Source: a virus. From it: DNA of 30,998 bases. Shown one piece after another: positions 1-30,998 of the stretch. The stretch lies in IMG/VR virus record IMGVR_UViG_3300007540_000055, positions 1-30,998 of that record; one strand, written 5' to 3'. Made by a program: the position numbers and the translations under genes. The notes under the pieces are model-generated. The model was given only the letters and a program-made list of their open reading frames with translations, ran no database searches and was not told the DNA's origin. The first letter of the stretch is position 1. Every line of letters starts with the position of its first letter.

Positions 1-81
1 ATAATAAACCCAAATGAAAATTACAATTATACAACTATAAAGCTGTATTTACTTGTAGTAACACTAACATTAGACTTCTAA
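1..81 (+). CDS. possible 3' end of an upstream gene (partial)
   Basis: Frame 1 is open from the window edge to a TAA at 79-81, giving 26 residues that end in KLYLLVVTLTLDF. Nothing in the fragment is recognisable. It is read as a gene end because the frame agrees with the plus-strand direction of the next genes and an AT-rich hairpin follows about 20 nt later. The stretch is short enough to be open by chance, so it stays tentative; the other two plus frames stop within the first 20 bases. Confidence 0.3.
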   Translation: MINPNENYNYTTIKLYLLVVTLTLDF

Positions 82-100
82 TTAAATAAGTTAGATAACG

Positions 101-127
101 ATAACTAAACTAGTTATTTTAATTTTG
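101..127 (+). terminator. weak AT-rich hairpin, possible terminator
   Basis: ATAACTA (101-107) pairs with TAGTTAT (111-117) around a 3-nt loop, followed by a T-rich run TTTTAATTTTG. It sits between the possible upstream gene end and the first complete gene. The stem has almost no GC, so termination strength is doubtful. The tail also contains TAATTTTG (120-127), which fits the Bacteroidetes -7 pattern TANNTTTG, but there is no TTTG at a suitable distance upstream. Confidence 0.35.
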
Positions 128-158
128 TACAGAACTTAAATAATACTAGGAATATTCA

Positions 159-180
159 TAAATTTGTTACATAGTAACAA
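159..180 (+). promoter_or_regulatory. -7-like element and small hairpin upstream of Thr-tail gene
   Basis: TAAATTTG at 159-166 fits the TANNTTTG -7 pattern of Bacteroidetes promoters and lies 30 nt before the ATG at 196. It overlaps a perfect 7-bp inverted repeat, TTGTTAC (164-170) and GTAACAA (174-180). No matching -33 TTTG is found at 19-21 nt upstream, so this is only a partial promoter match. The hairpin could equally be a leader structure in the mRNA. Confidence 0.25.
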
Positions 181-195
181 TTAATACAAAACAAA

Positions 196-333
196 ATGGC
201 AATACCAAGTAAACAAGTTGGATGGAATGAAACTAATAAACTTCTTTGGAACATTTCTAAGCAATTAGAGAGACTTATTCAGGTTTCAGGTAAGTGTTGT
301 GTAACTACAACAACAACAACTGCTACACCGTAA
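196..333 (+). CDS. small protein with Cys-Cys/poly-Thr C-terminal tail
   Basis: A 45-residue protein starting MAIPSKQVGW at an ATG preceded by an A-rich leader (AATACAAAACAAA). Residues 6-31 (QVGWNETNKLLWNISKQLER...) look like an amphipathic helix able to form a coiled coil. The C-terminus is CCVTTTTTTATP: a Cys pair followed by six Thr in a row, encoded by ACA/ACT repeats. The same CC-then-Thr arrangement ends the protein at 1339-1554, and the two genes flank a glycosyltransferase. Short proteins with this QVGW.....LLW.ISKQLERL pattern and Thr tails are, from memory, seen in phages of Bacteroidetes, probably as virion or tail-associated parts; the role is not established. Function is unknown; the Thr tail could be an O-glycosylation target (inference). 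Confidence 0.75.
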   Translation: MAIPSKQVGWNETNKLLWNISKQLERLIQVSGKCCVTTTTTTATP

Positions 334-362
334 TTAATTAAAAAACCAATAACTACATATTT

Positions 363-1301
363 ATGATCAGTATTTGTTCACAACCAGATGATCCATATTT
401 TCACTGGCAAAATTTAGTACAGTTCTATAATCTAGAAAAGCTAGGCTTATTAGAAAACCACCGTGCAGTATTTTTATATAGAGATGGTGAAAAGCCATCA
501 GAATTTATAAATAAATTTAAAGAGGCACATCCTGAAAATGTATTTATATTTAAAGATACTAGACTACAGAAACATTACATCCCTACATTAAAAATACATG
601 GAGTTGTCAAGTACTTAGAACAAGATACTAAAGATCAAGACTTGTTTTTAATAGATTCAGATGTTATATTTAGGGAAGCTGTTGACTTTAGCTTGTTTAC
701 AAAAGATAATGTAGTTTACTGTAGTGATACTAAAGGATATTTAGGTTATCAATATCTAAAGACTAAAGGTGATGAGATAATAAAATCTATGTGTGCTTAC
801 ATTGGTGTTTCATTTGACACTATAGTAGAAAAGAATGATGAATCAGGAGGCGCCCAGTTATATTATAAAGGTATACCTCACAACATTCTAATTGACTACT
901 TCAAAGAAGTTGAAATACAGTCACCTAGATTATATGACATTATGAGAACTCATATAACATATAATGATTACGAACCTACAATACAAGCATGGACCTCAGA
1001 GATGTGGTGCGTATTGTGGATACTTTGGAAAAGAAATATTGAAACTGAAATTGTTAAAGAATTAGATTTCAGATGGGCTACAGATCCTATAGAGATGTGG
1101 CAAACTAATAAAATCTTACACATGGCTGGAGTAACATCAGACAGTAAAGATAAATTCTATAAAGGGAATTTTATAAATAGTAACCCTTTTAATCATAACT
1201 ATGATTATGTAGATGATAAATCTATAACAAAAATTTATATAGAAGAATTAATAAATACCAAAAACTCAGAGAAATTTAAGAAATTAGTTTCTCAATTTTA
1301 A
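363..1301 (+). CDS. putative glycosyltransferase (GT-A-like, DSD motif)
   Basis: A 312-residue protein. The segment YLEQDTKDQDLFLIDSDVIF (residues about 84-103) carries the hydrophobic strand plus Asp-Ser-Asp typical of the metal- and nucleotide-sugar-binding DxD motif in GT-A-fold glycosyltransferases. A GGAQ motif after an acidic stretch and HMAG near residue 257 resemble acceptor-side motifs of phage and bacterial glycosyltransferases. There is no signal peptide or membrane segment, so it should act in the cytoplasm. It sits between two genes whose products end in threonine runs, unlike the other three glycosyltransferases, which lie on the opposite strand at 3583-5534. Plausible acceptors are virion proteins or host surface polysaccharide precursors; the sequence does not tell which. 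The start is a clear ATG preceded by AATAACTACATATTT. Confidence 0.7.
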   Translation: MISICSQPDDPYFHWQNLVQFYNLEKLGLLENHRAVFLYRDGEKPSEFINKFKEAHPENVFIFKDTRLQKHYIPTLKIHGVVKYLEQDTKDQDLFLIDSDVIFREAVDFSLFTKDNVVYCSDTKGYLGYQYLKTKGDEIIKSMCAYIGVSFDTIVEKNDESGGAQLYYKGIPHNILIDYFKEVEIQSPRLYDIMRTHITYNDYEPTIQAWTSEMWCVLWILWKRNIETEIVKELDFRWATDPIEMWQTNKILHMAGVTSDSKDKFYKGNFINSNPFNHNYDYVDDKSITKIYIEELINTKNSEKFKKLVSQF

Positions 1302-1338
1302 CCTAACCCCTAATTACTAACCCTTTAAACTTAAACAA

Positions 1339-1554
1339 ATGGGAAGCAAAGCATCTTCAAATAGACGTGAATTAAAAGCTTTTGTTAGATTCGATGGATC
1401 TGGCAGAGTAGTAGCAGGTTCTCTTGTATTACGCAGGAAGAAACCTAAGGTAGGAAACTGGAAAGAAATTACAGCATACGAATGTTGTAATCCAACAACT
1501 ACAACAACAACCACTATAAGTGGAACAACAACTACAACAACAACTAGTAACTAA
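1339..1554 (+). CDS. small basic protein with Cys-Cys/double poly-Thr tail
   Basis: A 71-residue protein beginning MGSKASSNRRELKAFVRFDG. The first 50 residues are basic and predicted to be beta-rich (VRFDGSGRVVAGSLVLRRKK). It ends ECCNPTTTTTTT, then ISG, then a second run of seven Thr before SN. The tail is coded by in-frame ACA/ACT/ACC trinucleotides (1493-1548), so slippage or recombination would change tail length without a frameshift. The Cys-Cys-then-Thr signature matches the 45-residue protein at 196-333. Similar short proteins occur in environmental Bacteroidetes phages as far as I recall; none has a known function. An opposite-strand ORF covering 1317-1514 is a low-complexity shadow. 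Confidence 0.75.
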   Translation: MGSKASSNRRELKAFVRFDGSGRVVAGSLVLRRKKPKVGNWKEITAYECCNPTTTTTTTISGTTTTTTTSN

Positions 1555-1577
1555 TTAGTGACTAACAAATTATATAT

Positions 1578-1611
1578 CTCAGGGACTTATGTCCCTGGGT
1601 TTATATATTAA
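1578..1611 (+). terminator. hairpin with GC-rich stem, probable terminator
   Basis: CTCAGGGAC (1578-1586) pairs with GTCCCTGGG (1591-1599) across a TTAT tetraloop: nine pairs including one G-T wobble, followed by TTTATATATTA. The downstream tract is T/A-rich rather than pure T, so termination may be partial. It separates the Thr-tail gene from the next gene at 1623. Confidence 0.55.
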
Positions 1612-1622
1612 ACTAAACATTA

Positions 1623-1910
1623 ATGCAAATAAGCAGGAAGTTTTTCCCTGAAGTTCAACTAGAAAATGAAAAAGCATATTTTGCACACTTAGAAGGTGTG
1701 ATAGATTCTGTTGATGAATATTCTAGTTTACAGATAACAAAAATGAAAAGCTCTTATATATTTAGACTGGCACCTAGTGTACCTAAATACAATAATATGC
1801 TACTAGAAGAAATTATCAAACTGCATACAATGTTTAACATCCATTTAGATATATCTAAAAGCATTAAGACTACAGGTACTATTGTCTTTAAGATAAATTT
1901 GGATACATAA
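1623..1910 (+). CDS. hypothetical protein, 95 aa
   Basis: A 95-residue protein beginning MQISRKFFPEVQLENEKAYF. It has mixed alpha/beta character, with a helical middle (PKYNNMLLEEIIKLHTMFNI) between beta-like segments, no membrane segment and no cysteines. I do not recognise a family. It follows a terminator-like hairpin by 12 bases and precedes a conserved small phage protein, so it belongs to the plus-strand small-gene block. The codon use (AT-rich third positions) matches its neighbours. Confidence 0.7.
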   Translation: MQISRKFFPEVQLENEKAYFAHLEGVIDSVDEYSSLQITKMKSSYIFRLAPSVPKYNNMLLEEIIKLHTMFNIHLDISKSIKTTGTIVFKINLDT

Positions 1911-1962
1911 CAAGGATTTTATATCTTTGATAGAATTTTATAAACCAAAAATTAAATAAACT

Positions 1963-2220
1963 ATGGCACAGTACGATCCAAACAAACGTTACACATGGGG
2001 ACCTGACTCTAAATTTGAACTATCAGGACAAGATTTCGGATTAATCCTTAATACAATTAGAACCTTTTTAGGTACAGAAGAAGCTGGTAGATATCAATTG
2101 ATGACTAGAGCTAATGATATAATCGAAAGACTTATGGAAGAAGGAGTTAAAAATGATGTGGTAGTAGAAGCTGAAGCACCAGCTGAAGTACCTCCTATAT
2201 CAATGACTCCTGTAAAATAA
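1963..2220 (+). CDS. small conserved phage protein, 85 aa
   Basis: An 85-residue acidic protein beginning MAQYDPNKRYTWGPDSKFEL. The core KFELSGQDFGLILNTIRTFL (residues 18-37) followed by a second helix (YQLMTRANDIIERLMEEGV) is a pattern I associate with short proteins of Bacteroidetes phages found near virion genes, without known function. The last 20 residues are low-complexity Glu/Ala/Pro. Its acidic character contrasts with the very basic proteins encoded right after it, so it might act as a partner or chaperone for them (inference only). The leader is A-rich: AAAAATTAAATAAACT before the ATG. Confidence 0.72.
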   Translation: MAQYDPNKRYTWGPDSKFELSGQDFGLILNTIRTFLGTEEAGRYQLMTRANDIIERLMEEGVKNDVVVEAEAPAEVPPISMTPVK

Positions 2221-2233
2221 CTTAAAAACATAA

Positions 2234-2449
2234 ATGGCTGTAAGAAAAAAATCTAAAGTAAGAGGGAGAAAAAAAGTAACTGCTGGTAAAACAGTGGCAA
2301 AGAAGAGAGTGCTTAAAGCTAAAAAAGGTAGTAAATCTTCAAAACCTAATCACGATGCTTGTTATCATAAGATAAAAAGACAGTATAAGGTATTTCCCTC
2401 TGCTTATGCCAGTGGTGCTATTGCAAAATGTAGAAAACGTAGAGGTTGA
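2234..2449 (+). CDS. Lys/Arg-rich basic protein with PSAYASGAIAKCRK motif
   Basis: A 71-residue protein, highly basic. The first 35 residues are Lys/Arg/Gly/Ser repeats that look disordered and DNA-binding. Residues about 40-71 hold a conserved-looking module: CYHKIKRQYKVFPSAYASG followed by AIAKCRKRRG. This 'C(Y)xK(I/V)KxxYxVxPSAYASGA(I/L)xKCR' pattern is known from many marine and algal virus or phage proteins of unknown function, often at the edge of structural modules. The two Cys could bind metal or form a disulphide. It is the first of four consecutive basic genes (2234-3572), plausibly virion proteins that neutralise or condense packaged DNA (inference). Confidence 0.75.
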   Translation: MAVRKKSKVRGRKKVTAGKTVAKKRVLKAKKGSKSSKPNHDACYHKIKRQYKVFPSAYASGAIAKCRKRRG

Positions 2450-2454
2450 AAGAA

Positions 2455-2538
2455 ATGAAAAATCTAATATGTAAAATAATATATTATATCACCTTTAAAA
2501 AAATATGTTTAGGTTGGTGTGATATTAATGAGAAATGA
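2455..2538 (+). CDS. possible 27-aa microprotein
   Basis: A short ORF of 27 residues, MKNLICKIIYYITFKKIC then LGWCDINEK, beginning 5 bases after the stop of the basic-protein gene. It has three Cys and an amphipathic basic-hydrophobic N-terminal half. Its TGA overlaps the ATG of the next small ORF in the ATGA arrangement used throughout this genome, which is the main reason to list it. No family is recognised. Chance occurrence is quite possible at this length. Confidence 0.35.
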   Translation: MKNLICKIIYYITFKKICLGWCDINEK

Positions 2539-2615
2539 AAAAGGTAGTATTCTTTATTATTCAAATGTTTTTAATAACAGCAGTGTCTCTATGGGTTTCT
2601 GCAATAATAACATAG
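2535..2615 (+). CDS. possible 26-aa single-pass membrane microprotein
   Basis: ORF of 26 residues starting MKKVVFFIIQMFLITAVSLW and ending VSAIIT. After two Lys the chain is continuously hydrophobic, so it should form one transmembrane helix with the N-terminus inside, or a signal-like peptide. The start overlaps the preceding short ORF (ATGA) and the TAG at 2613-2615 is directly followed by the ATG of the next gene (2616), so there is no free sequence between them. The tight coupling supports translation. Role unknown; a holin-like or membrane-effector role cannot be judged from this length. Confidence 0.45.
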   Translation: MKKVVFFIIQMFLITAVSLWVSAIIT

Positions 2616-2888
2616 ATGGCAGTTAGGAAAACAAAGAAAGGCGCTGCTCTTAAACGTTGGTTTAAAGAGAAATGGAAAGATGAAAAGGGTAATCCCTGTG
2701 GATCTTCTAAGAATAAAGGCGTGAAGAAATGTAGACCTAGTAAAAAAGTTAGTAAGAAAACACCTGTAACATGGAAAGGTGTTGGTAAACGTAAAGCTGC
2801 TGTTGTAGCTGAAAAGAAAAAAGTGGGCATGGGTAGGAGGACTAGTGCGCTTAGAAAGCGTAAGAAGTCTACTAAAAAGAAAAAGTAA
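2616..2888 (+). CDS. Lys-rich basic protein with WFKEKW motif
   Basis: A 90-residue, strongly basic protein. Near the N-terminus, LKRWFKEKWKDEKGNPCGSS (residues 12-31) and then KNKGVKKCRPSKKVSKKTP form a small module with two conserved Cys; 'WFKEKW.D...G.PCG......KGV.KCRPS..V..KTP' is familiar from small proteins of phages and algal viruses, function unknown. The remainder is Lys/Arg-rich and ends in KRKKSTKKKK. The start ATG abuts the stop of the preceding microprotein. An antisense 122-residue ORF covers this gene but is a mirror of the Lys-rich codons. Likely DNA- or RNA-binding, possibly a virion protein. Confidence 0.78.
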   Translation: MAVRKTKKGAALKRWFKEKWKDEKGNPCGSSKNKGVKKCRPSKKVSKKTPVTWKGVGKRKAAVVAEKKKVGMGRRTSALRKRKKSTKKKK

Positions 2889-2891
2889 CCT

Positions 2892-3191
2892 ATGGCTAAA
2901 AGAAAAGAAAAAGCTATCAGAAAAACCACTAAGGGTAAAGGTGCTAACTACAGACCTACCAAGAAGGGTGCTGGTATGACTAAGAAAGGTGTAAAAGCCT
3001 ATAGAAAGAAAAATCCTGGCAGTAAACTAAAGACTGCTGTAACAGGTAAAGTAAAAAAGGGATCTAAAGCTGCAAAGAGACGTAAGTCTTATTGCGCTAG
3101 GAGTTTGGGACAGTTAAAACGTAGTTCTGCTAAGACTAAGAATAATCCTAATTCTAGAATCAGGCAGGCTAGAAGAAGATGGAAATGTTAA
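2892..3191 (+). CDS. Lys-rich basic protein (GAGMTKKGV/CARSLG module)
   Basis: A 99-residue, very basic protein. Visible modules in order: NYRPTKKGAGMTKKGVKAYR (residues 19-38), NPGSKLKTAVTGKVKKGSKA (41-60), then RRKSYCARSLGQLKRSSAK with a single Cys, and a C-terminus RIRQARRRWKC. The order GxGxT.KG...Y...NPGSKLKTAVTGK.KKGSKAAKRRKSFCAR...RRW.C is, from memory, a recurring small phage and algal-virus domain (DUF6321-like) of unknown function. It follows its neighbour by three bases. Shared composition with the genes on both sides suggests a family of DNA-binding virion or injected proteins. Confidence 0.78.
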   Translation: MAKRKEKAIRKTTKGKGANYRPTKKGAGMTKKGVKAYRKKNPGSKLKTAVTGKVKKGSKAAKRRKSYCARSLGQLKRSSAKTKNNPNSRIRQARRRWKC

Positions 3192-3209
3192 TCCTCAAAC
3201 TATACAATT

Positions 3210-3572
3210 ATGATGCGTAAATACAAAGCAGGCGGAGCTAAAAAGAAAAAAGCTATGTCTGGAACTAAAATGAAAAAGGCCAAATCAGGAATGAAGATGG
3301 CTAAGGCTGGAACAAAAGCTAAGAAGATGACCTATGGTGGCAAAGCTGCTTCTATGGTTCCTCCTAAAGGTAAAATGAAAAAAGCTAAGGCTGGATTAAA
3401 GAAACCTAAGCCTTCACAGAAAGGACTTAAAGCATTACCTACAGCTGTACGTAATAAAATGGGCTTTGCTAAGAAAGGTAAAACAGTAAAGAAAGCTGGA
3501 TATGGTAAGACTATGAAAGCTAAGTCTGGATCCAAGATGAAAAAGAAGAAGTGTAAATACGGATGTAAATAA
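3210..3572 (+). CDS. Lys/Gly-rich repetitive basic protein, 120 aa
   Basis: A 120-residue protein built of irregular repeats of the type (M/A)KKAKSG and KAGxKxKKMxYGG, resembling the low-complexity KAGG/KKGG proteins found near virion genes of Bacteroidetes phages. A more ordered segment GLKALPTAVRNKMGFAKKGK (residues about 72-91) interrupts the repeats. The C-terminus KMKKKKCKYGCK has two Cys. Two Met codons open the frame (3210 and 3213) and either could initiate. It is the last plus-strand gene, ending two bases before the bidirectional terminator stem. Role probably structural or DNA-condensing, by composition only. Confidence 0.72.
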   Translation: MMRKYKAGGAKKKKAMSGTKMKKAKSGMKMAKAGTKAKKMTYGGKAASMVPPKGKMKKAKAGLKKPKPSQKGLKALPTAVRNKMGFAKKGKTVKKAGYGKTMKAKSGSKMKKKKCKYGCK

Positions 3573-3573
3573 T

Positions 3574-3600
3574 AAAAGCCCCTTAATTGGGGCTTTTTTT
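3574..3600. terminator. bidirectional rho-independent terminator
   Basis: AAAAGCCCC (3574-3582), loop TTAATT, GGGGCTTTT (3589-3597) followed by more T. The stem is 9 bp and symmetrical: on the plus strand it ends in a T7 tract, and on the minus strand in TTTTATT. It lies exactly where the two gene blocks converge. The loop and right arm are also the last codons and stop (TAA at 3585-3583) of the minus-strand glycosyltransferase gene. Confidence 0.88.
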
Positions 3601-4233
3601 TATTCTATTTCTCCAAGTAGATATAGTGTTAGCATGATCTAAATAGTACTGCCACTCTTCAGGTATACAGCAATCGTCTATATACCAAGGTGCATGTTTT
3701 ATACAATAAGGTCTATCTAATCTTATTGCATCATATGAGAATGGCATATCAGTTCTATATAATGCAAACGTAGTGTCTACATAAGCGTCCCATCCTAAAT
3801 CAATTTTATTCTCCCAGTATTTAGCCTCATTTGCATATGATTGTTTACCTTGATCTGTATTGGGTAGATCTTCTATCTCTAGTGAAAATCCTATTTTAGG
3901 AGAACCTGGTTGGTTTATAGCGTGTAACATTACATCTAACCAGTCATCAGGAACATTATCATATATACAATCTGTATCTGCTACAATAAAGTAATTTTTA
4001 CGTAAGTGATTATATCTATGATGCCATGCTGAATATGGACCTTCGTTCTCTGAGTAGTGAACTTTTTCAGAAATTGTTTTGTAGAATTCTAACAGGGGAG
4101 GATAAGTAGATTTTTGATCCAGTATGTGAATCTCTACTCTGGATTCTTTTCTTAAGAACTCTAACGTATTCTTAAAAGTGGTTAAGAGGTTTCTATTAAT
4201 TAATAGAGCTTTTACTTTACTAGTTGTGTACAA
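3583..4233 (-). CDS. putative glycosyltransferase, GT-A-like (DTD motif), TTG start
   Basis: A 216-residue protein. Beta-strand VKALLINRNLL at the N-terminus, then KNYFIVADTDCIYDNVPDDW with the Asp-Thr-Asp metal-binding motif (residues about 78-97) points to a GT-A glycosyltransferase domain. Near the end, HAPWYIDDCCIPEEWQYYLD may be the acceptor-side helix. No ATG is available before the first strand; the frame opens at a TTG at 4233, overlapping the upstream gene by 14 bp, which I take as the start. The last codons lie inside the terminator hairpin. Three glycosyltransferase genes in a row (3583-5534) suggest stepwise assembly of a glycan, on virion protein, DNA base or surface polysaccharide; the sequence does not say which. 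Confidence 0.68.
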   Translation of the reverse strand: MYTTSKVKALLINRNLLTTFKNTLEFLRKESRVEIHILDQKSTYPPLLEFYKTISEKVHYSENEGPYSAWHHRYNHLRKNYFIVADTDCIYDNVPDDWLDVMLHAINQPGSPKIGFSLEIEDLPNTDQGKQSYANEAKYWENKIDLGWDAYVDTTFALYRTDMPFSYDAIRLDRPYCIKHAPWYIDDCCIPEEWQYYLDHANTISTWRNRIKKSPN

Positions 4234-4792
4234 ATAAAACTTTATTTATTTTAAACATTTCTTCTTCTGCAAACTTCTTTTTAAACTGTTCTACAAACCG
4301 ACCATCAGCATCATATCTTACTCCAAGATCTATTTTCTGAGCTAGGTCTTTTCTAGTAGAAAAGGCGCCCATGTCTATTTGATTACTAAATGGACTACAT
4401 TTAAAGTATGCATAATCATAATGAGAATGTACCATGTCCCAATAAATAAAACCAGGAGAGTTAGCTGTTGCTGTTCGCAGTTCAGAAACAAAGTTTGGTG
4501 TGTAGTAGTTATCATCTCCAGTCATTACTATATATTGAGCATCTGACATTTGTTTACCACGCTCTCTTAACGTATGTCCCCAGTCATTATACCGCTTATC
4601 CATGAAGGTACAGTATATTCTAGGATCATTAAAACTTTTTACTATATCAGATATTCTTTCACTTTCTGTATCATCTATAATTACATGACCGCTCCAGTCA
4701 GTATCTGTTTGAGCTGTAAGAGAAGCTAGCATACAGATTAAAGGCTCATGCCTATTGTATGTAGGAATAATAAACTCAACTAGAGCTGACAT
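4220..4792 (-). CDS. family 2-like glycosyltransferase
   Basis: A 190-residue protein. The N-terminus VEFIIPTYNRHEPLICMLAS is the first strand and loop of a family 2 glycosyltransferase (pattern V..IIPTYNR...L..aL.Sl..Q), followed by a VIIDD strand (residues about 36-40) and the metal-site segment AQYIVMTGDDNYYTPNFVSE with GDD at the DxD position (residues about 86-105). The domain is complete for the nucleotide-sugar half but short for a full enzyme (usual GT2 about 250-300 residues). ATG at 4792 overlaps the previous gene by 17 bp. Forms one transcription unit with the flanking glycosyltransferases. Confidence 0.8.
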   Translation of the reverse strand: MSALVEFIIPTYNRHEPLICMLASLTAQTDTDWSGHVIIDDTESERISDIVKSFNDPRIYCTFMDKRYNDWGHTLRERGKQMSDAQYIVMTGDDNYYTPNFVSELRTATANSPGFIYWDMVHSHYDYAYFKCSPFSNQIDMGAFSTRKDLAQKIDLGVRYDADGRFVEQFKKKFAEEEMFKINKVLFVHN

Positions 4793-5534
4793 AATCTTTT
4801 AGCATTTGTTTATAATCTTTATTCCACTTAGGACGTAAATATACGTCACCTGTAGGTATATTACCTTTTCTCCTCTCGCTTTCTATGTGTTCTGAGTGCC
4901 TTTCTATAATATTAGGTCTAGTTCCATCGTCTGTACCTTGTCCAGATTGGTGATATCCTCTACCGCCCCACATGTAAAACCAAGAAACTTCACTATCTGG
5001 CATCTTAACATCTACTTTACCACCTATAGCGTGAATTTTATTAGTTAGTGTCATGTCTCCACCAGCATTCTCTAGAGGACTTTTACCTATTCTTTCCCAC
5101 ACATCTTTACTATACACTATTCCTGAGTTACCCACTCCAGTTATAGCTGTAATCTCAGGTTCATTATAATATACACCTGTTTCCCAATGAATAATATTAG
5201 TATCTTCTTTCCAGTGATTTGCTATATTTTTTAAATGATTTGATAGTGCTATATCATCATCATCCCATACAGCAATAAGTTCCCCTTTACATCGTTCAAT
5301 AGCATAGTTCTCTTTCTCTCCTATCAAAGGAAAAGTTTTATCTAAGTTATAGATAGTAACCTGAGGGTGATCATATATAAGTTTTTGATTAGGGTAATCA
5401 TTTACAATAACTAATTCACACCTATCTTTAGGATAATCCTGAATTAAAAAACTATGTAAAGCTTCTACTAATGTGTCAACTCGACCATACGTAATACACT
5501 TACAAGATATAAAAGGGAGGTTATTATTTTCCAT
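4776..5534 (-). CDS. family 2 glycosyltransferase
   Basis: A 252-residue protein starting MENNNLPFISCKCITYGRVD. Strand 1 (FISCKCITYGR), a second strand ELVIVNDYPN and the metal-site motif ELIAVWDDDDIALSNHL (Asp-Asp-Asp-Asp at residues about 96-99) are classic GT2 features. Downstream, ENAGGDMTLTNKIHAIGGKV fits the acceptor-site ED/GGD region and SWFYMWGGRGYHQSG is aromatic, as in acceptor-binding loops. The ATG at 5534 shares its A with the TAA of the GroES-like gene (TAATG); a TTG two codons further upstream would also keep the frame but ATG is preferred. Length is normal for GT2. Confidence 0.85.
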   Translation of the reverse strand: MENNNLPFISCKCITYGRVDTLVEALHSFLIQDYPKDRCELVIVNDYPNQKLIYDHPQVTIYNLDKTFPLIGEKENYAIERCKGELIAVWDDDDIALSNHLKNIANHWKEDTNIIHWETGVYYNEPEITAITGVGNSGIVYSKDVWERIGKSPLENAGGDMTLTNKIHAIGGKVDVKMPDSEVSWFYMWGGRGYHQSGQGTDDGTRPNIIERHSEHIESERRKGNIPTGDVYLRPKWNKDYKQMLKDYVSSS

Positions 5535-5830
5535 TACCAAACATGTAATATATCAAATGGGGATACTAGTAGTACATCTTTGTCATCAGATAAAGGGATA
5601 ACCATTGCATCTTTTAACTTGCCTGGATCTACTAGTACTGTATCTCCCACTTTTACATTCTTTACTATATCTCCAACATCATAAACTTTAAGTTTAGACA
5701 TCTTCTTTAGCATTTCTCTTTGTAGAGCTTCTTTAGTATTCTCGTCAACTATAATTTTACTCTCATCTTTTTTAGGAACATTCACATATATTCTGTTTCC
5801 TAGTAATTCTTTGTAAGGTTTTTTTGCCAT
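5534..5830 (-). CDS. GroES-like co-chaperonin
   Basis: A 98-residue protein with the GroES layout: N-terminal strand PYKELLGNRIYVNVPKK, a mobile-loop region at residues 21-40 with IIV at 26-28 where E. coli GroES has IVL at 25-27, then VYDVGDIVKNVKVGDTVLVD (conserved V..VGDxV region) and a C-terminus DVLLVSPFDILHVW comparable to GroES EVLIMSESDILAIVE. GroES caps the GroEL chamber during folding; T4 gp31 and other phage homologues replace host GroES for capsid protein folding. No GroEL gene is in the window, so it would work with host GroEL. ATG at 5830 is preferred over an in-frame TTG at 5839: the previous gene stops at 5832. Confidence 0.75.
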   Translation of the reverse strand: MAKKPYKELLGNRIYVNVPKKDESKIIVDENTKEALQREMLKKMSKLKVYDVGDIVKNVKVGDTVLVDPGKLKDAMVIPLSDDKDVLLVSPFDILHVW

Positions 5831-5831
5831 T

Positions 5832-6131
5832 TTATTCAATATTTGATAGTTTTCTAAATCGTTCTATATCTTCTCCATATAAATAAGCTTCTGTTTGATA
5901 AACTTCCACTTTCTTTTTAGTACCAATCACCTTGTTGGTTTTAGGATTAATATTAGGTACTTCTGTAACACGCTCATGCATGTCATCTAATAACACCACT
6001 ACAGTGTCACTAGCTGTTTGTACAGTTCTAATAACTTTGTTTAAGTTAATGCTATCTAAAAACTCTGCATACTCTACAGGGTCCGTACCATCAATAGCTT
6101 CTTTTCTTGTGTAATAAAATTGGTTTTTCAT
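5832..6131 (-). CDS. hypothetical protein, 99 aa
   Basis: A 99-residue protein beginning MKNQFYYTRKEAIDGTDPVE. An alpha-helical start is followed by two beta-like segments (VIRTVQTASDTVVVLLDDMH and KKKVEVYQTEAYLYG) separated by a Pro/Asn-rich turn, then a helix. No family is recognised. It is one base from the GroES-like gene and 9 bp from thioredoxin, inside the recA transcription unit. Its leader is AACAATAAATAAACAAT, the A-rich type common in this window. Confidence 0.72.
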   Translation of the reverse strand: MKNQFYYTRKEAIDGTDPVEYAEFLDSINLNKVIRTVQTASDTVVVLLDDMHERVTEVPNINPKTNKVIGTKKKVEVYQTEAYLYGEDIERFRKLSNIE

Positions 6132-6140
6132 ATTGTTTAT

Positions 6141-6407
6141 TTATTGTTTACTCCATTTTAAATCATTACCTAGTTCTATTAGTAAACTATCATACTGATC
6201 TTTAGAAATTACACCAACTTTTCGATGTACTTCTTTTCCATCAACTTTAAATATCATTAATGGAACACTTCTAACATTGTGCTCTTTAGCTAACTCCATA
6301 TCTTTATCGATATCTATGTTAGTTATACCTGAGACACCTGCTAAATTACTAGCTAACACTCTACAAGGTCCACACCAAGTAGCACTGAATTTTAATACTT
6401 CAATCAT
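6141..6407 (-). CDS. thioredoxin-like protein
   Basis: An 88-residue protein with FSATWCGPCRVLASNL: the active-site C12-G-P-C15 of thioredoxin, and the cis-Pro loop VRSVPLMIF (P49), followed by the usual beta hairpin (FKVDGKEVHRKVG). It is shorter than E. coli thioredoxin (108) because the first helix and strand are missing, as in T4-like and other phage thioredoxins. It can reduce disulphides; the likely client is the ribonucleotide reductase encoded at 8285-11008, whose large subunit ends in Cys-Ala-Ser-Cys. ATG overlaps the stop of the HNH gene (ATGA). Confidence 0.9.
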   Translation of the reverse strand: MIEVLKFSATWCGPCRVLASNLAGVSGITNIDIDKDMELAKEHNVRSVPLMIFKVDGKEVHRKVGVISKDQYDSLLIELGNDLKWSKQ

Positions 6408-6814
6408 GACAGATTATATTTTTTTAATAAATGATTCCTTCGTTTATTGATCTCATCATACCTATAGATATCTGCCTCTACGTTAGCATGTTCGTCAACT
6501 GTCAAAAGTATAATATTTTCCTCATCCATCCTAATTTCAGGATATTTATTTTTAGGAAGTATATGATGAAAGTATGTACTAAATGCTTCTTTGCCTAAAT
6601 AATCACCACTTAACTCTGAACTATGTGGTCTCTTTTTCCAAATGGCTTTGAATAGTAAATGATCTGTGTTTGGTTTGGATTTACCAACACTAACCTTTAA
6701 TTTCTTAGTTAGTGTTGGCTTATTAAATCCTTTATTTGTGGCTAGTTGTTTTCTAGGTTTATGTTGGAAGCAATACTCAGAATCTGAGTTCTTTCCACAC
6801 ACTAAACATTTCAT
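6404..6814 (-). CDS. HNH nuclease, NinG/Rap-like
   Basis: A 136-residue protein. It starts with a small Cys cluster, CLVCGKNSDSEYCFQH, and ends with an HNH-type core: HHILPKNKYPEIRMDEEN (residues about 88-105) then IILLTVDEHANVE, that is HH-x-LPK, an Asn and a final His of the beta-beta-alpha-metal fold. The layout 'C.vCg.....(linker)...f..yfHHil.K..yp.lr.de.NiilL...eH' resembles NinG/Rap recombination nucleases, which cut branched DNA. Being sandwiched between recA and thioredoxin with ATGA overlaps supports a recombination role. A free-standing homing endonuclease is the alternative, but these usually stand apart from operons. Confidence 0.75.
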   Translation of the reverse strand: MKCLVCGKNSDSEYCFQHKPRKQLATNKGFNKPTLTKKLKVSVGKSKPNTDHLLFKAIWKKRPHSSELSGDYLGKEAFSTYFHHILPKNKYPEIRMDEENIILLTVDEHANVEADIYRYDEINKRRNHLLKKYNLS

Positions 6815-7920
6815 AAATCAGTAGTGTCAAATAAGTCAGGTGATAAAGTTTCAGGTGAATTAACCTTTATATCTTTTGCAGCTTCATAATCTACAACTGG
6901 TTCTGATTCAACTTCCTCAAACTTATCATCTTCACCACGTATAGCAGAAACTAATGTAGACTTTATTGTCTCAAAGAAGTTTACATCTTCTAGTACCATC
7001 TGTTTGAATTCTTCTAAGTCATACTTAACCCCATCAAATGTATATGTCTTACCATACTTACGACCTAATTCAAAATCATGCAGCAGTTGTAATGCTTCTC
7101 CCACTCTATCAATACCTATACCATAAACAATATCAAATTGATGCTTCTGATATGGAGGTGTCATCTTGTTCTTGGTACATCTAACTTTAGTAATGTTACC
7201 GTACACATCTTGACCATCTTTTGCTAATGATCTACTAACTTCTATTCTTACATCAGAATAAAACTTTAGCGCATGTCCACCTTGTGTGGTTGTAGGGTTT
7301 CCAAACATTACACCAATCTTTTCTCTGTATTGAGATATTACAATAAGACATGTGTTTGTGTTGTGTGCAATAGATTTTAGTTTTGGATAAGCACTACTGT
7401 TCAGTCTAGCTTTCTTACCAATTGCATGATCTCCTACATCACCATCTAATACTGCTTTAGGTATTAATGATGAGTCTGAATCTATAATAATAAGATCTAC
7501 TTCTCCAGAAGACATTAGCTCTACAGCAATGTTAAAACCTTCTTCTCCAGATGATGGTTGTGCAATTAACATGCTACCTGTATCAACACCTAGAGCTTCA
7601 AAGTAATTCTTATCTACAGCATGCTCGCCATCAATATAAACTACCTTACCTCCATTAGCTTGAGCACTAGCTACAGCATGTCCACATATAGTAGACTTAC
7701 CTGTACCTTCCCAGCCCATAAGCTCGTACATTTTACCTTTTGCAAAACCACCTATCCCTAAGGTGATGTAATCGAAACCTATTGATCCTGTACTTATAAG
7801 ATCATAGTCCCCTCCTGTTTTACTGTTTAAAGCTAATACAGTACCCTGACCGTATTGCTTGTTCAATTTTTCCAGAGCATCCTGGAATTTATTCCCTGTT
7901 TCTTTTAGCTTTTTTGCCAT
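6811..7920 (-). CDS. recA: RecA recombinase
   Basis: A 369-residue RecA. Walker A GWEGTGKST at residues 69-77, Walker B DLIIIDSDSSL, and loop L2 GNPTTTQGGHALKFYSDV (E. coli GNPETTTGGNALKFYASV) are all intact, so it should form filaments on single-stranded DNA and promote strand exchange and phage recombination-dependent replication. The C-terminal 50 residues are acidic and end in LSPDLFDTTDL, comparable to the acidic regulatory tail of bacterial RecA. A promoter (7944-7975) and a terminator upstream show it begins its own transcription unit, which continues into HNH, thioredoxin, GroES-like and glycosyltransferase genes. A second RecA-fold ATPase is encoded at 22538-23206. Confidence 0.95.
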   Translation of the reverse strand: MAKKLKETGNKFQDALEKLNKQYGQGTVLALNSKTGGDYDLISTGSIGFDYITLGIGGFAKGKMYELMGWEGTGKSTICGHAVASAQANGGKVVYIDGEHAVDKNYFEALGVDTGSMLIAQPSSGEEGFNIAVELMSSGEVDLIIIDSDSSLIPKAVLDGDVGDHAIGKKARLNSSAYPKLKSIAHNTNTCLIVISQYREKIGVMFGNPTTTQGGHALKFYSDVRIEVSRSLAKDGQDVYGNITKVRCTKNKMTPPYQKHQFDIVYGIGIDRVGEALQLLHDFELGRKYGKTYTFDGVKYDLEEFKQMVLEDVNFFETIKSTLVSAIRGEDDKFEEVESEPVVDYEAAKDIKVNSPETLSPDLFDTTDL

Positions 7921-7943
7921 ATTTAATTGTTTTTAATTATGTT

Positions 7944-7975
7944 CAAATATACAAAATTCCACTCTATTTTACAAG
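7944..7975 (-). promoter_or_regulatory. Bacteroidetes-type promoter upstream of recA
   Basis: On the minus strand: CTTG (7975-7972), 20 nt, TATATTTG (7951-7944). The -7 element matches TANNTTTG completely; the -33 element matches three of four bases of TTTG (a TTTG four bases further out gives a 24-nt spacer, too long). The -7 end is 24 bases from the recA ATG. It immediately follows the terminator of the upstream unit. TTTTGTATATTT (7956-7945) is nearly identical to sequences before the Sak4-like ATPase and rIIB genes. Confidence 0.7.
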
Positions 7976-7976
7976 C

Positions 7977-8004
7977 AAAAAAAAGCCTTAGATTACTCCA
8001 AGGC
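7977..8004 (-). terminator. rho-independent terminator after nrd unit
   Basis: On the minus strand GCCTTGGA, GTAA loop, TCTAAGGC (8004-7985), eight pairs including one wobble, followed by eight T. The GTAA tetraloop is a stable GNRA type. It ends the unit that holds nrdB, nrdA and the small Cys-rich gene, and precedes the recA promoter by two bases. Confidence 0.88.
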
Positions 8005-8043
8005 CCTTCTTCACAATTAAAAAACAGAACAGAAAATTTTAAT

Positions 8044-8208
8044 TCAAGTCACCTTTTTAAGGACGGTGTTTCCTTTTATTCTTTCACTATAAGGACAATG
8101 TATGCATTTTACACCACAGCATTGTCTCTTCTTAAGCAGATATTCTTCTTTAAAATGAACTCTACCATTCTCTACATAGTAGTCCCCATTTTTAATATCT
8201 ACTTTCAT
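8044..8208 (-). CDS. small Cys-rich protein (DUF5522-like), 54 aa
   Basis: A 54-residue ORF starting MKVDIKNGDYYVENGRVHF. The motif KEEYLLKKRQCCGVKCIHCP (residues 20-39) matches what I remember of the DUF5522 family, whose signature is 'YxxxEGxxVFTxxYHLxRGYCCGxxCRHCPY'. The four Cys in CC-x3-C-x2-C suggest a metal site. It lies between nrdA and the terminator at 7985-8004, begins 5 bases after a 15-bp inverted repeat, and its stop (TGA at 8046-8044) is 40 bases from that terminator. A 101-residue plus-strand ORF covers the same DNA but has no homology signal and poor codon bias. Function of the family is unknown; a redox or metal role linked to the reductase is inference. Confidence 0.75.
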   Translation of the reverse strand: MKVDIKNGDYYVENGRVHFKEEYLLKKRQCCGVKCIHCPYSERIKGNTVLKKVT

Positions 8209-8213
8209 ATGTC

Positions 8214-8269
8214 AAATGTAAGAAATGTATGAGAGATAAAAAAACCTAAGTTAAACATTTCTTACATTT
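8214..8269. repeat. 15-bp perfect inverted repeat between nrdA and small Cys-rich gene
   Basis: AAATGTAAGAAATGT (8214-8228) and ACATTTCTTACATTT (8255-8269) are perfect reverse complements separated by 26 nt. In the minus-strand mRNA this folds into a long AT-rich hairpin that ends 5 nt before the ATG at 8208, so it could mask or expose that start, stabilise the nrd message or act as an operator. It has no T tract directly after it, so it is not a standard terminator. One arm contains TACATTTG (8220-8213), which fits a -7 element. Confidence 0.8.
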
Positions 8270-8284
8270 TTATAATTAGTTTAG

Positions 8285-9910
8285 TTATCCTTCACAGCTA
8301 GCACAATCAAGAATGTTCCTTGCAAATGCTTGAGCTGAGCTCTGGCTAAACTGATAGTATAAAGTTTTAACTCCTTCCTCATGAGCATAAAGATAAAGCT
8401 TATTGATATCTTTAGCTTTTACACTAGGATGTATCATTAAGTTCAAACTTTGAGACTGATCAATAAACTTCTGTCTCTGAGCTGCTTGTAGTACAATCTC
8501 TTTAGGACTAATCTCTATAAAAGATTTAAACACTTCTTTAGTTGGAAACTTTAAGTGCTGCACTGAACCATCTTTCTTAAGAATAGAGTCCCATGTTTTA
8601 TCATTGTTGAGTTCATACTTTTCTAGTTCACATTCCAAGAAGGGGTTCTTATAAACAGTCTTAGACTTAGCAAGATCCTTGATAAAATAGTTAGACTTGA
8701 TAGGTTCTATACCCATAGATACAGCACCGTGTATAAAACTACTAGATTTTGTAGGTGCTACAGCCATAAGAGTTGTATTAGCATAGCCTTCTCTAATACA
8801 TGAATAACCTTTAGCTTCATGTAACCATTTAGATGCTTCCTCACTTCTTTCTTTTAATGTAGAAAATACATCATGGTTGATTTGCTTAGCTTCTAAAGAT
8901 TCAAACTCAATAAGCTTTGACTGAAACAAAGAATGATAACCTAACACTCCTAGGCCTATAGCTCTGTGTTCTTTTGCAAACTTAAAAGCTCTTCGCATTC
9001 CTGGTAAGTGCTCTGCTTTTTGTATAAACTCATTCATTACAGCATTTAGAAACAATACATAAGTTTCTATAGCATCTGTCTTCTTAATCTCATCCCAATG
9101 TAAAAGATTTATAGATCCTAGGCAGCAAACAAAACTATGAAAGCTATCTGTAGGTAATTGTATTTCTGAGCAAAGATTAGAAGCTGTTATCTTATATCCT
9201 AACTCTTCATAAGGTGTATTCTTATTAGAATTATCAGAGAACATAATGTATGGAAATCCAAACTCATTACGTCTTTGTATAATCTTAGCCCATATCTTAC
9301 GCTTATCTTTATCTCCATTTTTCATTTCTTCAATCCAAGCATCACTAACTGTAATACCATATTGTAGATTCTGAATAGGGTTACCCTCTGTACCTATGTC
9401 TAGAAACTCATGTATGTCATCGTGCTCTACAGGTAGATACACTGCACAAGCCCCACGTCTAGCAGCAGATTGTTTACAAACATCTACTACAGTGTCATAC
9501 ATTCTAGCATAATGAATAGGTCCATCTGCTTGACCTCCTGTACTAATACCTGATCCTCTAGGTCTTATGTTTCCAAGATAGGCACTTGTACCTCCTCCAT
9601 ATTTAGACATCATTCCTATCTCACGTCCTGCATTTAGTATACTATCTAGTGTGTCATCCACATTAGAACCATAACAACTAATAGGCAAACCTTTTGATTT
9701 ACCAAAGTTGATCCATACAGGAGTTGATAAGCTGTAGTATCCTTTTGCCATATAGTCTTCAAACTTATGTGCAAAATCTTTTATATTTAAATACTTCTCA
9801 GCAATGTTTGCTATGTCTCTTATTCTTTGTTCAGGTTCCTCATCCAAGTATCCTCTGGACAAGAACTTTCTACTGTCTTCATTAAGCCAGTAATATCTTT
9901 TATACTCCAT
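8285..9910 (-). CDS. nrdA: class I ribonucleotide reductase, large (alpha) subunit
   Basis: A 541-residue alpha subunit that reduces ribonucleotides to deoxyribonucleotides. Catalytic residues are visible: SNLCSEI with N245, C247 (thiyl radical) and E249; the substrate disulphide pair C79 (ISCYGS) and C262/C263 (FVCCLGSIN); the radical-transfer Tyr pair in GVKTLYYQFSQ; and a C-terminal shuttle pair C536/C539 (DCASCEG) that thioredoxin would re-reduce. The protein is much shorter than E. coli NrdA (761): the N-terminal ATP-cone is absent, so dATP feedback through that cone is lost. It follows nrdB with one microprotein between them; the order nrdB-nrdA is the reverse of many bacterial operons. 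Confidence 0.95.
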   Translation of the reverse strand: MEYKRYYWLNEDSRKFLSRGYLDEEPEQRIRDIANIAEKYLNIKDFAHKFEDYMAKGYYSLSTPVWINFGKSKGLPISCYGSNVDDTLDSILNAGREIGMMSKYGGGTSAYLGNIRPRGSGISTGGQADGPIHYARMYDTVVDVCKQSAARRGACAVYLPVEHDDIHEFLDIGTEGNPIQNLQYGITVSDAWIEEMKNGDKDKRKIWAKIIQRRNEFGFPYIMFSDNSNKNTPYEELGYKITASNLCSEIQLPTDSFHSFVCCLGSINLLHWDEIKKTDAIETYVLFLNAVMNEFIQKAEHLPGMRRAFKFAKEHRAIGLGVLGYHSLFQSKLIEFESLEAKQINHDVFSTLKERSEEASKWLHEAKGYSCIREGYANTTLMAVAPTKSSSFIHGAVSMGIEPIKSNYFIKDLAKSKTVYKNPFLECELEKYELNNDKTWDSILKKDGSVQHLKFPTKEVFKSFIEISPKEIVLQAAQRQKFIDQSQSLNLMIHPSVKAKDINKLYLYAHEEGVKTLYYQFSQSSAQAFARNILDCASCEG

Positions 9911-9913
9911 ATC

Positions 9914-10012
9914 TTATGTTTTATCTTTAATTAACAAATAAATTATCATGGCTATCCACGCAACCATTCCTACTGTCATAATAAATTTCCAAATGTAAAC
10001 TACTGTTGTCAT
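9914..10012 (-). CDS. 32-aa single-pass membrane microprotein
   Basis: An ORF of 32 residues, MTTVVYIWKFIMTVGMVAWI then AMIIYLLIKDKT, lying alone in the gap between nrdB and nrdA: 15 bases after the nrdB stop and 3 bases before the nrdA ATG. Residues 4-28 form one continuous hydrophobic helix with a basic C-terminus (KDK), so the C-end is probably cytoplasmic. The ORF fills the gap almost exactly, as does the membrane microprotein before the DnaB-like gene, which supports it being a gene. No family known. Confidence 0.6.
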   Translation of the reverse strand: MTTVVYIWKFIMTVGMVAWIAMIIYLLIKDKT

Positions 10013-10027
10013 AACTTTTACTTATTT

Positions 10028-11008
10028 TTAAAACAAGTCATCCTCAGTAATGCTCTTACTTTTCTTATTATAATCTACACTTTTTTTGTAAAAGAAGTCT
10101 CCTTCTTTTGTACCTGTTATCTCTATATCAAACCACTTAGTTGAAGCTAGCCTTTCCTTATTTACATTAAATATAGACTTCATACCTATCTTCTCTAGAG
10201 AGTTATTAAATCTATTCTTTATAAAATGCTGTATTGTTTCCTTAGGTAGGAAGCTAAGTTCTCCTTTTTCAAAGATCCAGTCTAGTATTTTACATTCAGC
10301 ACTGTAGGCTTTTCTACATGCAGAGTAAATAAGCTCTTCAAAATTATTATCAAACCATTCAGGGTTCTCTTTCTTAATAATGTTAATAATCTCAGCACCA
10401 AAGTTACCATGTATCTCTTCTTCTTTACTAGTGGCCTCAACAACATTAGATATACCTTTAAGTACATTCTTTTCTTTGTTAAAACTCATCATAATTAAGA
10501 ACTGACTAAACAGACTTACGTGCTCTATAAATAGAGAGAACAATAGTACAGACTTAGTATACATTTTATTATCTCTAGAGCGTGTACCGTCTAGGTATTT
10601 CTTTAAGTACTTAAGTCTACCTTCTATTGCAGGCACCTCTATAACTTTCTGAAACTCTTTCTCAAGTCCTAATATTCTTAAGAGTCTAGCATATGCATCT
10701 TTATGTCTCACTTCTGATTCTGCAAACGTCATACCCACATCACCCACTTCTGTAATAGGCATACGTTTATACATATCAGCCCAGAATGTTTTTACATTGA
10801 CTTCTATCTGTGCAATTGCAAGCATTGTCTTTTTAATGACATCACGCTCTTTAGCAGAGATTACCACTTTAAAATCTTGTATATCTTCTGTAAAATTAAA
10901 TTCTGTGTCTATCCAATAGGAATGTCTGATAGCGTCCTTGTATTCTAATAGCTGTGGATATTCATAAGGTAGTATGTTCACTCTACCTTTAAAGATGTCT
11001 TTATTCAT
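10028..11008 (-). CDS. nrdB: class Ia ribonucleotide reductase, small (beta) subunit
   Basis: A 326-residue beta subunit that houses the diiron-tyrosyl radical cofactor. FAESEVRHKDAY gives iron ligands E99 and H102 and, four residues on, the radical Tyr Y106, in the same spacing as E. coli E115/H118/Y122. Further ligands are in LFIEHVSLFSQF and SKEEEIHGNFG (ExxH). The C-terminal ITEDDLF is the acidic-hydrophobic tail that docks into the large subunit. Keeping the Tyr means an ordinary tyrosyl-radical enzyme rather than a class Ic variant. The ATG overlaps the stop of the preceding gene (ATGA). Confidence 0.95.
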   Translation of the reverse strand: MNKDIFKGRVNILPYEYPQLLEYKDAIRHSYWIDTEFNFTEDIQDFKVVISAKERDVIKKTMLAIAQIEVNVKTFWADMYKRMPITEVGDVGMTFAESEVRHKDAYARLLRILGLEKEFQKVIEVPAIEGRLKYLKKYLDGTRSRDNKMYTKSVLLFSLFIEHVSLFSQFLIMMSFNKEKNVLKGISNVVEATSKEEEIHGNFGAEIINIIKKENPEWFDNNFEELIYSACRKAYSAECKILDWIFEKGELSFLPKETIQHFIKNRFNNSLEKIGMKSIFNVNKERLASTKWFDIEITGTKEGDFFYKKSVDYNKKSKSITEDDLF

Positions 11009-11334
11009 ATTTCTAAGGGTTTACCGTTTTTATCTAGGTTTATTGATCTTAATCTTTCTTCCACTTCAAACTCTACTTTTAGAATTAAAGATATTTTGTC
11101 TTCTAATTCTGAATGTATAACGTGACCTACATAAGGCATGATGTCTGTTAAATTAGTATCCACTCTAGGAATACCACGAACAGTAGATACTTGTGTGTAT
11201 CTAAAACCATCAATTTTTATAAAGTCATCAAATGCTACATTTAAGAATTGTACCACTGCAGGTACATCTATTACAAGCCCTCCACCGTCACAAATTAATT
11301 CATAGGTGTTATTAAATTCTTCAGCTGTTCTCAT
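11005..11334 (-). CDS. hypothetical protein, 109 aa
   Basis: A 109-residue protein starting MRTAEEFNNTYELICDGG. Alternating beta-like segments (GLVIDVPAVVQFLNVAFDDF, FRYTQVSTVRGIPRVDTNLT) and a charged helix at the C-end (LEDKISLILKVEFEVEERLR). I do not recognise the family. ATG at 11334 is two bases after the previous stop; an in-frame TTG at 11358 would overlap that gene by 22 bp and is less likely. The stop overlaps the nrdB ATG, so a role in nucleotide metabolism is possible but unproven. Confidence 0.7.
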   Translation of the reverse strand: MRTAEEFNNTYELICDGGGLVIDVPAVVQFLNVAFDDFIKIDGFRYTQVSTVRGIPRVDTNLTDIMPYVGHVIHSELEDKISLILKVEFEVEERLRSINLDKNGKPLEI

Positions 11335-11336
11335 AT

Positions 11337-11498
11337 CTAAGTTGTTGTTTGAAACCAATAGGGACCAACAATCCTCTTAGGTTGAAAACCTGAGGGTCTG
11401 TTATTCTCTGAAAGGCTAGTGATTAGTACTTCAGCTTCTGCAGCTGATATCTGATTATCGGATAGCAAATCTAATATAATTTTTCCAATTGTTCTCAT
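11337..11498 (-). CDS. hypothetical protein, 53 aa
   Basis: A 53-residue ORF beginning MRTIGKIILDLLSDNQISAA; residues 1-30 look like two amphipathic helices, the rest is a polar loop ending in YWFQTTT. Its ATG overlaps the TGA of the upstream gene (ATGA), and its stop is two bases before the ATG of the next gene. Both junctions match the coupling pattern of the operon, and the first three residues (MRT) repeat in the next protein. Function unknown. It is too short to be easily found by length alone but leaves no unexplained gap. Confidence 0.65.
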   Translation of the reverse strand: MRTIGKIILDLLSDNQISAAEAEVLITSLSENNRPSGFQPKRIVGPYWFQTTT

Positions 11499-11917
11499 GA
11501 TTTATCTTCTTTTTTTTGTTCTTCTGTAACTTCTTCAGTATCAGGTGTAAGCACACTCTCAAGCTTTAATATTGCCTCTTTAGTAACAGCTTTATCAATT
11601 TCATATCTATCATCAAGTGGTCCTATAAAAGTTGCAGCATTTGAATTTGGACAACTTACTGTTGCTGTAAAAGCTTTATGTTCTGCAGTTATACTTACAA
11701 ATATTTTACTTTCATCAAACATATCTAGAAGACTTCTAGGAGATCTTTCAACTATTTTTGTAATGTCTTTATCACTTATCTTTTTCTCAGCTATCATTCT
11801 TTTGAATTCAGCATCTTCATTGAAATCTTTTAAACTTTCTGTAAGTTTATTTACATACCAAGTTTTTATATGCAATGCTGCGTTTCTATTTTGTTTTAAT
11901 AATTCAATTGTTTTCAT
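11495..11917 (-). CDS. hypothetical protein, 140 aa
   Basis: A 140-residue protein starting MKTIELLKQNRNAALHIKTW. Mainly helical N-terminal two thirds with a beta segment ITAEHKAFTATVSCPNSNAA near residues 75-95, and a C-terminal stretch rich in Glu/Lys (EEVTEEQKKEDKS) that is probably disordered. No motif is recognised. It is coupled by ATGA overlaps to genes on both sides in the exonuclease-nrd unit. Confidence 0.72.
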   Translation of the reverse strand: MKTIELLKQNRNAALHIKTWYVNKLTESLKDFNEDAEFKRMIAEKKISDKDITKIVERSPRSLLDMFDESKIFVSITAEHKAFTATVSCPNSNAATFIGPLDDRYEIDKAVTKEAILKLESVLTPDTEEVTEEQKKEDKS

Positions 11918-12465
11918 GTTACTTTAGTTTTTAATATTGATTCTATTTCTAATATTTCGTTTTCTATATTGAATCCATCCCATACTTCATAGTCACTATT
12001 CCACTCTACACCTAATTTATCCTGCCAATATTCAATCATATCTTCAGTTTTATTAAATATTCTGTACTGTAGTGATAGTTCGTCTTTGTGTAGTCCGTTC
12101 TTCTTAATCTTTATAACTTTTCTAAATAACTTTTGAAAATTATCAGTTGTTTCAGAATATCTACCTTGCCTAATTAGATCAAAGTTTATCTCCCATTTCA
12201 TATTAAGTTTATATACTACTACTACATATCCATCAGGATAGTCATAGTCTTCAATAATAGCTGTAGTTCTTTCGTACTCATCGTCTAGAAACTCCCTAAA
12301 CTTAGGTATGTCTTCAGGTAAGAACAAAAGATATACAGAATCTGAGTACTGTATATCTTTACTAGAGTCTTCAACGTAAGCATTTAAGAACCCATTATTA
12401 CGGAGCTCGTCTTTAGGTATCTTTAAAGTTGGAACCATAAAGATACTAGTTATGGTTTTTTTCAT
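11914..12465 (-). CDS. hypothetical protein, 183 aa
   Basis: A 183-residue acidic protein beginning MKKTITSIFMVPTLKIPKDE. It has several beta-like stretches (DSVYLLFLPEDI, TAIIEDYDYPDGYVVVVYKL) and a C-terminal helical half with QYRIFNKTEDMIEYWQDKLG. The pattern 'TSIFM.PTL......L..NGF.NAY..D' recalls conserved small proteins of phages, of unknown function. Its start shares a base with the exonuclease stop (TAATG), so it is expressed with it. Confidence 0.72.
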   Translation of the reverse strand: MKKTITSIFMVPTLKIPKDELRNNGFLNAYVEDSSKDIQYSDSVYLLFLPEDIPKFREFLDDEYERTTAIIEDYDYPDGYVVVVYKLNMKWEINFDLIRQGRYSETTDNFQKLFRKVIKIKKNGLHKDELSLQYRIFNKTEDMIEYWQDKLGVEWNSDYEVWDGFNIENEILEIESILKTKVT

Positions 12466-13304
12466 TAGCGTTTATTAATTGTTTTAAGTTCATCCTGTGT
12501 GTATAGTTTTAATACACTGTAATTTAATCTAGCCTGTTCTTTAGCTATCTGACCATTACCACCGCTTGCTTTTAGATACGCTCTAAATATAGCTTTAGTA
12601 AATTGATAATCTGTCATACCTAGGTGCATGTTATCTCTACACCATGCTTTACCAACTCTGTAAGCTCCAGGTATAGCATCACCACTATCACCTATCACTA
12701 CTTGAGAAGCTATAGCTAGTCTGCTTTCTTCTTTAGAAATAGATTTAAACTCTCCTAGAGTATCTCCATGACTTCTATAATTATAGAATGGTACATCAGG
12801 ACAATTATAAAATACATCTTTATCTATAGCTGCTACAAGACAATTACCTTCGCTCAATATATAAGCATCATATACATAGTCATCAGCTTCAGCTCCTACA
12901 GAAGGTATAGCATGTAATTCATTTAACATATAATCTGCAATGATTGGAATCAATGGATTCTTTTCTTTTCGATTTGATTTGTAGTCAGGATAAAGCTTGT
13001 ATCTAAAGTTACCACGACCTCCTATAAATATAAAAGTTTCTTGTATATTATAAAACTCTTCTATGTTATTATGAATTTCTTCTAGCTTAGTTCTAGTTCT
13101 ATACTTAGCCTCTTCTATTCTTTCTTCCTCTGTTGGAAACTCCATTAGAGAGTCTTCAGGAAAGTGTGTAGCAAAATACATAATACTGTCAGCATCTATT
13201 ATCAATACTCTTTCTGTGTTGTCATATTTAAGAGGGCAATTCTTAACTTCCTTTACAACTATATCAACTTCTTGAATAGTTTCTGATTTAACTCCTTTTA
13301 TCAT
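12465..13304 (-). CDS. 5'-3' exonuclease / flap endonuclease (T4 RNase H-like)
   Basis: A 279-residue FEN-family nuclease. Metal-binding acidic residues appear in the expected order: ERVLIIDADSIMYF (D37, D39), VGAEADDYVYDAY (E139, D141, D142), VAAIDKDVFYN (D161, D163) and the helix-hairpin-helix region VVIGDSGDAIPGAYRVGKAW (D206, D209). The helical arch sequence RYKLYPDYKSNRKEK carries the conserved basic residues. Such enzymes remove RNA primers and 5' flaps on the lagging strand, and the family includes T4 RNase H and T5 D15. It is 17 bp overlapped by the DUF3310 gene and starts the segment that leads to nrd genes. Confidence 0.9.
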   Translation of the reverse strand: MIKGVKSETIQEVDIVVKEVKNCPLKYDNTERVLIIDADSIMYFATHFPEDSLMEFPTEEERIEEAKYRTRTKLEEIHNNIEEFYNIQETFIFIGGRGNFRYKLYPDYKSNRKEKNPLIPIIADYMLNELHAIPSVGAEADDYVYDAYILSEGNCLVAAIDKDVFYNCPDVPFYNYRSHGDTLGEFKSISKEESRLAIASQVVIGDSGDAIPGAYRVGKAWCRDNMHLGMTDYQFTKAIFRAYLKASGGNGQIAKEQARLNYSVLKLYTQDELKTINKR

Positions 13305-13569
13305 AACGCTCCTCTCCTATAGATTTAACACATTCAATTTCTCTCTGTAAATAATCTAAAGCTTTATATAAATCGTCTATCTCAATACCTTTATTACCTG
13401 CTCTAGCTATATATTTTACAATGTTACCCCTGTTAAAATTAAGAGAGTAATCATTACATACGTCTATAATATCATACTTTTGACCATTCTCATAATGGCC
13501 AGGTGTTCTAAACTGTTTCATTTCTTTGTTTTTTAATTGATTTATCCAATTCCATTCTTGTACGCTCAT
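13288..13569 (-). CDS. DUF3310-domain protein
   Basis: A 93-residue protein whose segment DVCNDYSLNFNRGNIVKYIA followed by RAGNKGIEIDDLYKALDYLQ (residues about 36-75) is the DUF3310 pattern, 'i..~y.l.f~~GNiiKYi.Ra..K~~~~eDL.KA.~YL.rE'. DUF3310 is common in phages and sometimes fused to nucleotide kinase domains; its exact activity is not known. It lies between the HNH gene and the flap exonuclease with overlapping ends, so it belongs to the DNA metabolism unit. The ATG shares a base with the HNH stop (TAATG). Confidence 0.82.
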   Translation of the reverse strand: MSVQEWNWINQLKNKEMKQFRTPGHYENGQKYDIIDVCNDYSLNFNRGNIVKYIARAGNKGIEIDDLYKALDYLQREIECVKSIGEERYDKRS

Positions 13570-13967
13570 TATTTTTTAAATTGTTTTAATTTGCGTTCCA
13601 ATTGTGTTTTCTCATCATGACATGTTTTACAAAGTACCTGTAAGTTTTCCTGTTCACAGAATAGAGTGTCTACAAAAGGTGGAAGATCATTTGAGCAATT
13701 TAAACTACCTGCAGGTTCAATATGATCAACATTAACTTGATCACTTTTAAACCAACTTTTACACTTATTGCATTGATACTCCCACTTCTGTCTTTTATTC
13801 TTTCCTTTATAAGCTCTTCTTGCAAGAGTTTTACATTCAGAAATTGGTTTCCACCATCTACTCTTTTGTCTTAGTGCACTTCTAATCATAGACCAAAATG
13901 CTGATTCTGTCATTGTTCCAGCATTTCTAGTGCGAGGTACTCTCGGTTTCTTTGGTTTCTTTGCCAT
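13569..13967 (-). CDS. HNH endonuclease
   Basis: A 132-residue protein starting MAKKPKKPRVPRTRNAG. The HNH core is YQCNKCKSWFKSDQVNVDHI (with DH), EPAGSL, then QENLQVLCKTCHDEKTQ, giving Cys pairs CNKC and CKTC plus the catalytic DH/N/H set. The N-terminus is a basic DNA-binding tail. ATG at 13967 is preferred: it has the leader TTTAATTTTAAAATT, while the longer frame only begins with a TTG at 14003 inside the hairpin region. It could be a nicking or branch-cutting enzyme for the phage replication fork, or a mobile homing endonuclease; overlap with the next gene favours the former. Confidence 0.8.
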   Translation of the reverse strand: MAKKPKKPRVPRTRNAGTMTESAFWSMIRSALRQKSRWWKPISECKTLARRAYKGKNKRQKWEYQCNKCKSWFKSDQVNVDHIEPAGSLNCSNDLPPFVDTLFCEQENLQVLCKTCHDEKTQLERKLKQFKK

Positions 13968-13982
13968 AATTTTAAAATTAAA

Positions 13983-14017
13983 GGGATAACAAATATAATT
14001 CAAATAAATGTTATCCC
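13983..14017 (-). promoter_or_regulatory. hairpin overlapping a -7-like element upstream of HNH gene
   Basis: GGGATAACA (13983-13991) and TGTTATCCC (14009-14017) form a perfect 9-bp inverted repeat with a 17-nt spacer. On the minus strand the downstream tract TTTAATTTT would let it act as a weak terminator after rIIB. The same element spans TATATTTG (13997-13990), a full TANNTTTG -7 match 23 bases before the HNH ATG, without a good -33 match. It may be a terminator, an operator over a promoter, or both. Confidence 0.6.
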
Positions 14018-14025
14018 CTAATTTA

Positions 14026-15549
14026 TTAATCTACCATCCTAACTCTTGCAGTAATCTCAGCCTTCATCTCTTCAAGACTTCCAACAATATTACGTACATC
14101 TATAGAAGATATATTTGGTAAGCTAAACTCATACTTATTAGACTCCTTAGCAAAACCTTCTTTCACTTTAGCTTGCAAGTCATCAAGTTCACGTACAGCA
14201 TACACTTCATCCAATTGAAGAGTATCAAACTGATTGTCATGAAGTATTTCTGTAGCTTCTTCTCTTGGTACAGTCATAATTGGTAAATACTCAAAGCATC
14301 TACCTTTATGTGCACCAATACCAACCACTTTCATAGGATTGATAAGAACGAGAACAGATTGATCACCACATCCTACATAATGTATCTGGTCAGAAGTAAA
14401 ATGTAAACCAGCTGCAGCACAATCTTGTGTTGACCAGTTACAATCTTCTTGTGGCATGTTCACCACTTTACCAATACGTATGTCAAATGTTTTAGTCCAA
14501 TCATCTGTAAAACGATTCTCATGTCTGTTAGGTAGATCTAAGTATAGAGCTGTAAGTTTACCTATCTCTTCTCCATGATCTATCTTGTGAGTGACAGTAT
14601 ATTCATACTCTTCAACTTCACCTGTACCATCGCATGTGTCACATTCTATCCACTCTCCTTCATTCCACTCATCTTCGTCATCATAAGAATCACCTTCATC
14701 ATGATAACCACCTTCACCATCACAATCTGGACAAACAGTACTAGTGTGTGTTTCTTCATTATACAATTTATCTGCGTGTACAATCTTGTACTCACCATCT
14801 TGTAAGAATACAGTGTAGTCATCTGGACTCTTCTTCCACACAGCTTTCACTTTATTATATGTATTAGATATAAAGTGTACAAGCTCTGGAGATCCATGTA
14901 GTGTAACAACATTACGAAGTGCTACAAAGAACCCTTGCTTAGTAATACGGAAACTATTCTCTTTCAAGAATCTGTATAACTCATGTGCCACCTCAGCTCT
15001 TGGATTAAGTGCACACCACATAAAGAAACGTTTAAGAGACTGATATCCATCATAATCATTTAATGGAATACCTAAAGCTTCAGCACGACTCACCTCATTA
15101 ATTAGTTCTTCAACTAATAGCTGCGGTAGAGATCTAGATATACCTTTAAAATATACTGAATCTCCATCAAGTACAAACTCACCACTCTCTTCTAAAGTAG
15201 CAAGACCCTTTCTAAGAGCCTTTAGTCTTCTTTCTGATCTATCTCTCTCTGCAATCTCAGAAACAACATTAGGATCACTAACAATTACATATAGTTCTCC
15301 AATAGTAGCAGCTGACTCTGCAGCATGATAATCATCTTCAGTGGCATTCACCTTAGATATTATAGAACCATCAGACAGCACAATAGTTAGTACATCATTT
15401 ACTAGCTTAATGCTGTTGTATGGTTTTGTTTGAGGAGAACCATCGTTGTCTACCTCTTCAACTAGTTTATCAAGTTTCTTCTCGATAACTTTTTCAATTG
15501 AATGATCCACTCTGTTCTTGAACCATTCTAAACTTAGAAATTTACTCAT
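14026..15549 (-). CDS. rIIB: rIIB-like protein with DnaJ-type zinc motifs
   Basis: A 507-residue protein. Context and layout match rIIB: it is next to rIIA, has an N-terminal helical segment (LEWFKNRVDHSIEKVIEKKL), a beta-rich domain (NSIKLVNDVLTIVLSDGSII) and a central segment rich in Arg/Leu helices. Residues 273-310 contain two CxxCxGxG units, CPDCDGEG (C273, C276) and CDTCDGTG (C303, C306), separated by 20 acidic residues, as in the DnaJ zinc finger. In T4 rIIA and rIIB allow growth on lambda lysogens and affect lysis timing; homologues are common in large phages. The T-rich leader AACAATTAAAA precedes the ATG. A terminator separates it from rIIA, so the two are not simply cotranscribed. 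Confidence 0.75.
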   Translation of the reverse strand: MSKFLSLEWFKNRVDHSIEKVIEKKLDKLVEEVDNDGSPQTKPYNSIKLVNDVLTIVLSDGSIISKVNATEDDYHAAESAATIGELYVIVSDPNVVSEIAERDRSERRLKALRKGLATLEESGEFVLDGDSVYFKGISRSLPQLLVEELINEVSRAEALGIPLNDYDGYQSLKRFFMWCALNPRAEVAHELYRFLKENSFRITKQGFFVALRNVVTLHGSPELVHFISNTYNKVKAVWKKSPDDYTVFLQDGEYKIVHADKLYNEETHTSTVCPDCDGEGGYHDEGDSYDDEDEWNEGEWIECDTCDGTGEVEEYEYTVTHKIDHGEEIGKLTALYLDLPNRHENRFTDDWTKTFDIRIGKVVNMPQEDCNWSTQDCAAAGLHFTSDQIHYVGCGDQSVLVLINPMKVVGIGAHKGRCFEYLPIMTVPREEATEILHDNQFDTLQLDEVYAVRELDDLQAKVKEGFAKESNKYEFSLPNISSIDVRNIVGSLEEMKAEITARVRMVD

Positions 15550-15573
15550 TTTTAATTGTTTTTATTTATTAAT

Positions 15574-15585
15574 TAATATACGAAA
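15574..15585 (-). promoter_or_regulatory. TTTCGTATATTA promoter-like motif before rIIB
   Basis: TTTCGTATATTA (15585-15574 on the minus strand) agrees in 11 of 12 positions with the motif before the Sak4-like ATPase gene and closely with the recA promoter core. It lies between the rIIA terminator and the rIIB ATG, the place where a new transcript must begin. The final G of TANNTTTG is not present, so host sigma recognition is less certain. It is followed by the leader box TTAATAAATAAA. Confidence 0.45.
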
Positions 15586-15590
15586 AATAA

Positions 15591-15613
15591 GGGAGACTAA
15601 CAAATAATCTCCC
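15591..15613 (-). terminator. terminator after rIIA
   Basis: GGGAGA (15591-15596) pairs with TCTCCC (15608-15613), six GC-rich pairs with an 11-nt loop; on the minus strand the stem is followed by TTATTTTTCG. It sits 10 bases after the rIIA stop and before the rIIB leader. Confidence 0.72.
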
Positions 15614-15622
15614 CTACTACTA

Positions 15623-17920
15623 CTACTCATCTTCTTCTTTTACTTTATCTTTTAGAAATACATAACTTGCATTATAACCAACTCCATTACATCTAAATAA
15701 CTGAGCCATACAATCTATTAATTCATTGTTATTAGTTCCTCCATATGCAATAGCTCTTGATAATGTAGCTACATAAATATTATCTTCGATAAATTTATCC
15801 ATATCATCAACCATATCTTTCATCTTATCATTAAACAGTTTCTGTTCTTTAGCATTGTCTAGAAAATGTTTAGTTTTATCAAAATAGTTATATCTACAGC
15901 TGCCAATATTCTTGTCTCTATAAAGTTCAATTTCTATAAGCTTATCAGTAAGCTTAGATTTAATTAAATTTATCTTTGTTTTAGCTCTATATATATACTC
16001 CCATTTCTTTACATTAATATTACAATACATTGCAGTTACAAATCTAATAAATAGACTATGTCCTGCTATGAAATCTTCATATTTAACCAAATTATCCACG
16101 CTAGGAGACTTTTCTAAAGATTCCATTTCACGATTTGAAAATGTAATATATTTAATTGGTAAGAACTTAGTATCATGATACAAATCATCTAACTTCATAT
16201 ATTCATCGTGAGAAGTATAGACAAAGGTATCTCCACCTTTTTCTACAGTGTCAATATTTATACGACCTGAAACAAACTTACAGTTTCTACCACCATTTTC
16301 TCTAAGTAAGTCTTCAGCAACTTTACAGTTAAAATCTCCTTCAACTTTTACACCTTTAGAGTCCATTGTACTCTTTCTCTTAGATGAAGTCTGAGCTTTT
16401 TTATCCAGCAACCATTGTTCAGGAATCTCAATTGTATTTATACCTACCATATGTTTAAACAATAATGATTGAATATATTGAAACTCCTTAATTATAGTTC
16501 TCCACATACTCTTATCATAAAGATTTAGATTTAGAATTGTATAGTAACAATCTCTTGTTGCATGACCATTTTTCATAAGTGAATATGGCTTTGTTTTACG
16601 TACAAAGTAAGTTCTTCTAATCTTCTGGCCTTTATTATCTACTCTTTCACCACAAATTTCTCTAAGATAACTTTTCTTATGTCCTTTCATAGCAGTTTCT
16701 ATAAGATATGGATACTTTTCCAGACTGTCCCATTTTACATTACTGTGCCAACTGTTATCATCTACCTTATACATTCTATCATTTTCATATCTATAAGCAA
16801 CACGATATTCTCCTGTAAAATATCCATATTCATGATTAGCAAACTTAGTAATATCAAAATTATCTACTCCTTCAAGTTTTGGCTTAGCAAAAGGTATTGT
16901 AATAAAAGAATTTAGACTATTTAGATCAAATTTAGTCCCAAGTACATTCCAGATTCTTGTCTTATTATAGTAATAATCTAAATAAGATACTACATCTTCA
17001 CTATTTTCTGAAACACCTTCATTATATTTCTCTACACAATAATTAGCAAATTCAGTTAACTTAGACTTTATAGTTTTCTTAGTTTCTTTAGTGTATATAA
17101 GAGACTCTCTGTTAGGTGTTGGGAATATACCATCAGTAAGACTAAATCTTAGTCCAATAGGAATATATATAGACTCCATTCCCATTTTATCAAAATCAAG
17201 AGGATAGTATACATTATCAAGACATATATGTAGTTTTTTATCCTCAGATAATTCGGAAAACTGAAACAACTTAGATCTATGAATAGTGAATTCATTATCA
17301 ATATCATCTACATTAAAATATACATCCTCGAAGTATGCAAGTTGCTGTTTAATTTTATTACGAAAGTCATACTTATCACCCCATCTAACTGGTACAGTAA
17401 CTTTTACACCATTGCACTCTGTTGTAGGAGTTTCATTAATTAAATCAATAGTGTTTGTTTCCTCACCTTCATACATCATGTACTTACGTTCCATACCATC
17501 TTTTCTACATGTAAAATAGAAACTACTAGCATAAGCTAGAGGAGCCTTGAAACCAAGACCCATCATACCAAGTTCTGTATTACTATTACGTTTGGTAGAT
17601 TTACCATACTTACTGATAATGTTCTGTACATCATGATGATCTAAACCTGTACCAAAATCCTCAACAGAGAACTCCCAGTTATTAGATTTATTCTGCACCA
17701 ACGATACAATTATAGGTTTATTAACTCCAGCACGCCTATGACTATCAAGTGCATTACTAGCACATTCTCTCACTGCAGATCCTACAGCATCTGAATAAAG
17801 ATTCTTACTTAACATCTGCATCAACACTTGTGCAGAATCCATGTCTAATGACATTCCTATACTCTCGTTTTTATCTCCTGAGTATAGAACATTTGCTTGT
17901 TTTTGTTTTTCTAATCGCAT
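15623..17920 (-). CDS. rIIA: rIIA-like GHKL ATPase
   Basis: A 765-residue protein with an N-terminal GHKL ATPase domain: SAVRECASNALDSHRRAG (N box, N56 region), SVEDFGTGLD (D88-x-G-x-G), and GMMGLGFKAPLAY (G box, residues 118-130). This is the arrangement of T4 rIIA, which is a membrane-associated GHKL protein that works with rIIB. The C-terminal 500 residues are Lys/Tyr/Asn-rich without recognised motifs and the end is strongly acidic (KDKVKEEDE). Length is close to T4 rIIA (725). It has the leader box TTAATAAATAAATAAATAG immediately before the ATG and is the last gene of a unit starting at the primase. Confidence 0.85.
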   Translation of the reverse strand: MRLEKQKQANVLYSGDKNESIGMSLDMDSAQVLMQMLSKNLYSDAVGSAVRECASNALDSHRRAGVNKPIIVSLVQNKSNNWEFSVEDFGTGLDHHDVQNIISKYGKSTKRNSNTELGMMGLGFKAPLAYASSFYFTCRKDGMERKYMMYEGEETNTIDLINETPTTECNGVKVTVPVRWGDKYDFRNKIKQQLAYFEDVYFNVDDIDNEFTIHRSKLFQFSELSEDKKLHICLDNVYYPLDFDKMGMESIYIPIGLRFSLTDGIFPTPNRESLIYTKETKKTIKSKLTEFANYCVEKYNEGVSENSEDVVSYLDYYYNKTRIWNVLGTKFDLNSLNSFITIPFAKPKLEGVDNFDITKFANHEYGYFTGEYRVAYRYENDRMYKVDDNSWHSNVKWDSLEKYPYLIETAMKGHKKSYLREICGERVDNKGQKIRRTYFVRKTKPYSLMKNGHATRDCYYTILNLNLYDKSMWRTIIKEFQYIQSLLFKHMVGINTIEIPEQWLLDKKAQTSSKRKSTMDSKGVKVEGDFNCKVAEDLLRENGGRNCKFVSGRINIDTVEKGGDTFVYTSHDEYMKLDDLYHDTKFLPIKYITFSNREMESLEKSPSVDNLVKYEDFIAGHSLFIRFVTAMYCNINVKKWEYIYRAKTKINLIKSKLTDKLIEIELYRDKNIGSCRYNYFDKTKHFLDNAKEQKLFNDKMKDMVDDMDKFIEDNIYVATLSRAIAYGGTNNNELIDCMAQLFRCNGVGYNASYVFLKDKVKEEDE

Positions 17921-17928
17921 TTTACTAT

Positions 17929-18225
17929 TTATTTATTTATTAATTCTTGTTCTCTTTTTACTAACCAGATTGATTTCCAATGAAAATCAAACCTTACCTT
18001 TTCTTTATCATCTGCATGCTTAACTCCAAACTTGCTATTGATTCTATTGCACACAGATGATGTCCATCCCAATCTGTAAGGTGCTCCAGTATAATCTTTG
18101 TATTGTTTCTGTTTTGGTGGTCTTACAATTTGCATGTAGTTGAGGTCTACACCTCGTACAATTACTTCATCTCCCACCTGGAGATCTTCCATTTTAATGG
18201 GCCTATTTACTTCTTTATCCATCAT
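17929..18225 (-). CDS. hypothetical protein with small beta-barrel-like start
   Basis: A 98-residue protein. The start RPIKMEDLQVGDEVIVRGVD (residues 8-27) is the 'LxxGDEVIV' pattern of small SH3- or KOW-like barrels, followed by a segment (YTGAPYRLGWTSSVCNRINS) and an aromatic-rich C-end with FDFHWKSIWLVKR. No family is recognised. The neighbouring 113-residue protein also has EPGDEIVT near its start, so the two may be related. Two in-frame ATGs (18225, 18222). Leader: AATAAATAAATTTAATT. Confidence 0.68.
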   Translation of the reverse strand: MMDKEVNRPIKMEDLQVGDEVIVRGVDLNYMQIVRPPKQKQYKDYTGAPYRLGWTSSVCNRINSKFGVKHADDKEKVRFDFHWKSIWLVKREQELINK

Positions 18226-18556
18226 AATTAAATTTATTTATTATATATATTTGTTTACAGTTTAAATCCACTTTTACTATTGGATCTTCTTCATTAGGTA
18301 TTCTAAACTCATAATCCTTGTAAGTGTTAGTCCAAGGTTGTTTAGTGTAATGATTAATACCTGTAGTTGTCTTCATGACTACAGCAGATCTACACTTTAC
18401 AGCTATGTATCGTGTTTTACCGTTATGCCATGTTTTTAGTTTACTAACTCGTGGAACTTCTTCCACTATATAACATCTCATCTCTGAGCCTTGGTTAGTA
18501 ACTATTTCATCTCCTGGCTCTAATATACCAGCATCTTCTGTTAATGTTCCTCGCAT
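18215..18556 (-). CDS. hypothetical protein, 113 aa, GDE-barrel-like
   Basis: A 113-residue protein with GILEPGDEIVTNQGSEMRCY (residues 10-29), a beta-rich middle (RYIAVKCRSAVVMKTTTG), then acidic and basic strands (DPIVKVDLNCKQIYIINKF). The GDEIV start resembles that of the next gene. No family assigned. It overlaps the next gene by 11 bp and is preceded by TTAATAATTAAAAAACAGAAAA. A structural role in replication complexes or regulatory role is not inferable. Confidence 0.66.
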   Translation of the reverse strand: MRGTLTEDAGILEPGDEIVTNQGSEMRCYIVEEVPRVSKLKTWHNGKTRYIAVKCRSAVVMKTTTGINHYTKQPWTNTYKDYEFRIPNEEDPIVKVDLNCKQIYIINKFNYDG

Positions 18557-18574
18557 TTTTCTGTTTTTTAATTA

Positions 18575-18817
18575 TTAATCTACTACTCCACCTTTGTAGT
18601 AATTTTCTATTGTGTGGTATTTATCAAAGAATTCATCACTATATCTTCTTCTTACTTCATCACTTACAAACTTATAATGACTACCATTACAATATTTTAA
18701 TTGATTGTTTAAGTCATAATACTTTGCAAAAGATTCATCTGTGTCAGGCCAATCTTCTGTTCTGACTAGTTCACTTGTAGCACCCTGATAAGGTGTGTTC
18801 CAATATTCTACTTTCAT
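18575..18817 (-). CDS. hypothetical protein, 80 aa
   Basis: An 80-residue acidic, Tyr-rich protein starting MKVEYWNTPYQGATSELVRT. The second half (SHYKFVSDEVRRRYSDEFFD) is helical. It has one Cys and no membrane segment. No family recognised. It lies 11 bases after the UDG stop and is co-directional with it, in the unit of primase to rIIA. Confidence 0.68.
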   Translation of the reverse strand: MKVEYWNTPYQGATSELVRTEDWPDTDESFAKYYDLNNQLKYCNGSHYKFVSDEVRRRYSDEFFDKYHTIENYYKGGVVD

Positions 18818-18828
18818 AATATTTAGTT

Positions 18829-19551
18829 TTAAAATGGATCTTCTTCATCTTTTAGCCAGCTGATGCTATATCCGTTATTTTCATAAATTAATGTATCTAT
18901 TTTTGTAAACACATCTTCACTGTCCCAGTCAACTCCTTTGTAAGAAGCACTTGCTGGATGGCTTACAGTGAAAACATGTGAAAATATTCCTGTATACTTT
19001 TTATATCTTGCAGCATCTTTACCTAGAAAAAGATAAGGTACACCTAGCGTATTAAGAACTTCTTCAAACAAATACTTTGTGAAGGGTTCCCATAGTGCTA
19101 TGTGACTACCTGCTTTATTTTTCTCTGTGGTGAGTGCTACATTAAGCATCAGTATACCTTGATGTGCCAAATAAGATACATCAGGTGTTGCGTCATAGCT
19201 CAAATTAAGTCCTCTATGGAACTCAGTTTCTAGAGCTTTATAAACATTACTTAGAGATGGTTGTACATATCCTGTTATAGAGCAACCCATCAGTAGACCG
19301 TCTGCTACTGGTAGATTGTTCTTAAACGTATGATATGGACACATCCCTATAATTACTGCTTTCACTTCATCAAGTGGCGTTTCTTTAAAACATCTATAGA
19401 CATTAGATGAGAGAGGAGCAATTTGCTTGCCCCTCTTACTCTCCTTTTTTAAGAATGCATATATCTCATCACATTCATTACTCTCTATAAATGGTTTCAT
19501 TTTATCATGCCACGATGGGTGAAACATTGATTTAAAATTATTCCAATCCAT
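18829..19551 (-). CDS. family 1 uracil-DNA glycosylase homologue, catalytic Asp replaced by Cys
   Basis: A 240-residue protein that aligns over its length with family 1 UDG (E. coli Ung 229): GMCPYH (residues 69-74) where Ung has GQDPYH, PSLSNVYKALETE for PSLLNMYKELENT, QGILMLNVALTTEKNKAGSH for [20 protein letters not shown], and SHPASASYKG for PHPSPLSAHRG. Tyr73, Asn137 and His198 are present, but the general base Asp64 of Ung is Cys71 here (codon TGT, read directly). UDG excises uracil from DNA; loss of Asp64 in other UDGs strongly lowers activity. The protein may therefore be a weak enzyme, a uracil-binding protein, or a scaffold. It lies between a small ORF and unknown genes in the primase-rIIA unit. 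The leader is TATAAATTAAATAAATAA. Confidence 0.85.
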   Translation of the reverse strand: MDWNNFKSMFHPSWHDKMKPFIESNECDEIYAFLKKESKRGKQIAPLSSNVYRCFKETPLDEVKAVIIGMCPYHTFKNNLPVADGLLMGCSITGYVQPSLSNVYKALETEFHRGLNLSYDATPDVSYLAHQGILMLNVALTTEKNKAGSHIALWEPFTKYLFEEVLNTLGVPYLFLGKDAARYKKYTGIFSHVFTVSHPASASYKGVDWDSEDVFTKIDTLIYENNGYSISWLKDEEDPF

Positions 19552-19559
19552 TTATTTAT

Positions 19560-19781
19560 TTAATTTATACAGACAACATTACCATCCTCTGCAGTGTTAA
19601 CTTCTTCTACTTTAATATCTCGATTCTCTAAAGAATCTACTTTCATTACTGTAGGTGTAAAGACTACTCTTCCAAAAGAGTTTCCTTCATCATCTATACC
19701 GTATACACATTCATAATCTGCAACTACAGGATTGTTCTTAACAAGTAGTTGCAACGTCTCTAAGTATTTTGAAAGCTTCAT
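19560..19781 (-). CDS. hypothetical protein, 73 aa
   Basis: A 73-residue acidic protein starting MKLSKYLETLQLLVKNNPVV: a short helix followed by three beta-like strands (VYGIDDEGNSFGRVVFTPTV and IKVEEVNTAEDGNVVCIN). I associate this helix plus 'ADYECVYGIDDEGNSF' pattern with small phage proteins without function. It is placed between the DUF932-like gene and the UDG homologue with gaps of 2 and 8 bases. Confidence 0.7.
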   Translation of the reverse strand: MKLSKYLETLQLLVKNNPVVADYECVYGIDDEGNSFGRVVFTPTVMKVDSLENRDIKVEEVNTAEDGNVVCIN

Positions 19782-19783
19782 GA

Positions 19784-20551
19784 TTAAAACATTAATAATT
19801 GATTATCACTCACTTCAGCATCAATTATAATAGGACTAGCAGAAGGCTTATCATAATTGTTAAAGAAATCATGCACATTTATATGATCTTGCATCCAAGT
19901 TGATGGATGAGCTTGCTTCATTGCAAATGTAACATGATTGTAAAGTTCCCACATACTATCTGCAGCTCCATAATCATGAGTTGGACTTTTGATCTCCCTC
20001 TTAATTATATTTAGCTGTGTAGATGTAATTATATCTTCTTTGAGAAACATTCTACCTAATAACTCTGCTTGCGCTTGACCATCTACTTCTATATTTTTGA
20101 ACTGATCACGTTCATTCTGTAAATTACGAAAAGCATCACCTCCACCTTTTATGTATTCTGATACAGCTGCTGGGGTAAAGCTTTGTATGTCTCCCTGGTG
20201 CTTCTTTCTAAATGCACCGTGATCACCTTTCACCATACCATTAGAACAAATAATAATACTAGTTCCAAGAGCAAATTTAAGTGATAGACTTTTGTCATAG
20301 CTGTTCTGCCATCCAATTTGTAATTTCATCTCACTGTCTGCAACATTACCTATAGTGTAGCGTCCATTTGCTACATTACCATCTCTTGCAGTAGAGTATT
20401 CTTGACTCACTAAGCTATAACCTGACTGGTGTATGCTCTCAAGTGTTAAGTCTATAAGTTGTTTGTGACTTACAGGCTTGTACGTTTTTGTTTCCTTCGG
20501 TACTGGAGCGATTAACATTTTGTCCAGATTTTCAATTGTTGATTTCATCAT
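19784..20551 (-). CDS. DUF932-like protein with C-terminal clamp-like motif
   Basis: A 255-residue protein. The central part, FALGTSIIICSNGMVKGDHG followed by AFRKKHQGDIQSF, with the earlier YSLVSQEYSTARDGNVANGR, resembles DUF932 proteins (SNGm..gd...~R~kHt), which occur in phages and plasmids and are conserved in crAss-like phages near replication genes. Function unknown. The last residues DNQLLMF fit a bacterial sliding-clamp-binding peptide (QxxMF, as in QADMF of DNA polymerase III alpha). Two in-frame ATGs; the stop of the primase overlaps the first (TGATG type). Leader: TTAATAAATAAACAAATTTTAAA. Confidence 0.72.
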   Translation of the reverse strand: MMKSTIENLDKMLIAPVPKETKTYKPVSHKQLIDLTLESIHQSGYSLVSQEYSTARDGNVANGRYTIGNVADSEMKLQIGWQNSYDKSLSLKFALGTSIIICSNGMVKGDHGAFRKKHQGDIQSFTPAAVSEYIKGGGDAFRNLQNERDQFKNIEVDGQAQAELLGRMFLKEDIITSTQLNIIKREIKSPTHDYGAADSMWELYNHVTFAMKQAHPSTWMQDHINVHDFFNNYDKPSASPIIIDAEVSDNQLLMF

Positions 20552-21561
20552 TTTAAAATTTGTTTATTTATTAAATATTCTTCTATTACTTTAAGGCCAT
20601 GAACCTTAGCTAGGTCTGCCCAATCATTTATACCATCTTTCAGATACTTCTTAGGTACATTACAATACTCAAAACCAAACTTGTTAGTTATGCTAGTACT
20701 GTTCTTTACACCCACTTCATCTGAATCAAAAGATAGTATCTGTTTCTCAGAGTTTGATTTAATATACTCTATATTCTCATCAGAGAAACATCCTGCACCT
20801 TCGTTCTGTACAGCACATACAGTTGGAAATATCTTTTTCATCACCATATAGTCTTTCTTGCTTTTAGTTATAAAAGCTGTATGGCAATCTTTAATATCAT
20901 CCAAACCATCCATTGCTGTAATTGGTACATTGTTAGGCATCCACTTCCATCTTCTATCAGATAGAGGTCTATAGATTTTCCATTTACCATCATACAGATA
21001 ACCAAACCTTAGCTCATTATTCCCTAGAACAATACGCTTCTTGTTTAGATATACTTCTGCCACTGAAAATATATTATTTGCTTTCAGATCATCAATGTCC
21101 TGATAATAATTATTCCAATATGCAAGTTCTTCTGTGGTAAACTTTCTGGTCTTAACTTGTATAAAAGAATAATCTTTCTTTACTATTTCAGGCTTATTAT
21201 ATTTTCTAATAATCTTCTCGTACTTCTTTGTAGTTGTACCTGTAGTGAATCCTAAGTCAAAATCTCTATCAATTTTACTATACACCTCAAACATGTTTTT
21301 CATATTATACAGTTTCTCTATAAACTTAAAGGCATCACCTTTTAAGCTAGTATCAGCAAAATCAATAAATATTAACACTCCTCCTTCACCTTTGGGACCA
21401 ATAACAAACGATGGATGTTTCTCATCTCTAAATGGAGAGAGAGTTACTACATCTATTTCCCAATTTTTATTTGGCATGTAAAACCTAAAGATGTCATACG
21501 AAGATATTTTAGAAAGAATAAGCTCTTTAGTAAGAAATACTTTTTTTATTCCTTTAATCAT
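20548..21561 (-). CDS. DnaG-type primase without zinc-binding Cys
   Basis: A 337-residue protein. The N-terminal part VVTLSPFRDEKHPSFVIGPK (residues about 39-58) matches the CHC2-type primase pattern '.sPFr.ekhPSF.v', and FADTSLKGDAFKFIEKLYN matches the following helix, but no Cys is available for a zinc ribbon. A Toprim-like part follows: ITKSKKDYMVMKKIFPTVCA and later KQILSFDSDEVGVKNS with the DxD pair. It would make RNA primers for lagging-strand synthesis, with the DnaB-like helicase at 24502. The terminator at 21571-21603 leaves little room for a promoter, so expression may depend on readthrough. Confidence 0.82.
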   Translation of the reverse strand: MIKGIKKVFLTKELILSKISSYDIFRFYMPNKNWEIDVVTLSPFRDEKHPSFVIGPKGEGGVLIFIDFADTSLKGDAFKFIEKLYNMKNMFEVYSKIDRDFDLGFTTGTTTKKYEKIIRKYNKPEIVKKDYSFIQVKTRKFTTEELAYWNNYYQDIDDLKANNIFSVAEVYLNKKRIVLGNNELRFGYLYDGKWKIYRPLSDRRWKWMPNNVPITAMDGLDDIKDCHTAFITKSKKDYMVMKKIFPTVCAVQNEGAGCFSDENIEYIKSNSEKQILSFDSDEVGVKNSTSITNKFGFEYCNVPKKYLKDGINDWADLAKVHGLKVIEEYLINKQILK

Positions 21562-21570
21562 TCTTCTTAA

Positions 21571-21603
21571 AATTAAAAAGCCCTCAACATTTCTGAAGAG
21601 GGC
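21571..21603 (-). terminator. terminator after SSB-like gene
   Basis: On the minus strand GCCCTC (21598-21603 region read as complement) pairs with GAGGGC (21585-21580) over a 12-nt loop, followed by TTTTTAATTTT. Six GC-rich pairs. It lies 24 bases after the SSB-like stop and ends 10 bases before the primase ATG, so it can separate the two units or act as an attenuator. Confidence 0.78.
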
Positions 21604-21626
21604 CCTAGTTTATATATATTTATTAG

Positions 21627-22508
21627 TTAGTAGTCTGACCCATCATCTGATATATAATTATCAGAGGCGACAAGATTATCACCAGGGTTATACTCTTCTA
21701 TTTCTTTAAGAATATAGTAGTCTTTACATCCATATTCACCACTTACACGAACTGCAAAACGTTCATGTGGTTTAAGGTCACGAGGTTTTCTAGATCTCAA
21801 ACTATCTAGTATTCTCTTATCTGTATAGTCTACTAGTCTGAATTGCTTCATAGTATAACCACTCAAGAACCCTTTGTTATAGATACCCTGATACTCTTTA
21901 GTCTCACCATCACGCTCCTTAACAACAACAGTTGCTAGTGCTACAACAGTGTTACACCATTCACCATTAATTTCACTTTTAAGATCACCAATATTACCAC
22001 GCATAAGTTTCTTCCAGTCTAACTGTAGAACTGTAGTTGCATGACGATAGTTCAATTGACCTAACCATGTTCTCATGAAATCATATAATTCTTCTTCACC
22101 AATATAGGCTACACGATGATCACGTCCTTCAGTGAACCAGTCCCACAAATCATTCTCATCAGCAGCCCAAGCTGTCATACCTACACTGTTGATATATTGT
22201 TTCTTTGTTTGGTCTCTGTTCTCACGCTCTCTATCTTCTAGAAAGAAACTACTTTTAAATAGATTCTCAGTTTTAACTTGTTTCAACCAAACATCTACAC
22301 GCAGGTATGAATTACCATCTCTGGTTTCTCCTAAATAGTCTGTAGCTTTACTTTCTGGTTTTAAATCCATTCCAAGCACTGTACTATACTCCTCTATTGT
22401 GGGATTAATAGCTACAATGTCTGCCTCAAATATACCAACCTTTTTAGGAAAGTTAGTGTTTTCTCCACCTCCTGCGGATTCTCTTTTTACTCCTCCAATT
22501 GTACTCAT
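21627..22508 (-). CDS. putative single-stranded DNA-binding protein
   Basis: A 293-residue protein. The N-terminus MSTIGGVKRESAGGGENTNF followed by PKKVGIFEADIVAINPT, an aromatic-rich core (GMTAWAADENDLWDWFTEGR) and a strongly acidic C-terminal tail (ASDNYISDDGSDY) fit the single-stranded DNA-binding proteins of large Bacteroidetes phages; the acidic tail is a shared feature of SSB, T7 gp2.5 and T4 gp32, where it binds partner proteins. I rely on this tail, the size, and its position directly after a Sak4-like ATPase, a common SSB neighbour. No OB-fold motif can be proved by eye. Leader box TTAATAAATAAATAACAATT lies upstream. Confidence 0.62.
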   Translation of the reverse strand: MSTIGGVKRESAGGGENTNFPKKVGIFEADIVAINPTIEEYSTVLGMDLKPESKATDYLGETRDGNSYLRVDVWLKQVKTENLFKSSFFLEDRERENRDQTKKQYINSVGMTAWAADENDLWDWFTEGRDHRVAYIGEEELYDFMRTWLGQLNYRHATTVLQLDWKKLMRGNIGDLKSEINGEWCNTVVALATVVVKERDGETKEYQGIYNKGFLSGYTMKQFRLVDYTDKRILDSLRSRKPRDLKPHERFAVRVSGEYGCKDYYILKEIEEYNPGDNLVASDNYISDDGSDY

Positions 22509-22537
22509 AAATTTTAATTTTAATTGTTATTTATTTA

Positions 22538-23206
22538 TTAATTATAATACTCTACTATACTATCTCTTACCATCTGTAAGTTGTTTGGTATCCTTGTTGA
22601 TTCAAACATACCATCTGGACTCTTTGCAGGCTTCTTACGAAATCTATTTGTTAGGAATTCGTACGTAGCTCCACTCTTAGTTTCCTCTACATGTGTGTAT
22701 AAACATACAGTTAGTAAACCTTCTAACAACACTTGATTGTCAATAAGTTTACCTGCTGTCTTAATTTTGTATCCTATAATCTCTCCGCTGTCTTCTATAG
22801 TTTCAGGGTGAGAGAAATAAAAGATAACTAAATCATCACGTAGTGCTCTAGCTGATCTAAATAAATCAACCATATCCTTAGCCATTACACTAAACTTTGT
22901 AAAGCCAGTTTCCATTGCTTTCTCTACCATTCTGAAGCCCATTAGATAATTACTGTCCTCTATGACAATAGTTTTAATGTGTGGGGCTTTCTCCGAGATA
23001 GTTTTAAGCAATCTTGTAATGTCCGTTGGATCATCAATCTCTTTGTAATTTTTGTTTTCTGTGTTGTAAAGTTTCTGAGAACCTTTGAAGGGTAGCTCTT
23101 TCTTTGCAACGTTAATAATGTAGGTTTCTTCAGGGTTTAAGTGCTTCACTGCTGTTGATTTACCTGTCCCTGTTTCACCAACAATTCCAATTAATTTTGA
23201 ACTCAT
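22538..23206 (-). CDS. Sak4-like RecA-fold P-loop ATPase
   Basis: A 222-residue protein starting MSSKLIGIVGETGTGKSTAV: Walker A GETGTGKST (residues 10-18), Walker B KTIVIEDSNYL, and LVIFYFSHPETIEDSG. This small RecA-core layout with a final LTNRFRKKPAKSPDGMF resembles the Sak4 group of phage recombinases and AAA_24-type ATPases, which anneal or load on single-stranded DNA with phage SSB. The true start is the ATG at 23206, not an upstream in-frame one: it has the leader TTAATAAATAAATACATAAAA and a -7-type motif, whereas the longer frame runs into the helicase gene. SSB-like partner follows directly. Confidence 0.78.
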   Translation of the reverse strand: MSSKLIGIVGETGTGKSTAVKHLNPEETYIINVAKKELPFKGSQKLYNTENKNYKEIDDPTDITRLLKTISEKAPHIKTIVIEDSNYLMGFRMVEKAMETGFTKFSVMAKDMVDLFRSARALRDDLVIFYFSHPETIEDSGEIIGYKIKTAGKLIDNQVLLEGLLTVCLYTHVEETKSGATYEFLTNRFRKKPAKSPDGMFESTRIPNNLQMVRDSIVEYYN

Positions 23207-23239
23207 TTTTATGTATTTATTTATTAATATTAGGTGTGC

Positions 23240-23251
23240 AAATATACGAAA
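23240..23251 (-). promoter_or_regulatory. TTTCGTATATTT promoter-like motif before Sak4-like gene
   Basis: TTTCGTATATTT, extended by G at 23239, contains a full TATATTTG (23246-23239) -7 match. It lies 33 bases before the Sak4-like ATG and just after the helicase stop (23253). No TTTG is found 19-21 nt upstream. The sequence is almost identical to those before recA and rIIB, pointing to a shared promoter class. Confidence 0.5.
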
Positions 23252-23252
23252 T

Positions 23253-24338
23253 TTATACGTATTTAATCTTACTTTTGTCAAAGAACTCAAGAGCTTTATT
23301 AAGCCATTTCTCTTCAACCTTTTCATTAGAAGATATAATATATATCTGTGCTTTCTTGTCTGGAGTATCATATTCCATAGCCATACATCTATTAATCTTC
23401 TGTGCTAGGTTCTCACCATTACTATCAAAGTAATTAATGATCACCTTGTTTAGTGGTTTATATGTAACTCCTGTGTTACCTATCTTTACAACAGCCATGT
23501 GTGTACCTTTTCCTTCTGCGAAGTTTTTAAGTGCATCTTTGTCCTTAGACTTGCTGTGATAAGAGGGTATACCAAGACTATCAGCTATTGCTGTTACACC
23601 ACAAAACACTAGTATTCTCTGATCCTTATTGTTATTAAGAATCTGTTTAGTCTTTTGCTTCTTAGCTAAGCTGCTTTGTATAAGTCTCATACGTGCTAGA
23701 CGCATAAACATACTATTGCCACCAGAGTACATCATCTTGTTTATAACACCACTAAGGTATTTAAACTGTTGAAGCTCTGTCTTCTTGATCTTCTTCTTAC
23801 CATACTCATTGCGAGTAGTGTTGTCTAAAGGCACCTTGATTACATTTATCTGGTAGTCAGCTATAACACCTTCATCAATAGCTTTGTTTATTGGGTAGTT
23901 AGCAATCACTGATATACCAAGCTCTTCTTTAAGTGTTCTCTTAGTCCACTTAGATAATGTACCTGTTAGACCAAGTATGTTATCATTCTGAGAGAATAAA
24001 TCTACACAAACACCTATCTGGGCCTCTGATAGTAAATGTATCTCATCAATAATAACAATGTCAAACTCTGTACCTGACTGCTTGTGTAAAGATCTGTGTG
24101 TAGTATAAGTTATGTTATCATTCACATAACTCATCTCTTCAAACTCTTCTATCCAAGACTGTTTGATTTTATTGTCAGGATATGCAATCAATATATTACA
24201 ATTGCTTTCCATTCTATTAAGAATACTAATCGTTGTTCTAATCTTACCAAATCTAGGACATAAGTTTAGAATACCAAACTTTCCATGATTTAGCCATACG
24301 TCAGCAAACTCTTTTTGTCTCTTGTCTCTTAGTGTCAT
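23253..24338 (-). CDS. superfamily 2 helicase (DEIH)
   Basis: A 361-residue helicase core. Motif I is NLCPRFGKIRTTIS (Gly31-Lys32, with Ile where Thr or Ser usually follows the Lys), motif II FDIVIIDEIHLL, motif III LGLTGTLSKWT, and motif VI QKINRCMAMEYDTP with Arg. This matches the small SF2 helicases found in phages, including crAss-like ones, which may unwind replication or recombination intermediates. No additional domains are attached. ATGA overlap with the small upstream gene. The C-terminal end abuts the Sak4-like promoter. Confidence 0.82.
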   Translation of the reverse strand: MTLRDKRQKEFADVWLNHGKFGILNLCPRFGKIRTTISILNRMESNCNILIAYPDNKIKQSWIEEFEEMSYVNDNITYTTHRSLHKQSGTEFDIVIIDEIHLLSEAQIGVCVDLFSQNDNILGLTGTLSKWTKRTLKEELGISVIANYPINKAIDEGVIADYQINVIKVPLDNTTRNEYGKKKIKKTELQQFKYLSGVINKMMYSGGNSMFMRLARMRLIQSSLAKKQKTKQILNNNKDQRILVFCGVTAIADSLGIPSYHSKSKDKDALKNFAEGKGTHMAVVKIGNTGVTYKPLNKVIINYFDSNGENLAQKINRCMAMEYDTPDKKAQIYIISSNEKVEEKWLNKALEFFDKSKIKYV

Positions 24339-24505
24339 ATAACTCTCCTTTTGTTTACAAATCTTCTAATTGTCTCTGTACACACGTAATACTTATTATG
24401 TAAGGTAGTTAGTTCTTCTTGAGAACAATCGTTCTTTTTTGCTGTGTCTAGCATTATTCTAATTTCAGCAAGTCTCTCTTCTAATAATTGCAATGGTTCT
24501 GTCAT
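24335..24505 (-). CDS. hypothetical protein, 56 aa, coiled-coil-like
   Basis: A 56-residue ORF beginning MTEPLQLLEERLAEIRIMLD; residues 1-50 are helical with heptad-like Leu/Ile spacing and two Cys (C27, C42). It is joined by ATGA overlaps to the DnaB-like stop upstream and the SF2 helicase start downstream, so it fills the gap fully. No family known. Its size and place between two helicases would suit an adapter, but that is inference only. Confidence 0.7.
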   Translation of the reverse strand: MTEPLQLLEERLAEIRIMLDTAKKNDCSQEELTTLHNKYYVCTETIRRFVNKRRVI

Positions 24506-25566
24506 GATATAAAAAATGATTTGTTAATTACTGAAGCATAATCTGCCTCTGTTATGTTTCTACGTTTTGGTAGTTCTTTGAACATGCCTATCTGGCCAAG
24601 GAATGCAAGACCAATCCTGATATCATCTTCACCATAGCTATTCTTAATAAGTCTAAGACTCCTGAAGTACTTACCACCGTATTCATCTCTAAGCTTGTTA
24701 GTGTCATATCCTGATGGATCATCTACATTATAACGCATAGGGTCAAACAAGGCCATACATACATCTGAATCGTTTTGTGTGGTAGAACTATCAGCAAAGT
24801 CTTCTAGTTGTGGCTCAACATCACCATTCTTTATCCTGATAGGGTTAGATATAGATCGATTGAACTGACTAACAACCACTGGTGAATGACCATAGAAGTC
24901 ACGTGCATACCTGAGCTCATCACTCATCTTATCAATAGCTTGCTTCTTTGTTGGTTGATCTCTAGTAGTCTTGAGTAGGCCAATATGATCCAACACAACC
25001 ATAGTTATCTCACTAGGATCATTAGGAATATACACCTTGTTATACTTATCCTGCTGTATTATCTCACCACGTTCTAGTGCATAAGCTTTTAGTTCTTTAG
25101 CAATACCTACAGGATTCTCAGGACCATCGATAATAGTAACTACATCCTCAAGCTTTGTCATATAGTCTTCATACATAAGAAATAGATCGTGCTCATCCTT
25201 AGTCATCTTTTCTGTCCAACCAAGTAGTTTATTAACTGGTATTATTATACCCTGATCTAAAAATATCTTACGAGATGTCCACTTTGCAAGCTTGTATGTT
25301 CTACTACGCTCCATAGATCTGTACCATACCTTCACCTTTATACCAGACTTCTGTCCTTCTTCAGACATAGCCCAATCTACAGGATTAAGTACAAATGCAT
25401 CATCTATAAAGCTAGTCTTACCTGAACCAGTCAATCCACCAATCAAATAGTACATTGACTTTCTAATGCCAACATACCTATTGAGCCTGTCAAAGCCCAT
25501 AGGTATACCGCCATTCCTTCCATCAAGGCCCTTTTGAACCTCTTCTTTTAGTAACTGAAAACTCAT
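24502..25566 (-). CDS. DnaB-like replicative helicase (RecA core only)
   Basis: A 354-residue protein. Walker A GGLTGSGKTS, a glutamate-containing strand WYRSMERSR, Walker B TMVVLDHIGLL, sensor strand PVVVSQFNRSI and basic finger region SLRLIKNSYGEDD are the marks of the DnaB C-terminal domain. There is no N-terminal DnaG-binding domain, so recruitment of primase must occur otherwise. It would unwind the phage fork. The ATG shares its A with the stop of the membrane microprotein (TAATG). A possible helicase loader is encoded at 25804-26427. Confidence 0.82.
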   Translation of the reverse strand: MSFQLLKEEVQKGLDGRNGGIPMGFDRLNRYVGIRKSMYYLIGGLTGSGKTSFIDDAFVLNPVDWAMSEEGQKSGIKVKVWYRSMERSRTYKLAKWTSRKIFLDQGIIIPVNKLLGWTEKMTKDEHDLFLMYEDYMTKLEDVVTIIDGPENPVGIAKELKAYALERGEIIQQDKYNKVYIPNDPSEITMVVLDHIGLLKTTRDQPTKKQAIDKMSDELRYARDFYGHSPVVVSQFNRSISNPIRIKNGDVEPQLEDFADSSTTQNDSDVCMALFDPMRYNVDDPSGYDTNKLRDEYGGKYFRSLRLIKNSYGEDDIRIGLAFLGQIGMFKELPKRRNITEADYASVINKSFFIS

Positions 25567-25673
25567 TAATATCGAAGGTTATCATCATTATCTTCTGGCC
25601 AGATAAACTTACCTAACCACAACATAAACTTTGCTACTAATATCCATAACACTACACTAATTATTATCTTCAT
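25566..25673 (-). CDS. 35-aa single-pass membrane microprotein
   Basis: A 35-residue ORF, MKIIISVVLWILVAKFMLWL followed by GKFIWPEDNDDNLRY. Residues 3-23 form one transmembrane helix and the C-terminal half is acidic, so the N-terminus is probably inside. It ends in a TAATG junction with the DnaB-like gene and starts inside the end of the 47-residue gene. The fit of both ends supports expression. Role unknown. Confidence 0.6.
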   Translation of the reverse strand: MKIIISVVLWILVAKFMLWLGKFIWPEDNDDNLRY

Positions 25674-25800
25674 GCTTTATATTTTTACTGTTTGCTAATT
25701 CTTTTAATTTTTCGTATGCGTTGTTCATTTGATCATCATCTGAGTAATACTCGTTTCTAATCTTTAACATCCACTTATTAAATTCTATTGTATTTTCCAT
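25657..25800 (-). CDS. hypothetical protein, 47 aa
   Basis: A 47-residue ORF beginning MENTIEFNKWMLKIRNEYYS and ending KNIKHEDNN. It is mostly helical and acidic in the middle (SDDDQMNNAYEKLKELAN). The ATG is 3 bases after the stop of the upstream gene, and the end overlaps the start of the membrane microprotein by 17 bp. No family recognised. Listed on operon fit. Confidence 0.6.
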   Translation of the reverse strand: MENTIEFNKWMLKIRNEYYSDDDQMNNAYEKLKELANSKNIKHEDNN

Positions 25801-25803
25801 AAA

Positions 25804-26427
25804 TTATATGTCTGTTGGTCCTGATGCTGATTCAGGTGGGTTATCTTTCTCTTGATCCATGAGCTCTATAAAAGCTTCAAAGGTTCTTTGATTCAAATAA
25901 GTTATACTGCCTTGCATAAAGCTCATAATGTTTTTTCTCTCTTTTATAGATCGTTGAACTTTTACATCCACTTCGTATTTAAGAGCTTTAGTGAGCTGCT
26001 GTGCTGTATAATCTCCTTCTTCAATGATCGCTTTAAACTTTCTTCTACATTCTTCTTTACCTCTTCTCAAGGCTCTTGTACCTTTGAACTTATGTCTGTC
26101 CAAAGACCATGTGTCTGTAGTAGGATAGTTTTTCCACCATTCCTCAAAATCAGTTGTTATTGGTTTTCGTTTAACTATTTTATTATCCTCAGAGTTCTTT
26201 ACATATTCCAATAGGCTCTTGCCCACTGTAGTGAGTTTCTCTTCATCTTTAGTTATAAGACCTTTTCTAATTAAAGATTGATAAAGAGCAGCAATCTTCA
26301 TACTATCCTCATACAAGGGTTGTACATCATACTGCTCATCTATCATCTTTAGTAAATAAACTAGATCAAGGTTATAACTTTTTTTGATGAGTTCTTGAAA
26401 CATCTTTGGGGTTATGTGGATCTTCAT
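25804..26427 (-). CDS. possible helicase loader/replisome organiser
   Basis: A 207-residue protein. A first half of short helices (MFQELIKKSYNLDLVYLLKM) looks like a winged-helix-type domain. The second half has FEEWWKNYPTTDTWSLDRHK, then RRGKEECRRKFKAIIEEGDY and MQGSITYLNQRTFEAFIELM: the order W..YP...(A/G)...W/F.K......i...~y.......~~~TYLN...(W/F) is common to C-terminal domains of phage replication initiators and helicase loaders. Its place between polymerase and DnaB-like helicase fits such a role. This is inference from pattern and context. Two candidate starts, ATG 26427 and ATG 26403; both overlap the upstream gene. Confidence 0.5.
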   Translation of the reverse strand: MKIHITPKMFQELIKKSYNLDLVYLLKMIDEQYDVQPLYEDSMKIAALYQSLIRKGLITKDEEKLTTVGKSLLEYVKNSEDNKIVKRKPITTDFEEWWKNYPTTDTWSLDRHKFKGTRALRRGKEECRRKFKAIIEEGDYTAQQLTKALKYEVDVKVQRSIKERKNIMSFMQGSITYLNQRTFEAFIELMDQEKDNPPESASGPTDI

Positions 26428-26596
26428 CTAGTGGGGGTTTATTTACTATTATTTTTGCAGGTTTCTTGTTCTTGACACTTTGTAAGTGTTCCCATTCTTG
26501 CCATTCTATTTCTATCCTTTGGCGTCTCTCTATTTCATACATCTTATCATTAGCATAAGCTGCATGTTCCCAGTCTTCGTTAATCAACTTAGACAT
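26372..26596 (-). CDS. hypothetical protein, 74 aa
   Basis: A 74-residue protein starting MSKLINEDWEHAAYANDKMY; residues 8-45 form a long charged helix (EIERRQRIEIEWQEWEHLQS), followed by a basic and Pro-rich tail (KPAKIIVNKPPLDEDPHNPK). It may be a coiled coil. No family. It overlaps the next gene by 32 to 56 bp depending on that gene's start and shares a base with the upstream stop (TAATG). Confidence 0.65.
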   Translation of the reverse strand: MSKLINEDWEHAAYANDKMYEIERRQRIEIEWQEWEHLQSVKNKKPAKIIVNKPPLDEDPHNPKDVSRTHQKKL

Positions 26597-26868
26597 TATT
26601 TCTTAGATTTTGGCTTGTTCTTAGATCCTTTTGGTCTACCTCTACCTCTTTTAGGTTTCTTACCACCTTTCCAGGCTTCATTCTTATTAGGTGTGCTTGG
26701 GTCATCACCCTTATATCTACCTTTTTTATCACGAGCTCTCTTTGTTTGCTCATCATAAGGATCATCTTCTGCAGTGAGTATACTATATACTCCTACGATT
26801 ACCATTGCTATTACAATTGCCAACACTGAGATTGACGCATAATAAACTGTACTTAAAACTACTTCCAT
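26596..26868 (-). CDS. membrane-anchored protein with AT-hook-like tail
   Basis: A 90-residue protein. Residues 5-32 form a single strong transmembrane helix (VYYASISVLAIVIAMVIVGV), followed by an acidic then basic linker and a Lys/Arg/Gly/Pro-rich tail PKRGRGRPKGSKNKPKSKK (72-90) whose RGRPKG core is the AT-hook pattern that binds the minor groove of AT-rich DNA. The positive-inside rule puts the tail in the cytoplasm. It is encoded between the polymerase and helicase genes. A membrane tether for the AT-rich phage genome is a natural reading, but the tail could also bind RNA or acidic protein. Leader: TTAATAATTAAATAAATAATAG. Confidence 0.75.
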   Translation of the reverse strand: MEVVLSTVYYASISVLAIVIAMVIVGVYSILTAEDDPYDEQTKRARDKKGRYKGDDPSTPNKNEAWKGGKKPKRGRGRPKGSKNKPKSKK

Positions 26869-26890
26869 TTTTCTATTATTTATTTAATTA

Positions 26891-27118
26891 TTAATTTTTA
26901 ATTCTTAATCCAAACTGATTGTTAAACCAACTTAGATTTTCCTTCGCTTTATTAGTATTAAACTTAAATACTTTTTTCATTAATTTAATTGCATACTTAT
27001 TAAACTCTGACTTTTGATCATTAGTCATTGTCCAATTGAAATACCACTTATCATCGTCAAGAGTGTCCACCACTCTTTTACCAACCATATCTAACTGATA
27101 TTCAATAAGATGCCTCAT
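26891..27118 (-). CDS. hypothetical protein, 75 aa
   Basis: A 75-residue protein starting MRHLIEYQLDMVGKRVVDTL, with aromatic residues (DDDKWYFNWTMT) and a helical basic C-end (KYAIKLMKKVFKFNTNKAKE). No family. ATG at 27118 is chosen because AGAGG lies 6 bases upstream, one of the rare Shine-Dalgarno-like sites in the window; an in-frame GTG at 27148 would add ten basic residues. Located directly after the polymerase gene. Confidence 0.65.
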   Translation of the reverse strand: MRHLIEYQLDMVGKRVVDTLDDDKWYFNWTMTNDQKSEFNKYAIKLMKKVFKFNTNKAKENLSWFNNQFGLRIKN

Positions 27119-27152
27119 AATGTTACCTCTGTTAACTTTTTTCTTCACAGAT

Positions 27153-29111
27153 TTAAAATAAATTTAGTTGATTAGGTATTACAGTGTTCTTCTTACGCTT
27201 ACCTTTTGTAAGAATCTTTACAATCATGCTTTCAGCTTGGTCTATGTAGTACTTATAGTTTATATTATCCACTGGAGAATCTCTCTCTAGATAATTACAA
27301 ACATGACACACCCATTCACCAGCTTCCACCTGACTTCTCTTAGCAGCTTTACTATCAGAGTCATGGTTCTTCACCTTGTAAACTTTCTCACCAGTCTTAG
27401 ACACATAATATCTAATCAGTTTGTTATACTTCGTTTTAACATTAGTTACCTTATTAATTCCCTCATAGTGGAAATCTCTAGATGCCTTCTTCCTGATACA
27501 GAAATCATATAAATTCTTATGATTCATAATAGTATCTTTAACAGGAATACCGTGCACATAGTACTGCTCAAGAGCAATGGGAACTATCCTACCTGACTTG
27601 TTCTTATGAAGCTCAAAGTCTGTAAGAAAGTCCCCCTTTTTCTTGACATAACCATCAGGCATGATGGCTAGGTAGTCATTAACAGTGGAAAACAAGATCT
27701 TTGTATAGTCTGTACGTTCTAGTACATACTGTGTGGTCTTACACCACCAGTCATTGATCTCATGCATCTTGGGAATCAAGTCTTTTCTCACTTTAATCGT
27801 TACACCGTCTGTGTTGGCAGAGATAATCTTGATATCATTGAGCTCATACTTTTCAATAAGCATCATTAAGCTAAACTCACCAGTTATAGTGGTGAACATA
27901 GTTAACTGCCTATCATATATCCATGAGTTCATGTCAGATGATTTACCATACACAGAATTGACTGCAAGCTTAAGTGCTCCTACAATTCCCTTAATCCTCC
28001 TGTCACCCTTAGCTTGTGGTTTAAGCTCTAGTCGTTTCTCAAACATACGTTTGTATCCATTCAAGAACTCTTTACCCAGGTGAGCAGGATATTTTTCATT
28101 GTTAATTATTATAGCAGGATAATAGCTAGCTACATCCCAATCTATAATCTCATGATCTTCATCTTCTTCAAACACCTCTGGTTTGTTTTCTGTATGAAGA
28201 CCACCTTTCATAAAAGAATACACATTATCATAGAAATGTACGTGCTCTTTAAAGTTATCCATAAGGCCTAGCTTACGCTTCTTGACACTGCTTAACAGGT
28301 CCTGTAGCTGCTTGGTCTCAAACTTAACATAATGAGCAATACAATTCTTCATATTGATACTCTTTCTAAAATATCCTTTACGTGGAAGTTCACGTATATC
28401 TATACCCTTTTCTTGACAGTAATACTTCTTGATGATCTCATCACCAATCTTACTATCAGAGTAATTAAGACAGCTTATACCAAACTCCTCTTCTATATCT
28501 TTACGAAGCTGCACTTGGTTATTACCCTTGTATAAAGGATGCTCTGTCTCTCCTATAGTGATCTTGTAGAACTCATAGGTTGCATCAACATCATTAAAAC
28601 AATACTGTAATGACAAGAACACTTCATCCTTGGTCATGTTTGTTTTAGTGTGATGTATAGGCATCTCCTCTATGTTCTCAAGATCCATTTCAAACTCTAA
28701 CCTCTTGAGGCTAACACGTCTGTTCTTATTATCATAGTGGTGTATCTTAAACAAATCCATTTGCTTTAGAGAAAGCTCGTGCTCTCTATACTCAGGAAAC
28801 ACATCATAATTAGCATCATGTATAATATCCTGAGCCTTCTGTGCAATCTTAGAACATATCTCTAGTCCTGTACAATCATGCCAATGGTCATAGTTTCTAA
28901 GTATCCATTCAACAACCTGAGCATCAAAGCGTAGATTATTGTAACCCACCCAATAAGCATCCTTGTTGTCTTCAGTGTACTTAGCAAATGCATCAAGCTG
29001 ATTCTGCCACTTACTAACTGTAAAGCTCTTAGGTGTGCTCTCAGGCTTCATGCATACAACTATAAAGCATTCCTGCATAGTTTCTATGTCATATATAATT
29101 ACATCATTCAT
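27153..29111 (-). CDS. family B DNA polymerase with 3'-5' exonuclease
   Basis: A 652-residue polymerase. Exonuclease: YDIETM (D8, E10), VGYNNLRFDAQ (N59, D63), SLQYCFNDVDATYEFY (Y170, D174). Polymerase: motif A DWDVASYYPAIII (D326), motif B GALKLAVNSVYGKSSD (K381, N385, Y388), motif C SANTDGVTIKV (D435; usual DTD is NTD here). All proofreading and catalytic residues are present. It is short for family B (T4 gp43 898), with a compact thumb. The C-terminus ends IPNQLNLF: QLNLF is identical to the beta-clamp-binding motif of E. coli UmuC, so the enzyme may use the host clamp. It is the second gene after a Bacteroidetes-type promoter, overlapping the stop of the two-TM gene. Confidence 0.93.
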   Translation of the reverse strand: MNDVIIYDIETMQECFIVVCMKPESTPKSFTVSKWQNQLDAFAKYTEDNKDAYWVGYNNLRFDAQVVEWILRNYDHWHDCTGLEICSKIAQKAQDIIHDANYDVFPEYREHELSLKQMDLFKIHHYDNKNRRVSLKRLEFEMDLENIEEMPIHHTKTNMTKDEVFLSLQYCFNDVDATYEFYKITIGETEHPLYKGNNQVQLRKDIEEEFGISCLNYSDSKIGDEIIKKYYCQEKGIDIRELPRKGYFRKSINMKNCIAHYVKFETKQLQDLLSSVKKRKLGLMDNFKEHVHFYDNVYSFMKGGLHTENKPEVFEEDEDHEIIDWDVASYYPAIIINNEKYPAHLGKEFLNGYKRMFEKRLELKPQAKGDRRIKGIVGALKLAVNSVYGKSSDMNSWIYDRQLTMFTTITGEFSLMMLIEKYELNDIKIISANTDGVTIKVRKDLIPKMHEINDWWCKTTQYVLERTDYTKILFSTVNDYLAIMPDGYVKKKGDFLTDFELHKNKSGRIVPIALEQYYVHGIPVKDTIMNHKNLYDFCIRKKASRDFHYEGINKVTNVKTKYNKLIRYYVSKTGEKVYKVKNHDSDSKAAKRSQVEAGEWVCHVCNYLERDSPVDNINYKYYIDQAESMIVKILTKGKRKKNTVIPNQLNLF

Positions 29112-29301
29112 TGTTTGTCTTTTTTAAATCTTTCCACTCTAAATAAAAACCAATTGCCACAATAACATTCATGCCTACACTACTGAGTATTTCGTATAGG
29201 TCATGAAAGTTATGTATAGACAAATGTATGTGTCCAACCACCCAAAATGGTATAGCTAGGTTACCTGCCACCCATTTAATTAAAAAGGTTATAAATTTCA
29301 T
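29104..29301 (-). CDS. two-TM small membrane protein
   Basis: A 65-residue protein: TM1 about residues 3-24 (FITFLIKWVAGNLAIPFWVV), a His-rich loop (GHIHLSIHNFHDLYE) and TM2 about 38-54 (SVGMNVIVAIGFYLEW), then a basic tail. It is the first gene behind the promoter at 29323-29353 and its stop overlaps the polymerase start, so it is made with the polymerase. It might help place replication at the membrane together with the AT-hook-like protein (inference). Not recognised as a holin. Confidence 0.72.
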   Translation of the reverse strand: MKFITFLIKWVAGNLAIPFWVVGHIHLSIHNFHDLYEILSSVGMNVIVAIGFYLEWKDLKKTNNE

Positions 29302-29322
29302 AAAAGGTTATTGCTGAGCCTA

Positions 29323-29353
29323 CAAAAATAATCAATTTAATTAGATTACCAAA
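29323..29353 (-). promoter_or_regulatory. Bacteroidetes-type promoter of the replication unit
   Basis: Minus strand: TTTG (29353-29350), 19 nt, TATTTTTG (29330-29323). Both elements match the Bacteroidetes consensus TTTG-N19-21-TANNTTTG exactly. The -33 box is inside the last codons of the upstream gene (Ile-Trp-stop). The expected transcript start near 29316 gives a leader of about 15 nt to the ATG at 29301. It would drive the two-TM gene, polymerase and downstream replication genes by the host RNA polymerase. Confidence 0.82.
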
Positions 29354-29918
29354 TAGAAAACCCACCACAATTTTTAAGAAATAGAATAAATTCTTTAACT
29401 AACCAAAGAGGTGCACTGTGTGAAGGTTCATAAATAGCACCACCATCACCTACAACACCTGAAAACATAATTGTACCATAAGGATAGTCTCTATTAAGCA
29501 TCATTGCAATACTTGCATCAAGCATACCACCATTTCCTCTTGTAGACCAGCCTCCCATGTTACAATATATTACATCTTCATCATCAATTAAGTTTTCTTC
29601 TTGAGCTATCACTTTCTCTAGTGCATCTGCTAGAGCATTGCACTCTTGCCAGTTATCTAAACCTTTACCATCGTTGTGATTCCAATCAAGATCAAAATCT
29701 AATTCAAATTGTTCTGCTGCATGTTTACAAATTTGTACAATAGGTCTCCATCCCCACCAATTACTTCTAAAATAATAACCAGGATTGTTCTTCTCCCACT
29801 TCTCTAGAGCTCTCCAGAACTCATCTTTCTGCTCATCAGTAGTGTTGTCATCATCATAATTAAATTCAGGCCTTTTACCTGTTAGTTTTGGCGACTTGCC
29901 ATAAATATCTACTCCCAT
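29346..29918 (-). CDS. conserved phage protein, 190 aa (GVDIYG type)
   Basis: A 190-residue acidic, Trp-rich protein starting MGVDIYGKSPKLTGKRPEF, with NPGYYFRSNWWGWRPIVQIC (residues 45-64), DLDWNHNDGKGLDNWQECNA and a Gly-rich end GGWSTRGNGGM and GVVGDGGAIYEP. The 'MG.DIYG..P' start with 'YFRSNWWGWRP' is a pattern I recall from many phage and some bacterial proteins, without known function. It is complete and ends over the replication promoter. No membrane segment, no clear catalytic motif. Confidence 0.78.
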   Translation of the reverse strand: MGVDIYGKSPKLTGKRPEFNYDDDNTTDEQKDEFWRALEKWEKNNPGYYFRSNWWGWRPIVQICKHAAEQFELDFDLDWNHNDGKGLDNWQECNALADALEKVIAQEENLIDDEDVIYCNMGGWSTRGNGGMLDASIAMMLNRDYPYGTIMFSGVVGDGGAIYEPSHSAPLWLVKEFILFLKNCGGFSIW

Positions 29919-29930
29919 AGTCTTCTTGTT

Positions 29931-30047
29931 TTAATAAAAATCATCATATATATCTAATATTTTACATCTTTCTTCTTCAGTTAGTTCTTGTGGCTCTTTG
30001 TTATAAAACTTAAAAGCTAGCTTTAAAATCACTGTTGTTTTTTCCAT
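29931..30047 (-). CDS. hypothetical protein, 38 aa
   Basis: A 38-residue ORF, MEKTTVILKLAFKFYNKEPQ and then ELTEEERCKILDIYDDFY, four bases after the upstream stop and 12 bases before the next ATG. It is one basic amphipathic helix plus an acidic helix, a helix-turn-helix-like size but without motif. Its leader TTTTTAAAAC is A-rich. Function unknown. Confidence 0.55.
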   Translation of the reverse strand: MEKTTVILKLAFKFYNKEPQELTEEERCKILDIYDDFY

Positions 30048-30051
30048 TGTT

Positions 30052-30519
30052 TTAAAAAGGTAATTGGTCTAGTTCATAATCAGATTGATCATCATCTAGA
30101 AATTTTGTTATGACATAACCGTCTTCAAGTATAGGTCTAATTATACCTTCTTCGTACAAGTCTTCATCAACAAAGACTTCAAGTAAACCATCAAACTCTC
30201 TAAGTATAAAGTTCATTTCAGTTGGTGTAAATGGTATGACACTATCAAACTCATCACCTGGATCAAACCAACCTAATTGATCAGGATTGGCAACTACCAA
30301 ACCATCTAAATCATATAGGTATGGCAATACAGGATAACCATTTTCTAAAAAGATTATTTCAGGAGTTAGTAACTCATGCATCATATCTTTTGTAAGAGTG
30401 TAGATTTCTATATTCTCTCTATCATCATTACCAGGATATAAATGATTCATAAATAACATACCTTCTTCAAGTTCTTCAGCTTCATAGTGTTTAAATTCTA
30501 GTTCTACAGCTATCCACAT
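30052..30519 (-). CDS. hypothetical protein, 155 aa
   Basis: A 155-residue, very acidic protein beginning MWIAVELEFKHYEAEELEEG. It is rich in Asp/Glu (for example DLDGLVVANPDQLGWFDPGD and the end DDDQSDYELDQLPF), with no membrane segment or recognised motif. Strong negative charge may indicate DNA mimicry, but many ordinary phage proteins are acidic. Its start overlaps the upstream gene by 10 bp. Unknown function. Confidence 0.68.
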   Translation of the reverse strand: MWIAVELEFKHYEAEELEEGMLFMNHLYPGNDDRENIEIYTLTKDMMHELLTPEIIFLENGYPVLPYLYDLDGLVVANPDQLGWFDPGDEFDSVIPFTPTEMNFILREFDGLLEVFVDEDLYEEGIIRPILEDGYVITKFLDDDQSDYELDQLPF

Positions 30520-30869
30520 GACTCTCTCTTATCTAGTTCAACTCTTACAAATTTTGGACATCTGCTTACATTTTGATACACCCACATTAAATAGTCTGTT
30601 GGTATATCTTTAAGCTCTGTTTCTTTATACTTACCAAAGTTGAAGGTTTTACCATCAGAAGTCTTTGCTTTATGTACTGATGACTCACCTCTTCTTAAGT
30701 TGCCACGTGAGAACTTAAGCTTTTTCCCTCTCTTGGTCTTCACTTCTATTTTACCTTTAACACTCTTTGTAATTAAGCTAACAGGTATTTTAAAATACTC
30801 TGCTGCTAGTTTCTTGGACTGGAATGTTTGTCCAGTGTTCCATTCTGTTACACTAATCATAGTTGTCAT
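30510..30869 (-). CDS. DUF3820-like protein with N-terminal NUMOD/HTH-like part
   Basis: A 119-residue protein. N-terminal segment NTGQTFQSKKLAAEYFKIPV then SLITKSVKGKI resembles NUMOD1-type DNA-binding helices of homing and phage proteins ('s..~a~~~g~s.s.Is~~l~gk'). C-terminal segment GKTFNFGKYKETELKDIPTD followed by YLMWVYQN fits DUF3820 ('f.fGKyk~~~l~dip~~YL.Wv'), found in phages and linked to exonuclease proteins. ATG at 30869 is favoured: it overlaps the stop of the partial gene upstream (ATGA); an in-frame start at 30890 would extend it by seven residues. Probably DNA-binding or regulatory. Confidence 0.62.
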   Translation of the reverse strand: MTTMISVTEWNTGQTFQSKKLAAEYFKIPVSLITKSVKGKIEVKTKRGKKLKFSRGNLRRGESSVHKAKTSDGKTFNFGKYKETELKDIPTDYLMWVYQNVSRCPKFVRVELDKRESCG

Positions 30870-30998
30870 AGTATATTCACCTCTACCCATCCTTTCTCAG
30901 AGTGGCTTGCATCTGCAACATAACCATCATCTTTTAGTTGTTGTTCTAGTTTAAGAGCTGCATCCCACAACCCTGGTTCAGGTATTTCATCATGTTCA
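30866..30998 (-). CDS. C-terminal end of a gene running off the window
   Basis: The reading frame on the minus strand is open from the window edge to a TGA at 30868-30866, giving 43 residues (EHDEIPEPGLWDAALKLEQQ through KGWVEVNIL). It overlaps the next gene in the ATGA arrangement, which supports the frame. Helical middle, acidic start, no family recognisable in this fragment. The start lies outside the window. Confidence 0.6.
   Translation of the reverse strand, partial: EHDEIPEPGLWDAALKLEQQLKDDGYVADASHSEKGWVEVNIL

Follow-up and report, generated by a model that had tools for sequence, protein, structure and literature searches.

Phage glycosyltransferases of the phrog_4417 family as probable O-glycosylating enzymes for poly-threonine tags on virion proteins

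Why would a phage place a glycosyltransferase gene between two small genes whose products end in runs of threonine? The question is raised by the start of the stretch of DNA analysed here (the window), which is an entire virus record of 30,998 bases. An earlier note had described two Thr-tailed proteins flanking a DSD-motif glycosyltransferase, and the open reading frames bear this out. On the plus strand, a 45-aa protein (196-333), conserved in relatives, ends in ...KCCV-TTTTTT-ATP, with its Thr tract at 304-321, and a 71-aa protein (1339-1554) ends in ...ECCNP-TTTTTTT-ISG-TTTTTTT-SN, with tracts at 1495-1515 and 1525-1545. Between them lies the gene (363-1301) for a 312-aa protein that carries D98-S99-D100 and is predicted to adopt a GT-A fold, and a terminator-like hairpin (1578-1599, plus strand, a consensus match only) marks the end of the three-gene unit. 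We presume from sequence and structural model that the middle product is a poly-Thr O-glycosyltransferase, and that the two small proteins are its acceptors. The Cys pair preceding the Thr runs, which the note had made part of a common signature, is present in both window proteins but is not general: the Thr tails of Bacillota relatives lack it, and NN replaces that of the 45-aa protein in the window relatives L019-L021 and L025. Neither small protein had a described homologue by tblastn at E 1; weak Pfam matches of the 71-aa protein to HCV_capsid and DUF3439 fell under the cut-off and were rejected.

The enzyme is a full-length member of phrog_4417 (E 4.6e-68, residues 1-299 on profile positions 1-291 of 293), an entry without assigned function that some records label 'prophage pi2 protein 34'. 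It matched no family in Pfam or NCBIfam and no sequence in the PDB. An AlphaFold2 model built from 28 sequences reached a pLDDT of 95.3 and a pTM of 0.91, and Foldseek aligned it with the GT-A enzymes WbbM, UGGT and glycogenin (E 1e-8 to 1e-6). The window enzyme has the overall fold and the acidic metal-binding-type motif in common with these GT8- and GT24-type proteins; unlike them it has no sequence-family match, and the resemblance stands at 10-13% identity and a TM of about 0.5. Residues invariant across 68 relatives include D98, D100, G163, Q165, Q208, W210, E213 and M214. Model, Foldseek result and conservation of the DSD together point to a GT-A fold with a DXD motif, and on this modelled structure the protein very probably works as a GT-A glycosyltransferase, its family being as yet unnamed. 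Its N-terminal motif resembles, we presume, the hydroxyproline O-arabinosyltransferase family (PF23452); membership of that family was rejected, as one of the 68 members matched at a non-significant E of 0.035 and the window enzyme did not match.

The explanation that we favour, and consider likely, is that phrog_4417-type enzymes O-glycosylate poly-Thr tags on virion proteins. The product of 363-1301 would be a cytoplasmic enzyme whose acceptors are runs of about six to seven Thr on phage proteins in the same infected cell, which in the window phage would be its two small neighbours. It would add the first sugar to Thr hydroxyls, so that the tract would serve as a portable glycosylation tag. 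Tags would sit on the MCP and/or MTP of Bacillota phages and on head-gene-adjacent and fibre-like proteins of crAss-like relatives; that the two small window proteins belong to the virion is likewise presumed. We infer the glycan, its sugar and linkage and its benefit, which might be a hydrophilic coat, surface adhesion or masking, and ECCNPTTTTTTTISG is a candidate synthetic acceptor peptide for the window enzyme. With moderate confidence we extend this to a broader proposal, in which phrog_4417 comprises dedicated poly-Thr O-glycosyltransferases, six to seven Thr form a transferable tag, which capsid, tail and fibre proteins of Bacillota and crAss-like phages have repeatedly acquired or shed in step with the enzyme, and crAss-like phages vary the glycan further by exchanging cassettes of enzymes that extend it.

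By tblastn, 74 described phages encode a phrog_4417-type enzyme; their hosts are mostly lactobacilli, enterococci, staphylococci and lactococci. Where inspected, the enzyme gene mostly lies next to a major structural gene. It directly follows the major tail protein gene in phiFL1A and 1706, and likewise in SA2 with one ORF between; it directly follows the major capsid protein gene in Planchet and CHPC836 and, judged by position, in R3.3. Poly-Thr ends are found on such neighbouring proteins, for example on phiFL1A gp50 (TTTTTSTTTTTTSSTTTTTTTQASSK) and 1706 orf13 (TTTTTTTTTTHHD), CHPC836 carries such a tail on capsid and tail proteins both, and in Planchet the Thr-rich end of the tail protein is less pronounced. 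Among the immediate neighbours of the enzyme in Chryseobacterium phage MA9V-3, no Thr tail is present. With a wider search, viral contigs yielded 522 relatives and bacterial genomes, almost all from Bacillota, another 39. Of these 39 bacterial-genome loci, 37 encode one or more T5+ proteins, and T5+ runs there fall in the gene directly upstream of the enzyme in 32 of 38 cases, compared with 5 of 137 genes more than six away. T5+ runs in environmental viral loci are likewise concentrated in the genes nearest the enzyme, mainly downstream; some of these loci have none next to it, and crAss-like phages have many Thr-tract genes distant from it.

Such neighbourhoods could also arise if the Thr tracts were unmodified flexible linkers or tails, with the enzyme acting elsewhere, on the host surface or DNA, and the two co-travelling as cassette neighbours. 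Neighbouring genes are often transferred jointly in phages, and one protein looks linker-like: the homologue of the 71-aa protein in L019-L021 and L025 has 142 aa, agreeing with it up to the CCN-Thr tract but carrying a C-terminal domain where the second Thr run would be, so that the tract lies between two domains. Adjacency alone is insufficient, however, for phages whose MCP and MTP genes are distinct and lie several kb from each other, with a tail on both products, and homologous tail proteins from loci without the enzyme repeatedly lack tails. This was evaluated in a paired test, for which two major-tail-protein families (A3 and A4) were queried by their ordered part only, tails excluded, and each locus was scored for a Thr tail on the protein and an enzyme nearby. 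In A3, 15 loci had both, none had the tail only, one had the enzyme only and 21 had neither (Fisher p 1.7e-9); the corresponding counts for A4 were 13, 0, 0 and 34 (p 7e-12). These raw values overstate independence because the sequences are related, and independent changes are the fairer count: on the trees both traits changed four times in A3 and eight times in A4, and supported independent pairs were concordant in 3/3 and 4/4 cases, that is 7/7 (sign test p 0.016). Among loci of at least 9 kb, 28 of the 29 enzyme-bearing ones had any T5+ gene, as did 1 of the 58 that lack the enzyme. Given these data, we judge that unmodified linkers are an unlikely explanation. The sole enzyme-positive, tail-negative locus (L184, A3) has a tail-protein frame that is cut short and an enzyme split over two frames.

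The association was also approached from the tail, by scanning for CC-x-T6, sorting plausible from chance frames by eye among the matches listed, and then searching whole contigs. Among the matches listed, contigs of 50 kb or more that encode a plausible CC-x-T6 protein number 12, and the enzyme was present in 11 of them, or in 8 of 9 when L273, L299 and L324, where it was already known, are set aside. It was found in none of the 17 listed chance-frame contigs, only one of which is at least 50 kb long, and in none of the 21 shorter plausible contigs among the matches listed, which are mostly small fragments and limit the reverse test. A comparison of a T5-xx-stop DNA pattern with the enzyme in 300 genomes was too noisy, as the pattern was mostly chance DNA and the enzyme occurred in four genomes only. 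Lack of association between Thr-tail genes and glycosyltransferases had been set beforehand as one of the results that would refute the idea; the concordant pairs and the large contigs among the matches listed instead give a near-perfect association in both directions. Many environmental phage proteins among the matches listed have in common a stretch like IxxINNQLxxCCPTTTTTTT, at loci that include L260, L270, L283, L289, L300, L311, L313, L315, L331 and L333.

A second alternative is that the enzyme modifies host surface polysaccharide, for superinfection exclusion or receptor change, and that Thr-tailed virion proteins bind the product. Phage glycosyltransferases that alter host surface polysaccharide are well known. 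Such roles are also covered in PMC12619734. Set against this are the position of the enzyme gene, which Bacillota phages have among their head and tail genes, within that block, and the character of the tails, which are low-complexity sequences rather than binding domains, and we regard this second alternative as improbable, even more so than unmodified linkers. In Bacillota phage loci L095-L257, what follows the final Thr run is often the same on the MCP and MTP of a single phage (SHA, SA, GV, AAV, SGAGA or QA). Such identity holds in 19 of 36 cases, where shuffling expects 2.95; related phages inflate the figure. Possibly the enzyme recognises the end of the tail; alternatively, the tails may have arisen as copies of each other.

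O-glycosylation of a protein tag also accords with the make-up of the tracts. Near the enzyme, 302 distinct runs of at least four Thr were counted, 96 of length six, 56 of length five and 52 of length seven. The T6 DNA pattern has five matches in the window, every one within the three tracts of the 45-aa and 71-aa proteins, whose Thr codons are mixed. Tract length changes in-frame among relatives, the tail of the 45-aa protein reading (VTTTTTTATP)x2 in G001 and VTTTTTQTPIITETTTTATP in G002. Although such in-frame differences would be expected if the runs were functionless products of DNA repeat slippage, that reading was rejected, as very improbable, on codon mixture and strand bias: a single codon makes up only 10 of the 302 runs, 100 dinucleotide shuffles of the window gave no T6 match, and the pattern occurs 41 and 46 times in full-length relatives, on a single strand only, against 5 and 3 times when reversed. 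The length peak together with the codon mixture accords more with selection acting on a protein tag than with slippage.

If the window enzyme adds the first sugar, extension and variation of the glycan would probably fall to other enzymes, namely those at 3583-5540 and a 987-aa multi-domain enzyme upstream in a longer relative. The existence of three further glycosyltransferases, also claimed from the sequence beforehand, is confirmed by Pfam Glycos_transf_2 (PF00535) matches to all three minus-strand products. These are a 216-aa GT2-type enzyme (3583-4233; E 4e-5), a possible glycan extender that G001 and G002 lack or have replaced; a 190-aa GT2-type enzyme (4220-4792; E 1.4e-8), replaced in both; and a 254-aa GT2-type enzyme (4776-5540; E 4.1e-10), kept in G001, L020 and L021 and replaced in G002. 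A hairpin readable on both strands (3574-3597, a consensus match only) divides the plus-strand genes from this minus-strand cassette. Relatives of the window phage are 92-99% identical over aligned stretches, yet diverge at 3583-5540. The cassette of G001 encodes a TOD1/MUCI70-like protein and a GT2, those of L020 and L021 encode the same kinds, and that of G002 encodes a GT2-like protein and a GT11 enzyme (fucosyltransferase-like); corresponding swapped cassettes lie at 9088-10481 in L002 and 9324-10780 in L003. The trio at 196-1554 is retained in all relatives compared (G001, G002, L020, L021). Cassette swapping suggests fast change of the glycan, and the simplest reading would be that the initiating enzyme is constant and the extenders are exchangeable. 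A glycan-extending role for the 3583-5540 enzymes fits, circumstantially, with swapping around a conserved core.

As summarised in PMC12619734 and PMC12363180, mycobacteriophages glycosylate the C-termini of capsid and tail-tube proteins with their own enzymes, with Che8, Corndog and Myrna as examples (Freeman et al. 2023, cited there). As in those phages, the glycosyltransferases here are phage-encoded and several per phage (Che8 gp108-110), and the putative poly-Thr acceptors in Bacillota relatives would be capsid and tail protein C-termini, Thr tails co-occurring on MCP and MTP; in the window the neighbours are two small proteins. In contrast, the window enzyme is not homologous to gp108, gp109 or gp110 (hmmsearch E at least 0.3; hhalign probability <1%), and the Che8 MCP and MTP have no Thr runs. 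The window enzyme thus stands outside the Che8 enzyme family, although it could act in a similar way. In the literature searched, where subscription papers and preprints are thinly covered and a prior description is possible, we found no link between phrog_4417 and poly-Thr tails, and no relevant account of glycosyltransferases in connection with poly-threonine or threonine-rich tails of phages. If true, the proposal would assign a role to a phage family that is widespread, make glycosylated virions predictable from sequence in crAss-like phages and in dairy and enterococcal prophages, supply a testable reason why proteins of environmental phages contain so many Thr runs, and provide, for glycoprotein production, a bacterial cytoplasmic enzyme whose peptide tag is simple. 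The Thr tag could also matter for phage persistence, because virion glycans influence antibody recognition in mycobacteriophages (PMC12363180).

The lineage of the window phage can be read from its longer relatives. G003, a near-identical 55-kb relative, shows the genes upstream of the trio, including two giant proteins, one of them RNA-polymerase-like with a DFDID motif; the piece surrounding this motif matches crAss-like, Flavobacterium and Cellulophaga phages. In G361, a relative of 112 kb, the portal matches crAss001 gp20 (7qog; E 3e-34), a terminase and a major head protein are also present, and proteins encoded after the head-protein gene end in TTTTTAAA, TTTTTTTSPII and TTTTTTNQN. Neither the DFDID piece nor the G361 major head protein matched the PDB. 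The portal and the DFDID giant protein that characterise crAss-like phages (Crassvirales) are thus found in G361 and G003, and the window does not include those genes. Judged by these relatives' sequences, the window phage is of a crAss-like lineage in which head-adjacent genes carry the Thr tag. G003 also encodes a 1599-aa protein (L005, L006; rc 19561-24360) that is Thr/Ser-rich and consists mostly of GTSG-type repeats. Its gene lies upstream of, and adjoins, those for a 142-aa T7 protein and the 987-aa protein, which has GT4 and GT9 domains. An amidase is encoded among the lysis-type genes of the same relative. In the window, the region 2234-3572 encodes, one after another, four small proteins with a very high Lys and Arg content; some match unnamed PHROGs, and they could be DNA-condensing virion proteins. 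Further along, the product of 15623-17920 (765 aa) resembles rIIA lysis inhibitors, with a match to phrog_612 at E 1e-58.
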